Shown here: positions 1-64,000 of the stretch, piece by piece
Layout: every line of letters begins with the position of its first letter
Position numbering within the stretch: position 1 is the first letter of the stretch
NCBI RefSeq assembly: GCF_000250635.1
Contig: NC_016940.1
Coordinates: 3,534,501-3,598,500 of the forward strand
DNA length: 64,000 nt
Reading direction: 5' to 3'
Origin: Saprospira grandis str. Lewin
GTDB taxonomy: Bacteria; Bacteroidota; Bacteroidia; Chitinophagales; Saprospiraceae
Program-made: the position numbers and the translations under genes
Notes under the pieces: model-generated
What the model was told of the DNA's origin: nothing
Databases searched by the model: none
The model's input: only the letters and a program-made list of their open reading frames with translations

Positions 1-2
1 AC

Positions 3-1328
3 CTATTTGCAGAAGATTTGGCCCAGGCAGATACGGCCACAGAAGCCCTTATTTTGCGGGAGCCAATGGATTTTCCCAAGGAAATTGGGCAGCTCAAAAA
101 TTTGAAGTATTTGCAACTCAACCTCAATGGAGATATGGGGGCCGAAATTGGCCAATTGCAAGAATTGCAGACCCTTCAGCTTTGGCAAAACCAAGGCGGG
201 CGCTTTTCTTCGGCCATCAGAAAGCTACCAAAACTCGAAAACTTGATACTTTCGGGCTGCTCTACTTTGCCTTGGCCGCTTTATCAGCTTAAATCTCTGA
301 AAAAACTAAGCATTGAGCTCAATACAGAAATAACTTTGTCTAGAAGCATCAATCAATTGAGCCAATTGGAGGAGCTCTCTTGGACCTACAGCAGTTTGGA
401 GCGTTTGGATGGAAATATGGCGATATTCAAAAGGCTTAAACGCCTTAATTTAGAGCGGAATAGTTTGAATAGTCTTCCCCCTACAATTGGAACTTGGAAG
501 AATTTGAGGGAGCTGAGGCTCTCCGAAAATAATCTAGAAACTTTGCCCAAGGCCATCGGGCAATGCCAAGCCTTGGAGCAGCTGATTATTCAGGATAACG
601 CTTTGGCGACTTTGCCCGAAAGTATGGGCCAACTTAAGCAGCTCAAAACCTTAGCATTGCAAGGAAACCAATTGGAGCGCCTGCCCGCTGGCCTTATGCA
701 GGCAGAGGCTTTGCGCATTTTGCGTTTGGGGGATAATCAGCTTAGGCAATTGCCCGAAGAGATAGGAAATTTAAAGCAGTTGAAGGTCCTTAACTTGGGG
801 GAAGATCCCCTTTCGGAGGGGAACCAATTAGTGAGTCTACCCAATAGTTTGGGGCAGCTGCAGCAGTTGGAAGAGTTGATCGTGAACAACAATAGACTAA
901 GCAGCTTACCCAAGAGCCTGGGAAATTGTCAATCAATACGAAAAATAGAGTTAATCAATAATCAATTGAGGACTTTGCCTAGCAGTTTTGGACAGCTTGA
1001 AAAACTAGAGGTTTTGCTTTTAAGAGGAAATCGCCTCCAAGCCTTGCCCGATAGTTTGTCTGGGCTCCGCTCGCTAGAATGGTTAGATCTGTCTAACAAT
1101 AACCGCTTGAGGGCTCTACCTGAAGATATAGGAAGGCTAGATCAGTTAAAAAATCTCGATATTTCTGGAACGGGAATTAAGCATCTGCCCAAAAGTATAG
1201 AAAATTTATATTCACTGGAGTTTCTAGTTATCCATAAAGGACAAATTTCAGAAGAAGAGCTAAGGCGGATTCATAAGTCTCTGCCTTCCTTAACGACTTA
1301 TCTCGTTGAAAAAGAAAATCGACTTTAA
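3..1328 (+). CDS. Leucine-rich repeat protein, 5' partial
   Basis: The frame is already open at base 3, so the start lies upstream of the window; the in-frame TTG at 18 is not a credible start. The visible 440 or so residues are almost entirely leucine-rich repeats of about 23 residues, pattern LxxLxLxxNxLxxLPxxIGxL, typical of bacterial and plant intracellular-type LRR proteins. A slightly longer repeat sits near residue 265. The last 30 residues leave the repeat pattern and look like a cap. Such proteins bind other proteins; the partner here is unknown. No membrane segment is visible in this part. A strong terminator follows directly. Confidence 0.85.
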   Translation, partial: LFAEDLAQADTATEALILREPMDFPKEIGQLKNLKYLQLNLNGDMGAEIGQLQELQTLQLWQNQGGRFSSAIRKLPKLENLILSGCSTLPWPLYQLKSLKKLSIELNTEITLSRSINQLSQLEELSWTYSSLERLDGNMAIFKRLKRLNLERNSLNSLPPTIGTWKNLRELRLSENNLETLPKAIGQCQALEQLIIQDNALATLPESMGQLKQLKTLALQGNQLERLPAGLMQAEALRILRLGDNQLRQLPEEIGNLKQLKVLNLGEDPLSEGNQLVSLPNSLGQLQQLEELIVNNNRLSSLPKSLGNCQSIRKIELINNQLRTLPSSFGQLEKLEVLLLRGNRLQALPDSLSGLRSLEWLDLSNNNRLRALPEDIGRLDQLKNLDISGTGIKHLPKSIENLYSLEFLVIHKGQISEEELRRIHKSLPSLTTYLVEKENRL

Positions 1329-1336
1329 TGTAGCCT

Positions 1337-1366
1337 AGGGCGGAGATTTTTCTCCGCCCTTTTTTT
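1337..1366 (+). terminator. Rho-independent terminator after the LRR gene
   Basis: A perfect 10-bp stem (AGGGCGGAGA with TCTCCGCCCT) around a short T loop is followed by a run of seven T. Confidence 0.9.
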
Positions 1367-1442
1367 ATGCCCTTCCCAAAATTGGCACAAAATAAGGTAA
1401 GCTTATGGCCAAAATGGACCTACCCTCAAAATAGAGAACCGC

Positions 1443-2828
1443 ATGAAAGCAACAGAAAAAATAAAGCACCTTCATCTTCGGGCGGGCTTTGGCCTGCGGC
1501 CCGAAGAATGGGCCAAAAAAAGAAAGGAACCCCTAAACCAACAAATAGACGCCCTTTTCAAACAGACAGAGGCCCAGCCTTTTCGAGCCCTAGATTTCCC
1601 CTTTCCCAAAGATCCCAAAAGCCTGAGCAAGAAAAAACGCAGAGAACTGCGCAAAAAGTCGAGAAAACTCCGCAATCAGGTCAATAACCAATGGATAGAG
1701 CGGATGATTCGGCCCAAAAAGGAGAGTCCTTTACTCGATAAAATGGCCTTGTTCTGGCATGGGCATTTTGCCTGCGAGCCTAAATTGCATCATCATGCAG
1801 AGGAGTATTTGGCGGCCATTCGGCAGCATGCCTTGGGCAATTTTAAGGATTTGCTTCTGGCGGTCTCCAAATCTACCGCCATGATTTTGTACCTCAACAA
1901 TCAGCAAAATCGCAAGAAAAAACCCAATGAAAACTTTGCCCGAGAACTGATGGAGCTCTTCACTTTGGGGCGGGGCCATTATAGCGAGCAAGATATTAAG
2001 GAATCGGCTAGGGCCTTTACGGGCTGGCATTGCAACGCTCAAAAGGCCCAATTTAAGTTCAAGGAGCGGCAACATGATGCGGGCAGCAAAACCTTTATGG
2101 GCCAAACAGGCAATTTTGCTGGGGAGGACATCATCAATATCATTTTGCAGCAAAAGCGCTGCGCCGAATTTCTGGCCGAAAAGCTCTACGCCTTTTTTGT
2201 CAATGAGCGAAAGCCCAATAAAAAACATATTTCGGCCCTAGCCGATACGATATATAATAGCCAATACGATTTGCAAACCGCTTTGCGCTTTTTGTTTTCA
2301 GCCGATTGGTTTTATGATCCTAAGCATTTAGGCGCCAACATTAAGAGCCCCGTCCTTTTGCTGGTCCAATTGGCCCGCATTCTGGACCTTCGGGCAGAAA
2401 ACGAGCTAGCCTGGCTCCAACCGCAGCAGGCCTTGGGCCAACTGCTCTTCAAACCGCCCAATGTGGCGGGCTGGCCTGGTGGCCGTAGCTGGATCGACCA
2501 CAGCCTGCTGCTGATGCGCCTCAATTTGGCCGCGGCCATTTTTGAAAAAACGAATATTGTCTTTCGGCCCAAAGACGACCCTAAGGCCGCAGGCCGTGGC
2601 AAGGGCTTTCGGAAGCTGGCCGTCAGGGCCAATTTGGTCCCACTGAATACGCTTTGTGCCCAAGAAAAGGATATCCTGGCCGCATTGAGCGATTATCTGC
2701 TTTTGCAGGCGCCCAAGTTATCGGCCCCCAATTTTCAGGCATATTTGAGCTTGGCCCAAACGAAAGAAGAAAAAATTAAGGCCGGCAGCCTCTTGCTTTT
2801 ATCTACTCCCGAATTCCAAATTTGCTAA
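1443..2828 (+). CDS. DUF1800 family protein
   Basis: This 461-residue protein shows the landmarks of the DUF1800 family: an N-terminal RAGFG segment, the NFARELMELFTLGRGHY block in the middle, an ARAFTGW segment just after it, and the FKPPNVAGWPGG block near residue 340. The N-terminal third is very rich in Lys and Arg. No signal peptide is visible at this ATG. The biochemical role of the family is not established. It ends 10 bases before a DUF1501 gene; this pair is commonly adjacent in Bacteroidota and Planctomycetota, so the two are probably cotranscribed and act together, probably at or outside the membrane. Confidence 0.85.
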   Translation: MKATEKIKHLHLRAGFGLRPEEWAKKRKEPLNQQIDALFKQTEAQPFRALDFPFPKDPKSLSKKKRRELRKKSRKLRNQVNNQWIERMIRPKKESPLLDKMALFWHGHFACEPKLHHHAEEYLAAIRQHALGNFKDLLLAVSKSTAMILYLNNQQNRKKKPNENFARELMELFTLGRGHYSEQDIKESARAFTGWHCNAQKAQFKFKERQHDAGSKTFMGQTGNFAGEDIINIILQQKRCAEFLAEKLYAFFVNERKPNKKHISALADTIYNSQYDLQTALRFLFSADWFYDPKHLGANIKSPVLLLVQLARILDLRAENELAWLQPQQALGQLLFKPPNVAGWPGGRSWIDHSLLLMRLNLAAAIFEKTNIVFRPKDDPKAAGRGKGFRKLAVRANLVPLNTLCAQEKDILAALSDYLLLQAPKLSAPNFQAYLSLAQTKEEKIKAGSLLLLSTPEFQIC

Positions 2829-2838
2829 ATCTCCCCCT

Positions 2839-4035
2839 ATGTTGAATCGAAGAAGTTTTCTAAAAAAATCGGCAGTCGTAACGGCGGGCGCTATGCTGTT
2901 GCCGGCTTTTCTCAAGGCCTATCAAAATGATTGGAAGGGCAAGACCGAATTTAAGGGCCGCCGCCTGATTATCCTACAACTGACTGGCGGCAATGATGGC
3001 CTCAATACCTTGGTCCCTTTTGAAGACGATATTTACTACCAAAAACGTCCCCGCTTGGCCATTCCCAAGCAGGAGCTCATCAAATTGGATGAGTTGCAGG
3101 GCTGGAACCCCGCTATGCAGCCCCTACAGGCCCTTTGGGAAGAGGGAGAATGCCTAATCTTGAATGCCGTGGGCTATCCCGATCCCGACCGCTCTCATTT
3201 TCGGTCCATGGATATTTGGCAGACGGGTTCTGCGGCCAATGAATTTTGGTCCAAAGGCTGGTTGGGCCGCTATTTGGAGCAATTGCCGCAGCCCAAACCT
3301 TATACCGCCCTAGAATTAGACAATCAACTGAGTTTGGCCCTCAAAGGAGAAAAAATGGCGGCCTTGGCGGTCAATAATCCCAAGCAGTTCAAACGACAGC
3401 TCAAGAGTCCCATTATTCAGGCCCTTTTGGAGCAGCAACATGCCGCCGAGCACGAGCAATTGGCCTATTTGTACCAAACTTTGGGCGAAACCGAATCTTC
3501 GGCCAACTACCTAATGGAAAAAGCCCAGCTCTATACTTCCTCTGGCGATTATCCCAAAACGGGTTTTGGCAAGGACCTCAAGCAGATCGCTGAGTTGATT
3601 TCGGCGGGCTGTGAAACCCAGATTTATTATGCCAGTCTGACGGGCTTTGACACCCATGCCAACCAAAAAAATAAGCAGGCCCAGCTTTTGGGGCAATATG
3701 CTCAGGCGGTGGCGGCCCTTCGCCAAGAGTTGCGCAAAGCAGGGGAGTGGGAAAACACCCTCATTATGACCTTTTCGGAGTTTGGGCGGCGCTTGGCCGA
3801 AAATGGCAGTGGCGGCAGCGATCATGGCACGGCCAACAACCTCTATTTGATGGGCGGGGGCCTCAAAAAGGCGGGGATTTATAACGCCCCGGCTTCTTTG
3901 AGCCAACTCGATCAGGGCGATTTGATTTATGATATTGATTTTCGGCGGGTCTATCAGGCCATTTTATCCGATTGGTTGCAGGCCGATGCTAAGGCGGTAT
4001 TGGGCCGCAGTTTGCCCAAGCTAGATATTTTTTAG
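2839..4035 (+). CDS. DUF1501 family secreted protein
   Basis: The 398-residue protein starts with a twin-arginine signal (NRRSFLKKSAVV followed by a hydrophobic stretch to about residue 28), so it is probably exported folded by Tat. Family marks are LQLTGGNDGLNTLVP near residue 50, the HFRSMDIWQTG block near 115, GFDTHANQ near 270, and a TFSEFGRRLAENGSGGSDHG block near 310. DUF1501 belongs to the alkaline phosphatase/sulfatase-like superfamily, but its substrate is not known. It lies 10 bases downstream of the DUF1800 gene and is probably the second gene of the same operon. Confidence 0.87.
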   Translation: MLNRRSFLKKSAVVTAGAMLLPAFLKAYQNDWKGKTEFKGRRLIILQLTGGNDGLNTLVPFEDDIYYQKRPRLAIPKQELIKLDELQGWNPAMQPLQALWEEGECLILNAVGYPDPDRSHFRSMDIWQTGSAANEFWSKGWLGRYLEQLPQPKPYTALELDNQLSLALKGEKMAALAVNNPKQFKRQLKSPIIQALLEQQHAAEHEQLAYLYQTLGETESSANYLMEKAQLYTSSGDYPKTGFGKDLKQIAELISAGCETQIYYASLTGFDTHANQKNKQAQLLGQYAQAVAALRQELRKAGEWENTLIMTFSEFGRRLAENGSGGSDHGTANNLYLMGGGLKKAGIYNAPASLSQLDQGDLIYDIDFRRVYQAILSDWLQADAKAVLGRSLPKLDIF

Positions 4036-4046
4036 GAGGAGGGTTT

Positions 4047-4218
4047 GGGGCTGCCCCAGCCAAAGGCTGGGTCGGGCCATTGCGCAGCTCGCAGGTCTGC
4101 TCGGCCCTGCGTCGCTTTGCTCCTTGGTCTGCCGCCTTCGGCGGCCCTGCTACAGCCCCTCAGCCGCGGGCCTTCGGCCCTTTACAGGCGGCTTTGCCGC
4201 CTGTTCTGGACCAAAAAT
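4047..4218 (+). repeat. GC-rich modular hairpin element, copy 1 (type A)
   Basis: It starts GGGGCTGCCCC, then carries the shared core CTCGCAGGTCTGCTCGGCC, the GGTCTG block and terminal GC hairpins (GGCGGCTTTGCCGCC). It lies 11 bases after the DUF1501 stop. Open frames across it are by-products of the GC-rich sequence. An inverted partner lies at 4256-4393. Confidence 0.8.
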
Positions 4219-4255
4219 CGCCACCGAAGCCCAAGGCCAAAAGCAAAAAAGAGGG

Positions 4256-4393
4256 TGGAGTGGCCCAGCGCTGCGGAGGGGTGGCCGCAGGCCAGACCGA
4301 GTTTTTTGGGAGCGTTAGCGAGAAAAAACGAGGGCCGAGCAGACCTGCGAGCCCCGCAGCATAGCGGCGGCCAGCTTGCTGGCCGCGGGCCCC
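4256..4393 (-). repeat. GC-rich modular hairpin element, copy 2 (type D)
   Basis: This is the same family in reverse orientation: GGCCAGACC, then GGGCCGAGCAGACCTGCGAG, ending GGGCCCCAAAA. Together with copy 1 it forms a head-to-head pair separated by about 40 bases. Confidence 0.75.
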
Positions 4394-4567
4394 AAAACAT
4401 TAACTAAAAAAGAAGCAAAAAAAAGGCGGAAAAAGGGAGGAGAATAGAAAAAGAGTAGTAGCTTTATTAAAAATAAAGAGCAGCTAATCTTAAATTTATA
4501 AATTGCTCTTAGGATTCTGTTAATCAGTTTGTTGTATAGTTCTTTGACAGTGCTAGGAAAGCGAAAA

Positions 4568-4625
4568 GACAGGAGCCCTGGGCTCCCTAGCTTGGCCGGA
4601 AACGGCTGAACGCCCAACTAGCTTA
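4568..4625 (+). other. Possible structured 5' leader
   Basis: Upstream of the gene at 4665 lie two compact hairpins: GGAGCCCTGGGCTCC at 4572-4586 and GCCG-GAAA-CGGC at 4594-4605, the latter with a GNRA-type loop. CTAG segments on either side (4587-4590 and 4617-4620) could pair outside it. It may be a structured leader; the sequence alone cannot show function. Confidence 0.3.
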
Positions 4626-4664
4626 AAAAGCATTTTTTACCCTAGAATTTAATCTTTTTAAGCC

Positions 4665-5156
4665 ATGCGTATTTTCCTAATTTTGGCCTTGATGGCCCTA
4701 CTACTGCCCCAGATTTGGGCCCAAGAAGAAGAAGCCGTAGAATTAACTGCGGAAGACTTGCTCAATGCTCAGTTAGATGTACATTGTTTTTGCCTCAATG
4801 ACCTTTACACGGCAGCAATTTCGCAAGAATTGCAGGACCTAATTGGCAATTTGGCCTATGCAGAAGGGGAGGAGGAAGTGAAGGCCGTTTTGGCCGATGT
4901 TTCTGCCGAAGATGCAAAAAAATGGGCCGAAGACATCAAAGCCTACCTAAAATCGACCAAAGAAAACTGCTCGCTTAAAGAAGCGCAGGCGGCTATTTTG
5001 GAAGATTATCCCAACTATTGGGAGGTTTTGGCTGCAGAGCAACTCCAAGACGAAAAGAAATTGGCTGCCAAACTGGCCGAACTCAAAAAAGAAAGCTATA
5101 GCTGTTCCTTTTTAGAAGAAGCCAGAGCCGCCGCCCTGCTTTTGATGAAAAAATAA
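4665..5156 (+). CDS. Secreted hypothetical protein
   Basis: I do not recognise this 163-residue protein. It has a clear signal peptide (MRIFLILALMALLLPQIWAQ, cleavage after WAQ), then an acidic stretch and a mainly helical body rich in Ala, Glu, Leu and Lys. Four cysteines stand out: HCFC near residue 44, NCSL near 105 and SCSF near 146, which could form disulfides after export. It stands alone between a repeat-filled gap and its own terminator, so it is probably a single-gene transcript. Periplasmic or secreted location is inferred from the signal peptide only. Confidence 0.7.
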   Translation: MRIFLILALMALLLPQIWAQEEEAVELTAEDLLNAQLDVHCFCLNDLYTAAISQELQDLIGNLAYAEGEEEVKAVLADVSAEDAKKWAEDIKAYLKSTKENCSLKEAQAAILEDYPNYWEVLAAEQLQDEKKLAAKLAELKKESYSCSFLEEARAAALLLMKK

Positions 5157-5164
5157 ATTTGTAG

Positions 5165-5200
5165 AGCGTCCAGAATTTAAATTCTGGGCGCTTTTTTTTT
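5165..5200 (+). terminator. Rho-independent terminator
   Basis: A 14-bp stem (AGCGTCCAGAATTT with AAATTCTGGGCGCT, one G-U pair) is followed by nine T. It closes the gene at 4665-5156. Confidence 0.88.
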
Positions 5201-5237
5201 GTACACTAAAAGTCCACAGAAAAAAATTAACATCTCC

Positions 5238-5269
5238 TTTGTAAATCGTGGGCGAATCTTCTATATTTA
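5238..5269 (+). promoter_or_regulatory. Probable Bacteroidota-type promoter
   Basis: TTTG at 5238-5241 and TATATTTA at 5262-5269 are 20 bases apart, close to the TTTG / TAnnTTTG layout of Bacteroidota promoters. The start codon of the DUF2158-like gene is 25 bases further on. Confidence 0.5.
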
Positions 5270-5293
5270 GAACCGCAACAAAAAAATAAAAAT

Positions 5294-5575
5294 ATGGCTG
5301 AAATAGGAGATGTGGTCCTCTTAAAATCTGGAGGCCCAGAAATGATCATTAAAAATATTTTGACGGGTAGTGGAAGTAGCCGAGAAAAGGCCGCTTTGCT
5401 CAAGGGATTTAAGAAAGGAGACATCACCTGCGAGTTCCAGACCGAAGATGCCAAGGGAAACACCAAAAGAAAGGTCCAAACCTTTAAGGCCGTTTGCCTC
5501 AAAACGCCCGATGGTAAGTTTTTGGCCGAAGTAGGAGCCGGAGGCGATGATGACGACGATGATGACGACTGGTAG
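5294..5575 (+). CDS. YodC-like (DUF2158) small protein with poly-Asp tail
   Basis: This 93-residue protein opens with GDVVLLKSGGPEMII, the signature of the small YodC/DUF2158 family, whose function is unknown. It then departs from the family: after a Lys-rich middle it ends in GAGG followed by eight Asp and a Trp. The next gene starts with a related GDVV domain and also ends in an extreme Asp-rich tail, so the two form a functional pair, probably in one transcript (43 bases apart). The acidic tail suggests divalent cation binding or interaction with basic proteins, but this is inference. Confidence 0.75.
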   Translation: MAEIGDVVLLKSGGPEMIIKNILTGSGSSREKAALLKGFKKGDITCEFQTEDAKGNTKRKVQTFKAVCLKTPDGKFLAEVGAGGDDDDDDDDW

Positions 5576-5618
5576 CCCCAGCTTTTGCTTAGTTTAATCC
5601 CTGTTTAAACCAAAAAAT

Positions 5619-6440
5619 ATGCAAGTAGGAGATGTGGTTCGCCACAAAGAAAATGATATACTCATGACCGTCGTTCGCCTGATTGGAGACAATCATGATG
5701 ATGATGGAAGTGGACAGCTTTTTAAGGCCATGGATCGCCGGCTCGAATTACAAGGCTTTAGCTTTGGCGACCCCAACTGTATCTGGTTTGAAGGCCGCCA
5801 ACTCAAACAAGGCATCTTCAAGCAAGAAGATCTAGAACTCGTACAACTCGAACAAGCCGGAGGCTCGGGAGTTGCTGTAGCGGCCGTGGGTGCCGCGGCG
5901 GCTGGCGCCGCCGCTGTTATTGAAGAGGACGACGACTTTGATCTAGATGATTTGGACCTCGACCTCGGTTTGGATGATGATGATTTGGACCTCGACGATT
6001 TGGATTTGGGCCTAGATGATGATGATTTAGACTTGGATCTCGATTTGGATCTGGATGAAGATGATCTCGATCTTGGCGATTTGGACCTCGACCTCGATGA
6101 TGATGACGATCTGGACCTTGGTTTGGATGAAGATGATCTCGACCTCGATCTCGATGACCTCAATCTAGACGAGCTAGCCGATGATTTGGACCTAGATGAT
6201 CTGGATTTTGACGATGATGATGATGATCTCGGCTTTGATATGGATGATGATATCGATGACCTCTTTGGAGATGATGATGACGATTTATTCGGAGACGATG
6301 ATGATGACGATGACGACCTCGGTCTAGATTTGGATGACGAGGATGATGACGATGACGACGATGATGACTTCGACTTTGGAGACGATGATGATTTAGGAAT
6401 GGATGATGAGGATGACTTTGATCTGGACCTAGATTTTTAA
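5619..6440 (+). CDS. Acidic protein: DUF2158-like head, Ala linker, Asp/Leu repeat tail
   Basis: This 273-residue protein has three parts. Residues 1-85 start MQVGDVVRHKENDILMTVVR and contain CIWFEG, resembling DUF2158. Residues 87-107 are almost only Ala, Gly and Val. From about 108 to the end it is dominated by Asp, with a hydrophobic Leu or Phe every two or three residues (LDLDDLDL-type repeats), including runs of up to nine Asp. The regular Leu spacing makes this more than a simple acidic tail. Ca2+ binding is possible, but no canonical EF-hand or RTX nonapeptide is present. It is probably cotranscribed with the preceding gene. Confidence 0.7.
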   Translation: MQVGDVVRHKENDILMTVVRLIGDNHDDDGSGQLFKAMDRRLELQGFSFGDPNCIWFEGRQLKQGIFKQEDLELVQLEQAGGSGVAVAAVGAAAAGAAAVIEEDDDFDLDDLDLDLGLDDDDLDLDDLDLGLDDDDLDLDLDLDLDEDDLDLGDLDLDLDDDDDLDLGLDEDDLDLDLDDLNLDELADDLDLDDLDFDDDDDDLGFDMDDDIDDLFGDDDDDLFGDDDDDDDDLGLDLDDEDDDDDDDDDFDFGDDDDLGMDDEDDFDLDLDF

Positions 6441-6445
6441 TAGAT

Positions 6446-6476
6446 AAAGCAGGAAGCGAGAAGCTCCTGCTTTTTT
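6446..6476 (+). terminator. Rho-independent terminator
   Basis: The stem AAGCAGGA...TCCTGCTT with a GCGAGAAGC-containing loop region is followed by six T. It ends the acidic protein gene just before trmN6. Confidence 0.8.
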
Positions 6477-6486
6477 ATTTTTGCTT

Positions 6487-7200
6487 ATGCAAGACTTTCA
6501 ATTTAAGCAATTTGTAGTTCGGCAGCGATTGGCGGCTATGAAAGTGGGGACCGATGGGACCTTATTAGGGGCTTGGGCGCATTGTTCGGGCCAGCGGATT
6601 TTAGATATTGGGGCAGGGACGGGTTTGCTGGCCCTCATGTTGGCCCAGCGTTTTGCTCAGGCCCAAATTGATGCGGTAGAAATCAATTTGCAGGCGGCAG
6701 AGGAGGCCCAAAAAAACTTTGCGGCTAGTCCCTGGGCCGACCGCCTCAGCCTGTATGCCCAAGGGCTGCAAAGCTTTAGTGCTAGAGCTCCCTACGATTT
6801 AATTGTAAGCAATCCTCCTTTTTATCCAGAAGCGCAGTTTTCTAAGGCCCTGGATCAAGATCGCCGACAAGCCCGCTCGACCCTAAGTTTGCGTTTTGAA
6901 GAACTGCTAGAACACAGCCTAGCGCTTTTGGCCCCAGCGGGCCAACTGGCCATTATTTTACCCACTGCCCAAGCTCTTTATTTTCATGAATTGGCCCAAG
7001 AAGCAGGCTTGTTTTTGCATCGCCGCTGCGATTTTATCAGCCGCTTGGGCAAGGCGCCCAAGCGACTGCTTTTGCAATGGGGGCAAGCGCCCATAGAAAA
7101 GCCCCAACAGCAAGAGATTATCATGCGTCAGGGCCCCCCAGATTATGCCTATGCCGATAGCTATCGGCAGTTATTAAAAGACTTCTTGATTATTTTTTAA
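6487..7200 (+). CDS. trmN6: tRNA1(Val) (adenine(37)-N6)-methyltransferase
   Basis: This S-adenosylmethionine-dependent methyltransferase (237 residues) matches YfiC/TrmN6. It has the N-terminal QDFQFKQFVVRQ and MKVGTDGTLLGAW segments, SAM motif I (ILDIGAGTG) near residue 38, and the catalytic NPPFY motif near residue 107, which is typical of N6-adenine methylation. The enzyme modifies A37 of tRNA1(Val). I chose the ATG at 6487 rather than the TTG six bases earlier, because the family begins just before the FxFKQF segment. It stands alone after a terminator. Confidence 0.88.
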   Translation: MQDFQFKQFVVRQRLAAMKVGTDGTLLGAWAHCSGQRILDIGAGTGLLALMLAQRFAQAQIDAVEINLQAAEEAQKNFAASPWADRLSLYAQGLQSFSARAPYDLIVSNPPFYPEAQFSKALDQDRRQARSTLSLRFEELLEHSLALLAPAGQLAIILPTAQALYFHELAQEAGLFLHRRCDFISRLGKAPKRLLLQWGQAPIEKPQQQEIIMRQGPPDYAYADSYRQLLKDFLIIF

Positions 7201-7249
7201 ACGCTTTCTTAAGGCTGCTGTTAAGCTCCTATATCACCTTTTTAACAGT

Positions 7250-7429
7250 ATGCCTATGTTTTCCTTTTTCAAAAAAGACCCCATCAAAAAACTCGAAAAG
7301 CAATATGAGGAATTGATGAGAGAAGCCAGAGATATTCAACGATCTGGCGATTTGCGCCTCTATGCCGAGAAAATGGCCGCTGCCGAAGCGCTACAACTAA
7401 AAATTGAGGCCTTGAGGGCCAAATCCTAG
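7250..7429 (+). CDS. Lacal_2735/DUF6435-type small protein
   Basis: This 59-residue protein starts MPMFSFFKKDPIKKLEKQYE and reads through RDIQRSGDLRLYAEKMAAAE to a stop at 7427-7429. The FFKKDP-KKLEKQYE-LMREA pattern with a second helix ending in KIEALRAK matches the small Lacal_2735/DUF6435 proteins common in marine Bacteroidota. It is predicted as a two-helix soluble protein of unknown function. The second Met (7256) may be the true start, giving MFSFFKK. It follows trmN6 by 49 bases, and its last four bases overlap the stop of the convergent gene at 7426. Confidence 0.75.
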   Translation: MPMFSFFKKDPIKKLEKQYEELMREARDIQRSGDLRLYAEKMAAAEALQLKIEALRAKS

Positions 7430-9252
7430 TTTTTGATAAACTGATGATTTTTGAGCAAAAAGCGCAGGCCACTCAGCTCAATTACATCTCCATCATCCTT
7501 TTTTGATAGGTCCCAGAGGTCTTTGGTTAGCGTATGCACCGAGCCTCCTGTTCGGTGGGCAATCGTGAGGTACTCTGGATTGGGCAATGGGGTTTTCGGA
7601 TAAAACTCATTGCCCTCTTCCCAGCCACAAAGAATCACCCGAATGGGACAATTGAGCTGATAGAGTAGGGCCATATCGCGAACAGGCGAAAAAGCATCGG
7701 CAATTAAAATAATTTCTTCCAAGCTATCGGTCCGAAGCGCTTGGGCCGCCAGAAGGGCCTCAATATCATTTTCGGGTGCATCTCCACCTGCCCGGCGAAC
7801 ACCAGAGGCCTCTTTCAAGCGGCCAATAATTTGGTCCAACTGAATGACCTTTCCTTGGCAGTAGTACAAGCCGCCTGTGCGCCCCAATACCTTATGGCTG
7901 TTCATCTCATTGTCGCCATCATTAAAAAAGACGTACTTATTATCGGTGGCTTTCATGAGGTTGAGGCTGTGCCAAAGCAAAATTTCCTCAAAATAAGGCG
8001 ACATGCTAGCCGTGACATCCGTAACAATAATTCGCTTTTCCCAAGCATCTTGCAAACGGAGCAAACTGGCCAAAATGGGCTTTTTGTAATGATGCTCTAA
8101 AACCTTGGGATTGAGTTGGAGGCTGTCTTTGAGTATTTGGCTTTTTCGCTCAATCAATTTTCGAATCCTAAAGGTTTTTATTCCTCTTAGGTCTAGCTTA
8201 CTAAGCATGGGGTCTAAAGCCTTTTGCTTTTCTTCGGCCGCTTGTTGGGCCTTCAAATTGGCCGCTGCTTTGGCCAGCAAATCGGCCCGCAAAGAGTCAT
8301 TGAGTCGGTTGAGCGCCGCCTGCTGCGCAAAGCTTTTTAGCCAATCGGCAGAGCTAGGCGCCTGATAAAGCAAATCCAATTCATAAAGGGCATAGCCCTC
8401 GGCACAAACAATTTCTCGCTCCTCAAAATGCGGATTATAAGCGGTGCTGAATAAATAGGTCCGCCCCAAGGGCAAGAGCAACTGCGCCAAACCGCCTTTG
8501 TTCGTAAAGGCCGTAAAACGCTCGCCACTTGCCCGATCCAAGGCTTCTACAGGCTCGTTCGGCACACTATTGCCCTCTAAATCTACATACCTGAAGTTGA
8601 CCAAACCATGGCTGCGACTCGGAAATTTATCATAGCCTTTTTTACGCTCAAAAAGCACCTGCTCCTCCCAATAATCCTGCCCGCCCAGTACAATTTCGGC
8701 ATAGTTGGGCGCCTTGGCAAAACTCAAAATATAACGACTGTGCTTGGGCAAATCAATCTCTAAACGCCCCCCCTCTATCCAAAGCAATGAGTCTTCTCCC
8801 GTAGCCTTGTTTTGCAAACGCAAACGCTCCCTAGCCGAATAAGGCCGCTGCTGATGGTCAATCAACTGAATCTTCAAATGACAAAGCTCCTCTTTGCGCT
8901 CTACCACCGGACTGCCCTCCCCATCAAAGGGAATCTGAATGCGGTGCTCCTGAAATTCCCCCGCCTCAATATTGATGTTGGCAATCAAATTACTCTCCCG
9001 AACATACAATTCATAACGACTGTTAATGGGCAATAAACAGTTGGCCTTGCCCTCTTTGTCTGTCGCAAATTGCCAGCTCTCACCAGTCTCCACTCGCTGC
9101 AACCTAAAGGGCAAAGAAGGAAAACGAACCCCACTCTCCGGATGCACAAACTCTAAGGTCAATAGGGCTTTGGTCGGAGAAGGACCCGGCTGCCCCATCA
9201 AGCTAAAACCGAAGAGCATAAACAAAAAACTAAGGGTGTATACTTGATGCAT
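7426..9252 (-). CDS. Secreted protein with VWA-like C-terminal domain
   Basis: This 608-residue protein has a signal peptide ending near MGQP (about residue 22). Residues 25-290 hold three or four related beta-type segments with an FVHPESG, LIDHQQRP, VDLEGNSVPNEP rhythm, like carboxypeptidase-regulatory or CNA-B-like modules. A coiled, Ala/Lys-rich region spans about 300-380. From about residue 410, TDVTASM (a MIDAS-like DxTxS) followed by a Rossmann-like alternation and ILIADAFSP suggests a von Willebrand factor A domain. A role in surface adhesion or protein assembly is inferred only. It converges on the 59-residue gene with a 4-base overlap. Confidence 0.72.
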   Translation of the reverse strand: MHQVYTLSFLFMLFGFSLMGQPGPSPTKALLTLEFVHPESGVRFPSLPFRLQRVETGESWQFATDKEGKANCLLPINSRYELYVRESNLIANINIEAGEFQEHRIQIPFDGEGSPVVERKEELCHLKIQLIDHQQRPYSARERLRLQNKATGEDSLLWIEGGRLEIDLPKHSRYILSFAKAPNYAEIVLGGQDYWEEQVLFERKKGYDKFPSRSHGLVNFRYVDLEGNSVPNEPVEALDRASGERFTAFTNKGGLAQLLLPLGRTYLFSTAYNPHFEEREIVCAEGYALYELDLLYQAPSSADWLKSFAQQAALNRLNDSLRADLLAKAAANLKAQQAAEEKQKALDPMLSKLDLRGIKTFRIRKLIERKSQILKDSLQLNPKVLEHHYKKPILASLLRLQDAWEKRIIVTDVTASMSPYFEEILLWHSLNLMKATDNKYVFFNDGDNEMNSHKVLGRTGGLYYCQGKVIQLDQIIGRLKEASGVRRAGGDAPENDIEALLAAQALRTDSLEEIILIADAFSPVRDMALLYQLNCPIRVILCGWEEGNEFYPKTPLPNPEYLTIAHRTGGSVHTLTKDLWDLSKKDDGDVIELSGLRFLLKNHQFIKN

Positions 9253-9434
9253 AATATTCTATTGCTTTGGTAGTGTGTTTTGGATCGGTCTAAACTGCAA
9301 GCTTCAGACCAAAGCGGGGAGCTTATCATAGGCCAGTACATTCAAAAATATAAGAATTTTATAGGCCAGAGAAAAAGAATCTAAGGGAGGAAGATGCAGT
9401 ATACTTATAAACTGTTTTCTGCTTATTTTATTTT

Positions 9435-9572
9435 GGGGCCTCCGCCTCCCTTCGGTCGTCGGCGCTACGTTGCGCAGCTCGCAGGTCTGCTCGGCCCTGC
9501 GCCGCTTTCAGCGGCTGGGTCTGGCCTAACGGCCACTGCTGCACATCGCTAGGCCAAGCCTGCCCCAACTGT
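9435..9572 (+). repeat. GC-rich modular hairpin element, copy 3 (type B)
   Basis: It starts GGGGCCTCCGCCTCC, then GGCGCTACG, the core CTCGCAGGTCTGCTCGGCC, GGTCTGGCC and ACATCGCTAGGCC. The rest of the 9253-9786 gap is AT-rich and shows no gene. Confidence 0.78.
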
Positions 9573-9786
9573 AGTGCTCAGCCTTAATCCGCAAAAGGAC
9601 AAAACAATTCCCCCAAAAGAGACGTTAATTTATCCTTATTCTGGACCTTTTTAGCCAAACTTTTTGTAATTATTATGGGCTTTTCTTATTATCAAGCTCG
9701 ATTTAGCAAAAAATTACCGCTAAATTCAATAGCTATAGCCCACAACAAGCCAACTAACAAAAAAAATAATTTCAACGCTCGCCACT

Positions 9787-10179
9787 ATGAAAGCATTCTT
9801 TCTATCTAGCTTACTATGCCTTGCCTTTGGCTTCTCTGCTCAAGCACAACAAACTGCCGAACTAGAACAAAACGAGGAGAGTATTAATTGGGCTGCCTTT
9901 GAAACAGAACTAGACGAAAGCTCAGAAAATTGGAGCCTGCATATAGACCAAAACCGCAGAAAATTATATATCGATTTTGAGGCCCTAGGAGGAAAAATGA
10001 GCCGACTTAGCCTCTCTTCTGATGAAAATCAAGAAATTGTAGCTATTGATGATCATCTCTTTGATTTGCCTAGCAATACGATCTATGAGCTAGATTTGTC
10101 TAAATTGGAAAAAGGCAATTATACTTTGGTTTTGCATAGCTATACCGAACGCATCCAAAAAGCCATTTCAATCGATTAA
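9787..10179 (+). CDS. Small secreted hypothetical protein
   Basis: I do not recognise this 130-residue protein. A signal peptide (MKAFFLSSLLCLAFGFSAQA, cleavage before QQTAEL) leads to an acidic region and then a compact segment ending with YELDLSKLEKGNYTLVLHS. That ending resembles the last strands of the T9SS-sorted or beta-sandwich domains common in Bacteroidota, in which a LxxGxYxL motif precedes the C-terminus, so a small extracellular beta domain is plausible. It ends 5 bases before the HU-CCDC81/SPOR gene and is probably cotranscribed with it. Confidence 0.65.
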   Translation: MKAFFLSSLLCLAFGFSAQAQQTAELEQNEESINWAAFETELDESSENWSLHIDQNRRKLYIDFEALGGKMSRLSLSSDENQEIVAIDDHLFDLPSNTIYELDLSKLEKGNYTLVLHSYTERIQKAISID

Positions 10180-10184
10180 CCGCT

Positions 10185-11255
10185 ATGTCTACCCCCAATT
10201 TACTCCCCCTAATGGCCGAAATCTTGGAGCGCTACCCCCGCCTGATTGTTCCAGGCCTAGGCGCCTTTGAGTGGCAATACCAATCGGCAAGTTTAGAAAA
10301 TAAGGGCCAGCTTTTACTGCCCCCTAGCTATAGCCTGGTCTTTAATCCCGACCTCAGAGAGGACCCCCTGCAGCTATTAGAAAATAAATTGGTCCAAAAA
10401 GAGTTTTTAGCCGCTACGGAGGCCCAAAAAACAATTGAGCAGTTTGTGGCCCAACAAGCCCCCCTGCCCATTATGGCCAAGGAAGGACTGCTCCCTACAC
10501 TAGAAGCGACCTTTAAGGAGCAAGCCGTTTTGGCCCAAAATCACTATCCCGAAATTAACTGCCAACCCATTTTACGCAAAAAATCTTACCTAGAAAAAGG
10601 CGTAATCTTAGAGGGGCGCAAAAAGAAAACCGCAAAACGCTGGTATGCCATGGCCGCTTTGGGCCTACTTTTAGCCACTGGCCTAGCTACCGCCCCTTGG
10701 TGGGGCCCACAACCAGAAGCCAATACGACGCCCATGCCGTCTATTTTGCCGCTGGTCACAGAACAACAAGAAACTTATTTTGGCCTTATTCAGATGCAAC
10801 GTCAACAGCTGAAAAATGAGATGGCCAGTCAAGCATTAGCCGAGGCAGAGGCCCAAGGGCAAATGGGCATTGCCCTAGAAGAAAATATCGCCGAAGAACA
10901 GACTTCTCCCCGGCAAAAGAATTCGGCCGGAAGCTTGAGCAGCCCCCTGGCCCAAGAAGAAAAAGAGGAGGAAGTTGTGGCCGAAAAAACAGCCAAGGAA
11001 TTTCAAGAAGAAATATCGCCTAAACATTTGGACCAAAAAATTGTGGTCATTGGCGTCTTTAAAGAAGACTTTAATACAGAACGGAATAAGGCCCAGTTAG
11101 AAGCTATGGGCTATAAGGTACAGGTCAAAAAACTCTATACTGGCCTCGACCGTGTAGCGGCTCTGCTTCCCGCTCATCCGCATAGCCGCTTTGAGCAAGA
11201 GCTAAGCCGCATCCGCCAAGAGGTTATTGCTCAGGCTTGGGTGGCCGAGGAATAA
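10185..11255 (+). CDS. HU-CCDC81 and SPOR domain protein
   Basis: This 356-residue protein has an N-terminal region (1-130) matching the HU-CCDC81 family: LLPLMAEILERYPRLIVPGLGAFEW fits the HU-like fold start, here cited as PRLIVPGLGAFE. One membrane segment lies at about 155-172 (WYAMAALGLLLATGLATAP), then a long Glu/Gln-rich linker. The C-terminal 75 residues (KIVVIGVFKEDFNTERNKA) look like a SPOR domain, which binds denuded peptidoglycan glycans at division sites. It would link a cytoplasmic nucleoid-like module to the septal wall. Its 3' end overlaps the convergent aroK by 32 bases. Confidence 0.82.
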   Translation: MSTPNLLPLMAEILERYPRLIVPGLGAFEWQYQSASLENKGQLLLPPSYSLVFNPDLREDPLQLLENKLVQKEFLAATEAQKTIEQFVAQQAPLPIMAKEGLLPTLEATFKEQAVLAQNHYPEINCQPILRKKSYLEKGVILEGRKKKTAKRWYAMAALGLLLATGLATAPWWGPQPEANTTPMPSILPLVTEQQETYFGLIQMQRQQLKNEMASQALAEAEAQGQMGIALEENIAEEQTSPRQKNSAGSLSSPLAQEEKEEEVVAEKTAKEFQEEISPKHLDQKIVVIGVFKEDFNTERNKAQLEAMGYKVQVKKLYTGLDRVAALLPAHPHSRFEQELSRIRQEVIAQAWVAEE

Positions 11256-11748
11256 GGGCCAATAATTCATCTAATTGCTCCCCACTAAAGCGATAAGGGG
11301 CCTGTAAGTAATAAGGCCGCCTTTGGGTCCAGTACTGCGCAATAAATTTTTGCAGTGCTGGACCTTTTTTTTGGGCCAATAGGGGCCGCCCCTCGGCTTC
11401 TTGGGCTAGGCGATTTTGCAATACAGCCAAAGGCGGGTCGATAAAAATGAGCTGTAGCCCTTTTTGCTCCAATAAAAGAGGCAAAATGCCTGCTTGGCAG
11501 GGCGTGCCCCCACCCAAGGCTAAGACTAAGGGCGCTTTCTGCTCCAATAGGTCTAATAAATAGCTTTTCTCTTGGGCCCGAAAATAAGCCTCGCCTTTTT
11601 GGGCAAATAGTTCGGGAATACTACGGCCTTCTTGCTGCACTATATATTGGTCCAAATCAATAAAGGAGTAGCCCAAGGCTTGGGCCAGTTTAGGGCCCCA
11701 ATAGCTTTTGCCAGCGCCCATAAAGCCCATTAAAACGACTTTTTGCAT
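11224..11748 (-). CDS. aroK: Shikimate kinase
   Basis: This 174-residue kinase phosphorylates shikimate with ATP in the chorismate pathway. The Walker A is GFMGAGKS at residues 8-15, DLDQY near 33 binds shikimate, GGGTP near 78 is the family substrate-binding loop, and the lid region carries R residues near EGRPLL. I chose the ATG at 11748 because the longer open frame upstream only runs through a repeat element. Length is normal for the family. The start is 22 bases from hairpin copy 4. The 3' end overlaps the SPOR protein gene antisense by 32 bases. Confidence 0.9.
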   Translation of the reverse strand: MQKVVLMGFMGAGKSYWGPKLAQALGYSFIDLDQYIVQQEGRSIPELFAQKGEAYFRAQEKSYLLDLLEQKAPLVLALGGGTPCQAGILPLLLEQKGLQLIFIDPPLAVLQNRLAQEAEGRPLLAQKKGPALQKFIAQYWTQRRPYYLQAPYRFSGEQLDELLALIPRPPKPEQ

Positions 11749-11769
11749 ACTTAATTTTTTTGCGTCTAG

Positions 11770-11913
11770 TAGGCGCGAAGCGCCTCGGCTGAGGGATGGA
11801 TAGCAGTGGCCGAAGGCCAGACCGAGCAAAAATGCGCAGCATTTTTTGCGAAGGGCCGAGCAGACCTGCGAGCTGCGACACAGCCCGACCCGCCCGCAGG
11901 GCGGGGCAGCCCC
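11770..11913 (-). repeat. GC-rich modular hairpin element, copy 4 (type A)
   Basis: Reverse orientation: AGGCGCGAAGCGCCT hairpin, GAGGGATGGATAGCAGTGG, GGCCAGACC, GGGCCGAGCAGACCTGCGAG, then CCCGCAGGGCGGGGCAGCCCC. It abuts the terminator of the mvaA gene. Confidence 0.8.
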
Positions 11914-11916
11914 AAA

Positions 11917-11956
11917 AAAGAAAAAAAGCCCCAAACCAACTAAAGGTCTGGAGCTT
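11917..11956 (-). terminator. Rho-independent terminator of mvaA
   Basis: On the minus strand AAGCTCCAGACC pairs over 12 bp (two G-U and otherwise complete) with GGTTTGGGGCTT, followed by a T run that touches hairpin copy 4. Confidence 0.75.
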
Positions 11957-11977
11957 TGAGGGCCAAAGGCCTATTTT

Positions 11978-13360
11978 TTAGGATTTCTTGCGCTCAATCA
12001 TAATCGGAAGGGGGAGAGGCATTCCCTCTGGCGTACTGCGCAAAAGCTGGATAAACTCCCGAACCGAGCTGAAAGAAACCAACTTATCGGCAAAGTAGAC
12101 CAAGGCCTCTTTTACCTCTTTTTCGGTGGCTTCCAAATGGTTGAGGATATTCATCAGGTGCATTTTCATATGGCCCTTTTGGATCCCGGTGGTGACCAAA
12201 GAGCGGACCGCCGCAAAGTTTTGGGCCAAGCCCGTAGCGGCAATAATCTGCATCAATTCTTCGGCAGAAGGCTGGCCGAGCATTTCTAGGGAGCGCTTGG
12301 CCATAGGGTGAAGGGCCGTTAGGCCGCCAACAGTACCCACCGCTAGGGGAATATCTAGCCAAAACTTAAAGATGCCATCCTTGCATTCGGCAAAAGAGAG
12401 CGAGCGGTACTTGCCATCTCTAGCGGCATAGGCATGTCCACAAGCTTCTACGGCTCTAAAATCATTGCCCGTAGCAATGACCACGGCATCAATGCCATTG
12501 AAAATTCCTTTATTGTGGGTGGTGGCTCTGTAGGTATCGATGCGAGCAATATTAAGGGCCTTTTCAAATTTGCGGGCAAATTCTTCGGCGGGCATATCGC
12601 CATCGCAGAAATTGCCAAGCTCCTCAATGGGACATTCTACACTAGCGCGGACGAGGCATTCTGGTGTATAATTCGACAAAATGGCCATAATAATGGTCAA
12701 TTCTCTTTCTTCTGCGGGCAGTTGTTCTTGGCTGCCAATAAACTGTTTGAGGCTGCGGGCAGATTCTTCAAGGACCGAGTTGATAAAGTTGGCCCCCATA
12801 GAATCACAGGTCTCAAAAGTCATTTGGAGCTGAAAATAGTTAGGCTCTAAATCACTCATATCGAGCAGCTCAATGTCTAGAATCCCGCCCCCTCTTTTGC
12901 GCATATTAGCGGTAATATGCGAGGTTTCGGTATGAATGAGCTGTTTGATTTTGGGCATTAGCGCTTCTAGGGTTTTGCGCTTGCCTTTCCAGTCAAAATG
13001 TACTTGGCCCACCTTTTTGGTAGTTAGAACCTCTGTTTTGAATCCACCCCGATTGAGCCAAAATTTGGCTGCGGCAGAAGCGGCGGCCACTACCGAGCTT
13101 TCTTCAATGACCATGGGCACGCAATAGACCTCATCGTTAATTTTGAGGTTGGGCAGCACACCATAAGGCATATAAAAGTTGGTGATGGTATTTTCGCTGA
13201 ACTCATCAAATATTTTTTGTTTTTGAGGGTCGCCATACCAAAAGCTTTTGAGCTCTCGGGCTACTTCTTCAGGATGCTTGAAAAAGTTTTCGACCAACCA
13301 GCGTAGTTTTCCTCGTTTCGATTTTTTAGAAAATCCAGAAACAATTTTTGGATTTTTCAT
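11978..13360 (-). CDS. mvaA: Hydroxymethylglutaryl-CoA reductase, class II type
   Basis: This 460-residue enzyme makes mevalonate from HMG-CoA (or the reverse). Visible family marks are ENTITNFYMPYGVLPNLKIN near residue 56, the catalytic Glu in VIEESSVVAAAS near 86, the catalytic Lys in THNKGIFNGID near 282, the catalytic Asp in ATGNDFRAVEACGHA near 297, LAVGTVGGLT near 338 and the catalytic His in GHMKMHL near 390. The next gene on the same strand upstream is the type 2 IPP isomerase 82 bases away, so both serve isoprenoid synthesis by the mevalonate route and are probably one operon. Confidence 0.92.
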   Translation of the reverse strand: MKNPKIVSGFSKKSKRGKLRWLVENFFKHPEEVARELKSFWYGDPQKQKIFDEFSENTITNFYMPYGVLPNLKINDEVYCVPMVIEESSVVAAASAAAKFWLNRGGFKTEVLTTKKVGQVHFDWKGKRKTLEALMPKIKQLIHTETSHITANMRKRGGGILDIELLDMSDLEPNYFQLQMTFETCDSMGANFINSVLEESARSLKQFIGSQEQLPAEERELTIIMAILSNYTPECLVRASVECPIEELGNFCDGDMPAEEFARKFEKALNIARIDTYRATTHNKGIFNGIDAVVIATGNDFRAVEACGHAYAARDGKYRSLSFAECKDGIFKFWLDIPLAVGTVGGLTALHPMAKRSLEMLGQPSAEELMQIIAATGLAQNFAAVRSLVTTGIQKGHMKMHLMNILNHLEATEKEVKEALVYFADKLVSFSSVREFIQLLRSTPEGMPLPLPIMIERKKS

Positions 13361-13442
13361 AGGCTATATTTTTTTATAGAGAATAGTCTTGTTTGCTTTA
13401 GAACGACAAGCTTGTCTAGAATGCTTCCTCTTAGAAAAGGGA

Positions 13443-14468
13443 TTAGTCTAGAACCCGCAAAAACTGATGGGCCAATTCTAGTCCCTGAATTTGCTGTTGT
13501 AAAAAGAGTTCTAAATCTTCATAACTGCCACGGGCGTGCTTGAGTAGGGCAGAGGCCTGACCATAAACGGCGGGGAGCTTAGATTTTTGGCAAAGATAAT
13601 AACCATCGAGAAAGTTTTTGACTCCCCCAGAGATGATTAACTGTTCGCAGCGCAATTTATCGCCGAGCTCATCCACTAATTCATTGACAAACTCTAGCAT
13701 TTGCGGGGCCGAATGCCCAATGTAAGTTAGGGGCTCATAGGCTGTTTTCAGGCTTAGGTCGGCCCGAAGTAGCTCTAAAAGCGCAAAATTAGTGCCGCCA
13801 CTGGCTGCAAAATCTATAGCGGCTAGAGGGAGTTGGAGCAGCTGCCGCAAACTTTCTTTACCCATACCTTGGCCCACCTCCTTGACAATAAGTGGAATTT
13901 GCGGTAATTGATCGAGCAGGCGCTCAATTGTATCTATAGGAGCATAACGAAAACGGTCGCCCTCTGGTTGCAACCACTCCTGAAATGGATTGACGTGTAC
14001 AATCAGTCCATCGGCCTGAAGTTTATCGATAAGGCGGAGAATGAGCTCCGTCTTCTTATTATCTAGCAGTTGTTCTAGCTGGGCAATGCCCAAATTGGCA
14101 TAAAGCGGAAGCTCGTAGCCTAAAATGGGACGCATCTGAAAGTCGGCCAGAAAGCTATCATCGGTCAAGAGACCCCGGCAGCTGCCTAGGCCCATTCCAA
14201 AACCGAATTGTTTGGCTGCTCGGGCCAAGTTCTCGTTAATTGTTTTGGCCCAATCGGTACCGCCAGTCATGCTAGAGACCCAAAGCGGCGCTTGAAAGCG
14301 CTTGCCCAAAAACTCTTGTTCAGGCAGGCCTTTAGCCTGATGGCTAGAAAGCAAGGGCTCATAACTAAAGCGGGGGTCGAGCTGATTGGCCGCTACTTGG
14401 GAAGAGAAAGCCAGCGCAATATGGTCCTGTTTGCGGCTTACTGCGGTTTTGTCTTGGTCTTCAAACAA
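13443..14468 (-). CDS. fni: Type 2 isopentenyl-diphosphate delta-isomerase
   Basis: This 341-residue FMN-dependent enzyme interconverts IPP and DMAPP. Family marks are RKQDHI near the N-terminus, SSMTGGTDWAKTINENLA near 65, the HVNPFQEWLQPEGDRF segment whose Gln and Glu act at the active site, VKEVGQGMG near 197, and AASGGTNFA near 222. There is no ATG before the first conserved residues; the TTG at 14468 gives FEDQDKTAVSRKQDHI and is the likely start, since an in-frame stop lies 10 codons upstream. It is upstream of mvaA on the same strand and completes the conversion needed for isoprenoids. Confidence 0.9.
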   Translation of the reverse strand: MFEDQDKTAVSRKQDHIALAFSSQVAANQLDPRFSYEPLLSSHQAKGLPEQEFLGKRFQAPLWVSSMTGGTDWAKTINENLARAAKQFGFGMGLGSCRGLLTDDSFLADFQMRPILGYELPLYANLGIAQLEQLLDNKKTELILRLIDKLQADGLIVHVNPFQEWLQPEGDRFRYAPIDTIERLLDQLPQIPLIVKEVGQGMGKESLRQLLQLPLAAIDFAASGGTNFALLELLRADLSLKTAYEPLTYIGHSAPQMLEFVNELVDELGDKLRCEQLIISGGVKNFLDGYYLCQKSKLPAVYGQASALLKHARGSYEDLELFLQQQIQGLELAHQFLRVLD

Positions 14469-14722
14469 ATTAGTAGGTATTTGGTCGTTTTTTAATCAGT
14501 TTAACGCTAAGAACAACAAATTTAGTTTTTTTAGCTTATCTTTTGGGCCTTTGGGCTCAGGAAGTCCATGCAGCGAATAAAAAAGCAGAGAATTAACAAT
14601 AAACTCTCTGCCTGCGGTTGCTGAATCAACAATATTTGGGGCTTTAACAAGTACATTAAATATAATGTTTAGTCCGCTAGCCATTTCTTTTTCGCAGAAA
14701 AAACAGAATATTAAGCAGTAGC

Positions 14723-15991
14723 ATGTCACAGTTTGAAGAATTTAGGCGCTTAGCTCAAGAGCTGGCAGAGGAAGAAGCGATTAGGCTCCTTAGTTTTGAA
14801 GTTTTTTCGCCCGCCAAGGCCGAGAAAATAGAAGAGTTGGAGGCCGAAAAGGGGATCCTTTTAGCCCCAGAGCTCAAGGCCTTTTATCTACAAACTAATG
14901 GCCTGCAGTTGCGTTGGGCTTTTAAAAATAATGCTTTGGCTGGGCCAGTAGGTCTACAAGATTGGGATTATCCGCTGCAGCAGTTTAGAGAGGAGGAAGG
15001 CTGTTTTTTTCTCTTGCCCATAGAGCGGCTTTTGGCTCCTAGTCCCTACCTCCAAGAGCTACTGCGCCCCCAAGAGCAAATTCAGTTTGCAGGCCAATCG
15101 CTTTCGCTAGCGCAGTTTTATCGCCAGATGTATCCTCTAGACGCCTTTTCTTCCTATTGTATACAGGCTATTTATTTTGGCCAAGCAGGGGCCCCGCTCT
15201 ATTTTGCCGATGAATATGGCCTGAACTTCGAGGCCTCTTTTCCCCTTTCGGTGGACCAGTATTTTCAGTTTGTTTTGCAAACAAAGGCCCTCAGCAGTGC
15301 CCGACAAGCTTATCTGCAGGCGCCCAGCCGGCCTCTTAGCCAATGGAGCAAAAAAGATTGGCGCAGTTTGGCCCAAAAACATCAGCTCAAACAATTGCTT
15401 TTTGAACAGGAGTTTCCCTTGGCGGGACAAGCCGCTAGCGATTGCTCAACCATCAAAAGTGCAGCTATGCGCCAAAGGGCCGAGCAGTCGCCAGCCATAG
15501 AAGAAGAAGAATGGCAGCGCATTTTGTTGGCCCATCAAGATTTTTTGCGGGCGGGTGGGGCCGGCGGCCAATGGAAGATGATGCAACTGATGGGGCAGGT
15601 TTTTGGCGCCTACCAATTGGGCAGAGAGCTAAGCAAGGGCCAACAAGCTATTTTAGATATGCGGCGACTTTCGGCAGAGTTGGACCTTGAAGAGTTGCAA
15701 ATGCCTTATGCCTCTTTTTGTGGCGCTTGGCTCAAATATCTCAATTTTAGCGAGGCCCAATTGCAGTTTTCACTCTTTACCGATGCCATGCTGGAAAAAG
15801 CCATCTTTGCTGAGGCCCAACTGGCCGGTAGCGATTTTTCTCGGGCTTGCCTCCGTGGCGCCAGCTTTGTCAATGCCAATTTACAAGGGGCCGATTTTGA
15901 ACTAGCCGACCTTAGAGGGGTGGACTTCCGTGGCGCTATCCTTACCGATGCTCGCTTTCCCGGTGCCCAACTAGAGGGCGTCCTCCGCTAA
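14723..15991 (+). CDS. SUKH-like domain fused to pentapeptide repeats
   Basis: This 422-residue protein has two recognisable ends. Residues 1-170 resemble the SMI1/KNR4 (SUKH) fold: a helix, then EKIEELEAEKGILLAPELKAFYL, a QTNG turn and an aromatic-rich PVGLQDWDYPL segment. Residues 330-420 are pentapeptide repeats with the A(D/N)LxG or A(D/N)FxG pattern (LRGASFVNANLQGADF), forming a right-handed quadrilateral helix. The middle (180-325) is helical and unrecognised. SUKH proteins often serve as immunity proteins or protein adaptors. It is preceded by a 254-base AT-rich gap with no clear gene. Confidence 0.72.
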   Translation: MSQFEEFRRLAQELAEEEAIRLLSFEVFSPAKAEKIEELEAEKGILLAPELKAFYLQTNGLQLRWAFKNNALAGPVGLQDWDYPLQQFREEEGCFFLLPIERLLAPSPYLQELLRPQEQIQFAGQSLSLAQFYRQMYPLDAFSSYCIQAIYFGQAGAPLYFADEYGLNFEASFPLSVDQYFQFVLQTKALSSARQAYLQAPSRPLSQWSKKDWRSLAQKHQLKQLLFEQEFPLAGQAASDCSTIKSAAMRQRAEQSPAIEEEEWQRILLAHQDFLRAGGAGGQWKMMQLMGQVFGAYQLGRELSKGQQAILDMRRLSAELDLEELQMPYASFCGAWLKYLNFSEAQLQFSLFTDAMLEKAIFAEAQLAGSDFSRACLRGASFVNANLQGADFELADLRGVDFRGAILTDARFPGAQLEGVLR

Positions 15992-16025
15992 TTGGATACT
16001 ATATATATATAGGATGAGTTTTTTT

Positions 16026-16310
16026 GGGGCCTGCCGCCTTCGGCGGCCGGGCCCTTACAGGGCTCGCAGGTCTGCTCGGCCCTGCGGGCTCATTTCATTT
16101 CGCCCTGGGTCTGCCGCTTCGCGGCCCCCTTTCAGGCCCCTAGGCCGACGGGCCTTCGGCCCTTTGCGGCGGCTTTGCCGCCTACAAAATGGTATTGCTT
16201 CGCAATGATCTCTAAATGAGGGTTGAAACCCTCATGAATTTAACTTCTCGGCCATCCTTTGATAAAAATTTCAGGCTAGTCAAGGCCTTTAGGCGGTTTA
16301 GCTTTCGTTT
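16026..16310 (+). repeat. GC-rich modular hairpin element, copy 5 (type C) with TGAA-hairpin tail
   Basis: It starts GGGGCCTGCCGCCTTCGGC, has the core GGGCTCGCAGGTCTGCTCGG and several GC hairpins to about 16190. A tail follows: ATTGCTTCGCAAT hairpin, then ATGAGGGTTGAAACCCTCAT at 16216-16235, then about 70 bases nearly identical to 26898-26962. Confidence 0.8.
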
Positions 16311-16730
16311 TTTATTTCCCATCATTTTCATAGGCACCCCTAGGGCTAAGGCCCTAGGCTATAGAATCTGTCATCCCCTCGAAGGAGGGGATTTTTTGTT
16401 TAGCCAGCCTCTAGTTTTATTGGCGAAGCAAGTAGATTAGGTAAAAAGCCCCCTCTGTTGCTACGGGTTGAAACCCGCAGCCAATTTCGGGACAGATTAG
16501 CTGACATTTAGCCGCCCTTTGGCCTGCAGCTTAAAAGCCGCAGGGCCTGAAAAACCGAATAGCTCCTTTCTTAACTAAAGCAGGGGCTTTTAAACCGCTG
16601 CGGCGAGAAAAATGATGGCCCAAGCAAATTGGCTGCGGCCTTTAGGCTGCAGAAATAGGGATTCTGGCCCCTAATTGTTAGGGAGTTGTTAAAAACGAAA
16701 ATAATGTAACAAAATCAAAAAGGGCAAAAG
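16311..16730. repeat. Gene-free stretch of short inverted repeats
   Basis: The stretch holds short palindromes only: CCTAGGGCTAAGGCCCTAGG near 16328, CCCCTCGAAGGAGGGG near 16375, the TGAA-loop hairpin CTACGGGTTGAAACCCGCAG at 16461-16480, and the AAAGCCGCAGG / AGCAGGGGCTTTT pair at 16526-16600, which recurs inverted near 38560-38635. I see no coding gene. Confidence 0.6.
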
Positions 16731-17143
16731 TTCGGTTTGGAGGTGAACTAGTTCGGTCTGGAGGTGAACTAGTTCGGTCTGGAGGTGAACTAGTTCGGTC
16801 TGGAGGTGAACTAGTTCGGTCTGGAGGTGAACTGGTTCGGTCTGGAGGTGAACTAGTTCGGTCTGGAGGTGAACTAGTTCGGTCTGGAGGTGAACTGGTT
16901 CGGTCTGGAGGTGAACTAGTTCGGTCTGGAGGTGAACTGGTTCGGTTTGGAGGTGAACTAGTTCGGTCTGGAGGTGAACTAGTTCGGTCTGGAGGTGAAC
17001 TGGTTCGGTTTGGAGGTGAACTAGTTCGGTCTGGAGGTGAACTAGTTCGGTCTGGAGGTGAACTGCTTCGGTCTGGAGGTGAACTAGTTCGGTCTGGAGG
17101 TGAACTGCTTCGGTCTGGAGGTGAACTGCTTCGGTCTGGAGGT
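16731..17143 (+). repeat. 21-bp tandem repeat array, 19.7 copies
   Basis: Nineteen full 21-base units and one partial one follow without a spacer. Each contains TTCGGTCTGGAGGTGAACT, then AG, GG or GC. Only two positions vary appreciably (T/C in GGTYTGG, and the AG/GG/GC pair), so the array is young or homogenised. Junctions with AG form the 10-bp palindrome GAACTAGTTC. One plus-strand frame (reading RSGGELV) is open from 16682 to 17163 but lacks any start codon. Confidence 0.95.
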
Positions 17144-17157
17144 ATTATAAAACATTT

Positions 17158-17271
17158 GGCCTAGCGATGTGCAGCAGTGCGGCGCAGCCGCAGACCAAGG
17201 CCGTCAGGCCGCAGGGCCGAGCGAATAGCGAGCTGCGAAACGTAGCGCCCGCCGCAGGCGGGAGGCCCCAA
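17158..17271 (-). repeat. GC-rich modular hairpin element, copy 6 (type B)
   Basis: Reverse orientation: GGCCTAGCGATGTGCAGCAG, GGCCGAGCGAATAGCGAGC, ACGTAGCGCC, CCGCCGCAGGCGG, ending GGCCCCAAAAAA. It follows the tandem array by 14 bases. Confidence 0.78.
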
Positions 17272-17449
17272 AAAACAATAAAAAAGAATGATTTTGATAG
17301 GCGAGGGCTAGAGAGTAGACAAAATTTGCTAAAAAGTTTACCAAATAATTATTAGCCTAATGTAGTATTGTAAAGGATAATTTGGCCTAAAAGCATTTTT
17401 GTAGAAAAAAATTGGCCCAAATGGCAAAAAAAGTTGAGTATAGACTTTT

Positions 17450-17461
17450 ATCTATATAGAT
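17450..17461. promoter_or_regulatory. Perfect 12-bp palindrome upstream of the porin-like gene
   Basis: ATCTATATAGAT lies about 50 bases upstream of the porin-like start, in a very AT-rich region. It may be an operator for the acetate locus; no factor can be named. Confidence 0.3.
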
Positions 17462-17511
17462 ATTTATATACATTTATACCTAGATGAAAGAACGCACTCA
17501 AAACATTGCCT

Positions 17512-18738
17512 ATGAAAACCTTATCTCGCTTAATTGTACTGCTGCTAATCATGAGCAGTTCCAGCCAATTGTGGTCTCAGGAAGTGGACCATAGCTATAA
17601 GCCCTTGAAATTGAATTTGAATGAAGACGGCAGCAAATACATTCGTTTTATCACTTGGCATCAGGTCTGGGGAACGGCCCAGATGAACAGTCAGGACCAA
17701 GTAGAAGTAGATTTAATGCTGCGTCGTTCTCGGTTTTTGGCCTATGCGCAGGTATCTCCTCGTTTTTTGATTTTGACGCATTTTGGATTGAACAGCCTAA
17801 CGGCCTCGGGGCTGCATCCTGTGGGCCAATCGACCAAAAGCAGTTTGTTTTTGCATGACGCCTGGGCCGAGTACAAGGTCTATAAGGATTATCTATCGCT
17901 GGGGGCTGGTCTACACTATTGGAATGGGATTTCGCGCTTGACTAACCAGAGCACCCTGAACATGCTCACGATAGATGCGCCTCGTTTCAATTGGCCCACG
18001 ATTGGGACGACCGACCAATTTGCTCGGCATTTGGGCGTTTATGCCAAAGGAAAAATTGACCGTTTGGATTATCGTTTGTCGGTCAATCAGGCTTTGGTCA
18101 ATAACTTGGACCAAGGCATTGCGCCAGATACCGCCCAAGCCACCTACCTCAATGATGGGGGCTATGTCTATGCGGGTTATTTGAACTACCAATTTTTGGA
18201 TAAAGAGTCGAACAAACTGCCTTATATGGTGGGGAGCTACCTAGGTAAAAAGAAGGTCTTTAATGTTGGGGCGGGCTTCAATTTGCACCCCAAGGGCAGC
18301 AGCAGTTTAGACTTGCAAGGCGACACCGTGTCTCATAATGTCTCTCTTTTTGGTGTAGATGCCTTTTATGATGCGCCGCTAGGAGAGGGCAAGGGGGCGA
18401 TTACGGCCTATGGGGTCTATTATCGCTACAATTTTGGACCAAATTACCGCCTAACGGGCAGCAGTGATGTAATTGGAACTGGAAATATTGTCTACCTACA
18501 GACTGGTTACCTCTTGCCTGAATTTACGGATTTGGGTCGACTACAATTTTACTTGGCGGGCTCTTATCGCCAACTCGAAGCCTTTGAAGAGGCGGCCAAT
18601 GGGCTGACCGTTGGCGCCAACTGGTTTATCCAGGGGCATCATGCAAAAATCTCATTAGAATATCAATCCAATAAAGCAGCCGCTACGGGCTCCGAGCGCA
18701 AAGGCTTGGTTCGTATGCAGGCTGCCGTATTCCTCTAA
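17512..18738 (+). CDS. Outer-membrane porin-like beta-barrel protein
   Basis: This protein of about 408 residues has a signal peptide ending near QLWSQ. The mature part has alternating polar and aromatic strands throughout (IRFITWHQVWGTAQMN, FLAYAQVSPRFLILTHFGLN) and ends in MQAAVFL, with a hydrophobic terminal residue, as in outer-membrane barrels. I prefer the ATG at 17512 over the TTG six bases before it. The first gene of the acetate locus, it lies 20 bases before the DUF4212 gene and probably admits the substrate of the downstream symporter across the outer membrane. It resembles Bacteroidota porins found with symporter genes; specificity is inferred from context. Confidence 0.72.
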   Translation: MKTLSRLIVLLLIMSSSSQLWSQEVDHSYKPLKLNLNEDGSKYIRFITWHQVWGTAQMNSQDQVEVDLMLRRSRFLAYAQVSPRFLILTHFGLNSLTASGLHPVGQSTKSSLFLHDAWAEYKVYKDYLSLGAGLHYWNGISRLTNQSTLNMLTIDAPRFNWPTIGTTDQFARHLGVYAKGKIDRLDYRLSVNQALVNNLDQGIAPDTAQATYLNDGGYVYAGYLNYQFLDKESNKLPYMVGSYLGKKKVFNVGAGFNLHPKGSSSLDLQGDTVSHNVSLFGVDAFYDAPLGEGKGAITAYGVYYRYNFGPNYRLTGSSDVIGTGNIVYLQTGYLLPEFTDLGRLQFYLAGSYRQLEAFEEAANGLTVGANWFIQGHHAKISLEYQSNKAAATGSERKGLVRMQAAVFL

Positions 18739-18758
18739 CCCTTAAATATTTAACTCTT

Positions 18759-19043
18759 ATGGAAGAGAACAACTTGCAAAATAAAGAGGCCCATAACAAA
18801 AAAATGCAGGCCTATTGGCGCGAGAATTTGCGCTACCTACTCATTCTTTTAGTGATTTGGTTCTTGGTCTCTTTTGGGGCTGGAATTCTATTCGCTCCCA
18901 GTCTAGATAGCATCCGATTAGGGGGCTTCAAACTAGGGTTTTGGTTTGCCCAGCAGGGCTCTATCTATGCCTTTGTGGTTTTGGTTTTTGTCTATGTTTG
19001 GTTGATGAATCGCCTAGACAAAAAGTATGGACTAGACAAATAA
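18759..19043 (+). CDS. DUF4212 symporter small subunit
   Basis: This 94-residue membrane protein matches DUF4212, the small subunit gene that precedes one class of sodium:solute symporters. It has a charged N-terminus containing YWRENLRYLL, two membrane helices (about 28-48 and 63-85) and a Lys/Asp-rich end with MNRLDKKYGLDK. It sits 25 bases before the large symporter gene, which is the usual arrangement, and probably stabilises or modulates it. The set resembles the VC_2705/ActP-like acetate transport systems. Confidence 0.88.
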   Translation: MEENNLQNKEAHNKKMQAYWRENLRYLLILLVIWFLVSFGAGILFAPSLDSIRLGGFKLGFWFAQQGSIYAFVVLVFVYVWLMNRLDKKYGLDK

Positions 19044-19068
19044 ATTACTGCCTTAAAATCTTAGAACA

Positions 19069-20889
19069 ATGATGAATTATCTATTTGCTGGCTTACCACT
19101 TTTATCGGTGCAAAGCTGGACCTATATCTTAGTTGGGCTGACTTTTAGCCTCTATATTTTTATCGCCATTTGGTCAAGAGCTTCTTCTACCAAAGACTTC
19201 TATGTCGCTGGCGGAGGGGTTTCTCCCCTCACCAATGGGGCGGCCACTGCTGCCGACTGGATGTCTGCCGCTTCCTTTATCTCTATGGCGGGACTGATTT
19301 CCTTTATGGGCTATGATGGTGGGGTGTACCTCATGGGCTGGACTGGTGGATACGTCCTGTTGGCCCTGACCATTGCGCCCTATCTGCGTAAGTTTGGTAA
19401 GTTTACGGTGCCCGATTTTATCGGAGATCGCTATTACTCTGGTACCGCTCGTTTGGTGGCTGTTTTGGCCGCTATTATTGTCTCATTTACTTATGTAGCT
19501 GGACAAATGCGTGGGGTAGGAGTGGTCTTCTCTCGCTTTCTAGAAACCTCTATCGAATGGGGGGTAGTGATCGGGATGTTGATCGTATTTTTCTATGCCG
19601 TTTTGGGCGGTATGAAAGGAATTACCTACACGCAGGTAGCCCAATACTGCGTTTTGATTTTTGCTTTTATGGTACCTGCTATCTTTATTGCGATTCAGAT
19701 GACTGGAACGCCTATTCCCCAGCTTGGCTTTGGCGGAACCCTAGAAGATGGCACTTTTCTACTAGATAAATTAGATAGCCTGCATCGAGACCTCGGTTTT
19801 CATGAGTATACCTCGGGAAAAAAGAGTATGATTGATGTCTTTGCCATTACTTGTGCCCTTATGGTGGGTACGGCTGGACTCCCTCACGTAATCGTGCGCT
19901 TCTTTACGGTTCCCGATGTGCGTTCGGCTCGCCTTTCTGGCGGTTATGCACTGATCCTAATTGCTATTCTATACACTACGGCTCCTGCCATTTCGGCCTT
20001 TGCTCGTACCAACCTTTTGCAAACGGTCTATAATGAAGATACCAAAGAGCATGTAGAGTACAAAGCTATGCCCGACTGGTTCAAGAAGTGGGAAGAAACT
20101 GGCCTAGTGGCTTGGTCCGATAAAAACAATGATGGTCGCATTCAGTATGTGGCTGGTCCCGCTATCAAAGGCAAAACGCCTACTTTTGCCGAAGACAATG
20201 GAGCCAATGGCGAACGTCTGGTGACCAACCCCGATGAGTCGAGCAAAAACGAACTCTATATCGACCGCGATATTATGGTGTTGGCCAACCCTGAAATTGC
20301 AGACCTCCCCAACTGGGTAATTGCTTTGGTGGCTGCCGGGGGGCTAGCCGCGGCCCTTTCTACGGCTGCAGGTCTACTACTCGTCATTTCAACTTCTATT
20401 GCGCACGATTTGCTCAAAATGCAGCTCATGCCCAACATTTCTGAAAAAGGAGAGCTTTTGGCTGCCCGAATTAGTGCTGCTTTTGCGGTGGTCGTGGCCG
20501 GTTATTTTGGCATCAATCCTCCCGGCTTTGTGGCGGCCGTTGTGGCCCTCGCCTTTGGTCTGGCTGCAGCCTCCTTCTTCCCCGCCATTATTCTGGGGAT
20601 TTTCTACAAACGGATGAACAAAGAAGGCGCAATCGCTGGTATGGTCGTCGGTTTGAGCCTTATGCTTTTCTATATGCTCAGCTACAAATTTAATATGTTT
20701 GGCCCCACTACTGCCGATGATTGGTGGTTTGGCATTTCGCCCGAAGGTTTCGGAACAGTCGCTATGGTCGTCAACTTTGTCGTCTCTATCGTGATTTGCC
20801 AGTTTACGCCGGCTCCCCCTCTAGAGGTGCAGCAAATTGTAGAAGAGATTCGCATCCCTTCAGGAGCTGGAGAAGCGCAAGATCACTAA
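19069..20889 (+). CDS. Sodium:solute symporter, VC_2705/ActP-like, probable acetate uptake
   Basis: This 606-residue transporter belongs to the SSS (SLC5) family: about 13 membrane segments, DFYVAGGGVSPLTNGAATAADW near residue 45 (here only its first part counts as motif), GTAGLPHVIVRFFTV near 265, and AGGLAAALSTAAGLLLVIS near 425. Between helices 8 and 9 it carries a roughly 100-residue loop with DKNNDGRI near residue 350, an EF-hand-like calcium loop often seen in this subfamily. It lies with DUF4212, a CrbS-like kinase and acetyl-CoA synthetase, so acetate or another short carboxylate is the likely substrate. A hairpin element and a terminator follow. Confidence 0.87.
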   Translation: MMNYLFAGLPLLSVQSWTYILVGLTFSLYIFIAIWSRASSTKDFYVAGGGVSPLTNGAATAADWMSAASFISMAGLISFMGYDGGVYLMGWTGGYVLLALTIAPYLRKFGKFTVPDFIGDRYYSGTARLVAVLAAIIVSFTYVAGQMRGVGVVFSRFLETSIEWGVVIGMLIVFFYAVLGGMKGITYTQVAQYCVLIFAFMVPAIFIAIQMTGTPIPQLGFGGTLEDGTFLLDKLDSLHRDLGFHEYTSGKKSMIDVFAITCALMVGTAGLPHVIVRFFTVPDVRSARLSGGYALILIAILYTTAPAISAFARTNLLQTVYNEDTKEHVEYKAMPDWFKKWEETGLVAWSDKNNDGRIQYVAGPAIKGKTPTFAEDNGANGERLVTNPDESSKNELYIDRDIMVLANPEIADLPNWVIALVAAGGLAAALSTAAGLLLVISTSIAHDLLKMQLMPNISEKGELLAARISAAFAVVVAGYFGINPPGFVAAVVALAFGLAAASFFPAIILGIFYKRMNKEGAIAGMVVGLSLMLFYMLSYKFNMFGPTTADDWWFGISPEGFGTVAMVVNFVVSIVICQFTPAPPLEVQQIVEEIRIPSGAGEAQDH

Positions 20890-20901
20890 TACTAAGGATT
20901 T

Positions 20902-21052
20902 GGGGCCTCCGCCTCGCTGCGCTCCTCGGCGCTACGTTTCGGGGCTCGCTGTTCGCTCGGCCCTTCGCTGCCTAAAGGCAGCTTGGTCTGGCCTTCGGCC
21001 ACCCCTACACATCGCTAGGCCTGCGGGGGCTTCGCCCCCTGCAAAACCCCAA
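20902..21052 (+). repeat. GC-rich modular hairpin element, copy 7 (type B)
   Basis: GGGGCCTCCGCCTCG, GGCGCTACG, GGGGCTCGCTGTTCGCTCGG, GGTCTGGCCTTCGGCC, ACATCGCTAGGCC, and a final GGGGGCTTCGCCCCC hairpin. It begins 12 bases after the symporter stop. Confidence 0.8.
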
Positions 21053-21102
21053 AAAAAACTGGACCAAAAAGTTCTTATTCTGTTTAGTAGGTTTGTAAGG
21101 AG

Positions 21103-21140
21103 AATAAAGTAGTGGAGACTACTTTATTTCTTCTTTTTTT
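21103..21140 (+). terminator. Rho-independent terminator
   Basis: A perfect 11-bp stem AATAAAGTAGT with ACTACTTTATT, loop GGAG, is followed by a T-rich tract. It lies after hairpin copy 7 and would separate the symporter transcript from the kinase operon. Confidence 0.8.
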
Positions 21141-21232
21141 TCGGTCTCCAACTATTTATGGCCAATAAATCTTTTCCCTAAAATTATATAGGTATCTAAT
21201 TTTTTATATATTGGGAAAAATGATTTTAACCT

Positions 21233-21430
21233 ATGCAAAAGCAGCGATTGATTAGTTGGTTTGGCTGTTGTTGTTTGCTCTTCAGTTATCCTATTGTCAA
21301 GAGTTTCAATCAGCCAACTTTGGTGTTTGGGGTGCTACCGCTCTTCTACGCCTATGTGCTTTGTTTGTGGCTGCTCTTATTGCTAGGTTTATATTGGATC
21401 TTAAAGCAAGAAGACGAAACCACTAAATGA
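21233..21430 (+). CDS. Small two-helix membrane protein
   Basis: This 65-residue protein has a short Lys/Gln N-terminus and two hydrophobic segments (about 8-24 with GCCCLLF, and 30-57 with LCLWLLLLLGLYWIL), ending in KQEDETTK. Its stop overlaps the start of the symporter-kinase gene in an ATGA, so translation is probably coupled. By position and topology it looks like the small-subunit partner of the SSS domain of the kinase, comparable with DUF4212 for the other symporter, though the sequences differ. Confidence 0.75.
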   Translation: MQKQRLISWFGCCCLLFSYPIVKSFNQPTLVFGVLPLFYAYVLCLWLLLLLGLYWILKQEDETTK

Positions 21431-24114
21431 GCGCAGCCCAACTTGCCATTCCGGTGGCTCTAGCCTATTTGGCTTTGCTGTTTGTGCTGGCCTATTGGGC
21501 CAACCGAAGGGCAGAGAAGGGGCAGAGCTGGACCGATAACCCCTTGGCCTATAGCCTGTCCTTAGCTGTATTTTGTACAGCCTGGACCTTCTACGGCAGT
21601 GTGGGTAAGGCGAGTAGCAGTGGGCCCGTTTTCTTAACGACTTATTTGGGACCGCTTTTGCTTTCGCCTGTTTGGTATTTGCTTTTGCGCCAAATGGTTC
21701 GAGTTTCCAAAAAGCAAAGAATAAGTTCTATTGCCGATTTTATCTCGGCTCGTTACGGAAAAAGCGGTTTTCTGGGTGGTTTGGTCGCCTTTATTGCCTT
21801 TGCTTGCGTGGTCCCTTATATCTCGCTACAGCTAAAGGCGATTACCGTTAGCCTAAATACCTTAATTGGCTATGATCCGGCTACCACAGACTTTAGCCAG
21901 ATGACCATTTTGGGCGATACGGCTTTTTTTATTGCAATCATTCTAGCCATTTTCATCATCTTTTTTGGTACGCAAAATCTAGATAGCAGTAAACGCCGAG
22001 ATGGGCTCATGGCGGTCATCGTCTTTGAGTCGGTCTTTAAGTTAGTGACCTTTTTGGCCCTTGGCTTTTATATAGCTTATGGGCTGTACGATGGACCAGG
22101 AAGTATTTTTCAGGCGGCACTGGAAAAAGAGGAGTTAAGGCCATTACTCAGCATGCAGGGAAATGACAATTTGGGCTATTGGGATTGGTCTTGGTTTATC
22201 CTCATTTCTATGTCGGCCATTTTGTTTCTGCCTCGGCAGTTTCAGGTGGCGGTAGTAGAAAATAGCCATGAGCAACACCTCAAAATGGCCAGTTGGTTTT
22301 TTCCGCTCTATTTGTTGCTGATCAATCTTTTTGTACCAATAATCGCCATTGCTGGCCGGCTCTATTTTGAGGGCCAAGCCTATGATGCCGATTCTTTTGT
22401 GCTGAGTCTGCCTTTGGCAGAGGGCCAAGATGCCTTGGCTTTGCTCTCTTTTTTGGGGGGCTTGGCCGCCGCTACCGGGATGATTATTATTGCTACTTTG
22501 GCCCTTTCGACTATGGTCACTAGCAATTTGCTGATTCCTATCTTGATTCGGACCAAAGCCATTGATTTGAATAAGGCGCAGCAGCTGAGCAGCAGCATTG
22601 TCTTTGCTCGAAGAGCAGCCGTTGCCTTTACCATTCTTTGGGCCTATATCTATTTTAAGATTATTGCTAATGCAAGGCCTTTGGTCGATACGGGTTGGGT
22701 TTCTTTTGTGGGCATTGCGCAGTTGGCGCCAGCTATGTTGGGTGGACTCTTTTGGCGGTCGGCCACAAAAGCCGGGGCCAAGGCGGGTATTTTAGCCGGC
22801 TTTATTGTTTGGGGAGCTATGCTTCCGCTGCCAGCAGTTTGGCCCGATTGGGCCGCTTTGCTTGCCGATAGCGAACAGCATCCGGTGCCTAGAGCTGCTT
22901 TTTGGAGCTTACTGACGAACCTCATTTTTTATGTGGGCGTTTCGCTCAGAAGTAAACCTTCTGCTTTGGAGCTGACGCAGGCGGCCCTCTTTATTGATGA
23001 TGAGGACCATTCGCCTTTTGCCGAGCCCGAAGAAGATGACCACAGCCAAATTCTCAACCACGATATTGTGGCCCTTTTGAGCCGCTTTATGAGTGAACAG
23101 GCCCTAGAGTGGGCCGAACAGTTCTTTGAAGAAAAAGGAAAGCCTTATCTCCCGATGAGTTTAGCCAATAATCAATTTATTCAGGCGGCAGAAAATACCT
23201 TGGGGGGCGTGCTAGGCACAGCTTCTGCTCGGGCCATCTTTGCCAGTATGGTCAAGCAAAAGCCCATTGGCCAAAAGCAACTCTTTAAGATGTTGCAGGA
23301 AACCGAGGCCCTTTTGCGCTATACCCGAGAAATCGAAAGTAAATCGGCCATTTTGCAGCGCACCCAAGCCGAACTCCAACAGGCCAATGAACAGCTCAAG
23401 GAATTGGCCCAGATGAAAGATGATTTTGTGAGTACGGTAACGCATGAACTGCGCACCCCGCTTACCTCTATCCAATCCCTGAGTCAGATCTTAAAAGAGC
23501 GGAAAGACAGCTTGCCCGCCGAAAGGCAGGCGCAGTTTCTGGCCGTTATCTTTAAGGAAAGCCAGCGGCTAGGCCGCCTAATTGATGAAGTTTTGGATTT
23601 TCAGCGCCTAGAGCAACGCAAAATGAGCTTTAGCTACTCCCGCTTTTTGGTCCAAGAACTCCTAGCCGATGTCTTACTGATCTTGGAAGAGTCTATGGAG
23701 CAAAATGGGGTGACCGTAGAAAATAAACTCCAAAGCCTTCGGCCCAACTATATTGTTGAGGCCGATTATGACCGATTAAAACAGGTCCTGATTAACCTCA
23801 TCTCTAATGCCATTAAGTTTAAGCAGGCCGGTCGGCCTTTGCGCATACAAATTGATGCTGAAAAAAATGGGAAAGAGCTCATCTTTTCGGTCTCTGATAA
23901 TGGCATTGGGATTCCCAACGAGCTGCACCAATCTATTTTTGAGCAGTTTAAACAAGGGCAAATGCCCAGCCGCGACAAGCCCAAGGGCAGCGGCCTAGGC
24001 CTAGCCATCTGTAAGCAAATTATTGAGCAGCACCGAGGCCATATCTGGCTGAGTAGCCAGCCCAATTTTGGCTCTACCTTTTATTTCTCCATACCGCTAA
24101 CAACAAAAAAATGA
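21427..24114 (+). CDS. CrbS/CbrA-like sodium:solute symporter-sensor histidine kinase
   Basis: This 895-residue protein joins a transporter and a kinase. Residues 1-520 form an SSS (SLC5) domain with about 13 membrane helices. Residues about 545-625 look like the STAC linker (ENTLGGVLGTASARAIFAS). A coiled coil follows, then the H-box THELRTPLTSI with His near 673, and the ATP-binding domain with NLISNAIKF, SDNGIGIP and GSGLGLAI. The layout is that of CrbS and CbrA, which in gammaproteobacteria control acs and actP; here acs is two genes away. It overlaps the small membrane gene and the receiver gene by 4 bases each, so the three are tightly coupled. Confidence 0.9.
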   Translation: MSAAQLAIPVALAYLALLFVLAYWANRRAEKGQSWTDNPLAYSLSLAVFCTAWTFYGSVGKASSSGPVFLTTYLGPLLLSPVWYLLLRQMVRVSKKQRISSIADFISARYGKSGFLGGLVAFIAFACVVPYISLQLKAITVSLNTLIGYDPATTDFSQMTILGDTAFFIAIILAIFIIFFGTQNLDSSKRRDGLMAVIVFESVFKLVTFLALGFYIAYGLYDGPGSIFQAALEKEELRPLLSMQGNDNLGYWDWSWFILISMSAILFLPRQFQVAVVENSHEQHLKMASWFFPLYLLLINLFVPIIAIAGRLYFEGQAYDADSFVLSLPLAEGQDALALLSFLGGLAAATGMIIIATLALSTMVTSNLLIPILIRTKAIDLNKAQQLSSSIVFARRAAVAFTILWAYIYFKIIANARPLVDTGWVSFVGIAQLAPAMLGGLFWRSATKAGAKAGILAGFIVWGAMLPLPAVWPDWAALLADSEQHPVPRAAFWSLLTNLIFYVGVSLRSKPSALELTQAALFIDDEDHSPFAEPEEDDHSQILNHDIVALLSRFMSEQALEWAEQFFEEKGKPYLPMSLANNQFIQAAENTLGGVLGTASARAIFASMVKQKPIGQKQLFKMLQETEALLRYTREIESKSAILQRTQAELQQANEQLKELAQMKDDFVSTVTHELRTPLTSIQSLSQILKERKDSLPAERQAQFLAVIFKESQRLGRLIDEVLDFQRLEQRKMSFSYSRFLVQELLADVLLILEESMEQNGVTVENKLQSLRPNYIVEADYDRLKQVLINLISNAIKFKQAGRPLRIQIDAEKNGKELIFSVSDNGIGIPNELHQSIFEQFKQGQMPSRDKPKGSGLGLAICKQIIEQHRGHIWLSSQPNFGSTFYFSIPLTTKK

Positions 24115-24479
24115 ACGCTAAAATCTTAATTGTCGATGATGAGAGCAGCATCCGCCTAGCCCTAGAGTTTCTGATGCAGGACCAAGGCTATACGGTAGCT
24201 ACTGCGGCCAATGGCCAAGAAGGCCTAGCCAAAGTAGCCGAATTTGGTCCCCAACTCATCATTCTAGATGTTATGATGCCCATTATGGACGGACTAGAAA
24301 TGGCCAAGGAAATGCGAGCGCAGGGACTATCTCCCGATACCGTTATCCTTTTCCTGACCGCCAAGGGCCAAGAACAAGACCGATTGGCTGGTTATGCCCA
24401 TGGTGGCGATGCCTATCTGGCCAAACCCTTTGATAACCAAGAGCTGGTTGAACTGATTGCAGAAATGCTAGAAGATTAA
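24111..24479 (+). CDS. Single-domain response regulator
   Basis: This 122-residue protein is only a receiver domain: acidic pocket ILIVDDES, phospho-acceptor Asp near residue 52 in ILDVMMPIMDG, LFLTAKG, and the conserved Lys in YLAKPF near 104. It overlaps the symporter-kinase gene by 4 bases and is surely its partner. CrbR, the partner of CrbS in Vibrio, has an additional DNA-binding domain; none is present here. The signal must therefore pass to another protein, for example by phosphotransfer or direct binding. A hairpin element separates it from acs. Confidence 0.92.
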   Translation: MNAKILIVDDESSIRLALEFLMQDQGYTVATAANGQEGLAKVAEFGPQLIILDVMMPIMDGLEMAKEMRAQGLSPDTVILFLTAKGQEQDRLAGYAHGGDAYLAKPFDNQELVELIAEMLED

Positions 24480-24492
24480 GCAGCCCTTGCGA

Positions 24493-24664
24493 CCTACAGG
24501 CGGCTTAGCCGCCGCAAGCGAGCGAAGCGAAGCGGCTGAGGGATGGATAGCAGTGGCGCGCAGCGCCAGACCGAGCAAAATGAGCGAAGCGAAATTTTGC
24601 GAAGGGCCGAGCAGCCCTGCGAGCTGCGACACAGCCCGACCCGACCATAGGAAGGGGCAGCCCC
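24493..24664 (-). repeat. GC-rich modular hairpin element, copy 8 (type A)
   Basis: Reverse orientation between the receiver and acs: GGCGGCTTAGCCGCC hairpin, GAGGGATGGATAGCAGTGG, GGGCCGAGCAGCCCTGCGAG, then GGGGCAGCCCC and an A run. It ends 44 bases before the acs start, so it is in or near the acs promoter region. Confidence 0.8.
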
Positions 24665-24707
24665 AAAAAAATATAAATTTCACATACCTGACAAAATAGT
24701 TTCTAAT

Positions 24708-26609
24708 ATGGAACACCAAATCAATAGCTGGGAAGAATACGAAAAAGTATATGCAGAAAGCGTAGCTAATCCAGAGGCTTTCTGGGCCAATGTAGCCGAA
24801 AGTTTTTCATGGAAAAAGAAATGGGATAATGTCCTTTCTTGGAATTTTGATGGCCCCGATGTCAAATGGTTTGAGGGGGCCGAATTGAATATTACGGAAA
24901 ACTGCCTAGACCGTCATTTGGCCGAAAGAGGCGATCAGACGGCTATTATTTGGGAGCCCAACGGACCCAAAACCCCTGAAATTCGCTTGACTTATAAGGA
25001 GTTGCATGCCAAGGTTTGCCAGATGGCCAATGTGCTCAAGTCTTATGGCGTAGTGAAGGGCGACCGAGTTTGTTTGTACATGCCGATGATTCCAGAATTG
25101 GCTATTGCCACTTTGGCTTGTGCCCGTATTGGGGCCATTCACTCGGTGGTTTTTGCTGGTTTTTCGGCCAATGCTTTAGCCGACCGCATCAATGATGCGC
25201 AGGCCAAGGTAGTGCTTACTGCTGATGGATCTTTGCGTGGGGCCAAAGTGATTCCCTTAAAAGATATTGCCGATGAGGCGCTCAGTCATTGCCCTTGCGT
25301 AGAAACCGTTTTGGTGGCTAAGCGCAGCGATAAGTTTTGCCATATGCAAGCGGGCCGAGATGTTTGGTTGGGAGAGGCGATGGATGCGGCTAGTACGGAC
25401 TGTCCCGCCGAAACGATGAGCGCAGAAGATATGCTCTTCATTCTCTATACTTCGGGCTCTACGGGTAAGCCCAAAGGGGTGGTGCACACTACTGCGGGCT
25501 ATATGGTCTATGCCTATTATAGCTTTGTGAACGTTTTTCAGTATCAGCAGAATGATATTTATTGGTGTACGGCTGATATTGGCTGGATTACGGGCCACAC
25601 TTACATTGTTTATGGGCCTTTGTTGGCTGGTGCCAGCTCGGTAATGTTTGAGGGCGTGCCTACTTGGCCCGATGCTGGCCGTTTTTGGGCCATTTGTGAT
25701 AAATATCAAGTAAATCAGTTCTACACGGCCCCCACGGCCATCCGCGCTTTGATGGCCAAAGGCCTAGAATATGTAGCGCCTTACCGTCTGAACTCGCTCA
25801 AGGTCTTGGGTTCTGTTGGCGAGCCCATCAATGAAGAGGCTTGGCAGTGGTACAATAAGTATATTGGTAAGAATCAATGCCCTATTGTAGATACTTGGTG
25901 GCAAACGGAAACCGGCGGGATCATGATTTCTCCTCTACCCAATATTACGCCCCTCAAACCCACCTATGCCACTCGTCCCTTGCCGGGTATTCAGCCTTGT
26001 TTGCTAGATGCAGAGGGCAATGAATTGGCTGAAAATGATGTAGAGGGTTTGTTGGCGGTTAAGTTTCCTTGGCCCTCAATGTTGCGCACCACTTATGGCG
26101 ATCACGACCGCTGTAAACAGGTCTATTTCTCGATGTTTAAGGACAAATATTTTACGGGAGATGGCGCCAAACGCGATGCCGATGGCAATTATCGGATCAT
26201 TGGTCGGGTAGATGATGTGATTAACGTTTCGGGCCACCGTTTGGGCACCGCCGAGCTCGAAAATGTGATCAATGAGCATGATATTATCGTAGAATCGGCT
26301 GTGGTAGGCTATCCGCATGAGATTAAAGGCCAGGGCATTTTTGCCTTTGTGATTGTTCAGGAAGCATGCAGCCAAGAGGCTTTGGAGGCCGAGCTCAAAG
26401 AACTTATCAATACCGAAATTGGTCCTATTGCCAAACCCGACCGCATTCAGGTGGTTTCGGGCCTTCCTAAAACCCGCTCGGGTAAAATTATGCGTCGTAT
26501 TCTGCGCAAAATTGCTAGCGGAGACGTGAGTAACCTAGGAGATACCTCCACTTTACTTGATCCCTCTGTAGTGGAGGAAATTAAGGAGGCTGTGCTTGGA
26601 ACAGCATAA
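24708..26609 (+). CDS. acs: Acetyl-CoA synthetase
   Basis: This 633-residue AMP-forming ligase makes acetyl-CoA from acetate, ATP and CoA. Family marks are YTSGSTGKPKGVVHT near residue 247, TADIGWITGHTY near 287, TWWQTETGG near 395, YFTGDGAKRDADG near 485, and the regulatory SGKIMRR near 590 whose Lys is the target of acetylation in homologues. Length is normal. Located after the symporter, kinase and receiver genes, it converts the imported acetate, which supports the acetate reading of the whole locus. Confidence 0.95.
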   Translation: MEHQINSWEEYEKVYAESVANPEAFWANVAESFSWKKKWDNVLSWNFDGPDVKWFEGAELNITENCLDRHLAERGDQTAIIWEPNGPKTPEIRLTYKELHAKVCQMANVLKSYGVVKGDRVCLYMPMIPELAIATLACARIGAIHSVVFAGFSANALADRINDAQAKVVLTADGSLRGAKVIPLKDIADEALSHCPCVETVLVAKRSDKFCHMQAGRDVWLGEAMDAASTDCPAETMSAEDMLFILYTSGSTGKPKGVVHTTAGYMVYAYYSFVNVFQYQQNDIYWCTADIGWITGHTYIVYGPLLAGASSVMFEGVPTWPDAGRFWAICDKYQVNQFYTAPTAIRALMAKGLEYVAPYRLNSLKVLGSVGEPINEEAWQWYNKYIGKNQCPIVDTWWQTETGGIMISPLPNITPLKPTYATRPLPGIQPCLLDAEGNELAENDVEGLLAVKFPWPSMLRTTYGDHDRCKQVYFSMFKDKYFTGDGAKRDADGNYRIIGRVDDVINVSGHRLGTAELENVINEHDIIVESAVVGYPHEIKGQGIFAFVIVQEACSQEALEAELKELINTEIGPIAKPDRIQVVSGLPKTRSGKIMRRILRKIASGDVSNLGDTSTLLDPSVVEEIKEAVLGTA

Positions 26610-26644
26610 GCCCAATAGTATTTAGTTTTGTAGTTAGTTGTAGC

Positions 26645-26676
26645 GCCATGTAGTGAGGAACTGCATGGCTTTTTTG
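26645..26676 (+). terminator. Rho-independent terminator of acs
   Basis: GCCATG and CATGGC frame an imperfect hairpin (GCCATGTAGTGAGG and its partner) followed by six T. Confidence 0.75.
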
Positions 26677-26704
26677 GTAACTATTTTTCAGATTTTGTTT
26701 TTTT

Positions 26705-26962
26705 GGGGCCTGCCGCCTTCGGCGGCCGGGCCCTTGCAGGGCTCGCAGGTCTGCTCGGCCCTGCGTCGCCTTCGGCTCCTTGGTCTGCCGCTTCGCGGCC
26801 CCCTTTCAGGCCCCTAGGCCGACTACTGTGAGTTGAAACCCACAGCAAGAATGGTATTGCTTCGCAATGATCTCTAAATGAGGGTTGAAACCCTCATGAA
26901 ATTAACTTATCGGGCATCCTTTGATAAAAATTTCAGGCTAGTCAAGGTCTTTAGGCGGTTTA
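26705..26962 (+). repeat. GC-rich modular hairpin element, copy 9 (type C) with TGAA-hairpin tail
   Basis: The first 125 bases repeat copy 5 closely. The tail has CTGTGAGTTGAAACCCACAG at 26825-26844, the ATTGCTTCGCAAT hairpin, ATGAGGGTTGAAACCCTCAT at 26878-26897 and a 65-base segment shared with 16236-16300. Confidence 0.8.
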
Positions 26963-27109
26963 GCAGGCGGCGAAGCCGCCGCAGGCTGAGGGGCTGTAGC
27001 AGGGCCGCCGAAGGCGGCAGACCAAAGCGGCGCAGCCGCTGCAGGGCCGAGCAGACTTGCGAGCTGCGCAATGGCCCGACCCAAGGCCGAAGGCCGCAGG
27101 GGCAGCCCC
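26963..27109 (-). repeat. GC-rich modular hairpin element, copy 10 (type A)
   Basis: It directly abuts copy 9 in the opposite orientation: GGCGGCGAAGCCGCC hairpin, GCAGACC, GGGCCGAGCAGACTTGCGAG, GGGGCAGCCCC and an A run. The pair fills the gap before the 760-residue paralogues. Confidence 0.8.
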
Positions 27110-27191
27110 AAAAAAGAAGAATTGTAACCATTAACATTTTTATCCTTATAATAAGGTATAGAATAATTCATCCCCTCCTAAACGCTAAGTT

Positions 27192-29474
27192 ATGCGAAAT
27201 TTACTTTCCCTCAGTTTATTTTTCTTTTTGCCTGTTGTGCTTTTTGCGCAGGACAAATACCAGCTTTTTTACGCTCCCAATGCCTATAGCTTGACCGCAA
27301 AACAGCAGGCCGATTTGAGCAAAATATTGCAGGCGCGCCCCTTATCGGTGCTAAAAATCCAGCCTTTTACAGATGATTTGGGAAGCGATATTGACAATGA
27401 GGTTTTGGCCGAGAATCGGGCAAAAACTATCATTCAGTTTGTGCAAAAACAGGGCTTCGAGCAACTACAATTTGAGCAATTGCCCTATGAGCGTCAGCCT
27501 TTGGATGCCAGCTTGCCTATAGCCGAAGCTCGGCAGCAGTTGCGCCGCATCGACCTTTATTTTTATAATGCAGAGGAATTTGAGGAGGTCAAAAACAAGG
27601 ATGTCTGGACCTCTTTTTACAGCAAGCAGCGCAAAGAAGCACAGCAGTTCTTTAGCTTTTCGGCCCAAAAAGGAAAGTTTATTCAGGGCAAGGAGGGGAT
27701 CCAAATTGACATTCCAGAAAATAGTTTTTTGGGGCCAGATGGTCGCCCTTATCAGGGGCAGGTCAGTCTAGTTTTGCAAGAGGCCCTAAGCATGAAAGAC
27801 ATGATTTTGCAAAACCTGAGCACCACCTCCAACGGAGAATTGATTGAAACTGGGGGCATGATTTACTTGGCCGCCAAGGGAGAAAATGGCGAGGAACTGA
27901 GTCTGGCCGAGGGCAAAGACTTGACCGTTGGTTTTCCGGGGGCAGCGGCCGCCTTGCCGGGTATGCAAATTTTTCAGGGCCCCAATACTGCTGACCCACA
28001 TGCGGAGATCAACTGGCAGCCCGTTGGGAATCCTTTGGAGCTTTTTGTAGAAGAAAAACTGGATAGCACAATGAGCTTTAGCAAGGATTATTTTGGCTAT
28101 AAGGAGGAATTGCTGTACTTGCTCAAAGAGCCCTTTTTGGCCAAGGAGAAAAAAGAAGTCCCAAAATCCTTTAAGCTAAGGAGTCCTCGACTAAAAGTGG
28201 AGCGCACTTTTGTCGCTTTTGAGGAGTACTTGGCCCAAAAATATCCACAAAAAGCAGGAGAGACCGAAGCGAGCTACCAGCGTCGAATCAGAAAAAAGAA
28301 GATCAAGCTGCGCAAGAAGTATAATAATAAAAAGCGCAGCTGGCGAAATAAATATAGAGCCTATCAAAAGGATAGCAGCCGCTATACCAGAGCCCGTAGC
28401 CGCTACGAAAAAGAGCAAAAGGCCTATAATGAGTTTTTGAACAGAGAACATCAGGAGGCCCAGGAATTCCTAGCTTATTTGGAGGCCCTTAGCCATGAGC
28501 ATTTACATGAGCTGCTAGATAGTTGTCTCCAAGAAATCCGAAGGAGCTACAACCCAAAAAGATATAATCAGGCAGGAAGCACAGTAGGTGGTTTTATGGA
28601 GTTGCTGCCTTTTTATCAGTATGATGCGCTGGGCGATTTTAAATTAGAAATAGAGAAGACCAAAGAACTCAATCCTGAGTTCAGTTACAAGAAAATTGAT
28701 GCCTATGAAGAGGCTTTTAATCGTGCACTTGGTTTGTTTGAGAAACAGCTAGAACAGCAAAAAAACAACTGGGCCAAGCCGTTGAAAGATGAAAAAAAAC
28801 AGGAATATTGGGACTGGCCCAAGGATATAGCGCAAGAAGAAATTCGCCTAAAATTAGCCGCTTTACTTAAGGATGAACGAGGCGGATTTACGCCCTTGGG
28901 TCAGAAAAAATATGCGGAAATCAAAAAAATGTTTTGGGCCAAAAAGGAGTATGTCAGCTATAAACAATGGAAGACCAAAGCTTATAGCAACTGTATTTTG
29001 AATATGCAGAAGATCGAAGCCGAGCAGCAAAAGGCCAGTAAAGCCTGCAAAGATGTAGATAGTCTAGCCGCTGAGGTTTTGGCTAAAAAAGAGCGCTATG
29101 GTTTATTGCAAAAAGAGGAGAAATCAAGAGAAGTAGTGAGGCAAATGAAGATTTCTAATCTTGGCTGGATCAACTGCGACCGATTTTTTATGGAAAAGGG
29201 CGCAAAAATGGATTTGATCTTGGCCTCGGCCTCTACCTATGCACAATACTTCCTAATATTTAAAAATATCAATGGAATTATGCGGGCTAACCATCGGGCT
29301 ACCTTTAAAAATGTCCCAGAGAACTATGAGGCTAAACTGATTGGCATTAAGCAGTTTGGCGACCAAATAGAATTTATGGAGGTCGAAGATAAAGTGCTTG
29401 AATTAGACAAAAAATATTTCCCTTTCCAAAAAGTGAGCGAAAAAGAATTAGCGGCCAAATTGGAGGCCCTCTAA
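27192..29474 (+). CDS. Secreted 760-residue protein with OmpA-like head, paralogue 1
   Basis: A signal peptide (ending VLFAQ, residue 20) is followed by an OmpA-like region at about 22-135: IQPFTDDLGSDIDNEVLAEN and RAKTIIQF match the peptidoglycan-binding pattern. Residues 160-275 form a beta-rich segment (IQIDIPENSFLGPDG, LIETGGMIYLAA). The rest is highly charged and helical, with a Lys/Arg-rich coiled stretch near 340-420 and a conserved end (GWINCDRF, YFLIFKNINGIMRA). Function unknown; a wall-anchored periplasmic protein is inferred. The next gene is a same-length tandem paralogue with a nearly identical first 275 residues. Confidence 0.75.
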   Translation: MRNLLSLSLFFFLPVVLFAQDKYQLFYAPNAYSLTAKQQADLSKILQARPLSVLKIQPFTDDLGSDIDNEVLAENRAKTIIQFVQKQGFEQLQFEQLPYERQPLDASLPIAEARQQLRRIDLYFYNAEEFEEVKNKDVWTSFYSKQRKEAQQFFSFSAQKGKFIQGKEGIQIDIPENSFLGPDGRPYQGQVSLVLQEALSMKDMILQNLSTTSNGELIETGGMIYLAAKGENGEELSLAEGKDLTVGFPGAAAALPGMQIFQGPNTADPHAEINWQPVGNPLELFVEEKLDSTMSFSKDYFGYKEELLYLLKEPFLAKEKKEVPKSFKLRSPRLKVERTFVAFEEYLAQKYPQKAGETEASYQRRIRKKKIKLRKKYNNKKRSWRNKYRAYQKDSSRYTRARSRYEKEQKAYNEFLNREHQEAQEFLAYLEALSHEHLHELLDSCLQEIRRSYNPKRYNQAGSTVGGFMELLPFYQYDALGDFKLEIEKTKELNPEFSYKKIDAYEEAFNRALGLFEKQLEQQKNNWAKPLKDEKKQEYWDWPKDIAQEEIRLKLAALLKDERGGFTPLGQKKYAEIKKMFWAKKEYVSYKQWKTKAYSNCILNMQKIEAEQQKASKACKDVDSLAAEVLAKKERYGLLQKEEKSREVVRQMKISNLGWINCDRFFMEKGAKMDLILASASTYAQYFLIFKNINGIMRANHRATFKNVPENYEAKLIGIKQFGDQIEFMEVEDKVLELDKKYFPFQKVSEKELAAKLEAL

Positions 29475-29480
29475 AGTTTT

Positions 29481-29506
29481 AGCCATCCCTAGGGATGGCT
29501 TTTTTT
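29481..29506 (+). terminator. Rho-independent terminator between the paralogues
   Basis: AGCCATCCCTAGGGATGGCT is a perfect 10-bp stem palindrome followed by a T run. Confidence 0.88.
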
Positions 29507-29597
29507 GGGGGCTGTCTCCAAAAAAAACTGTAACAAATCGCAGCTTCACCCACTATATCTTAGAGAAACATCATCTTATAGCTAAAACAGTGAGCCT

Positions 29598-31880
29598 ATG
29601 CCCTATCTACTCAGTTTCAGTTTATTTTTCTTTTTGCCTGTTTTGCTTTTTGCGCAGGACAAATACCAGCTTTTTTACGCTCCCAATGCCTATAGCTTGA
29701 CCGCAAAACAGCAGGCCGATTTGAGCAAAATATTGCAGGCGCGCCCCTTATCGGTCCTAAAAATTCAGCCTTTTACAGATGATTTGGGAAGCGATATTGA
29801 CAATGAGGTTTTGGCCGAGAATCGAGCAAAGACCATTATTCAGTTTGTCCAAAAACAGGGCTTCGAGCAACTACAATTTGAGCAATTGCCCTATGAGCGT
29901 CAGCCTTTGGATGCCAGCTTGCCTATAGCCGAAGCTCGGCAGCAGTTGCGCCGCATCGACCTCTATTTTTATAATGCAGAGGAATTTGAGGAGGTCAAAA
30001 ACAAGGATGTCTGGACCTCTTTTTACAGCAAGCAGCGCAAAGAAGCACAGCAGTTCTTTAGCTTTTCGGCCCAAAAAGGAAAGTTTATTCAGGGCAAGGA
30101 GGGGATCCAAATTGACATTCCAGAAAATAGTTTTTTGGGGCCAGATGGTCGCCCTTATCAGGGGCAGGTCAGTCTAGTTTTGCAAGAGGCCCTAAGCATG
30201 AAAGACATGATTTTGCAAAACCTGAGCACCACCTCCAACGGAGAATTGATTGAAACTGGGGGCATGATTTACTTGGCCGCCAAGGGAGAAAATGGCGAGG
30301 AACTGAGTCTGGCCGAGGGCAAAGACTTGACCGTTGGTTTTCCGGGGGCAGCCGCTGCCTTGCCGGGTATGCAAATTTTTCAGGGCCCCAATACCGCCAA
30401 CCCCCACAACGACATCAACTGGCAGCCTACAGGCAGTCAGCAAATTTGGAATGAAGCGGAAAAAAAGGGCCGAATAGCCCCCCTCGATAGCAGCTATTTT
30501 GCAGAGAAGGAAGAGCTGCTGTATTTACTGAAAGTGCCTGTTTTGTCTCAGTATAGCCGAGACCGACTCAAGCCGTTCAAGCAGCCTCTACCTCGCTTTA
30601 AGGGGGAGCAAAGCTTTATGGAATTTGAGGAGTACTTGGCCCAAAAATATCCACAAAAAGCAGGAGAAACCGAAGAGAGCTACCAGCGTAGAATCAGAAA
30701 AAAGAAGATTAAGCTGCGCAAGCAGTACAATAAGAAAAAGAGTAGTTGGCGAAAAAAATATAGAGCTTATCAAAAGGATAGCAGCTACTATGTCAAGGCC
30801 CTCAGCCGCTATGAGGCTGAGCAGCAGGCTTACCATGAATTTTTAGACAAGGAGCATCAGGAAGCTAAGGAACTTTTGGCTTATTTAGAGGTCTTCAGCC
30901 ATGAGCATTTGGCCATGCTTTTTTTTAGAGAAAAAGAGCGTTTGTATACGGTTTTTGATTTAGATGATTATGGTCGACATAGTTCGATTTTAGGCGGTTT
31001 TCAGGAGCTTTTACCCCTCTATCAGCTCAAAAAAAAGGTCGATTTTAGCCTAGAAATAGCTGCTACCAAGGAGTTGCAGGCGGAATTAAATATGCGGGCT
31101 TATGAAAAAACCATGACTATCTTTATTGGATTTTTAAATAGACATTACAAGCATGAAAAAGAAGGCTGGGCCAAAGAAATTAGAACGGGAACTTCTGGCT
31201 CGAATGTTTGGCTGCGTTGGGATGAAGGCAAGGAGATGCAGGCCTTAGTGCTCAAGTTGGAGAGCTTGATTCGGGGAGAAGGCGATAGATTTAGCCCTAA
31301 GGGACATAAGGACTACCTGAAGCTAAAAAAGGAGATAAAAAAGATATTTGAGCTCGATAATAAGCATTGGGGGTTTCGTACAACTGCCTACAGCGACTGT
31401 CTGCAGCTGAGTCTAGAAGCAGAGGCCGAACAGCAAAAGGCAACTCAGCTTTGCAAACGGATAGATAGTCTAGCCGCCGAAGTTTTGGCCAAAAAAGAGC
31501 GCTATGGCATCTTGAAAGAAGAGAAGGCATACAGAAAAATGTTGAGCCAAATGAAGGTTTCTGGCCTCGGCTGGATCAACTGTGATCGCTTTCGGGAAGA
31601 GGGCATAGAAAAAATGAATCTGACGGTTGCCAAGGCCTCTAGCAATGCACAGTATTTCCTGATTTTTAAAAATATCAACGGAATTATGCGGGCCGATCAT
31701 CAGGCAAGATTCAGAAATGTACCTAAAAACTATAAGGCTAAACTTATAGGTATCAGGTATTTTGGGGATCAAATGGAGCTTATGGAGGTGGAGGACAAAA
31801 TTTCTGATTTATCCTATACGGCTGCGCCTTTCAAAAAGCTGAGTCCAAAAGAGTTAGCCGCCAAATTAGAGGACCTTTAA
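29598..31880 (+). CDS. Secreted 760-residue protein with OmpA-like head, paralogue 2
   Basis: It has the same length and plan as the preceding gene: signal peptide ending LLFAQ, OmpA-like head, beta-rich segment, charged helical body, and the same final motifs (GWINCDRF, YFLIFKNINGIMRA, LEVEDK-like). Residues about 10-275 are almost identical to paralogue 1 at DNA level, while the remainder has diverged strongly (for example WNEAEKKGRIAPLDSS after residue 285). This sharp boundary suggests gene conversion of the 5' third. A terminator lies between the genes, so each has its own transcript end. Confidence 0.75.
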   Translation: MPYLLSFSLFFFLPVLLFAQDKYQLFYAPNAYSLTAKQQADLSKILQARPLSVLKIQPFTDDLGSDIDNEVLAENRAKTIIQFVQKQGFEQLQFEQLPYERQPLDASLPIAEARQQLRRIDLYFYNAEEFEEVKNKDVWTSFYSKQRKEAQQFFSFSAQKGKFIQGKEGIQIDIPENSFLGPDGRPYQGQVSLVLQEALSMKDMILQNLSTTSNGELIETGGMIYLAAKGENGEELSLAEGKDLTVGFPGAAAALPGMQIFQGPNTANPHNDINWQPTGSQQIWNEAEKKGRIAPLDSSYFAEKEELLYLLKVPVLSQYSRDRLKPFKQPLPRFKGEQSFMEFEEYLAQKYPQKAGETEESYQRRIRKKKIKLRKQYNKKKSSWRKKYRAYQKDSSYYVKALSRYEAEQQAYHEFLDKEHQEAKELLAYLEVFSHEHLAMLFFREKERLYTVFDLDDYGRHSSILGGFQELLPLYQLKKKVDFSLEIAATKELQAELNMRAYEKTMTIFIGFLNRHYKHEKEGWAKEIRTGTSGSNVWLRWDEGKEMQALVLKLESLIRGEGDRFSPKGHKDYLKLKKEIKKIFELDNKHWGFRTTAYSDCLQLSLEAEAEQQKATQLCKRIDSLAAEVLAKKERYGILKEEKAYRKMLSQMKVSGLGWINCDRFREEGIEKMNLTVAKASSNAQYFLIFKNINGIMRADHQARFRNVPKNYKAKLIGIRYFGDQMELMEVEDKISDLSYTAAPFKKLSPKELAAKLEDL

Positions 31881-31894
31881 GATTTTATTTTTTT

Positions 31895-31938
31895 GGGGCT
31901 GTCCCGCCCTGCGGGCGGGTCGCTACGCTGCGGGGCTT
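31895..31938 (+). repeat. GC-rich modular hairpin element, copy 11, left part
   Basis: GGGGCTGTCCCGCCCTGCGG and GGGTCGCTACGCTGCGGGGC, interrupted here by the IS4-family element. The right part resumes at 33493. Confidence 0.75.
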
Positions 31939-33492
31939 GGGTTGACCCACTTTTTATAGCGGTGTCAATTTAGGGATCGATATCCATCATACATAAATAT
32001 GAATCTCTCTAATCCTAGTCCTATTTTTTTGACGGATACGGCATGCCTAGTTTTCTTCACTGCGCCATTAAATCCGCCCAACCTCGCTATGATCCAATAG
32101 GCCCAAGCTATTGATTTAGAGGTAAATGGGTTACGCAAAGAAGGGCTTTGGCTTTCGCCTTTTAGATATTGTTTAAATATAAGATCTAAGACTTCTACTT
32201 CATCTTCTGTGAAAATAGAGGTTGCTGGAGTCTCATTATCTTGGTTAAGTCCAGCTTCTTTAAGCTTAAGGACCTTGTCAGATGCACTGATTGCCATAAG
32301 TATCATTTTGCGGATAGCTTTACCTGTTTTTAAACATATGTTTTCAATATCAAAGCCATCTGATTTTAAATATTTAAAGTATGTTTCAATTAACCACCTC
32401 TTGCGGTAGCAAAGAACAAGCTCTAAGAGCTCTTCTTCGCTGTTGATTTCTTCATTTGTGAGTAAGCGCCAACTGATGGTTTCATCATCATGATCTTTTT
32501 TTGTTCGGCTTCTTTTTCTAGCGGCAGATTTTGAAAAACCTTTGCCCTTTTCAAAGACCTCAATAACATTGATTGTCATTGGTTTAGGCCTTGGTTCGCC
32601 AAGAACATACTTACAAGATTTGGGAACGGCAAAAGTCACTTTTTTAGATCGAATAACTAGCTTCTTCCCGTTAAGTTTTTTACGGCTACTCTTGACCGTT
32701 TCTGTCGTCTCAAAGTCTGCTGGATAATGTTCAAAGACATCACATAATGGAATCTTTTTGCCATCCTCCCAAATCGTTGCTCGTCTATCTGTTCGAGACC
32801 GAATCAAGAACTTAATATGCTGTCTGAAAAAACTTTCCATCATAGGATAAACATCTCCTTCTCGATCACAAACATGTAAAATATCAATTAGGTCGTTAAT
32901 TATTTTTAACGCAGATTCTGTCTCTTCTACATTTATTTTCCACCTCGTAATTTCACCTCTAAAATGACCCGTATTTCTATTTTCAGCCTCCTTACAAGTT
33001 ACTCTATTTTTATATCGATTATAAAGCTGAATACCTCCTAAGCCATGATAATGAAAGCTTTCTCGACCATATAGTAGAGCCATGTGAAGAAATACAGACA
33101 AATTTGTTTCCCGACCTCCAGGGCCTAAACCCTCTTTGTCGGTTAGTCTATTTCTTTGCTTGTTCAGTACAACTTCAGAGGTGTCGTGAAAGGCCAGAAG
33201 CTTTTCTTCAACCACCTTCATAGACTCCCTACTTTTGCCAATAAACTCAAATTGAATGTATTCCTCAGTAAGATTTTTGTTTGATAACAACCTCATGAAA
33301 GCCTTACGGTCTGCATCAGTTTTTGCTACATTTGTTAAATGTGGGTTAGGATTATTTTTTAGACTCTCTACTAATCTATAACATACTCTTACTGATTGCT
33401 TATTTAACATAAATGAAGATACATTTGTACTGTCCATATAAATCTTGATTTAGAGCTAATTTAAGCTTATTTTTAAAAGTGGGTCAACCCAA
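31938..33492 (-). mobile_element. IS4-family insertion sequence
   Basis: The ends are matching inverted repeats: CTTGGGTTGACCCACTTTT on the left, and its complement at 33473-33492 on the right. One transposase gene fills the inside. It sits in the middle of hairpin copy 11. The bases outside the two ends (GCTGCGGGGC and GTTGCGCAGC) are similar but not identical, so a target duplication cannot be confirmed. Confidence 0.9.
31965..33437 (-). CDS. IS4-family transposase
   Basis: This 490-residue transposase is intact. The IS4 signature Y-(2)-R-(3)-E-(6)-K is exact in YRKRWLIETYFKYLK near residue 340, giving the catalytic Glu; the first catalytic Asp is probably in VCDREGDVYP near 190. An N-terminal region rich in charged residues probably binds the ends. 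Base composition is much more AT-rich than the flanking genes, fitting recent arrival. It moves the 1.55-kb element by cut-and-paste. Confidence 0.92.
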   Translation of the reverse strand: MDSTNVSSFMLNKQSVRVCYRLVESLKNNPNPHLTNVAKTDADRKAFMRLLSNKNLTEEYIQFEFIGKSRESMKVVEEKLLAFHDTSEVVLNKQRNRLTDKEGLGPGGRETNLSVFLHMALLYGRESFHYHGLGGIQLYNRYKNRVTCKEAENRNTGHFRGEITRWKINVEETESALKIINDLIDILHVCDREGDVYPMMESFFRQHIKFLIRSRTDRRATIWEDGKKIPLCDVFEHYPADFETTETVKSSRKKLNGKKLVIRSKKVTFAVPKSCKYVLGEPRPKPMTINVIEVFEKGKGFSKSAARKRSRTKKDHDDETISWRLLTNEEINSEEELLELVLCYRKRWLIETYFKYLKSDGFDIENICLKTGKAIRKMILMAISASDKVLKLKEAGLNQDNETPATSIFTEDEVEVLDLIFKQYLKGESQSPSLRNPFTSKSIAWAYWIIARLGGFNGAVKKTRHAVSVKKIGLGLERFIFMYDGYRSLN

Positions 33493-33602
33493 GGTTGCGC
33501 AGCTCGCAGGTCTGCTCGGCCCTGCAGCCGCCTTTGGCGGCTGCGGTCTGGCCTGCGGCCACCCGCTCCGCATCGCTCATCCGCTCCTCTTTTTTCCTTG
33601 GG
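33493..33602 (+). repeat. GC-rich modular hairpin element, copy 11, right part
   Basis: It resumes with GCGCAGCTCGCAGGTCTGCT, a GCCGCCTTTGGCGGC hairpin, GGTCTGGCCTGCGGCC and GCATCGCTCATCCGC. Confidence 0.75.
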
Positions 33603-33704
33603 CTTAGGCGGGTGGCTTCGGCCCGCTTGGGCAACAAAAGTTGGCCTTTTCTTGGCCCTATTGCCAGTTTTTTAATAGCTTTAGCGCTCATAAAAAAAAC
33701 AAAG

Positions 33705-34325
33705 ATGAACTATCTAGTATTTGATTTGGAGATGACGGGCACCGAGCCTGGCTGGCATGAGATTGTACAAATTGGGGCCGCCATTTATGATGAAAATTGG
33801 GAGAAAAAAAGCAGCTTTTTAACCAATGTCTATCCCGAAAATGAGGAGAGCTTTTCGCTACCTGCCTTAGAAGTACATGGCCTAACCCTAGACATTCTAG
33901 ATGAGGCCCCTATGCTACATGAGGCCATAGAAGCTTTTGAAAACTGGGCCGTAACTACTGTTTTGGGCCACAAAAAATGGCAGGAACATCAAAAGCCGGG
34001 GGCACTCAAGCGCCTAGTGGTCTGCGGGCAAAGTGTGCATTACGATATCAACTTTTTGCGTTTTGCCTATATGGACCTCAAGCAGCCTTATCCCTTCTCC
34101 TTCAAAACCATTGATTTATATCAGCAAGCCTATTTCTTGTTTCGTTTGCTCCGAGAAAACGGACAGCCTACTTCTAAGGGCCTTAGCCTAGGCGCCCTAT
34201 CCGAGTATTTTGGTTTGCAAAGAGAGGGCGATATGCACAACGCCCTAGAAGATGCAGAATTGACCGCAGCCTGTTTGAAGGAAGTCTTTAACTATTTGCC
34301 CAAATTTAAGTACGATCCAGCTTAA
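33705..34325 (+). CDS. DEDDh-type 3'-5' exonuclease
   Basis: This 206-residue protein has the exonuclease fold of the DnaQ/RNase T/oligoribonuclease group: FDLEMTG at residues 5-11 (Asp and Glu), YDINFLRFA near 120 (third acid) and the HNALEDAELTA motif near 182 with the catalytic His and final Asp. It would remove nucleotides from the 3' end of DNA or RNA. I chose the ATG at 33705; the longer open frame runs through the hairpin element. Its 3' end overlaps the convergent transaminase gene by 20 bases. Whether it acts on RNA or DNA cannot be told. Confidence 0.82.
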   Translation: MNYLVFDLEMTGTEPGWHEIVQIGAAIYDENWEKKSSFLTNVYPENEESFSLPALEVHGLTLDILDEAPMLHEAIEAFENWAVTTVLGHKKWQEHQKPGALKRLVVCGQSVHYDINFLRFAYMDLKQPYPFSFKTIDLYQQAYFLFRLLRENGQPTSKGLSLGALSEYFGLQREGDMHNALEDAELTAACLKEVFNYLPKFKYDPA

Positions 34326-35445
34326 AGAACTGGAAAATCTGATCGATAATAAATTGCTGTTCTTGAGCTTGGAGCTCAAAAAAGAGGGGGAGCCGCAGCA
34401 GGCGGTCGGCATAGCGCTGGGCCTGTGGCAGTTTGCGGCCATCGTGTTTTGGTCCATAAAACGGACTAGCATGTAGGGGGAGATAATGAAAAACAGCATG
34501 AACGCCAACGGCTCTGAGCGCTTGTATCAGGGCCGTTCTTTCGTCTAGGCTCCTGCAAATAAGGTAAAAGAGATGGGCGTTATTGCTGCTGTGTTCTGGA
34601 ATATTAGGCAGTTCGATTAGGCCTTTTTGGGCCAAAGGGAGTAGGGCTTCAAAGTAGCGGTTCCAGCGTTCTTTGCGGGCATTTTGGATCAGGTCGAGCT
34701 CTTCCAATTGGGCAAAAAGGAAGGCGGCCACGGTTTCGGAGGGCAAAAAAGAAGAGCCGAGGTCCACCCAGCCATATTTATCGACCTCTCCCCGAAAAAA
34801 GGCGGCTCGGTTGGTGCCTTTTTCCCAGATGATTTCGGCTCTTTGGGCCAGTTTTGGGTCATTGATGGCCAGCAGGCCGCCTTCTCCAGCAATAATATTT
34901 TTGGTCTCATGAAAAGAGAAGCAGGCCAATTGGCCAAAGCTGCCGAGGGGCTGCCCCTGATAATAGCCATCAATGGCTTGGGCGGCATCTTCGACCAGGG
35001 CAATTTGGTACTTTTGGCAGAGGGCCATAATCTCTTGCATGGGGCAGGCCATGCCCGCATAATGGACCAGCACCAGGGCTTTGGTTTTCTCGTTAATCAG
35101 GGGTAAAATCGCTTGGGGATCGAGGTTGGGGTGTTGGGCCTGAGAATCGACAAAGCGGATAATGGCCCCACGGAGCACAAAGGCGTTGGCGGTAGAGACA
35201 AAAGTATAGGAGGGCATAATAACCTCATCGCCGGGCTGGATATTGAGGAGCAGGGCAGACATTTCGAGGGCATCGGTGCAGGAGGTGGTCAGCAGGCATT
35301 TGTGGAAGCCATAGCGGTTTTCAAAAAAGCTTTGGCAGGCCTTAGTAAACTGGCCATTTCCAGATAATTGGCCCGATTGGACGGCTTGATAAAGGTAGTG
35401 GGCTTCTTTGCCGGTGAGGTAGGGCTTATTAAAGGGTATTTGCAT
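34306..35445 (-). CDS. wecE: dTDP-4-amino-4,6-dideoxygalactose transaminase, WecE/RffA-like
   Basis: This 379-residue PLP-dependent sugar aminotransferase of the DegT/DnrJ/EryC1/StrS family starts IPFNKPYLTGKEAHYL, typical of WecE/RffA. CTDALEMSA near residue 56 binds the cofactor phosphate, VEDAAQAIDG near 150 carries the Asp that contacts the ring nitrogen, and the Schiff-base Lys is in FSFHETKNI near 181. It converts a dTDP-4-keto-6-deoxyglucose to the amino sugar used in surface polysaccharides. No other sugar genes flank it. The final 20 bases overlap the exonuclease gene. Confidence 0.85.
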   Translation of the reverse strand: MQIPFNKPYLTGKEAHYLYQAVQSGQLSGNGQFTKACQSFFENRYGFHKCLLTTSCTDALEMSALLLNIQPGDEVIMPSYTFVSTANAFVLRGAIIRFVDSQAQHPNLDPQAILPLINEKTKALVLVHYAGMACPMQEIMALCQKYQIALVEDAAQAIDGYYQGQPLGSFGQLACFSFHETKNIIAGEGGLLAINDPKLAQRAEIIWEKGTNRAAFFRGEVDKYGWVDLGSSFLPSETVAAFLFAQLEELDLIQNARKERWNRYFEALLPLAQKGLIELPNIPEHSSNNAHLFYLICRSLDERTALIQALRAVGVHAVFHYLPLHASPFYGPKHDGRKLPQAQRYADRLLRLPLFFELQAQEQQFIIDQIFQFFKLDRT

Positions 35446-35459
35446 TTTGGCGAGAGATT

Positions 35460-35600
35460 AAGAGCAGGGATGGAATTGGCCCAGCGCTGGCCGCAGAAGG
35501 CCTCTTTCGGTAGGTTAAAACCCACCGCAAAAATGGTATCGCTTTGCGATGATCTATGAATGAGGGTTGAAACCCTCATGAATTTAACCGCGGGCCCCAA
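35460..35600 (-). repeat. Degenerate hairpin element with TGAA-hairpin tail
   Basis: Remnants of the family: CCAGCGCTGGCCGCAG and a final CGCGGGCCCCAAAA. Inside are CGGTAGGTTAAAACCCACCG at 35508-35527, a variant ATGGTATCGCTTTGCGAT hairpin, and ATGAGGGTTGAAACCCTCAT at 35560-35579. Confidence 0.65.
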
Positions 35601-35615
35601 AAAATAAAACTCAAG

Positions 35616-35648
35616 ATAAAAAAAGGGCTGACCAAAAATGGCCAGCCC
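35616..35648 (-). terminator. Rho-independent terminator of the nitroreductase/pirin unit
   Basis: On the minus strand GGGCTGGCCA pairs with TGGTCAGCCC around a T loop, followed by seven T. Confidence 0.85.
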
Positions 35649-35677
35649 ACAGACTATTCACAAAAATCAAACTATCC

Positions 35678-36301
35678 TTATTTGGTCTCGAAGAGGACGG
35701 ATTTGGCTTTACGCACCTTAGCGGCATGTTGCAAACCGTCTTCTTCATGGCGGTAGCCGAGGGTCGCGATCACAGAAGTGGTCCAGCCCTCTAGGCCCAA
35801 AATCTCATCAAATTGGGCGGCATCGAAGCCCTCCATGGGGCAGGCATCCACCTTGAGTTCGGCAGCGGCGGCCAGCAGATTGCCTAGAGCAATATAGGTT
35901 TGCTTGGCCATCCAGCTTTTGGCGCCTTCTTCGGTTTGCTTCAAAAGGGCGCCCTTCATAAAGTCGCTATAATCGTTGAGTACAGCGGGATCGAGGCCGC
36001 GAGTATCGGCAGTGAGTTGGATAAACTCCTCGATATGTTCGGCAGTCAGTGTAGTGGGCGTAGTGAAAACGAAGAGCTGAGAAGCGTCTACGATTTGGCT
36101 TTGGCCCCAGGCTGCGGCTTGGAGTTTTTTGCGTAGTTCGGGATCTTGGACATCAATAATTTTGTACAACTGTAGGCCATAAGAAGAGGCCGACAGCTGG
36201 ATGGCCGTTTTGATTTCTTCTAGGGTTTCGGCAGCAATTTTTTTGCTCGCATCAAATTTTTTGGTGGCATAGCGCCATTTCAAATTTTCGACTAAAGACA
36301 T
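35678..36301 (-). CDS. Nitroreductase family NAD(P)H-dependent oxidoreductase
   Basis: This 207-residue FMN protein matches the NfsB/YdgI-like branch: the N-terminal WRYATKKFD segment with FMN-binding Arg, the LSASSYGLQ block near residue 38 and the GLEGWTTSVIATLGYRHEED end. The family reduces nitroaromatics, quinones or enones with NAD(P)H. I chose the ATG at 36301, since the longer frame overlaps the pirin gene. It lies 29 bases after the pirin gene on the same strand and shares its terminator, so the two form a probable stress-type operon. Confidence 0.87.
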   Translation of the reverse strand: MSLVENLKWRYATKKFDASKKIAAETLEEIKTAIQLSASSYGLQLYKIIDVQDPELRKKLQAAAWGQSQIVDASQLFVFTTPTTLTAEHIEEFIQLTADTRGLDPAVLNDYSDFMKGALLKQTEEGAKSWMAKQTYIALGNLLAAAAELKVDACPMEGFDAAQFDEILGLEGWTTSVIATLGYRHEEDGLQHAAKVRKAKSVLFETK

Positions 36302-36330
36302 CTTGTTATTTTTTAAGGAGGTAGAATATA

Positions 36331-37194
36331 TTAGTGCATTGGGACCTCCATGAGGAGGATTTTGGCTTCTTTTGTGGCTTGGAGTTCCAGCTTTTGGGTA
36401 TTCCAAACGCCAAGGCCATCTCGGCGATCTAAAACTGTTGTGCCGGCCTTAATTTGTCCTTCGAGAACAAAAATATAGAGGCCATTTTCGGCTCGTTTAA
36501 AGTTGTATGTTTGTTGGTGGCCGGCCTCCCAATGGCCTAGATGAAACCAGGCATCTTGATGCACCCAGACGCCCTCATCATTTGGGGAGGGCGAGAGGAC
36601 CTGTAGGAGGTTGTTCTTCATTTTTGCCCGATCCAGCTTAATTTGGTCGTAGCGGGGGCTAACATTTTTCTTATTGGGCAGCAGCCAAATTTGCAGAAAG
36701 CGGACCTCTTGGTCGAGCTTTTTATTTTTTTCGGAATGGAAAACGCCTGTGCCGGCAGACATCACTTGGAGGTCGCCTTCTTGGATCAGGGCAATATTTC
36801 CCATACTATCTTGATGCTCAAGGTCGCCAGAGAGGGGGATCGAGATGATTTCCATATTATCATGAGGGTGGCGGCCAAAGCCTCGGGCGGCGGCTACTTT
36901 ATCGTCATTTAGCACTCTGAGTGCGCCAAATCCCATGCGTTCGGGGTTATAGTAATTGGCAAAACTAAAACTGTGGTAGGTGTCGAGCCAGCCGTGATTG
37001 GCATGTCCGCGGCTATTCGCTTTATGCAAAACGGTTTTCATTTTTCCTATTTTTTGTTGTTCGCCAGCATCTGCTGGAAGGTGATTAAACCCTAGCTGTT
37101 CTGGCCCCTTTGGCTCAGATTGACCTATTTTGGGGGCAGCAAAGAGCCCCAAACTGCCCAATCCTAATGCTTTTAAAAATTGTTTTCGTTTCAT
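36331..37194 (-). CDS. Pirin family protein with N-terminal export-like segment
   Basis: This 287-residue bicupin matches pirin/YhhW: HANHGWLDTYHSFSFANYY near 66, the metal-binding GFGRHPHDNMEIISIPL segment near 108, a further His in LEHQDS and HVFHSEKN-like SAGTGVFHSE near 145. The family binds Fe or other metals and can show quercetinase activity. Unlike usual pirins it begins with KRKQFLKALGLGSLGLFAAP, which resembles a Tat signal but has KR-K instead of RR, so export is uncertain; the conserved part begins at Met52. It leads the probable operon with the nitroreductase. Confidence 0.83.
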   Translation of the reverse strand: MKRKQFLKALGLGSLGLFAAPKIGQSEPKGPEQLGFNHLPADAGEQQKIGKMKTVLHKANSRGHANHGWLDTYHSFSFANYYNPERMGFGALRVLNDDKVAAARGFGRHPHDNMEIISIPLSGDLEHQDSMGNIALIQEGDLQVMSAGTGVFHSEKNKKLDQEVRFLQIWLLPNKKNVSPRYDQIKLDRAKMKNNLLQVLSPSPNDEGVWVHQDAWFHLGHWEAGHQQTYNFKRAENGLYIFVLEGQIKAGTTVLDRRDGLGVWNTQKLELQATKEAKILLMEVPMH

Positions 37195-37208
37195 CTGCTG
37201 CTAATTTA

Positions 37209-37220
37209 ATGTATATACAT
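37209..37220. promoter_or_regulatory. Perfect 12-bp palindrome before the pirin gene
   Basis: ATGTATATACAT lies 15 bases upstream of the pirin start and could be an operator of the pirin-nitroreductase unit. The regulator is unknown. Confidence 0.3.
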
Positions 37221-37299
37221 CAATTGTAATAACAATCTTGCGAAAAAGTTGAGGAGAGCTTCATTTTTTTTAAAATTATTTGGGGGAGGTTGTTATTTT

Positions 37300-37503
37300 G
37301 GGGCCCGCGGCCGGCTCGGCTTCGCCTCGCTTGGCCGCCGCTATGCTGCGGGGCTCACAGGTCTGTTCGGCCCTTCAGGCTACACTTCGTTTCGCCTTTG
37401 GTCTGGCCTACGGCCACCCCTGCGCAGCGCTGGGCCGCTCAGCGGTCTTTTTTCTTTTGGGTGTTCTTCTTCGGCGGTTTGGGGCGGTTTTGGGCTGAAG
37501 CCC
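37300..37503 (+). repeat. GC-rich modular hairpin element, copy 12 (type D)
   Basis: GGGGCCCGCGGCCGGC start as in copy 2, core GGGGCTCACAGGTCTGTTCGG, GGTCTGGCCTACGGCC, and a final GGGCTGAAGCCC hairpin. A sequence resembling the MITE end found at 52612 (ACACAAAATTCTGAACGG) follows at 37543-37560. Confidence 0.72.
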
Positions 37504-37633
37504 ATGGTTGCTATAAATGATATGGGCCGATGGTTTGGGCACACACAAAATTCTGAACGGTTTCTCTTTTTTTTTATTAGCTGCTTGGACTTATATTGGA
37601 TGGCCGATAAAAACTATAAAATAGGTGGTTAGA

Positions 37634-38332
37634 ATGAAACTGTTAAAAATAGCAATTTTAATATTTAGCTTTTGGGGCCTCCAATGCTGTAGTAGTCCTT
37701 CAGGAATAATTTACGCTACAACAGCAAACTATGTTCTTGAAATAGTTTGCGGTAATAATATTGCAGTTTCTCATGGAAATGTCATTAACTTAAATCACTC
37801 CAGTTGTGAAGATTGTTATATCAAAATAAAATCTAAAAAGGCTTTAATTGCTACCGTTAATGGCTGTGAAAAGGCTGAATTGCGACAACTAGTAAGCAAT
37901 AATATTTTAACTAGCGGTTCTTTATGGAGTTCTAAAGAGCAAAAAAAGATCTCTTTTAGAAGATTTAATGGAGACTGTAATATGAATTTATATAGTATTA
38001 TTGATTTAAATGTAGGTGATTATAATAAAAAGTTTTTAATAAAACATTTTGAAGATATTGTTTGTTTTGGTGAAGAAACCAAAAAGGTAAAGACATATAG
38101 TAGAAATAGTTTTTGTGCAAATGGACTGTTGTATTTTGTCTTGTTTGATGAACAGCTAGAGGTTTACCTAGAAAAAATAATAAATAACAAGAGTAGCCTA
38201 ATTAAGAAATATGAATTTCATAGTACCGAGCCTAAAATTTTGATTAGTAATTATGATGTAGGAGAGTATGTAATGAATTTTTACCTTGAAGGGAAGAAAA
38301 AATATACATATCATTTTTATTTGAATAATTAG
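37634..38332 (+). CDS. Hypothetical lipoprotein of the accessory island
   Basis: I do not recognise this protein of about 232 residues. It starts MKLLKIAILIFSFWGLQCCS with a lipobox-like LQC, so it is probably a lipoprotein. The body has many Cys (HSSCEDCYIK, NGDCNMN, NSFCANG), Asn and Lys. Coding sequence is AT-rich compared with the core genes, a sign of horizontal origin. The ATG at 37634 is preferred to the GTG nine bases upstream. It is the first gene of an island of unrecognised small proteins and IS elements. Confidence 0.6.
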   Translation: MKLLKIAILIFSFWGLQCCSSPSGIIYATTANYVLEIVCGNNIAVSHGNVINLNHSSCEDCYIKIKSKKALIATVNGCEKAELRQLVSNNILTSGSLWSSKEQKKISFRRFNGDCNMNLYSIIDLNVGDYNKKFLIKHFEDIVCFGEETKKVKTYSRNSFCANGLLYFVLFDEQLEVYLEKIINNKSSLIKKYEFHSTEPKILISNYDVGEYVMNFYLEGKKKYTYHFYLNN

Positions 38333-38348
38333 GTGCTTTTTTATACTA

Positions 38349-38530
38349 GGGGCCTCCCGCCTTCGGCGGGCGGTTACTCTCTTTGGTCGTCGAACTGCGG
38401 ACTAAATTCCTTGTTGTTGCTTCGGGGCTCGCTGCTCGCTGCTCGCTCGGCCCTGCGCGGGCTGCGCCCGCTGGGTCTGGCCTTCGGCCATGGCGGCTTT
38501 GCCGCTATCTGCAGCCTAAAGGCCGCAGCC
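38349..38530 (+). repeat. GC-rich modular hairpin element, copy 13 (type B, with extra block)
   Basis: GGGGCCTCCCGCCTTCGGCG, an extra segment TCTTTGGTCGTCG not in most copies, then GGGGCTCGCTGCTCGCTGCT, GGGCTGCGCCC hairpin and GGTCTGGCCTTCGGCC. A tail to 38635 repeats the AAAAGCCCCTGCTTT palindrome seen inverted near 16580. Confidence 0.75.
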
Positions 38531-38704
38531 AATCTTGTTGGGCCATCATCTTTCTTGCCGCAGCGGCTTAAAAGCCCCTGCTTTGTTTATGGAAAGAAGG
38601 TATTATGTTTTCAGGTCCTGCGGCTTTTAAGCTAAAATTAGAGGTTGCTAAGGCTACTAATATGGGATAAATAACAATAATGCAAAATCTAAAGAAATAG
38701 GAGC

Positions 38705-39109
38705 ATGGAATTTCTAGACGTAGAATATAAGTCTTTAATTAGGGCAAATAATGGTAAAGTCCATCGTGCTGGAATTATTTTTTCATTTGGTGCGGACTAT
38801 AATGCAGCGAATATGGACAAAGAGGAAACTACTGTGTTTTTTACTTCAGCCCTTGAGTTTAACTACGGAGGAAAATGGTCTGGGGCAATATCCTCAGCCG
38901 TAGCGTATTTTTCAGATGTTTTTTTTAAAAGGGAGAAATACAATGAGTTATGGTTTGAAGTAGTAGATGTGAGTTGGTATCAAGTAGATACACACTTCAA
39001 TATTATGATGTATACAACAATAGCTGCTTTGTGTAGAGAAACCTCAATTTCAATTCCAGGCCTAGCGTTTAATGCTGAAACAGGAATGCTTAATTTACCT
39101 AGCCAATAG
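38705..39109 (+). CDS. Hypothetical protein of the accessory island
   Basis: I do not recognise this 134-residue protein. It has no signal peptide, is mixed alpha/beta with many aromatic residues (YFSDVFFKREKYNELWFEV, WYQVDTHFNIMMYTT), and is AT-rich. Size, composition and neighbours (short unknown genes, lipoproteins, IS elements) are like immunity-protein or orphan cassettes of polymorphic toxin loci, but no toxin gene is present in the window, so this is only a suggestion. Confidence 0.55.
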   Translation: MEFLDVEYKSLIRANNGKVHRAGIIFSFGADYNAANMDKEETTVFFTSALEFNYGGKWSGAISSAVAYFSDVFFKREKYNELWFEVVDVSWYQVDTHFNIMMYTTIAALCRETSISIPGLAFNAETGMLNLPSQ

Positions 39110-39256
39110 CTTTATTACTTATCTTGTAAGTGATTGATTGTTAGTGTTTATTTGGGCTGATAATGAAAGGAGCTGTTCAAAATTTGAATAGGTATCATCA
39201 ATACTCCTTACTTATTCATTTTAAAGTTTAAGGCCTAAGCCTTATTGCAAAGTAGC

Positions 39257-39379
39257 TTACTGGCCGCTCGGCCCTTCGGCCACCCCTGCAGTTCAGTTAC
39301 TCCCTTTGGTCGTCGAAGACGCCCTAAAGGCTTTGTTGTGGTCGTTTGGCCTTCGGCCATGGCGGCTTTGCCGCCTGCC
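39257..39379 (+). repeat. Degenerate GC-rich hairpin element, copy 14
   Basis: Only pieces remain: CCGCTCGGCCCTTCGGCCAC, CTTTGGTCGTCGAAG (shared with copy 13) and GGCGGCTTTGCCGCC. Confidence 0.6.
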
Positions 39380-39385
39380 ATTCAT

Positions 39386-39550
39386 CGCCTAGGGACAAGC
39401 CCCTAGGCTAACCCCATGGAGTCAGCCCTAAAGGGCCTCAACTGCTTATATAGCTGGCCTTGCTCATCTGTTTTGCAGAGAAGGGCTATATCCAAAGGCC
39501 CTCGCAGAGGGCTGTCTGAAAAAGCTAGCCTAGGGGCTTGTCCCTAGGCG
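39386..39550 (+). mobile_element. MITE-like inverted-repeat element, copy 1
   Basis: A 165-bp element has 25-bp terminal inverted repeats starting CGCCTAGGGACAAGCCCC. It encodes nothing. Inside, further complementary segments (AGCCCT...AGGGC) occur. A related copy lies inverted at 52647-52815. The gene relic at 39534 reads out of its right end. Confidence 0.75.
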
Positions 39551-39733
39551 CAGGAATGCGAAGGCTGAGATTTTAAAATTCATAAAAGGTACAATTACAG
39601 ATAAAGAACAGTATGATTTTTTTCTTAAAAATCTAGAGGTAAAATGCCCTTACCCCCAAAATTAGGACAGTAGTTTAAGGTGGAAAAACGCAAGAAAAAA
39701 AGTCGTATAATGAAGCACTAAATTACAAAAGAG

Positions 39734-40021
39734 ATGAGAAAGAAGCGCCGTAATTTCAGTTCTAAATTTAAGGCAAAAGTAGCCTTAGAAGCGCTAAAAG
39801 AGCAATTGACCTTGGCAGAATTAGCGACAAAATATGAGCTACATGCAAATCAAATATCGGCCTGGAAGAAAGAACTTTTGGCCAATAGTTTTTTGCTTTA
39901 TGAAAAAAAGCGAGGGCCCAAAGTGGATGCTGATGAAGAAAAAGAAGCCCGTTTATATGAGCAAATAGGCAAGTTGCAGTTTGAGCTAGACTGGCTTAAA
40001 AAAAAATATAGAGGAATGTGA
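39734..40021 (+). CDS. IS3-family transposase OrfA
   Basis: This 95-residue protein has the helix-turn-helix of IS3 OrfA (RRNFSSKFKAKVALEALKEQ, then LAELATKYELHANQISAWKK) and a leucine-zipper-like end. It binds the IS ends. Near its 3' end a run of nine A (about 39998-40006) lets ribosomes slip -1 into the OrfB frame, which is open from there, as usual for IS3 elements. The frame is intact although OrfB is not. Confidence 0.85.
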   Translation: MRKKRRNFSSKFKAKVALEALKEQLTLAELATKYELHANQISAWKKELLANSFLLYEKKRGPKVDADEEKEARLYEQIGKLQFELDWLKKKYRGM

Positions 40022-40854
40022 TGAAGCTTTAAGACTGAGCCAAATAGCAGTATTAGAAGGACTTAGCATAGCTCGGCAATGTGAGTTAATGTCGGTTTCC
40101 CGATCAAAATACTACTATCAAGCTGTGGGCGAAAGTGCAGAAAACTTAAAGCTGATGCGTAAAATTGACGAGTTTCATCTGTCACATCCAGAATGGGGCT
40201 ACCCTAGGATGACCGAGTATTTAAGGGCCTCAGGCTTGACTTGTAACAAAAAACGAGTTGCTCGCTTGATGAAAAAGATGAATATTCGATCTGTTTTTAC
40301 CTAAGCCAAACACCTCATTATCAGCTAAAAGCCATAAGAAATACCCTTATTTACTTTCGAGGCCTAAAAGTGAGCCGTTCAAATGAAAGTTTGGGCAACT
40401 GACATTACTTATATTCCTATGCAAGCGGGTTTTATGTACTTAACCGTTTGTCATGGATTGGTATAGTCGATATGTTTTGAGCTGGCGGATTTCGAACAGC
40501 ATGGATAAGCGATTTTGTCTAGAGGCTCTGGACGAAGCTTGGAAATGGGGGCAGCCAGAAATATTTAATTCTGATCAAGGAGCCCAATTTACTTCTCTAG
40601 AATTTACGTCTGAGTTGCTCAACAGAGGAATTAAGATCAGCATGGATGGAAAAGGCCGCGCCTTAGATAATGTGTTTGTAGAAAGATTATGGTGGTCCGT
40701 AAAATATGAGCATATTTATTTGAGAGCTTATGAAAATGGTTTAGATTTACACAAAGGACTTAAAGAGTATTTTAATTATTATAACAATCACAGGCTTCAT
40801 AGTTCTTTAGGATATAAAACTCCTCAAGATATTTTTCTTCAGCATCTTCTCTAG
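40022..40854 (+). pseudogene. IS3-family transposase OrfB, frameshifted
   Basis: The OrfB reading begins by -1 shift as IEECDEALRLSQIAVLEGLS and runs to a premature stop at 40302. It must change frame near 40297, again around 40360-40400, and once more near 40450 (an extra T before ATGGATTGG) to rebuild the full DDE domain. Pieces of the catalytic core are clear: WATDITYIP (Asp), NSDQGAQFT (Asp) and FVERLWWSVKYE (Glu). The element is therefore probably unable to move by itself. Confidence 0.82.
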
Positions 40855-40985
40855 GGAGGGGAGCTAGCTCCCCTCCCTGAAGAACCTCCACCTTAAACTA
40901 AGGGACTTTCTGTTTAAGCATTGGGGTAGGCGCAAAATATGTTGGAGAAGATGGACTTTTAAAAACCTTTTAATAGAAATATAGC

Positions 40986-41768
40986 ATGGAATTAGGAATA
41001 GATTATATGGTAGAACCTTCAGTAGAAGTACTAACCAAAATATTAGAAAAACTCTATCATAATCCATTTATAGAGCAATGGGAAAAGGTGGCATTCAGTA
41101 ATCCAGACTATAGTGTGGATACCATTTGTTATACAAAAAAAACACATCAAACAGGAGAATGGGAAGTTTTAGAGAATGCACCTGTTGTGGAAGATTTGGA
41201 TGATATCAATTGGGCCAAAGAACATGATGTTCAACTTATCGCCAAAACAATTTATCTTCCTCAATGGGAGGCTTGTTCATTTAAGATGTATGGAGACTTT
41301 GGGTATATTAGAATGATGGTAAACAATAAAAGTAAATTCATTCGGTTTGATTTATTTTTTGAGGATGATTTTGCCAAAGATAAAACAGCAGCCATCTTAG
41401 ACTATGCTTGGGAGATGTATCGAGTTGTGGAGGGCGATAATATGTTTCTTATACATCATAATTTTAAGCGATTCTATCATTTTGCAACGAATGATATTAT
41501 CGAACCTCCTATGGGAATGGGGCTTTTTTGGGCAGTGGTCAAGAAAAAGTCTTCTTATCAGAAGTATGTGGACAAATCAGCCCTACTCTCTATGCCAGCC
41601 TATAAGGTGAAGGAGTTGGAGAATGATTCGGTTTTTATTCAATATTATGAAGACCCTTGGGAATATAATAGTCCAGAGGCGATTGAGTATCAGCGGCAAT
41701 GCTCGGCACATATTATAGAGCATCTTAATTCGGATTGGGATGAGTGGAAGGCCTTGCTGCCTTCTTGA
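40986..41768 (+). CDS. Hypothetical protein of the accessory island
   Basis: I do not recognise this 260-residue protein. It has no signal peptide or membrane segment, is acidic and aromatic-rich, with LPQWEACSFKMYGDFGYI near residue 98 and the closing part SVFIQYYEDPWEYNSPEAIE. It looks like a soluble alpha/beta protein, in size and style like immunity proteins, but this is inference. It starts 12 bases after the end of the gene relic and has its own terminator. The AT-rich composition is shared with its neighbours. Confidence 0.6.
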   Translation: MELGIDYMVEPSVEVLTKILEKLYHNPFIEQWEKVAFSNPDYSVDTICYTKKTHQTGEWEVLENAPVVEDLDDINWAKEHDVQLIAKTIYLPQWEACSFKMYGDFGYIRMMVNNKSKFIRFDLFFEDDFAKDKTAAILDYAWEMYRVVEGDNMFLIHHNFKRFYHFATNDIIEPPMGMGLFWAVVKKKSSYQKYVDKSALLSMPAYKVKELENDSVFIQYYEDPWEYNSPEAIEYQRQCSAHIIEHLNSDWDEWKALLPS

Positions 41769-41775
41769 GGGGAAT

Positions 41776-41800
41776 AGCTCGGCAGTGGTCGGGCTTTTTT
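41776..41800 (+). terminator. Probable rho-independent terminator
   Basis: AGCTCG pairs with CGGGCT (one G-U) around GCAGTGGT, followed by six T. Confidence 0.65.
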
Positions 41801-41833
41801 ATTTATGAATAGTCTGCTTATCTTGAACAATCC

Positions 41834-41870
41834 TGCCCTTACCCCCAAAATTAGGACAGTAGTTTAAGGT
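41834..41870 (+). repeat. Solo left end of IS3-family element 1
   Basis: Thirty-seven bases starting TGCCCTTACCCCCAAAATTA are identical to the left end of the IS at 39645-39681, but no transposase or right end follows. The gene at 41886 begins 15 bases later. Confidence 0.85.
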
Positions 41871-41885
41871 TGAAAAAATGATGAA

Positions 41886-42299
41886 ATGTCAAAAAAAGAA
41901 CTTATTAACTTGATTAAGCTTTTTGAAGCGATGGCACCTCTTATGAACAGACTACTCAAAGAGACTTACAAAGAAGATATTTCGCCAATTCTTGCTTATA
42001 CAAAGCATTTAATTCCGCGTTCAGGGTTTATAGAAACTGATGAATTATCTTTTAAATACCAGTTTCATGGGAGAGGCTGTAAATTTATGCTAGGTGATAA
42101 AATAATAGATATAAATTATTATGGAGATGAATTTACTTATCAAGGATTTAGCTCTGGGGGCTTATACCGATTCTACGAAACTAGTAGTAAAGGTCCTATT
42201 TTAGGTAGAGAGGAATTTTACGATTTATTCAATAAATTGAAAGATCAAGGTTTTATAGGCCAGAAAATACCTCCTCTAGGAACATACTATTTGAAGTAG
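41886..42299 (+). CDS. Hypothetical protein of the accessory island (possibly DUF6896-like)
   Basis: This 137-residue protein has a helical N-terminal half (LINLIKLFEAMAPLMNRLLK) and a beta-rich end with FHGRGCKFMLGDKIIDINYY near residue 61. The HG-x-GC turn followed by an ID-I/D segment recalls DUF6896-type proteins, some of which are found in toxin-immunity loci; the match is weak. No signal peptide. It begins just after the solo IS end, so its promoter region has been replaced by IS-derived sequence. Confidence 0.55.
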   Translation: MSKKELINLIKLFEAMAPLMNRLLKETYKEDISPILAYTKHLIPRSGFIETDELSFKYQFHGRGCKFMLGDKIIDINYYGDEFTYQGFSSGGLYRFYETSSKGPILGREEFYDLFNKLKDQGFIGQKIPPLGTYYLK

Positions 42300-42462
42300 T
42301 TACTACAAGTTGTATCTGACGATTTTAGAAAAAGGAGAGGTAAAGAAAAGCGTCTTTTAGCGGCTGGGCCGTTTTGGGCCTATGCAAGCTGGGGGGCTAA
42401 AGCCCTTCTTTGCTTTCTTTATGGAAAAGAGGGGAGTGGGTTTTAGCTAAAAAATACTAAGG

Positions 42463-42880
42463 ATGAAATATTTACCTCTGTTTATAGCTCTATTGTTCCT
42501 TGCAGTAACGCTTAGTTGTGAAAATAAAAATAATAGCTCAAATCAACCTAAACCAGACAATAAACGCTATGACCAAACGGAGCATGAAAAAAAATCAAAT
42601 TGGGTTGGAAATGGAGGGATTGCAAAACTAGACTCTTTTGTAAAGGAGGAAGTTCCTTTACTAATTGGCTCGGATTCTATTTTTTATAAAAAAAATGATA
42701 TCGCTCAGGATTGGACTGCTGTTAGACTGGATTTAGAAAGAAAAACTGTTCTTGATGGCAGGCTGAATTTCCAACACAAATTTTTTGTAGCAAGTAAAGA
42801 TACTATTATATGTTATGGGATGACTTATCTGGGGGCAGTAGCCAGTAAAGAAGGAGAGCTCTGTAGCCTACCCGTAAGGT
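42463..42880 (+). pseudogene. Lipoprotein gene, 5' part, split by IS3-family element 2
   Basis: The gene begins MKYLPLFIALLFLAVTLSCE with a clear lipobox (LSC) and continues for 139 residues to the IS boundary at 42880; past it the frame reads only CNQKILYI before a stop inside the IS. The 3' part is at 44052-44356 in the matching phase: deleting 42881-44051 gives a continuous frame (VR-FFWAGYKL) of about 240 residues. I do not recognise the family. The intact version would be an AT-rich lipoprotein like the one at 37634. Confidence 0.7.
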
Positions 42881-42894
42881 GCAACCAAAAAATA

Positions 42895-43677
42895 CTATAC
42901 ATCTAACATCGTCCTTTCAAAGTCATATGGGCTAATATTTCCCAGACTTTGGTGGGGACGATTAAAATTGTAGTGCTGAAACCAATTTTGAATTTCCTCA
43001 TTTAGTTCTTCTAAAGAGTGGAACCAAGATAAGTTTAAACACTCTGTTCTCAAAGTTTTATTTAATCGCTCAATAAATGCATTTTGGGTAGGTTTTCCTG
43101 GCTGGATGAACTTTAATTCAATATCATGTTTTTGGGCCCAAGCAGCTAACTTTTTAGAGATGAATTCTGGCCCATTATCGCAACGAATATAGTCAGGTTT
43201 ACCTCTGTAATCCAGTACTTTATCAAGTACATCAGTAAGCTTTTTTGCAGAGATACTTTGATGGGCTTCTGTCCACAAAGCTCGCCTTGAGGTCTCATCC
43301 ATAATGTTGATAATTCGGACCGATTTCTTATCTGAGCTCATGACCCAATCGCTTAAAAAATCCATAGACCAACCCTTATTTACCTCCTTGGGCAAAGAGA
43401 TAGGTTCAAATTTTCGGCGAATACGCTGACGCTTTGGGCGCTGTCTTAAGTTTAATTTTTCTCTCTTCCAGATTCTATACACCTTCTTATGATTGAAGAT
43501 AACACCTTGATTTCTAATGTAATGAAAAACCTTCCAAAAGCCCCAAGCTAAATATTCTTTCGTGACTTCATGCAGTAATTTAGCGATTTGATCATCGACT
43601 ACTTCTGGCCGATGACCTGACTTTCGTTTATAGTATGTTTGACGACGAAACCCCAAAACGACACAGATTCGACGCAC
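42895..43677 (-). CDS. IS3-family transposase OrfB
   Basis: This frame holds the catalytic integrase-type core: SMDFLSDW (first Asp), CDNGPEF (second Asp) and FIERLNKTLR (Glu) make up the DDE triad, after an HTH_21-like region with KVYRIWKREKLNLRQRPKR. The ATG at 43677 is not the true start: the -1 frame is open upstream from the slip site at 43734-43740 (reading ALNPKRQERVIDEL and on), so it is made as an OrfAB fusion. The frame is intact and the element may be active. Confidence 0.9.
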   Translation of the reverse strand: MRRICVVLGFRRQTYYKRKSGHRPEVVDDQIAKLLHEVTKEYLAWGFWKVFHYIRNQGVIFNHKKVYRIWKREKLNLRQRPKRQRIRRKFEPISLPKEVNKGWSMDFLSDWVMSSDKKSVRIINIMDETSRRALWTEAHQSISAKKLTDVLDKVLDYRGKPDYIRCDNGPEFISKKLAAWAQKHDIELKFIQPGKPTQNAFIERLNKTLRTECLNLSWFHSLEELNEEIQNWFQHYNFNRPHQSLGNISPYDFERTMLDV

Positions 43678-43700
43678 ACTGTACTTCTTGGACAGCTCGT

Positions 43701-44000
43701 CTATGACTCTTTCTTGTCTTTTGGGGTTAAGTGCTTTTTTGCCATTACATAGCCCTCTTCTAAAATTTCATAATTCATGCTTAAGTCTGCATACATCTTT
43801 TTTAAACGAGTATTTTGGGCCTCTAATTCCTTGATTAAACGCTCTTTATCGTCAACTTCTTGCTCTTTGGATCTTTTCCATTTATAGAAAGTGGCTGGGC
43901 TTATTTGGTGCTTTCTACACAAATCTGCCACGCTAAGGCCGCTGTCGTGCTCAGCTAAAATTGATAACTTCTGCTTTTCCGTGAATTTACTTTTTCGCAT
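43701..44000 (-). CDS. IS3-family transposase OrfA
   Basis: This 99-residue protein has the OrfA helix-turn-helix (KFTEKQKLSILAEHDSG, LSVADLCRKHQISPATFYKW) and a coiled-coil end (ERLIKELEAQNTRLKKMYAD). Near its end, codons GCA AAA AAG hold the slippery heptamer A-AAA-AAG at 43740-43734, at which a -1 slip leads into the OrfB frame. OrfA alone probably regulates transposition and OrfAB carries it out. Confidence 0.9.
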   Translation of the reverse strand: MRKSKFTEKQKLSILAEHDSGLSVADLCRKHQISPATFYKWKRSKEQEVDDKERLIKELEAQNTRLKKMYADLSMNYEILEEGYVMAKKHLTPKDKKES

Positions 44001-44051
44001 CCTTTTAGTTTTTGTTCTTTAAGATAATTATTTTCTATAACTAATGGTTGC

Positions 44052-44356
44052 TTTTTTGGGCAGGCTACAAGCTCCATTTTGTAGATGGCAATATGAGTAA
44101 TAACATTAACTACAGAGCGTACAGTTGGTTATTTATAGGAGATGAAGCTGGGAAAAAAATAGGTCAATACAATACGGGGACAAGAATGCAGCATCCACAA
44201 AGATTTTTAAAAGACGGAAATATTATTTTTCAAGATACCACCGACAATTGTTATTTGAGAACATGGATAAATTTCAGAGATTCTATTCCAAATGAAATTT
44301 ATATTTTATGTACATTTGAAAATGGGGGGGACCTTTACGCTTTTGAAAGACCTTAA
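44052..44356 (+). pseudogene. Lipoprotein gene, 3' part, split by IS3-family element 2
   Basis: The frame reads FWAGYKLHFVDGNMSNN and then a beta-type domain with AYSWLFIGDEAGKKIGQY and NEIYILCTFENGGDLYAFER to a stop at 44354-44356. It has no proper start (the stop at 44042 lies in the IS). It is in the same phase as the 5' part ending at 42880. Without the IS both would encode one lipoprotein. Confidence 0.7.
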
Positions 44357-44408
44357 TGGATGATTTACTTTAGTAAAGTATTAGGATTTAGAGCAATTTA
44401 TGTTTTTT

Positions 44409-44545
44409 GGGGCCTCCCGCCTTTGGCGGGCGCTACGTTTCGGGGCTCGCTGTTCGCTCGGCCCTGCGCGGGCTGCGCCCGCTGGGTCTGGCCTTTGGCC
44501 ACCCCTGCACATCGCTAGGCCTGCGGCCCTAGGGGCCTGCTATAT
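44409..44545 (+). repeat. GC-rich modular hairpin element, copy 15 (type B)
   Basis: GGGGCCTCCCGCCTTTGGCG, GCGCTACG, GGGGCTCGCTGTTCGCTCGG, GGGCTGCGCCC hairpin, GGTCTGGCC and ACATCGCTAGGCC. Confidence 0.8.
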
Positions 44546-44817
44546 GGGCCTGTAGGTTGAAACCTACAGCCAATTAACGAATGCATTTTTGTGTTCAATG
44601 GAGGGTTGAAACCCTCCACAAATAAACATCCTATAGGCTGGCTAAATTATAAATGTAGCTGCTATGGATGTAGGATGTTTTTTGTTGGATAGGGCTGGTT
44701 TTTAGCCTGATAACCCAGCTCGTAGGCGGTTCAATTAATGAGGGTTTCAACCCTCATTCATAGATCATTGCGAAGCAATACTGCTGTTGTATGGCTGCGG
44801 GTTTCAACCTGCAGCCA
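44546..44817. repeat. Cluster of TGAA-loop mini-hairpins
   Basis: This gene-free stretch holds CTGTAGGTTGAAACCTACAG at 44550-44569, TGGAGGGTTGAAACCCTCCA at 44599-44618, and in reverse ATGAGGGTTTCAACCCTCAT at 44738-44757 and GCTGCGGGTTTCAACCTGCAGC at 44794-44815 (read from the other strand these have the TGAA loop). The ATTGCGAAGCAAT hairpin lies at 44766-44778. Confidence 0.75.
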
Positions 44818-44954
44818 CAGCGAGCAGGCCCGAAGGGCCGCAGGCCTAGGGGCCTGCAAGGGTGGCCGCAGGCCAGACCGAAGCCCGAAGGGCTGAAGGG
44901 CCGAGCAGACCTGCGAGCCCTGAAAGGGCCCGGCCGCCGCAGGCGGCAGGCCCC
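44818..44954 (-). repeat. GC-rich modular hairpin element, copy 16 (type C)
   Basis: Reverse copy: GGCCTAGGGGCCTGC, GGTGGCCGCAGGCCAGACC, GGGCCGAGCAGACCTGCGAG, GGGCCCGGCCGCC and GGCAGGCCCC with an A run. Its tail is the mini-hairpin cluster at 44738-44815. Confidence 0.8.
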
Positions 44955-44993
44955 AAAAAAAACAGCCCCAAAACAAAAAATTGCTTTGGAGCT
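44955..44993 (-). terminator. Rho-independent terminator of the nucleoside transporter gene
   Basis: On the minus strand AGCTCCAAA pairs with TTTGGGGCT (one G-U), followed by a T tract that directly adjoins hairpin copy 16. Confidence 0.65.
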
Positions 44994-45019
44994 GCATCCT
45001 GAAATTCAATAAATGGAGC

Positions 45020-46459
45020 TTAGCTGCCAATGAGCATACCCGCAATAGTAGCCGTTAGAAAACAAGCAATTGTTCCCCCAATTAAGGCCTTAACGCCAAA
45101 GGTAGAAAGCTCTTTGCGGCGAGCCGGAGCAATGGCGCCAATTCCCCCAATCTGAATACCAATAGAGGCAAAGTTGGCAAAACCACAAAGGGCGTAAGTG
45201 ACAATAATTTTAGATTTCTCACTGATAATATGCTCCACTTTGGGAATATCGGCATAGGCGACAAACTCATTCAGAATCGTCTTTTTACCCAACAACTGCC
45301 CAATGACTACCATATCCTCTGAAGGGGTGCCCAAAAGCCAGGCAATAGGAGAGAGCAACAGCCCCAACATATACTCCAAATTGAAGCCCGTAAAACGGCC
45401 AGCCGTACTTTTTTCAATGTACATATTGAGCGTGATGCCCTGTACATCAAAGGCTTTTCCAGCTACTTCTGGATTGTTTTCCTCCATCAATAACCAATTG
45501 GCCGCCTCGGCATTCCAACGTAAAACGGTATTGGCTGGTAGGTCATTTCCGCCAAAAAACTGAAAGCTTCCGCTGTCCGCAGACCAAGCCACCAACTCGC
45601 CAACGCTGCCACTAACCATGCTGTTGAGCAAGGCCATGAGGGCCGTAAAAACAAGCAACATGGCCCCTACATTAACCGCCAAACGCAGCCCGTCTGTGGT
45701 GCCCTTAGAAATAGCGTCGAGTAGGTTGTCGCCCACCTGCTCTCTAGGGATAGTAATCGTTCTGTTGATGTCTTCCGAGGTTTCTGGATAAAGCATTTTG
45801 GCCGCCAAAATAGCCGCCGGTGCCGACATGATCGAGGCCGTGAGCAAATGCGTGGCAAATTCCTGACGAGCCACCGGATCATCGCCCCCCAAAAAGCCAA
45901 TATAAGCCGCAAGTACGCCCCCGGCAATGGTCGACATCCCGCCAACCATTAAGCACATAAGCTCCGATTTCGACATTTTGTCCAAATAAGGCTTGATAAT
46001 CAAAGGGGCCTCGGTTTGCCCAATGAACACATTGGCCGCAGCGGCCAAACTCTCGGCCCCCGTCAAACGCATGATTTTGCTCATCCCCCAAGCCAAAACA
46101 TAGATAATGGCCTGCAAAATGCCCAGATAATAGAGAATAGCCGAAAGGGCCGAGAAGAAAATAATAGTGGGCAATACCTTTACCGCAAAGATATAACCCA
46201 CCGATTGTGTATCGAGCAAGCCCCCAAATACTAAGGCCGCTCCCTCATCCGTAAACTCAATGACCATCACAAAAAAACCAGAGAGAAAGTCGAAAATACT
46301 CCGAACTTCATCCACATACATAATGAGGGCCCCTAGTGTAATCTGAGAAACGAGAGCGACGCCCACTAGCCGCCAATCAATCGCTTTGCGGTTGTTGGAT
46401 GCCAAAAATAGAATGAGTAATAAGACCGAAATCCCCAAAAGGCCTCTTAAAATATCCAT
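45020..46459 (-). CDS. Sodium-dependent nucleoside transporter (CNT/NupC family)
   Basis: This 479-residue membrane protein matches concentrative nucleoside transporters: about ten membrane helices, FIGQTEAPLIIKPYL near residue 145 (the Q-E motif of the substrate site), MVGGMSTIAGGVLAAYI near 170 and the end segment YALCGFANFASIGIQIGG near 425. A 70-residue insertion before the last helices (FDVQGITLNMYIEK) is longer than in NupC. It imports nucleosides with Na+ or H+ for salvage. It stands alone between two terminators. Confidence 0.88.
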   Translation of the reverse strand: MDILRGLLGISVLLLILFLASNNRKAIDWRLVGVALVSQITLGALIMYVDEVRSIFDFLSGFFVMVIEFTDEGAALVFGGLLDTQSVGYIFAVKVLPTIIFFSALSAILYYLGILQAIIYVLAWGMSKIMRLTGAESLAAAANVFIGQTEAPLIIKPYLDKMSKSELMCLMVGGMSTIAGGVLAAYIGFLGGDDPVARQEFATHLLTASIMSAPAAILAAKMLYPETSEDINRTITIPREQVGDNLLDAISKGTTDGLRLAVNVGAMLLVFTALMALLNSMVSGSVGELVAWSADSGSFQFFGGNDLPANTVLRWNAEAANWLLMEENNPEVAGKAFDVQGITLNMYIEKSTAGRFTGFNLEYMLGLLLSPIAWLLGTPSEDMVVIGQLLGKKTILNEFVAYADIPKVEHIISEKSKIIVTYALCGFANFASIGIQIGGIGAIAPARRKELSTFGVKALIGGTIACFLTATIAGMLIGS

Positions 46460-46507
46460 GTTGCTTTGACTCTAAAAGAGGGAAATCCCTCCTGTGAATG
46501 TAAATAA

Positions 46508-46551
46508 AATGTAAAAGCCTCTAATTTATTATTATTCAATAAATTAGAGGC
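46508..46551 (-). terminator. Rho-independent terminator of the DAHP synthase/chorismate mutase gene
   Basis: A 14-bp stem GCCTCTAATTTATT with AATAAATTAGAGGC is followed on the minus strand by TTTTACATTTTATTT. The hairpin is symmetrical and might act in both directions. Confidence 0.7.
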
Positions 46552-46670
46552 AATTTAATTAGTCCCCTAATCAACTTCTTAACATTGGCTTAACCCTTTG
46601 TTAAAAGTTGTTCGGAAAATAGGAAACTATCATAAAAGCAACAAAAAAACAGCTGTAAAACAATGCGCCT

Positions 46671-47792
46671 TTAAGCTTTTTGCAAGCGGTCCAAAATTCG
46701 ACTGCTGGCAAAAACAGCCTCTTGCTGGCGTATGGACTCCTGATGAATGGCTTGAATTAACAAACTGATGAATTCTTGGGCCAGTTGCAAATCCTGCGCC
46801 TGCCCACAACGATCTTTGTAAATTTCGGCCCAACGCTCCAATTGCAAAATGCTAATTTGCTTCTCATATTTGTATTCCCCAATCTGCCGAACGAGCTGCA
46901 TCCGCCTAGCCAAAACCTTCAATAACTGATGGTCCAAATAATCAATTTCTTTGCGCAGCTCATTCAAATGGCAAAGGAAATCAGGATCAGAAGATGCCGC
47001 CCGCAAGGGCTCTAAGTTCCCTAAAAGTTCCTCCAAATCTGCAGCATTAACTTGCTGGGCCGCATCACTCCAAGCTTGCTCGGGCTGGCAGTGACTCTCA
47101 ATCATCAAGCCATCAAAGTTCAAATAAAGGGCCTGCTGGGCCAATTCGCCCAATAATTCTCGCTTGCCCGCAATATGACTAGGGTCCCCAATCAATTCCA
47201 AATTGGGCCACTGCCGCTTCAACTCAATCGGCAATTCCCAAATGGGCGCATTGCGGTAACGCTGCTCCCCATAAACCGAAAATCCCCGATGAATAGCCGC
47301 TATTTTTCGAATCCCCTGCTGGTAAAAACGCTCAATCGCTCCCATCCAAAGCTTTAAATCTGGATTGATCGGATTTTTGACCATCACCGGCACATCTTTG
47401 CCCGCCAAGGCCTCGGCTAAGGCTTGCACCGCAAAAGGATTGACGCTGGTCCGCGCCCCAATCCATAAAATATCTACCCCAGCCGCCAAGGCCAATTCTA
47501 CATGCTCCGGCTGCGCCACTTCCACACAAATCGGCAATCCCGTCAATTCCTTGGCCTTTTGCAACCAAACTAATCCCTCTTTTCCCACTCCCTCAAAGGA
47601 GTTGGGCCGCGTCCTAGGCTTCCAAATTCCCGCCCGCAAAATATGTACCTGCCCAGTTTGCGCCAACTCCAAACAACTGCGCAATAACTGCTCTTCGGTC
47701 TCGGCACTACAAGGGCCCGATATCAAAATCGGCTGCTCTTCCGCAATCGCCTCCAATCCAATTCCCCAATCTCTTATCTGTATAAAATCCAT
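46671..47792 (-). CDS. Bifunctional DAHP synthase / chorismate mutase
   Basis: Residues 1-260 form a DAHP synthase of the KDO8PS-like (type I-beta) kind: ILISGPCSAETEEQ near 22, KPRTRPNSFEGVG near 58, IHRGFSVYG near 167, GDPSHIAGKRE near 203 and MIESHCQPEQAWSDAAQQV near 230. Residues 280-365 form a type II chorismate mutase (LNELRKEIDYLDHQLLKVLA, RRMQLVRQIGEYK). It catalyses the first committed step of aromatic synthesis and the chorismate-to-prephenate step. This fusion is usual in Bacteroidota. The mutase domain may bring prephenate feedback to the synthase. Confidence 0.92.
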   Translation of the reverse strand: MDFIQIRDWGIGLEAIAEEQPILISGPCSAETEEQLLRSCLELAQTGQVHILRAGIWKPRTRPNSFEGVGKEGLVWLQKAKELTGLPICVEVAQPEHVELALAAGVDILWIGARTSVNPFAVQALAEALAGKDVPVMVKNPINPDLKLWMGAIERFYQQGIRKIAAIHRGFSVYGEQRYRNAPIWELPIELKRQWPNLELIGDPSHIAGKRELLGELAQQALYLNFDGLMIESHCQPEQAWSDAAQQVNAADLEELLGNLEPLRAASSDPDFLCHLNELRKEIDYLDHQLLKVLARRMQLVRQIGEYKYEKQISILQLERWAEIYKDRCGQAQDLQLAQEFISLLIQAIHQESIRQQEAVFASSRILDRLQKA

Positions 47793-47932
47793 AGTTCTCA
47801 GTTTAAAATCCGCTGCTTTTCTTCTTTAACGTTCTGCTTAGCTGCAAGTTTCAATTTTTATTGAAAGTAGTGAAACTTTAAATTTTTTTCCCCTTTCGAC
47901 AAGTTTTTTCCAATTTTTTTAAGGATTTTTAG

Positions 47933-48087
47933 GGGCTGCCCCTCCTTGCAGTCGGGTCGGGCTGTCTCGCAGCTCGCTGATCGCTCGGCCCTGCAGCGCT
48001 TCGCGCTTTGGTCTGGCCTGCGGCCACTGCTGCCCATCCCTCAGCCGCGTCGCTTCGCTCCTTTGCGGCGGCTTCGCCGCCTGTAGG
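47933..48087 (+). repeat. GC-rich modular hairpin element, copy 17 (type A)
   Basis: GGGGCTGCCCCTCC, GGGTCGGGCTGTC, GCAGCTCGCTGATCGCTCGG, AGCGCTTCGCGCT hairpin, GGTCTGGCCTGCGGCC, CCATCCCTCAGCC and GGCGGCTTCGCCGCC. It lies just upstream of the cyclase gene. Confidence 0.8.
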
Positions 48088-48119
48088 ACGCCCACAAAAC
48101 TAGAAAAAAGAAACCGATA

Positions 48120-48884
48120 ATGATTGCTAAAATAGAACATCCCGAAAAAGGATCGCTAAAGATAGATTTTCAATTTTTTTACGATTTGGCCCGCCCACTT
48201 TCGGCCTCAGCCCAAAATCCCCGCGCCTGGCATTGTGGCTGGCCCGAAATGCAGCCCGTTAGGGCCGGTAGTTTTGTCGGCTCGGTCAAAATGGGCAGCT
48301 CGGTCAATTTTTTTAATGTCTCTTTTAATCCCCACGGCCATGGCACGCATACCGAATGCCTGGGCCACATTTCGGCAGAACAGCATAGCCTCCGAACTTG
48401 TTTAACTAATTTTAATGGCTGGGCCCGCCTGCATTCTTTTTTGCCCAATCCCAAAAATGGCCAATGGCAAATCACCGCAGATCAATTGGCGCCCAAACTG
48501 GAAAACTGGCCCAGCAATACGGCCCTCATTATTCGTACCCTCCCCAATGAGGAAGAAAAAATTAGCCGAAATTATTCAGGCAGCCATCCCGTCTTTATCG
48601 AAGAGGAGGCTATGCTGCTCATCCGCCAAGCCAATATCCCACACCTCCTTATCGATACGCCCTCTGTAGATCCAGAAGAGGATGGGGGCGCCCTTTTGGC
48701 CCATAAAGCTTTCTGGAATTATCCAGATGCACCCCGCTTTGGGGCCAGCATCACCGAGCTAATCTATGTGCCCAATGCCGCCCCAGATGGCGATTATTGG
48801 CTGCAACTGGGCGTGCCCGCCTTCGAGCTAGATGCCGCCCCCTCTCGCCCCCTTATTTATCCCGTCTTGAGCGAGGACCAATAA
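48120..48884 (+). CDS. Cyclase family protein (kynurenine formamidase-like)
   Basis: This 254-residue hydrolase matches the cyclase/kynurenine formamidase (PF04199) family. The metal-binding signature HGHGTHTECLGH near residue 72 corresponds to HxGTHxDxPxH with Glu and Leu in place of Asp and Pro; LLIDTPSVDPEEDGG near 177 is the second conserved region. Members hydrolyse N-formylkynurenine or related amides with Mn or Zn. No tryptophan-catabolism gene is adjacent, so the substrate remains open. A symmetrical terminator lies directly after the stop. Confidence 0.83.
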   Translation: MIAKIEHPEKGSLKIDFQFFYDLARPLSASAQNPRAWHCGWPEMQPVRAGSFVGSVKMGSSVNFFNVSFNPHGHGTHTECLGHISAEQHSLRTCLTNFNGWARLHSFLPNPKNGQWQITADQLAPKLENWPSNTALIIRTLPNEEEKISRNYSGSHPVFIEEEAMLLIRQANIPHLLIDTPSVDPEEDGGALLAHKAFWNYPDAPRFGASITELIYVPNAAPDGDYWLQLGVPAFELDAAPSRPLIYPVLSEDQ

Positions 48885-48918
48885 AAAAATGGCTGTCGAT
48901 TTTTCGACAGCCATTTTT
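48884..48918. terminator. Bidirectional rho-independent terminator
   Basis: AAAATGGCTGTCGA and TCGACAGCCATTTT form a stem with A and T tracts on both sides, so it can serve the cyclase gene and the convergent gene at 48921. Confidence 0.9.
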
Positions 48919-48920
48919 AC

Positions 48921-49661
48921 TTATTCTCGGACAATTTCCGCATCTCGCAGCAAATAGGCCATTTTTAAGAAGTCAAATTCATTCAATTCTAAGCGCCCCC
49001 GAATCTTTACTTTGCTCTGACTGTAAGGAATAGGCGATTTTGGATAAACCTCCATCACAGATTCTGGTCCAGCTCCCTTACAAAAAAAACAACTGGCGGT
49101 GGGAAAGGCCGAAAGCATAAACATTGTTCCATCATCTCCAGGGCCCATAGCTTGGGCCACAATATCATGCGGAATAATAAAGCCCTCTATTTCTATAATC
49201 TGTTGGTCATAGGCCCGAATGGCTTTGGTAAACAGCGGTTGCATAATTACTTCTTCCAAACTTTGGTCAAGCCCCAAATCAAAATCTAGTTCCAGAAAAA
49301 TATCCCAAAGTCCACCCACCGATTGCTGGGCCGCTCCACCCTCAATCTCAAACATATTTTCAGGCTCTTCAAAAGCGGCAAAATCATCCTCTTCATAGCC
49401 ATCGGCATACATCACAATACTGCCATCATCTTGGCGCTCTGCCTCCAAGTCGGTTTTGCGCAAGCTGGGCCGCCGAGGATCTACATAATCGGCATCTCGC
49501 TTTTTTTCTCCTCCTCGATTTTCATTGAGCTCTTGACTAACGGTCGTTTCGGCTAGAGGGGCCGTTTCTTGGGCCATGCCCAAAAAATCAGGTCGAATAA
49601 AGAGGATGCTAAGGCCTACCGTAAGCAGGCCCGTAGCGGTCCAAAGTATTGTTTTTGACAT
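48921..49661 (-). CDS. Secreted or membrane-anchored DUF3299-like protein
   Basis: This 246-residue protein has an N-terminal hydrophobic segment (residues 5-23, ILWTATGLLTVGLSILFI), a long acidic low-complexity part (to about 110), then a compact domain: IIEIEGFIIPHDIVAQA near 145, FMLSAFPTASCFFCKGAG near 172 and VKIRGRLELNEFDF near 220. The 'GFIIP' and 'ASCFFC' order resembles DUF3299-type proteins, here with a CxxC that could bind metal or form a disulfide. Function unknown, location probably periplasmic. Confidence 0.65.
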   Translation of the reverse strand: MSKTILWTATGLLTVGLSILFIRPDFLGMAQETAPLAETTVSQELNENRGGEKKRDADYVDPRRPSLRKTDLEAERQDDGSIVMYADGYEEDDFAAFEEPENMFEIEGGAAQQSVGGLWDIFLELDFDLGLDQSLEEVIMQPLFTKAIRAYDQQIIEIEGFIIPHDIVAQAMGPGDDGTMFMLSAFPTASCFFCKGAGPESVMEVYPKSPIPYSQSKVKIRGRLELNEFDFLKMAYLLRDAEIVRE

Positions 49662-49710
49662 ATTGCTTTTTTTTATGCGTTCAAATCAATGATTGGGCGC
49701 AAAGCGAACT

Positions 49711-50649
49711 TTAGTCGAGCTCATCGACCTTGCTAGCGCTCAGTTCCTGTCCATTGAGGAAGGTTTGCACATCCATGCGTTTGCGCTTTTCGGCTTGCAG
49801 CTCTAAAATATCGAGCCAAGCGCCTTGGGCGGCAATCCGCAAAAACTTCTTGCCATCGGTCCAGATGCTGCCAGGACTAGCATTTTGTTCTGCAAAGATG
49901 ATTTGACTGCGGTAAATCTTAAGTTTTTTGCCCCCCACTTTGGTCCAAGCAACAGGGTAGGGGCTAAGGCCACGAATAAAGTCAAAGACTTTTTGGGCCC
50001 CTTGCTGAAAGTTAATCTGGCAATCTTTATGAAAGATTTTGGGCGCATGACAAACTTCTGTCTCTGCCTGCGGCTGCGTTTGATAATCGCCAGTTTTGAG
50101 AAGGCGGACCGAGCGCAGCACCAAATCGCCCCCAGCAATCATTAGGCGGTCGTGTAGCTCGCCTACCGTTTCGGCTGGACCAATAGGGGTCTTATATTGT
50201 AACAACAGTTCTCCGGTATCAATTTCATGTTGGAGCAAAAAGGTGGTCAGGCCAGTTTCTTTTTCTCCATTAATTACGGCCCAGTTGAGGGGGGCGGCCC
50301 CTCTGTATTTGGGCAAAAGAGAACCGTGTAGGTTCATACTTCCCAATTTAGGCATATCCCAAACCATTTTGGGCAACATCTTAAAGGCGACCACCACTTG
50401 TAGGTCCGCCTTATAGCTGCGGAGCTCCTCCAGAAAATCGGGATTTCTAAATTTCTCAGGTTGTAGGACGGGAATATTTTGGCTTTGGGCGTATTTCTTT
50501 ACCGCCGATTGCAGCAGGGTTTTATTGCCTCTGCCGCCCCATTTATCGGTACTCGTCACAACGGCAACTACCTCCAAATCGGGGGCTTCTACTAAGGCTT
50601 GCAGGCTAGGAACCGCAAAATCGGGGGTGCCCATGAATATAATGCGCAT
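49711..50649 (-). CDS. fmt: Methionyl-tRNA formyltransferase
   Basis: This 312-residue enzyme formylates initiator Met-tRNA with 10-formyl-tetrahydrofolate. It begins MRIIFMGTPDFAVPSLQAL as usual; the catalytic segment NLHGSLLPKYRGAAPLNW near residue 105 contains the essential Asn and His, and EIDTGELLLQ near 142 the essential Asp. The C-terminal OB-like domain that grips the tRNA acceptor stem covers about 205-312. Length is normal. It lies 50 bases upstream of the DUF3299-like gene on the same strand and may be cotranscribed. Confidence 0.95.
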   Translation of the reverse strand: MRIIFMGTPDFAVPSLQALVEAPDLEVVAVVTSTDKWGGRGNKTLLQSAVKKYAQSQNIPVLQPEKFRNPDFLEELRSYKADLQVVVAFKMLPKMVWDMPKLGSMNLHGSLLPKYRGAAPLNWAVINGEKETGLTTFLLQHEIDTGELLLQYKTPIGPAETVGELHDRLMIAGGDLVLRSVRLLKTGDYQTQPQAETEVCHAPKIFHKDCQINFQQGAQKVFDFIRGLSPYPVAWTKVGGKKLKIYRSQIIFAEQNASPGSIWTDGKKFLRIAAQGAWLDILELQAEKRKRMDVQTFLNGQELSASKVDELD

Positions 50650-50689
50650 AAACTAAAGAATCAAATTGAAGAATTAGAGAATAGGGCTC

Positions 50690-50834
50690 GGCTCCTTGGC
50701 TGAAGGCCAAATGGCCTAGCGATGTGCAGCAGTGGCCCGCAGGGCCAGACCGAGGCGGCAAAGCCGCCGAAGGGCCGAGCGAACAGCGAGCTGCGGAACG
50801 TAGCGCCGCAAGGCGAAGCCGCAGCGGAGGCCCC
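50690..50834 (-). repeat. GC-rich modular hairpin element, copy 18 (type B)
   Basis: Reverse copy: GGCCTAGCGATGTGCAGCAG, GGCCAGACC, GGGCCGAGCGAACAGCGAGC, ACGTAGCGCC, GCGGAGGCCCC and an A run. It lies between rpe and fmt. Confidence 0.8.
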
Positions 50835-50845
50835 AAAAAATCAAC

Positions 50846-51511
50846 TTAAAGGGCTAAACCGCCAATATTTTTAAGCTGCTGAATGGCTTTTTTAGGATCG
50901 GGCGCTTTGAAAACGGCGCTGCCCGCCACCAATACATCGGCCCCAGCTTGCAAGAGAACCTGGGCATTTTGCATGCCTACGCCGCCATCTACCTCGATCA
51001 GGGTGGGTAGGTTGCGGATCGTAATTTCCTCCTTGAGTTTTTTGATTTTCTCGATGCTGTGGTAGATAAACTTTTGGCCGCCAAAACCGGGATTAACCGA
51101 CATAATAATGACCAAATCAATTTCTTCCAGTACGGGAAAAAGGGCCTCGACGGGCGTATGTGGATTGATGGCCACCCCAGCTTTGGCGCCAGTAGCCTTA
51201 ATCTGCTGAAGGTTGCGATGAAGATGAGGACAGGCCTCGTAATGCACTGAAATCCAATCAGCTCCAGCCTTTTGGAAGGCCTCCACATAGCGTTCGGGCT
51301 CCAACATCATCAGGTGTACATCTAGGGTTTTATCCGTTAGGCGATTGATGGCCTCGACCAAAGGCATACCGAAAGTGAGGTTGGGAACAAAGCGACCATC
51401 CATGACATCCAGATGGATCCAATCGGCGGCAGAATCATTGAGCAGGGCAATTTCTTCGGGCAGGCGAGCAAAGTCGCAAGCCAAAACAGAGGGGGCGATA
51501 AGGTGTTTCAT
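50846..51511 (-). CDS. rpe: Ribulose-phosphate 3-epimerase
   Basis: This 221-residue TIM-barrel enzyme interconverts ribulose 5-phosphate and xylulose 5-phosphate in the pentose phosphate pathway. Family marks are APSVLACDFARLPEE at the N-terminus, HLDVMDGRFVPNLTFGMP near residue 34 (catalytic Asp and metal-binding His), MSVNPGFGGQKFI near 138 and the EVDGGVG segment near 173 with the second catalytic Asp. Length is normal. It has its own promoter-like element upstream. Confidence 0.95.
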   Translation of the reverse strand: MKHLIAPSVLACDFARLPEEIALLNDSAADWIHLDVMDGRFVPNLTFGMPLVEAINRLTDKTLDVHLMMLEPERYVEAFQKAGADWISVHYEACPHLHRNLQQIKATGAKAGVAINPHTPVEALFPVLEEIDLVIIMSVNPGFGGQKFIYHSIEKIKKLKEEITIRNLPTLIEVDGGVGMQNAQVLLQAGADVLVAGSAVFKAPDPKKAIQQLKNIGGLAL

Positions 51512-51545
51512 GCGTAAAATTCCTAATTTAGGTCTAAGAATGGGG

Positions 51546-51553
51546 CAAAGGTA
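51546..51553 (-). promoter_or_regulatory. Bacteroidota-type -7 element for rpe
   Basis: On the minus strand TACCTTTG fits TAnnTTTG exactly, 35 bases upstream of the rpe start, with TTG about 20 bases further upstream. Confidence 0.6.
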
Positions 51554-51624
51554 CGGCTTTTTAAAACAAGATTGGGCCCGCCCTGTTTTTTGATTTTATT
51601 TTAATGTAATCAACACAACCACAA

Positions 51625-52608
51625 ATGGAATATCGCAGATTAGGAAAATCGGGTTTGCAAGTCAGTGCACTTTCTTTGGGCTCATGGCTTACTTTTGGAA
51701 ATCAAATTGGGGATGATGTCGCCGAAGAATTGATGAAAATGGCCTATGAACAGGGCGTCAACTTTTTTGATAATGCCGAAATTTACGCCAATGGGCAATC
51801 GGAGATCGTGATGGGCAATATTTTGAAGAAAATGGGCTGGCGTCGCTCTTCTTATTTGGTCTCTAGCAAAGCCTTTTTTGGCGATGGCAACAAATTGCCC
51901 AATGAAAGAGGCCTAAGCCGCAAGCATTTGGTAGAAGCCTGTGAGGCCGCCTTGAAGCGCTTGCAGGTCGATTATTTGGACCTCTTTTACTGTCATCGTC
52001 CAGATAAAGAAACGCCCATTGAAGAGACCGTTTTGGCCATGAATACCCTCATCCAACAGGGCAAAATTTTATATTGGGGAACCTCAGAATGGTCGGCCCA
52101 AGAAATCATGGAAGCCCATATGGTGGCCAAAGATTATCGCCTGATTGGGCCTACAATGGAGCAGCCACAATACAATATGTTTCATAGAGAAAAAGTGGAG
52201 GTAGAATATGCCCAAATTTACAAAACAGTGGGGCTGGGCACCACCATTTGGTCGCCTTTGGCCTCTGGGGTTTTGACCGATAAATACCTCAAGGAGTTTC
52301 CAGATAATACCCGCCTGAGCTTGCAGGGCATGGACTGGCTTAAGGAGCGCTCATTAACACCCGAACGCTTGGATAAGGTGCGTGAACTCCAAAAACTAGC
52401 CGATCAATTAGGGACCTCTGTGGCCAAATTGGCCGTGGCTTGGTGCGCCAAGAACCCCAATGTGAGTACCGTTATTTTAGGGGCTTCTAAGCCACATCAT
52501 TTAGCCGAAACCTTGACCGCCTTGGAGCTTTTGCCTCAATTTACCGAAGACCTAAACAGCCAAATTGAAGCGATCTTAGGCAATCAACCTGAGTTTCCTA
52601 TGTTCTAA
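51625..52608 (+). CDS. Aldo/keto reductase, Kv-beta/YghZ-like
   Basis: This 327-residue NADPH-dependent reductase starts MEYRRLGKSGLQVSALSLGS, typical of the group. The catalytic tetrad is visible: Asp and Tyr in FFDNAEIYANG near residue 52, Lys in VSSKAFF near 84 and His in FYCHRPD near 118. The C-terminal GASKPHHLAETLTAL segment binds the cofactor phosphate. The family reduces aldehydes or ketones such as methylglyoxal. It is a single gene facing a repeat-rich gap. Confidence 0.9.
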   Translation: MEYRRLGKSGLQVSALSLGSWLTFGNQIGDDVAEELMKMAYEQGVNFFDNAEIYANGQSEIVMGNILKKMGWRRSSYLVSSKAFFGDGNKLPNERGLSRKHLVEACEAALKRLQVDYLDLFYCHRPDKETPIEETVLAMNTLIQQGKILYWGTSEWSAQEIMEAHMVAKDYRLIGPTMEQPQYNMFHREKVEVEYAQIYKTVGLGTTIWSPLASGVLTDKYLKEFPDNTRLSLQGMDWLKERSLTPERLDKVRELQKLADQLGTSVAKLAVAWCAKNPNVSTVILGASKPHHLAETLTALELLPQFTEDLNSQIEAILGNQPEFPMF

Positions 52609-52611
52609 AAC

Positions 52612-52895
52612 GAGTCTGTTTAAAATTTTGTGTATGCCCTTTCCTGCGCCTAGGGACAAGCCCCTAGGCTAGCTTTTCAGACAGCCCTCTAAAGAGGGCC
52701 TTTGGATAAGGTTCTTCTCTGCGACAACAACTGAACAAGGCCTTGTGTATCAACAGTTGAGGCCCTCGTAGAGGGCTGCCTCCATTGGATTAGCCTAGGG
52801 GCTTGTCCCTAGGCGATGAATGACTGAATCTTGCTTTTGAGCACTAAGCTAAAGGGCCAAATTTTATTCGGATACACAAAATCCTGAACAGTCTC
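52612..52895. mobile_element. MITE-like element with outer and inner inverted repeats, copy 2
   Basis: The inner part 52647-52815 is the inverted relative of 39386-39550 with 25-bp ends starting CGCCTAGGGACAAGCCCC. Around it, GAGTCTGTTTAAAATTTTGT at 52612 and the complement of GAGACTGTTCAGGATTTTGT ending at 52895 form a second, outer inverted repeat. It encodes no protein. The outer ends resemble those of some IS256-type elements, which is a suggestion only. Confidence 0.7.
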
Positions 52896-52896
52896 C

Positions 52897-53001
52897 CTAA
52901 TGAATTGGGTTGTGAAGCTAATGAATTAGTACTGGGACCTAATGAATTGGGTTGCGGAGCTAATGAATTAGTACTGGGACCTAATGAATTGGGTTAGGGC
53001 C
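52897..53001 (+). repeat. Second 21-bp tandem array, five alternating units
   Basis: Five 21-base units each start CTAATGAATT. Units 1, 3 and 5 continue GGGTT, and units 2 and 4 continue AGTACTGGGAC, giving an A-B-A-B-A pattern. It begins one base after the MITE-like element. The sequence is unrelated to the array at 16731, although the period is the same. Confidence 0.9.
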
Positions 53002-53067
53002 CTAAATCAAGGCATTTTTGTTTTTGTTTCGTTTGGGAGCTATTTTTATTGTTCTGAACAATAAAAA

Positions 53068-53100
53068 AAGAGGAAGCTAGCAATTTGCTAGCTTCCTCTT
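53068..53100 (-). terminator. Rho-independent terminator of the PepSY gene
   Basis: AAGAGGAAGCTAGCA pairs over 15 bp with TGCTAGCTTCCTCTT; on the minus strand a T run follows. Confidence 0.9.
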
Positions 53101-53105
53101 TCCAA

Positions 53106-54293
53106 TTACTTCACTTTCTTCCACCAGAAAATAAAGCCCGTAATGGGTAAAGAACAGCCGATTAGGGCCATAATAAAATAGAGAATAATGCTTTTGATGC
53201 CCAGAATTTCTCCAGTATGCAAAGGCTTGGCAATTTCGATAAACTGCTTGTGCAAAGCCTGATCGGCAAATAGCGCCTGATTTTTCAGTTCTCCTTTTTT
53301 ATTGAAGGCCAGTTCATCGGGTAAAATCGCACCTAAAAAATTGCTCGTATTGAGCTTGGTCACCTTAAATTCACTTTCCTTATCGTTAGGCCCCAGAATA
53401 GAGATCGCCCCAGCATAAGGCAGTTGTTTATTGGTCAACTGATAAATCGAATCAAAGGAAACCGCCGATAGCTCCGCCATTTGCTTTTTATCTTGCTCTT
53501 TGGCCAGCATTTGCTTCAAAACGGCATCAAAATCTTCCGACAATTCCTCTTTGGCAGCTTCACTGGCCACCGCATGTCCGCCCAAACTCACAATAAAGAC
53601 GTTTTTCATCCAAGGGTAAGTGATATAGGCCCCCGTCAAAGCGATAAAAAGCAAGAATAAGGAGCTATAAAAGCCAAGCACCTTGTGCAAATCATAATTG
53701 ATGCGGTAAAACTTCGCCTTGAACTTGATGTAAAAGCCACGCTTTAAATTGCGCATGTTTTTCGGAAACCAAAGGACCAAACCAGAAAGCAAAAGCAGAC
53801 AAAATATCAAACTGCTAATGCCCACAATTTGCTTTCCGATGCCCGGAATCCATAAACTTTTGTGCAAACTCAAAATCAACTCAAAAAAATCATCCAATTG
53901 AATGGACCGATACCCCAAAAGTTGTTGCCGATAAGGGTCAAAATACTGAGTTTTGCTTTGTTCTTCGCCTTGCTCCCGAAAACTAATGCTATAACTCCTA
54001 TTGGGCTGTTCGGGAATCACTATGGCCGTGATTTCTCGCCCCTGCCGCTCAAATAAAGCCTCTATAGCCGCTATATTTACCTGCGGATGGGCGGGCAGCT
54101 CTACAAAAACTTTCTCCGCATTGTAATAGTCATTGATCTGCGTCTTAAAGGCATAAATACTGCCCGATAAACAGATAATAAAAACAACCAAAGAGGAGAG
54201 GAGCCCCAACCAAAGGTGCAAAATTCCAGAAATGTATTTAAACCAAGATTCCTTCTTCCGCTTTTTGGGAAATAAGGCTTTTTTGAGTTTCAT
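53106..54293 (-). CDS. PepSY-associated transmembrane protein
   Basis: This 395-residue protein has four membrane helices in the PepSY_TM pattern: about 28-50 (LHLWLGLLSSLVVFIICLSG), 155-178 (QIVGISSLIFCLLLLSG), 205-225 (FYSSLFLLFIALTGAY) and 365-388 (IILYFIMALIGCSLPITG). The LHLWLGL and SLHKSLW segments place His residues where this family is thought to bind haem or act in flavin- or iron-reduction. Such proteins are usually iron-regulated and linked to siderophore uptake. The lipoprotein gene upstream on the same strand is 34 bases away and may belong to the unit. Confidence 0.85.
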   Translation of the reverse strand: MKLKKALFPKKRKKESWFKYISGILHLWLGLLSSLVVFIICLSGSIYAFKTQINDYYNAEKVFVELPAHPQVNIAAIEALFERQGREITAIVIPEQPNRSYSISFREQGEEQSKTQYFDPYRQQLLGYRSIQLDDFFELILSLHKSLWIPGIGKQIVGISSLIFCLLLLSGLVLWFPKNMRNLKRGFYIKFKAKFYRINYDLHKVLGFYSSLFLLFIALTGAYITYPWMKNVFIVSLGGHAVASEAAKEELSEDFDAVLKQMLAKEQDKKQMAELSAVSFDSIYQLTNKQLPYAGAISILGPNDKESEFKVTKLNTSNFLGAILPDELAFNKKGELKNQALFADQALHKQFIEIAKPLHTGEILGIKSIILYFIMALIGCSLPITGFIFWWKKVK

Positions 54294-54327
54294 GCAAATG
54301 AGTTCTATCGTGAATATTTACTAAGGC

Positions 54328-54948
54328 TTACTCCTTGATTTTGCTCCGATCAAAAGGCTTGACCAACTCCAAAAATTGCGCATATTGCTCTTCCGAAAGT
54401 ACGCTTTTCATAGCCTTTTTGCGCTCTTCATCAAATTTTATCCAATACTCTTGAGCCAGTTCTCTATTGCCATGATAAATATCATGCGCATCCTGAAAAG
54501 ATTTCTCAAACGCATTGTTGGCCGCCTCCAATACATTAGCTTGCTCTTCGGTCAAAGCCAAATCTGCCTTGATTTTGGCCAAGGTCTCATCATTATATCT
54601 AGGGCGCTTGCGGGCATGCTTTTCCATAAACGCTTTGTAGGTACTAAGTTGCCCCTCATCTAAAAATGCCGCCATCTCTTCGGTCTGCTGCTTGTTGCGC
54701 TCCTCCATTTTCTTAAAGGCCTCGACACGGTCAAATTTTCCGCCCTCAGCCTTGGCCGCCGCACGCATTTCCTCCCCAATTTTCTGATACTTGGCCCTAA
54801 CCGCATCAAATTGACTGCTCTGCTCTTCCGTGAGCTGCAAATTGCCCTTCAATTCTTCATAATTTATCCCTCTGCGGCCCTCCTTTTTTTCGCCACAAGA
54901 AATTGCTAAAATAGAAATCGCCAAGAGGATAAATAACAGTTTTTTCAT
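54328..54948 (-). CDS. Lipoprotein with two LTxEQ-type segments
   Basis: I chose the ATG at 54948, giving KKLLFILLAISILAISCGE with a lipobox (ISC); the longer frame adds no signal. The 206-residue protein is helical and charged, with LQLTEEQSSQFDAV near residue 37 and LALTEEQANVLEAA near 130. This LTxEQ pattern is that of CpxP/Spy-like periplasmic proteins that bind metals or unfolded proteins. A role in the envelope, perhaps sensing iron together with the PepSY protein, is inferred from the position. Confidence 0.7.
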   Translation of the reverse strand: MKKLLFILLAISILAISCGEKKEGRRGINYEELKGNLQLTEEQSSQFDAVRAKYQKIGEEMRAAAKAEGGKFDRVEAFKKMEERNKQQTEEMAAFLDEGQLSTYKAFMEKHARKRPRYNDETLAKIKADLALTEEQANVLEAANNAFEKSFQDAHDIYHGNRELAQEYWIKFDEERKKAMKSVLSEEQYAQFLELVKPFDRSKIKE

Positions 54949-55099
54949 TTGATTATTTTTTTGATGTGTGCTTAGAATGCCTAAAACTAAAAGTAGCTTA
55001 ATCCGCATTTTTGTATAAACATGAAATGGCTGCCAAGCTAAGTTTTTACCTGTTATTTATTATTAGTCTAAATAAGTTTTAGAGTATTTTTAACAATTT

Positions 55100-55241
55100 G
55101 GGGCTGCCCCAGCCTTCGGCTGGGTCGGGCTATGCGGCAGCTCGCTATTCGCTCGGCCCTTCAGCGCTTCGCGCTTCGGTCTGGCCTGCGGCCACTGCCT
55201 ACTATCCCTCAGCCTGCGGGGGCTTCGCCCCCTGCTAAACC
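55100..55241 (+). repeat. GC-rich modular hairpin element, copy 19 (type A)
   Basis: GGGGCTGCCCCAGCC, GGGTCGGGCTATGCGGCAGC, CTCGCTATTCGCTCGGCCC, AGCGCTTCGCGCT hairpin, GGTCTGGCCTGCGGCC, CTATCCCTCAGCC and GGGGGCTTCGCCCCC. Confidence 0.82.
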
Positions 55242-55281
55242 TAAAAAACTAGATTAGGCCCTGCTTTTTGCGGGAGTTCAT

Positions 55282-55289
55282 TATCTTTG
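55282..55289 (+). promoter_or_regulatory. Bacteroidota-type -7 element for the DUF4254/GT9 pair
   Basis: TATCTTTG fits TAnnTTTG exactly, 32 bases upstream of the DUF4254 start. A TTTG lies upstream but at less than the usual spacing. Confidence 0.55.
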
Positions 55290-55320
55290 CGATCATTCTA
55301 GGAAATAAATACTACAATAT

Positions 55321-55929
55321 ATGTCATCATTCAGTCAGTCAGCCAACAAAATCTTTGATGAGGTGGTCGCTTTTTACCATGTTTTGGACCAAGTGGACCA
55401 AGAAGGAAAAAACCCCTATGCTACCGATACTATCGACTATTTACTCTACCAAAAAAACTGGATCGATAGCGTTCAGTGGCATGTAGAGGACCTTATTCGC
55501 GAGCCCGAAATTGAGCCCAGTTTGGCCCTGAGCTACAAACGCCGTATCGATGCCCTCAATCAAGAGCGCACCGATACCGTAGAACGCATTGATGATTATT
55601 TCTTGGCCAAATTTGCAGCGGTGCCCGCCAAAAGCAATCGCCTAAATACCGAAAGTCCCGCTTGGGCCATCGATCGCCTGTCTATTTTGGCCCTAAAAAT
55701 CTACCACATGGCTATCGAGGCCGAGCGAGTAGATACGCCTATAGACCAGCAAGCCCGCTGTAAGCAAAAATTGGCCATCCTGCTCGAACAAAGAGAAGAT
55801 CTCTCTACCGCTATCGATCAGCTGCTAGAGGAGTTGGCCCAAGGCGAAAAACAAATGAAGGTCTACCGCCAAATGAAAATGTATAACGATCCACAGCTCA
55901 ACCCTGTGCTCTACCAGAAAAAGGCCTAA
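55321..55929 (+). CDS. DUF4254 protein
   Basis: This 202-residue protein matches DUF4254, a helical family of Bacteroidota: LLYQKNWIDSVQWHVEDLIR near 42, the RIDALNQERTDTVERID segment near 78, and PAWAIDRLSILALKIYHM near 114. The function is unknown. The gene next to it is a glycosyltransferase family 9 gene, starting two bases after the stop; this pairing is common in the phylum, which suggests a role in lipopolysaccharide core synthesis. Confidence 0.85.
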   Translation: MSSFSQSANKIFDEVVAFYHVLDQVDQEGKNPYATDTIDYLLYQKNWIDSVQWHVEDLIREPEIEPSLALSYKRRIDALNQERTDTVERIDDYFLAKFAAVPAKSNRLNTESPAWAIDRLSILALKIYHMAIEAERVDTPIDQQARCKQKLAILLEQREDLSTAIDQLLEELAQGEKQMKVYRQMKMYNDPQLNPVLYQKKA

Positions 55930-55931
55930 TT

Positions 55932-56972
55932 TTGAAAGAAATTTTGCTCCTGCGCTTCTCGGCTATGGGAGATGTGGCCATGTTGCAACCCATTTTGCGA
56001 CAAGCCCTGGCCCAATATCCCGATTTGCGCTTTCGGCTATTGTCTAGACCCGCCTTTGCCCCCTTTTTTGCTCCCATCGATCGCCTAGAGTTTGTCGGCA
56101 TTGATCTGGAGAAAGATTATCAGGGCTTGGGCGGGATTTGGCGCTTGTCTAAAGAATTGCAAAAAGGACCAAAACCGCTAGCCATTGCTGATATGCACAA
56201 TGTGTTGCGCACGCAGGTCCTTGGCCCATTACTCTCTTGGTCTTGGGGCATCCCCTTGGCCAAAATGCAGAAGGAAAGAGGGGCCAAGAAAAAATTAGCC
56301 GCCCCAAAAGCCCATAAAAATATTCAGTATTTGCGCTCGCATCATCTGCGCTATGCCGATGTTTTGGCCAAATTGGGTTTTCCCATCGATTTATCCGCCG
56401 AGCTCGCTCCCCCCATTTTTGAGGGAAGCACCGCTTTGGCCCCTTTTCTAGCCCCCCAAGGACCCAAATTGGGGGTGGCGCCCAAGGCCCGCTATGCTGG
56501 CAAAACTTATCCTTTGGAACTCATGCAGCAAAGCCTAGAAGCTTTGTTGGCCGCCTGCCCAAATTTGCAAATCTATTTGTTTGGTGGACCATCTGAAGGG
56601 CAGGAGTTTAGCCAATGGCCTATTGCCCAATCTAAACAGTTGCATATTGTCGCTGGCCAGCTTCCCCTCTCTGATGAATTGGCCCTAATGAGTCAATTAA
56701 CGGCCTTTTTGGCCATGGATTCTTCCAATATGCATATGGCCGCCTTTTTCGAAAAGCCCATTGTTTCGCTTTGGGGAGCCAGCCATCCCGCTTTTGGGTT
56801 CTACCCCTGGCGCCAACCTTTAGAATATGCTCTTTTACCCGATTATGAGCAGTTTCCCATGCTGCCCAGCTCCAGAAATGGCAGCAAAATGTTTAAGGGC
56901 TATGAAAATGCTATGGCCAGCATTTCTCCCCAACAAATTGTCGATAAATTACTGCCGCTTTTGCAGGCATAA
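55932..56972 (+). CDS. Glycosyltransferase family 9 (heptosyltransferase-like)
   Basis: This 346-residue protein matches GT9: an N-terminal ILLLRFSAMGDVAMLQPIL segment, the PKARYAGKTYPLELM segment near 190, LFGGPSEGQEF near 215 and the nucleotide-sugar site MDSSNMHMAAFFEKPIVSLW near 258. It would add a heptose or other sugar to the LPS core from a nucleotide donor at the inner membrane. The start is a TTG two bases after the DUF4254 stop, with no better ATG before the conserved LLLRFSA segment. A terminator follows directly. Confidence 0.85.
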   Translation: MKEILLLRFSAMGDVAMLQPILRQALAQYPDLRFRLLSRPAFAPFFAPIDRLEFVGIDLEKDYQGLGGIWRLSKELQKGPKPLAIADMHNVLRTQVLGPLLSWSWGIPLAKMQKERGAKKKLAAPKAHKNIQYLRSHHLRYADVLAKLGFPIDLSAELAPPIFEGSTALAPFLAPQGPKLGVAPKARYAGKTYPLELMQQSLEALLAACPNLQIYLFGGPSEGQEFSQWPIAQSKQLHIVAGQLPLSDELALMSQLTAFLAMDSSNMHMAAFFEKPIVSLWGASHPAFGFYPWRQPLEYALLPDYEQFPMLPSSRNGSKMFKGYENAMASISPQQIVDKLLPLLQA

Positions 56973-56978
56973 AAAAAA

Positions 56979-57007
56979 CCTAATCGCAAAACGATTAGGA
57001 TTTTTTT
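56979..57007. terminator. Bidirectional rho-independent terminator
   Basis: CCTAATCG pairs with CGATTAGG around CAAAA, with A and T tracts on both sides. It separates the GT9 gene from the convergent gene at 57018. Confidence 0.88.
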
Positions 57008-57017
57008 GTGGACCAAC

Positions 57018-57644
57018 TTATTTTTTAGCCTCTAGCAAGTTTTCTAAGGGCAAGTGATCATCCAAGGTTTTGCCATAATAGGCTTCCAAGATATTGCCTT
57101 TATGGTCCAAAACAAAGTCAGCGGGAATCAAAGCATCGGGCTTTTCTCCTTTGGCCATATAACTTCTAAAGTCTTTTTTATAGCTCTTTTTGCCCTTTTC
57201 AATATGGGCCAAGGTTTTTTCATCTTGCATGGCCGCCTTCAATTTCTCGGGGTTGCGTTCTATCTTATAAGAGCGGTACAATTCTCCAGAAGGATCGGCT
57301 ACTACTTTAAAGGGCAGTTCGTGGTCTTCTACATATCGAATGAGCTGCTCCTGAGGCGATTCATAAACGACGACCACCTCATAATTAGCGGCTTTGAGCT
57401 CTTCGTAGCGCTCCATCAATTCATGCGAACGAAGGTTGCAAACGGGGCACCAAGCGTGACGCATAAAAACCAACAGAACACGCTCTTGCTCTTTGAGCAA
57501 TTTGCGCAATTTTAGCTTTTCGCCTCGAACATCTCTGGTGTTGAATAGAGGTGCTTCATCACCATTGTGCAAACGTTCTGAAAGAGGTGTTGCTGGATTA
57601 GCAAAAAGAAAAAGGCTAGTTAAGATTAAGATTAGATTGTTCAT
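57018..57644 (-). CDS. Secreted thioredoxin-fold protein (peroxiredoxin-like)
   Basis: This 208-residue protein has a signal peptide (MNNLILILTSLFLFANPATP), then the AhpC/TSA-like sequence GDEAPLFNTRDVRGEKLKL, RVLLVFMRHAWCPVCNLRS with the WCPVC redox site near residue 63, and VVVVYESPQEQLIRYVEDHE. A middle insertion (KAAMQDEKTLAHIEKGKKSY) is found in the bacterial PRX-like 2 group. It probably reduces peroxides or disulfides in the periplasm. Upstream lie two direct GTCACAA repeats (57784-57801). Confidence 0.8.
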   Translation of the reverse strand: MNNLILILTSLFLFANPATPLSERLHNGDEAPLFNTRDVRGEKLKLRKLLKEQERVLLVFMRHAWCPVCNLRSHELMERYEELKAANYEVVVVYESPQEQLIRYVEDHELPFKVVADPSGELYRSYKIERNPEKLKAAMQDEKTLAHIEKGKKSYKKDFRSYMAKGEKPDALIPADFVLDHKGNILEAYYGKTLDDHLPLENLLEAKK

Positions 57645-57783
57645 TCGTACTTGTTAATTTTAAGAACTGTGTGCTGTATAAATAATTTTATTAAACTTTT
57701 TGGTTATAATATAATTAACTTGTTAATTGTTTGTTAGTGCTCTGCTAAAGTAGTTTAATTTGTTCTGTCCTATAGATACCATA

Positions 57784-57801
57784 GTCACAATAAGGTCACA
57801 A
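57784..57801. promoter_or_regulatory. Direct repeats GTCACAA spaced 11 bp
   Basis: GTCACAA at 57784-57790 and 57795-57801 are one helical turn apart, about 140 bases before the peroxiredoxin-like start. They match the half-site of the palindrome at 58122-58137 and could bind a CRP/FNR-type regulator. Confidence 0.35.
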
Positions 57802-57819
57802 TTTTATTATTTTTTTTGA

Positions 57820-57975
57820 GGGGCTGCCCCGCCCGCTGGGCGGGTCGGGCTGTGCGGGGGGCTCGCTGCTCGCTCGGCCCATCGCTTTTTTTCGCTTTGC
57901 TCAAAAAAGCTTGGTCTGGCCTTCGGCCCCCCCCTGCCATCCCTCAGCCGCGTCGCTTCGCTCCTTTTTGGGCCA
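57820..57975 (+). repeat. GC-rich modular hairpin element, copy 20 (type A)
   Basis: GGGGCTGCCCCGCCC, GGGTCGGGCTGTGCG, GGGCTCGCTGCTCGCTCGGC, GGTCTGGCCTTCGGCC and CCATCCCTCAGCC. A separate hairpin AACCAGCTC...GAGCTGGTT follows at 57980-58004. Confidence 0.8.
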
Positions 57976-58121
57976 AAAAAGAACCAGCTCTTAGGGTGAG
58001 CTGGTTGGACTTGGTTCTTCTAAACATTTTGCAGGTTGAGTACCTAAGAATATTTAGAGGGGAGATCGACTAATGGGAATTCTTCTTTTTGAGAGTAGGG
58101 AGCTGTATCTAAGGTCTTTTC

Positions 58122-58137
58122 TGTGATTGAGATCACA
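58122..58137. promoter_or_regulatory. TGTGA-N6-TCACA palindrome
   Basis: TGTGATTGAGATCACA has the exact layout of a CRP-type operator. It lies 356 bases before the DUF4412-like gene, with hairpin copy 21 in between, and about 480 bases from the divergent peroxiredoxin-like gene. Confidence 0.4.
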
Positions 58138-58277
58138 ATATTAAGCTCTTTTTTTGTCAAAAAAAATTAAATTTGTGATAAAAGTCTAAAAAACAGTGCT
58201 CCAGCCAATAAATTGTTCTGCCATTGAACAAATAGCCAATTTTGGCTGTATCTTGAGGCAGTCTATTTTGGGTAGGA

Positions 58278-58436
58278 CAGGCGGCGAAGCCGCCGCAGGC
58301 TGAGGGATGGATAGCAGTGGCCGAAGGCCAGACCGAGTTTTTTGAGCGTAGCGAAAAAAACGAAGGGCCGAGCAGGCCTGCGAGCTGCGACACAGCCCGA
58401 CCCGAGCGAAGCGAGTGGGCAGCCCCAAAAAGAGGA
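58278..58436 (-). repeat. GC-rich modular hairpin element, copy 21 (type A)
   Basis: Reverse copy: GGCGGCGAAGCCGCC, GAGGGATGGATAGCAGTGG, GGCCAGACC, GGGCCGAGCAGGCCTGCGAG, GGGCAGCCCC and an A run, 58 bases before the DUF4412-like gene. Confidence 0.82.
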
Positions 58437-58493
58437 ATCACTATTTTATCAAACCAATAGAGCCTTGGGCTCAAATAGAAAACAGAATTATTC

Positions 58494-59222
58494 ATGCGAA
58501 AAGCGCAATTAGCTATTTTTAGTCTTATTTTTTTCCTTGCTTTGGGCAGCACGAGCTTGATGGCCCAAAAGAAGATGGAGGAGGGCTATATTAAGTATAC
58601 GATGAACATGGCTGGGGGAGAAGAGAACCCTATGGCGGGGATGCTGAATGGCTCGGAGATGAAGGTTTATTTTTTGGGCAGCCAAGTGAAAACCTCGATC
58701 AACATGATGAACGGCATGATGAACATGAATATCATTATGGATAATGAGGCGCAGGAGGGGCTGATGTTGATGTCGATACCGATGATGGGCAAAAACATGG
58801 CGGTAGAGCTCAGCAAAGAGCAAATGGAGGAGCTCAAGGCCAAGCAAAAGAGCAATGCGGCCGCTAGCCAGCCTACATTTAAGTATTATAAGCGCAAGCG
58901 GAAAAAAATTGCGGGTTATAGATGCCATAAGGTAGAGGTCCAAATGCCTGGCGTTTCAGAAACCTTGACCATGTATGTGACCAAAAAAATTCAGCCTGTA
59001 GGGCAAAGTCAGATTCAGGAGCAGCTACCTGGTTTGGAAGGTTTTCCACTTCGGTACGAAATTAGCCAAGGAGGAATGAAGTTAGTTTTTGAGGCCGATG
59101 AGATTTCTAACAAACCCCCAAAAGCCGAGGTTTTTGACAAAAGCATTCCAGAAGGCTATGAAAAAACAACCCTAGAAGAGCTGGGCGGAATGCAAGGCTT
59201 AGGCGGTGGTTTTGGCCTCTAA
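58494..59222 (+). CDS. Secreted DUF4412-like protein, paralogue 1
   Basis: This 242-residue protein has a signal peptide (ending near LMAQ). The mature part starts KKMEEGYIKYTMNM, is extremely Met-rich between about 45 and 95 (INMMNGMMNMNIIMDNEAQE, SIPMMGKNM), then has KKIAGYRCHKVEVQMPG near 138 and FPLRYEISQGGMKLVFEADE near 185, which fit the DUF4412/GLPGLI-like beta sheet lipocalin type. The Met-rich part may bind Cu(I), but this is inference. The next gene is a paralogue 35 bases downstream, probably in the same transcript. Confidence 0.75.
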   Translation: MRKAQLAIFSLIFFLALGSTSLMAQKKMEEGYIKYTMNMAGGEENPMAGMLNGSEMKVYFLGSQVKTSINMMNGMMNMNIIMDNEAQEGLMLMSIPMMGKNMAVELSKEQMEELKAKQKSNAAASQPTFKYYKRKRKKIAGYRCHKVEVQMPGVSETLTMYVTKKIQPVGQSQIQEQLPGLEGFPLRYEISQGGMKLVFEADEISNKPPKAEVFDKSIPEGYEKTTLEELGGMQGLGGGFGL

Positions 59223-59257
59223 AACAGATATTTTACTACCATTTTATACTCCATTCT

Positions 59258-59971
59258 ATGAGAAATTCAGTTTTATTCCTGCTCTTTGCGGTTGTTTTTG
59301 CCCTTCCTTCTACCCAAGCGCAGCTATTTCGTTCTAAGAAAATGAACAAAGGGAGCATTACCTACACCCTTAATGTAGAAGAGAGCAAGGACCCCAATGT
59401 GGCCATGGTCAATAATTCTACGCTCAAGTTGGTTTTCCTCAAGGGCGACCTCCGCGCAACGGGGGCAGTTATGGGTGGCCTCATTATGGGCGACCTCATT
59501 ATGAATAGTGGGGACAGCAAAGGCTTGGCGCTTATCCAGATGATGGGCGAAAAAACAGCCATGAAAATCCCTTCGGAAGATGTGAAGAAGGCCCAAAAGG
59601 AAATGACCAATTTGGATGAAATTACCACTCAGTTTAAAGAGGTAAAAGGAGGGGATAAAGAAATTGCGGGCTACAAATGCCGTAAGGTGTTTGCCAATAA
59701 CCCCAAAGATCCCACAACCAAAGTGGCCATTTATTTGACCGACAAAATTGATGTGAGCGCCGTTTCTTTTATGAACGAAGTGAGCGAAAAACTAGGCGGT
59801 TTTCCCCTCGGTATCGAGGTAGATAGCCCCGATGGTAAGTTTTCTATGCTAGCCACAGAAATTGACAAGTCTACGCCTGTAAGCAGCAATTTTGATTTGG
59901 TTATTCCCGAAGGTTATACCGAAAAAACAAGCGAAGAATTGCAGCAAACCTCTCCCGCTATTGGCGGATAA
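59258..59971 (+). CDS. Secreted DUF4412-like protein, paralogue 2
   Basis: This 237-residue protein has the same plan as its neighbour: signal peptide (ending TQAQ), KMNKGSITYTLNVEE, a shorter Met-containing segment (GAVMGGLIMGDLIMN), KEIAGYKCRKVFANNPK near 138, and FPLGIEVDSPDGKFSMLATE near 188, ending in VIPEGYTEKTSEEL. The Met-rich stretch is much weaker than in paralogue 1, so if metals are bound the two may differ. The tandem arrangement points to duplication and divergence. Confidence 0.75.
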   Translation: MRNSVLFLLFAVVFALPSTQAQLFRSKKMNKGSITYTLNVEESKDPNVAMVNNSTLKLVFLKGDLRATGAVMGGLIMGDLIMNSGDSKGLALIQMMGEKTAMKIPSEDVKKAQKEMTNLDEITTQFKEVKGGDKEIAGYKCRKVFANNPKDPTTKVAIYLTDKIDVSAVSFMNEVSEKLGGFPLGIEVDSPDGKFSMLATEIDKSTPVSSNFDLVIPEGYTEKTSEELQQTSPAIGG

Positions 59972-59994
59972 CGTTTTTATCGCTTAATTTTATA

Positions 59995-60030
59995 ATTACC
60001 TCTAGGCTGGGCTTAGGGGTAATTTTTTAT
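59995..60030 (+). terminator. Probable rho-independent terminator
   Basis: TTACCTCTAG pairs imperfectly with CTTAGGGGTAA around GGCTGGG, followed by a T-rich tract. Confidence 0.6.
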
Positions 60031-60092
60031 TTTGAGCCAAGCGGCTTATTTTGTCCCGCTCCCTCAAAAAAGTGCTTAATCAATTATTACTT

Positions 60093-61085
60093 ATGCTAGT
60101 TCGCCACCTTAGTTTTCTCCTCTTATGTCTGGGCTGCTCGCTCAGCCTATGGGCCCAGCCCCAACGCTTCAATGGGGGATTCCCAATTTGTACACCAGAT
60201 GATAGTCCCGCCGAAGTTGAACCCGAATTAGAGCAAACGCTCAAGGCCATTTATGGAGGCTGCCAATTGGCCCAAGATGAACGAGTCCTGAAAAAAAGAA
60301 AAGACCCCGAAGCCTATATCATTAGCGATTATCAGGAGCAAATGCAGGCCTTTGTCGCCTATGCCCAAACGCTAAACGATAAACTCAATGGGAGTCCCCG
60401 AAAAAAGCTATTGGACCAACTTGAAAAGTTGCTGAAAAAAGGCAAATTTGAAGATGCTCAGCTTCTGCTCAAAAAAGAAAAATTGCCCGGCCAAGGGCAA
60501 GAAGATTGGCAGACGCTCTATTTTGCTTGGGCCAATTATCGCTATGAAGCCCAGGCCGAAGCGCCCTGGCTAGACCCCATGAACCGCCGCGTCAATCGCC
60601 GCTATCGGGCCATTATCAACTATGTGACCCAACGCTTTGAACAACCCTTTGGCCAACAGGCCCAAATGGGTGGGGTAGTGGCCGATGCCGCCCAAGCCCT
60701 AAGTAATTGTATGGCCTATCCCGAAAACCTGGCCTGGCAAGGAGAAGGCGGCTTCAATATGAAAAAAGAAGACGAACTCCGCCGCCTCGCCTCCGATATC
60801 GCTTATCTCGAATGGCGCACCCAAGAAAAAATTAACGGCCGAAGAGCTTATGATATTGACCGAAAAGCCATCATGAAAATTAAATTGGCCCTCTTTGATG
60901 TGATCCGCAGCATGGAACGCCAAAAAAGAAACTGGTATACCGAACCCCAACATGGCGAAAACCTCCAAATTCTCTATAACCTCAGTTTCGAAAATGGCTG
61001 GCGAGTAGACGCTAGCAACGCCCTGAAAGAAGAAGAACCCCAAAACGAAAATAACCCAATTTTACCCAGCCGAATCGAATACTAA
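60093..61085 (+). CDS. Secreted hypothetical protein
   Basis: I do not recognise this 330-residue protein. I chose the ATG at 60093, which gives a signal peptide (LVRHLSFLLLCLGCSLSLWA); the TTG at 60051 would put 14 residues before it. After FPICTPDD it is helical and charged, with Glu/Lys/Gln-rich pieces (KKLLDQLEKLLKKGKFEDAQ), WQTLYFAWANYRYEAQAEAP near 160, and the end MERQKRNWYTEPQHGENLQ. Two cysteines after export (PICTPD and GGCQLA) may form a disulfide. It stands alone. Confidence 0.62.
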   Translation: MLVRHLSFLLLCLGCSLSLWAQPQRFNGGFPICTPDDSPAEVEPELEQTLKAIYGGCQLAQDERVLKKRKDPEAYIISDYQEQMQAFVAYAQTLNDKLNGSPRKKLLDQLEKLLKKGKFEDAQLLLKKEKLPGQGQEDWQTLYFAWANYRYEAQAEAPWLDPMNRRVNRRYRAIINYVTQRFEQPFGQQAQMGGVVADAAQALSNCMAYPENLAWQGEGGFNMKKEDELRRLASDIAYLEWRTQEKINGRRAYDIDRKAIMKIKLALFDVIRSMERQKRNWYTEPQHGENLQILYNLSFENGWRVDASNALKEEEPQNENNPILPSRIEY

Positions 61086-61089
61086 CAAA

Positions 61090-61123
61090 AAAAAAGGGGA
61101 TAAGCCTAAAGCTTATCCCCTTT
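61090..61123 (-). terminator. Rho-independent terminator of rpsP
   Basis: GGGGATAAGC pairs with GCTTATCCCC around CTAAA; on the minus strand nine T follow. The plus side has only three T. Confidence 0.85.
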
Positions 61124-61144
61124 GTCCGTTTAAGTCAAAATGAC

Positions 61145-61642
61145 TTAGGCTTCTGCATCAGTTCCTTCTTCTGTAGAAGCTTCAACCTCAGTGGCTTCAG
61201 GAGCTTCCTCTACCTTAGGCTCAGGCTTGGCAGGAGGAGTTCCAAAAATCATCTGACGTTGCTTTTCTAGACGCTGCTTGGTTTGCTCACGACGAGACTC
61301 TACCACCGCTTCTTTACCTTCAATCCATTGCGCTAGTTTAGCATCAGCCTGCTCTTGAGTAAGAGCACCTTTGGCTACACCACGCTGAAGATGCTTCTTG
61401 TAGAATACACCTTTGAATTTCAAAATGGCACGAACAGTGTCGGTAGGTTGTGCACCTTTCATCAACCAGTCAAAAGCGGCATCACGGTCCACATTGATTG
61501 TAGCAGGTACAGTCAAAGGGTTGTAAGTACCAATGCGCTGAATGTACTTACCGTCACGGGGAGCACGAGAGTCAGCAATAACGATGTGATAAAAAGGCGC
61601 TTTTTTGCGTCCTTTGCGTTGCAAACGAATCTTTACGGGCAT
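61145..61642 (-). CDS. rpsP: Ribosomal protein S16 with acidic extension
   Basis: This 165-residue protein is S16 of the small ribosomal subunit: PVKIRLQRKGRKKAPFYHIV at the start, DSRAPRDGKYIQRIGTYNP near 25 and ATINVDRDAAFDWLMKGAQP near 49. Residues after about 85 form a helical extension, and the last 35 are Glu/Pro/Ala-rich (PEPKVEEAPEATEVEASTEE); long S16 tails are known in Bacteroidota. I chose the ATG at 61642; the longer frame runs through a leader and hairpin copy 22. No rimM or trmD follows here. Confidence 0.95.
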   Translation of the reverse strand: MPVKIRLQRKGRKKAPFYHIVIADSRAPRDGKYIQRIGTYNPLTVPATINVDRDAAFDWLMKGAQPTDTVRAILKFKGVFYKKHLQRGVAKGALTQEQADAKLAQWIEGKEAVVESRREQTKQRLEKQRQMIFGTPPAKPEPKVEEAPEATEVEASTEEGTDAEA

Positions 61643-61717
61643 GTCTGTAAAATTTAAGCCTGTGATTTTGATCCCCCACTGAACTTGCTGAACAAGCGGT
61701 GGGGCTTTACGAAAGCA

Positions 61718-61725
61718 CAAAGATA
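61718..61725 (-). promoter_or_regulatory. Bacteroidota-type -7 element for rpsP
   Basis: On the minus strand TATCTTTG fits TAnnTTTG exactly, about 76 bases before the rpsP start. Confidence 0.6.
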
Positions 61726-61766
61726 CACTCTTTTCCGAGTTTTTACCCTTTTCTTTTTCTTTTTTT

Positions 61767-61920
61767 GGGGCTGCCCTGGCCTTTGGCCAGGTCGGGCTAT
61801 GCGGGGGCTCGCTGCTCGCTCGGCCCTTCAGGCTCCACTTCGTTTCGCCTTTGGTCTGGCCTGCGGCCACCCCCTACTATCCCTCAGCCAAAGCGGGCTT
61901 TGCCCGCTTTTCTGGACCTA
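61767..61920 (+). repeat. GC-rich modular hairpin element, copy 22 (type A)
   Basis: GGGGCTGCCCTGGCC, AGGTCGGGCTATGCG, GGGCTCGCTGCTCGCTCGGC, GGTCTGGCCTGCGGCC, CTATCCCTCAGCC and AAGCGGGCTTTGCCCGCTT. Confidence 0.82.
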
Positions 61921-62217
61921 CATCAGCTCGTAGATGCCCCCACTGAGGTTGTAGCAATCTAAATCTTTACGCTGCCGCCTAATTCTTTGTATGGCCAATT
62001 GGCTGCGCAGCCCTTTGCGGCAATAGAGGACCAAACAGCTATTTTGGGCCACTCTTTCTATAAAAGGTCCCAAATCAGATAAAGGGACCAGCTGCCCACC
62101 AATATTAAAGGCTTCATGTTCGTGCGGCTCTCGAACATCCACTAGGATAAAGTCTTTGTTTTGGGCCTGCCACTTTTTTAAGGTCCGTAAATCAATTTGC
62201 TGAATACTATTCATCAT
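61918..62217 (-). CDS. Rhodanese-like single-domain protein
   Basis: This 99-residue protein is one rhodanese domain: IDLRTLKKWQ at the start, FILVDVREPHEHEAFNIGG near 23 and the active loop LYCRKGLRSQLA near 65 with the catalytic Cys in a six-residue loop, the size that accepts sulfur. It may carry sulfane sulfur as persulfide in the cytoplasm (no signal peptide). The start may be the first or second Met. It lies 13 bases after the DUF4230 gene and is probably cotranscribed. Confidence 0.88.
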   Translation of the reverse strand: MMNSIQQIDLRTLKKWQAQNKDFILVDVREPHEHEAFNIGGQLVPLSDLGPFIERVAQNSCLVLYCRKGLRSQLAIQRIRRQRKDLDCYNLSGGIYELM

Positions 62218-62230
62218 GGGGGAGGAGATT

Positions 62231-62929
62231 TTAATCTGAGCCTTTGCTGCCCTTGGGCTCAGCGAGGGGAGGAATTTTAATTTTGATCATAGAATCAGCA
62301 GAAGGAGGTGTAGTCTGCTGTTCTTCTATATTTTTTTGAGGGGCTCTGATGGCCTCAAAGGTCCAGCCATTTTGCTCTACCAATAGTTTGATTAGGCCCA
62401 AATTGCGCAGCCCTTCTCTGCGGGCTTTGCCCATCAGCTCACTTTCTTGGGCCTCTTCTCGGAGCATTTTCTTAACGACCACATTGATGCTCGTCAATTC
62501 ATCTTCATTAAAGGCGTTAAATACCCCTTCTTGGATGTCGTAATACTCTAAGTCGTGGTCAATAGATAAGATTTGTGGATCGGGAAGGTTGCGTACCCGA
62601 ACAATTTTCTGGACCTCATCTACTTCCCAATCTAACTGACTGAGGTCGTAGCCTACGGCTACTTTGGCCTTCACTTTGACCAAGGCTTTTTTCCGTAAGG
62701 GACTAATATCGTAAGCATAAAAACTATTATACTCATGCACATTAGAGAATTCGCCCTCTACGGTCACTAACTTGGCTACTTCTTTAATGCGTTCTAGCAA
62801 AATTTGTTGCTTAGCCTGAGGCATTGGGTCTTTTTTCTCCAAATTTTGGCCCAAAATAAAAAAGTGGTAGCCTGCGGCTCCACCTAATGCTCCTAAAAAC
62901 ATAAAAAGAAGATAATCGAAAAAACGCAT
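62231..62929 (-). CDS. DUF4230 membrane-anchored protein
   Basis: This 232-residue protein matches DUF4230. One N-terminal membrane segment (LLFMFLGALGGAAGYHFFI) is followed by the family core: ELLERIKEVAKLVTVEGEFS-like segment near 45, KKALVKVKAKVAVGYDLSQL near 82, and VRVRNLPDPQILSIDHDLEY near 110. The C-terminal 40 residues are Pro/Thr-rich. The family is of unknown function and faces the periplasm by prediction. It leads the pair with the rhodanese. Confidence 0.87.
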   Translation of the reverse strand: MRFFDYLLFMFLGALGGAAGYHFFILGQNLEKKDPMPQAKQQILLERIKEVAKLVTVEGEFSNVHEYNSFYAYDISPLRKKALVKVKAKVAVGYDLSQLDWEVDEVQKIVRVRNLPDPQILSIDHDLEYYDIQEGVFNAFNEDELTSINVVVKKMLREEAQESELMGKARREGLRNLGLIKLLVEQNGWTFEAIRAPQKNIEEQQTTPPSADSMIKIKIPPLAEPKGSKGSD

Positions 62930-63046
62930 AACAATAAAAGCTTTGGTGAGTTGATTAAAACTAAGCTTTTATTTTAATATTTTTCTTGAAATAAGCGCTT
63001 TTAAGTTGGACCTAGAGGAGGGCAGCAATGGCTATAGCCAAAATTA

Positions 63047-63233
63047 TGAGGGGCTCCACCCTCATTTATATATTATTGCGAAGCAATACCGCTCTTGCTG
63101 TAGGTGTCCACCTACAGCATCGGCCTAGGGGCCTGAAGGGGTGGCCGCAGGCCAGACCGAGGCGCGCAGCGCTGAAGGGCCGAGCAGACCTGCGAGCCCC
63201 GCAAGGGCCCGGCCGCCAAAGGCGGCAGGCCCC
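63047..63233 (-). repeat. GC-rich modular hairpin element, copy 23 (type C), with tail
   Basis: Reverse copy ending GGCAGGCCCC plus A run, with GGGCCGAGCAGACCTGCGAG and GGTGGCCGCAGGCCAGACC. Its tail holds the ATTGCGAAGCAAT hairpin and the variant mini-hairpin CTGTAGGTGTCCACCTACAG at 63098-63117. It adjoins the mreD stop. Confidence 0.8.
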
Positions 63234-63240
63234 AAAAAAA

Positions 63241-63744
63241 TTAGACCCTAATTTTAAAAATAAACTGATAGAGCAGCACAAAAAGAGAGGAAATGATAAA
63301 GCTCAGGATATAACGAGCTAGCCACAACCAACTGATGCTCAGGTCTTCTAGTAGGGTGGCCATAATCATGTAGGCGCCCATCATCAGGGCGGTATAGCGG
63401 ATAATCCAGCTGCGGCCCAAGCTCTCTTTGCTTAGCAGTTGGCCTGGCTCATAGCCCGAAATAGGCTCTATGATAGCGCAAATGAGGGGGCGTAAAAAGG
63501 CCAAGGCCACCATAACGGCCGCATGCAAGCCAAAACTATTGAGAAAAGTATCGACGCCCAAGCCTAGGGCAAAGGCCAAAATCAGGGCCAACACCATAGG
63601 GATTTCTAGGGGCAGCAAGAGCACAAAAAGCGGATGAATGTAAATATCAATCAGCTTAAAATCTACATATTTGAAGAGCAGACCCTGCAACAACAAAACA
63701 AAGATAAAGCGGAAAATATTGATGCCAAAAAGGTTATTGCTCAT
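63241..63744 (-). CDS. mreD: Rod shape-determining protein MreD
   Basis: This 167-residue protein has five or six membrane segments and the MreD pattern: NIFRFIFVLLLQGLLFKYVD at the start, IYIHPLFVLLLPLEIPMVLA near 35 and the AFALGLGVDTFLNSFGLHAA segment near 60 that is typical of Bacteroidota MreD. It works with MreC, MreB, RodA and PBP2 in wall elongation. Its start overlaps the mreC stop by 11 bases, showing translational coupling. Hairpin copy 23 lies just after the stop. Confidence 0.9.
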   Translation of the reverse strand: MSNNLFGINIFRFIFVLLLQGLLFKYVDFKLIDIYIHPLFVLLLPLEIPMVLALILAFALGLGVDTFLNSFGLHAAVMVALAFLRPLICAIIEPISGYEPGQLLSKESLGRSWIIRYTALMMGAYMIMATLLEDLSISWLWLARYILSFIISSLFVLLYQFIFKIRV

Positions 63745-64000
63745 GGATAGAAGCTTCTAATTCAAGTTGTTCGTCTCTCAGAATATTGTCTACAATATAT
63801 ACCTTATCGGCTTTGCCCAAGTCATTGACCAATTGGACCGAAATATTGTAGAAATTACTGCCTGGCTCTATATAAAAACTATCAATTTTGCCCAAGAAAA
63901 TATCTTTGGGAAAAACCGTAGAAAAGCCGCTGGTCAATACGCTATCGCCTTTTTGCAGGCCCAAATGTTTGGGAATATCGTGCAGCTGCATATAGCGAGG
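63734..64000 (-). CDS. mreC: Rod shape-determining protein MreC, C-terminal part
   Basis: The gene runs off the right edge; about 88 C-terminal residues are visible. The segment HDIPKHLGLQKGDSVLTSGF, then FSTVFPKDIFLGKIDSFYIE and YNISVQLVNDLGKADKVYIV fits the second beta-barrel domain of MreC. The frame is open to base 64000, so the Met at 63991 is internal. MreC is a bitopic periplasmic scaffold of the elongasome. It overlaps mreD by 11 bases, as is usual for this operon. Confidence 0.9.
   Translation of the reverse strand, partial: PRYMQLHDIPKHLGLQKGDSVLTSGFSTVFPKDIFLGKIDSFYIEPGSNFYNISVQLVNDLGKADKVYIVDNILRDEQLELEASIHEQ

Follow-up and report, generated by a model that had tools for sequence, protein, structure and literature searches.

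The tandem array at positions 52897-53001 of the window (the whole stretch of 64,000 nucleotides of Saprospira grandis str. Lewin that was analysed) is ordinary within a genome-wide class of arrays, and this class is tied, unexpectedly and with a strong orientation, to one transposon family. In the source genome (G000; 4,400,185 bases in two contigs, the larger of 4,345,237) we observed an excess of tandem arrays with periods at or near multiples of 21 bp (21n), an association of these arrays with the right ends of an IS256-family insertion sequence (IS) and its MITEs, an asymmetry between the right and left ends of these elements, and 8-bp target duplications. We lean towards the explanation that the arrays are older, dispersed modules which would act as preferred and oriented landing sites for the IS and its MITEs.

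The focal array is noncoding and intergenic; the two genes that flank it are convergent and encode an aldo/keto reductase and a PepSY_TM protein. The features of the locus, and a second copy of the MITE in the window, are the following:

51625-52608, plus strand: aldo/keto reductase gene, the left neighbour (ORF, PF00248)
52612-52895, plus strand: MITE of 284 bp, derived from the IS256 family, with terminal inverted repeat I2; its right end faces the array
52897-53001, plus strand: 21-bp tandem array of five units, with a 42-bp double unit (TRF, repeat-pair search)
53002-53064, plus strand: tail 3' of the array, the final part of a stretch absent from the congener G002
53067-53101, no strand: 17-bp perfect inverted repeat I3, a probable terminator between the convergent genes (inverted-repeat search)
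53106-54293, minus strand: PepSY_TM protein gene, the right neighbour (ORF, PF03929)
39379-39556, minus strand: incomplete copy of the same MITE, its right end not intact (MITE match in the window)

The 105 bp of the array are exactly five 21-bp units in the order A-B-A-B-A (CTAATGAATTGGGTTGTGAAG / CTAATGAATTAGTACTGGGAC / CTAATGAATTGGGTTGCGGAG / CTAATGAATTAGTACTGGGAC / CTAATGAATTGGGTTAGGGCC), and both a direct reading of the units and TRF bear out the original prediction on this point. The array had also been described as starting one base past the end of the MITE, which is correct, 52895 being the last base of the MITE and 52897 the first of the array. By TRF the best period is 42 (2.4 copies, 96% matches, score 186), compared with a score of 102 for a period of 21. 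The motif CTAATGAATT has exact matches in the window at the five places of the focal array only, and 16 matches when up to one mismatch is allowed, with 8.1 expected. A pair of these motifs spaced by 21 bp was found four times in the whole genome, each time inside the focal array, and the reversed control gave no match. No open reading frame of at least 60 amino acids was found over the array, a scan against Rfam gave 11 matches, every one under its gathering score, and the 63-bp tail has no second copy in this genome among the matches listed. With at least four repeats in noncoding DNA, the focal array falls within the class of tandem repeats with a constant size of 20-21 nt. When the arrays were clustered into sequence families it remained a singleton, and its units resemble those of the other families no better than shuffled sequences do, aside from weak values of 0.036 (unit B and a G001 family) and 0.022 (the A+B double unit and family v) among many comparisons. 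A CRISPR array was ruled out, the units abutting without spacers. Plasmid iterons are opposed by the 4.35-Mb contig and by the four scanned neighbours (reductase, PepSY_TM, LTXXQ and DUF4254), and a search for plasmid relatives of the focal sequence gave no match. Palindromic cores were seen by eye in the units of the arrays.

The focal MITE derives from an IS256-family insertion sequence. Its left end is GAGTCTGTTTAAAATTTTGTGTAT and its right end ATACACAAAATCCTGAACAGTCTC, and as a query it matches 118 pieces in this genome. The short copies of MITE type, from 129 to about 287 bp, have the same ends as the 1359-bp copies, and full-length partner copies of about 1360 bp encode a 398-aa transposase of the IS256/Mutator type (PF00872, E 1.1e-108; NF033543 IS256). 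Members of the IS256 family carry terminal inverted repeats and generate target duplications of 8-9 bp. The autonomous partner possesses the Mutator-type transposase, the inverted repeats and the 8-bp duplications. There are ten autonomous copies, of which one is interrupted by a MITE, another has an internal stop and a third is short at its start, and eight copies are 99.26-99.93% identical to a ninth, taken as the reference. Four congeners, including one that is only 63% complete, gave no match to the transposase at E 1e-60. Two MITE copies, at G000 C1 3486507 (inside the transposase gene of an IS) and 1880214 (inside another MITE), each have an 8-bp duplication. The tip of the right end is itself tandemly duplicated at a few sites, with periods of 19-20 bp at G000 C1 327665, 2609920, 2807932 and 3834086 and of 11 bp at 546157.

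From two 21-bp arrays in the window, the original prediction had suggested a common cause, which a genomic peak at 21 that coding would not explain would support. We therefore determined the period distribution in a systematic sample of 40 stretches of 20 kb (800 kb) of this genome, keeping arrays with a TRF score of at least 150. The 21n peak was found: 20 of the 27 strong arrays, from several unrelated sequence families, have periods of 21, 22, 41, 42, 63 or 65, and 13 of the 27 have a period of exactly 21 or 42. In the wide 21n class (periods within k of 21k, with k up to 6), which covers about a quarter of all periods up to 200, the count is 22 of 27 rather than 20 because periods of 83 and 103 are also admitted. 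The 103-bp repeat (15732-16017 of its sample stretch, G000 C1 1868732) appears by eye to be a repeated tRNA gene. Coding is not the cause of the 21n periods, since three does not divide the period of 6 of the 20, and no open frame is present in 13 of 57 wide-class arrays, the rest having one to four.

The same spacing appears inside the arrays and across their families. Among lags of 10 to 33, the best was 21 in 38 and 22 in 6 of 65 arrays, in examined sequence that was enriched for the flanks of elements. Clustering gave 24 sequence families, including 16 arrays from a 400-kb piece of G002, and 11 of the 24 have a period or best lag of 21, 22 or 41-44, a count that leaves out a family made of the element's own tandem copies. 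Among the families with a member in this genome the proportion is 10 of 17, so that several families of one length and different sequence are found together in a single genome, as in the constant-size class. In the 400-kb piece of G002 (3300001-3700000), 8 of 16 strong arrays have a period of 41 and one of 42, compared with 4 and 10 of 27 in the sample of this genome. In two more distant relatives, each represented by 200 kb from the starts of large contigs rather than by an even sample, no period of exactly 21 or 42 was found; two of four arrays in one of them belong to the wide class, and the other had no arrays.

The second 21-bp array of the window is preceded by a conserved AT-rich sequence:

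16662-16728, plus strand: AT-rich leader of family (i) (sequence matches)
16729-17143, plus strand: second 21-bp array, of family (i), unit AGTTCGGTCTGGAGGTGAACT, 19.8 copies (TRF)

This array, placed near 16731 by the original prediction, is real, and the claim that it shares no sequence with the focal array also held, the best circular matches of 11 and 10 of 21 being reached by 30% and 57% of shuffles. It is, however, no lone second case to be paired with the focal array, as its family numbers 13 arrays in the examined sequence (membership by period and coordinates). A leader stands at one end of all 13, judged by coordinates, and a right end is often found at the other. The core of the leader occurs at 19 places in this genome and at 15 and 13 in two congeners; the conserved leader might hold a promoter or a binding site. 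No element end was found beside the 16729-17143 array in this genome. At the orthologous place in G002 there are the leader and about 1.5 units, with the right end of a MITE turned towards them, and no target duplication of that MITE was seen by eye. At another family (i) array, a MITE with the duplication GGGATTTT sits within the leader. The intergenic spaces at 16460-16660 and after 17150 of the window look like mosaics of dispersed palindromic repeats that recur elsewhere.

The link between arrays and elements was examined with the right-end 20-mer, which, with up to two mismatches, has 57 matches in the genome (reversed pattern, none), or 50 sites after merging neighbours. An outward 21n array (TRF score 100, 60 bp) lies within 30, 100 and 300 bp of the right end at 26, 35 and 38 of the 50 sites, and outward arrays of other periods were found at none. 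On the inward side of the same sites the numbers are 0, 0 and 1, and for random positions of the sample they are 31, 44 and 61 of 4000. With 38 of 50 right ends facing a 21n array, the transposon is therefore part of the array story. The common cause proposed for the 21-bp arrays gains from the 21n peak, but the original prediction had missed that the position of an array beside a MITE is a rule. The figure of 38 of 50 overstates independence because certain right ends have been duplicated together with their arrays, as at 3529206 and 3729205, where the common sequence continues past the leader.

Left ends behave differently. Pairing with a left end succeeded for 48 right-end sites, some of which have their left end in common, and right ends face a 21n array in 38 of these copies (to 200 bp) compared with 0 of 48 left ends having an array outward (to 300 bp). 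Both flanks are taken from the same places, and a shared preference for intergenic space therefore cannot explain the difference between right and left. Arrays occur in both orientations with respect to the right end, three are flanked on either side by right ends that point at them, and a single exception, the right end at 1383047, has its array on the wrong side. Conversely, a facing right end (up to three mismatches) was found at 9 of the 22 wide-class arrays of the sample and none at 13, although decayed ends could have escaped, for example near 255232. Arrays therefore exist without a facing right end.

Target duplications, called when at least 7 of 8 bp matched, were found at 16 of the 48 copies (IS and MITEs), all 16 of different sequence, compared with 20 of 2256 mispaired controls. 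With an array score limit of 90 and a distance of 330 bp on the right, 11 of these 16 copies face a 21n array. The array starts past the duplication in nine of them, at up to about 115 bp, and within the duplication in two (1750152 and 3094614). The five copies with a duplication and no array are at 771642, 1437130, 2626915, 3486507 and 3950206, and that at 3486507 sits inside a further IS copy, which does have an array in front of its own right end. The copies with duplications are the safest subset as regards independence. Array remnants on the left side, seen in two cases, were explained by the target site itself.

Among the copies without a duplication at the expected place, arrays are present at 30 of 32 versus 11 of 16 with one, and the right end touches the array in 10 of 32 versus 2 of 16; these 32 include several sites in one element, and two have a duplication displaced by 9 and 13 bp. 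We read the excess of arrays at these copies as a probable later loss of sequence between right end and array, and it would also fit arrays that arose at the right end, or arrived with it, after insertion. The focal MITE belongs here: the best match to its left flank TCTAAAAC on the right is 4 of 8, and no duplication was found within 1400 bp. Over all copies, a second occurrence of the 8-mer from the left flank lies 60-1400 bp past the right end in 6 of 48 versus 121 of 2256 mispaired controls. Some of these recurrences are arrays that contain the target sequence, and a target duplication past the array is not convincingly indicated.

The orientation of right ends towards arrays is also present in the congeners. 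Of 31 right-end matches in G001, 17 were examined, and a 21n array lies no farther than 100 bp from 14 of them, and no farther than 30 bp from 13, compared with none of 13 left ends. All 13 right ends of G002 were analysed, and at the TRF threshold 2 of 13 face an array and 0 of 10 left ends do; the four in the 400-kb piece, all among the 13, gave 0 of 4. Sequence of the array families was nevertheless found within 80 bp past the right end, at a level above the 99th percentile of 1500 random segments, in 7 of the 13 (left ends, 0 of 10). Apart from the two with arrays, these G002 right ends adjoin only one or two units (five or six cases), and the period itself is therefore not needed there today. 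The tie of right ends to module sequence is thus found in three genomes, and long adjoining arrays are common in only two. At greater distance, relatives of the IS256 transposase at about 40% identity have arrays at 1 of 23 downstream and 1 of 22 upstream flanks, with no array excess over 27 loci. A 54%-identity relative in a Dysgonamonadaceae assembly (L175 2725-2860) carries an array of period 41 bp no more than about 50 bp from its putative right end, placed by eye, and 42- and 43-bp arrays on its left too. A 40%-identity relative in another member of the Bacteroidota (L187, about 2740-2990) has a degenerate 21-bp array shortly 3' of the transposase gene.

Orthologous places bear on which came first. 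At the focal site G002 lacks the MITE, the array and the tail together, a stretch of 451 bp (about 52614-53064) with flanks 93% and 97% identical, and the inverted repeat of 53067-53101 directly follows its reductase gene. An outgroup for this locus was sought and none was found among the other genomes, as the PepSY and LTXXQ genes are missing from that place in G001, the reductase gene of G004 is followed by different sequence and G003 gave no match. The 42-bp array at G000 3487369-3488081 is common to G002, with the same gene on its right, whereas its left neighbour in G000, an IS, was not found in G002; sequence left of this array does not align between the two genomes, and a replaced flank could explain the missing IS. 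At two loci, in a comparison of two genomes without an outgroup, there is support for arrays at places where the element is absent. In eight arrays near IS copies, the units average 81-97% identity. The arrays look older than the insertions because the IS copies differ so much less, at 99.26-99.93%.

Taken together, the sequence comparisons favour an order of events in which old modules would have been the targets. The focal array would then be one member of an intergenic set spread over the genome, made up of several unrelated families with a base period of 21 bp and unit sizes of 21, 22, 41-44, 63-65 and 126-129 bp. An element would land at the edge of an array or, judging from the copies with duplications, up to about 115 bp outside it, on either side and with its right end facing the array, and the insertion may be steered either by the transposase or by a host factor that binds the module. 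Target duplications would later be deleted by local changes, which would also leave the right end touching the array. The focal locus is read in this way by analogy with the others: its copy is consistent with the model, and the array there may have preceded the MITE. A more specific and rather unlikely version is that the transposase, alone or with a host factor, reads a 21-bp-phased architecture (helical phasing or a protein coat) rather than one sequence, the right end being delivered towards the array. We give such reading of periodicity a lower probability because right ends in G002 also adjoin one or two units, where a unit alone might be enough or the arrays might have shrunk later.

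Several other explanations were weighed. Chance slippage, with two arrays of the same period by coincidence, gains what weight it has from the fact that two arrays alone are weak evidence, and it is hardly credible beside the 20 of 27 strong sample arrays at the listed periods and the 38 of 50 right ends that face a 21n array. The original prediction had offered two-turn spacing for a DNA-binding protein as a cause; a nucleoid or regulatory protein that needs such phasing, and so keeps the period constant, is a possibility that we hold tentatively. The constant 21n period across several families speaks for it, and the same suggestion has been published for other bacteria (PMC8161180). If nothing more than a shared preference for intergenic space then brought arrays and elements together, arrays should be found on both sides of the elements, and the paired left ends have none. 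Such a protein is compatible with the landing-site model, as it could also guide insertion.

The transposon might instead have made the arrays or carried them. Growth at the right end, where nicking or abortive transposition would give local tandem duplications that seed or expand arrays, is unlikely in our estimation. The tandemly duplicated right-end tips (19-20 bp at several sites, 11 bp at one) show the kind of product that it calls for, and it would suit the higher share of arrays at copies without the expected duplication, the singleton status of the focal array, and the five or six G002 right ends that face only one or two units in a genome with no transposase match at E 1e-60. It does not account for the 13 of 22 sample arrays without a facing right end, even if decayed ends could be missed, nor for the recurrence of the same array families at many loci, the array common to an orthologous place where the IS was not found, the diverged units faced by near-identical IS copies, or the nine arrays that lie past an intact target duplication. 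A composite element, in which MITE, array and tail move as one unit like BrickBuilt of Porphyromonas gingivalis, is still less probable. The absence of the whole 451-bp focal stretch from G002 between well-conserved flanks is what such movement would leave, and family (i) arrays do have a leader at one end and often a right end at the other. Yet in 16 of 48 copies the duplications close the IS or MITE without the array, recurrences of the left-flank 8-mer farther out (6 of 48 versus 121 of 2256) come in part from arrays that contain the target sequence, and no far inverted repeat was seen by eye past the leader in 8 modules. With this evidence in view, the reading of the arrays as older landing sites is the one that we retain.

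Parts of this picture have precedents. Tn7-like and CRISPR-associated transposons insert at a distance from a recognised target and with a fixed orientation of their ends; here the distance ranges from 0 to about 115 bp, and the transposase is of the IS256 type. Porphyromonas gingivalis is also a member of the Bacteroidota. Its BrickBuilt element is a 23-nt minisatellite inside a MITE (PMC4596501), and it resembles our arrays in being an intergenic, dispersed minisatellite with a leader and a tie to a MITE. As described there, the BrickBuilt array sits between a leader and a tail that carry inverted repeats, whereas here the target duplications leave the array outside in 16 of 48 copies, and the arrays come from several unrelated families. 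IS elements, the IS256-family ISRm5 among them, are known to target REP sequences; for ISRm5 a type 2 association is reported in 5 of 7 copies (PMC1525189). The likeness lies in copies concentrated beside dispersed intergenic repeats, in one case for the IS256 family. No rule for the ends was met in the accessible descriptions of REP-targeting IS, and the neighbours here are 21n arrays of several sequences, faced by the right end.

The closest parallel for the arrays themselves is the work of Subirana and Messeguer (PMC8161180), who described, in Bacillus and other bacteria, tandem repeats whose size is constant (20-21 or 52 nt) while their sequence varies. As far as the accessible text of that paper goes, those repeats are likewise of 20-21 nt, mostly noncoding and present as several families of one length per genome, and the remark on two turns of the helix is made there. 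They differ in that a link to a transposon is not reported in that text; in our genome the double unit of 42 bp is the most frequent form, and the arrays are faced by right ends of the IS. Repeats of constant period, minisatellites within MITEs and IS elements that target REPs are thus already known. Among the matches listed from open-licence papers there was no literature report of oriented IS256 insertion at phased arrays.

Bacterial tandem repeats of constant length and variable sequence are without an established role, and a transposon that is oriented towards them gives a handle on them. Either a transposition complex can recognise some feature of the modules, or the modules owe their origin or growth to the transposon. 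If true, the landing-site model would add to the ways in which an insertion sequence can reach harmless sites.
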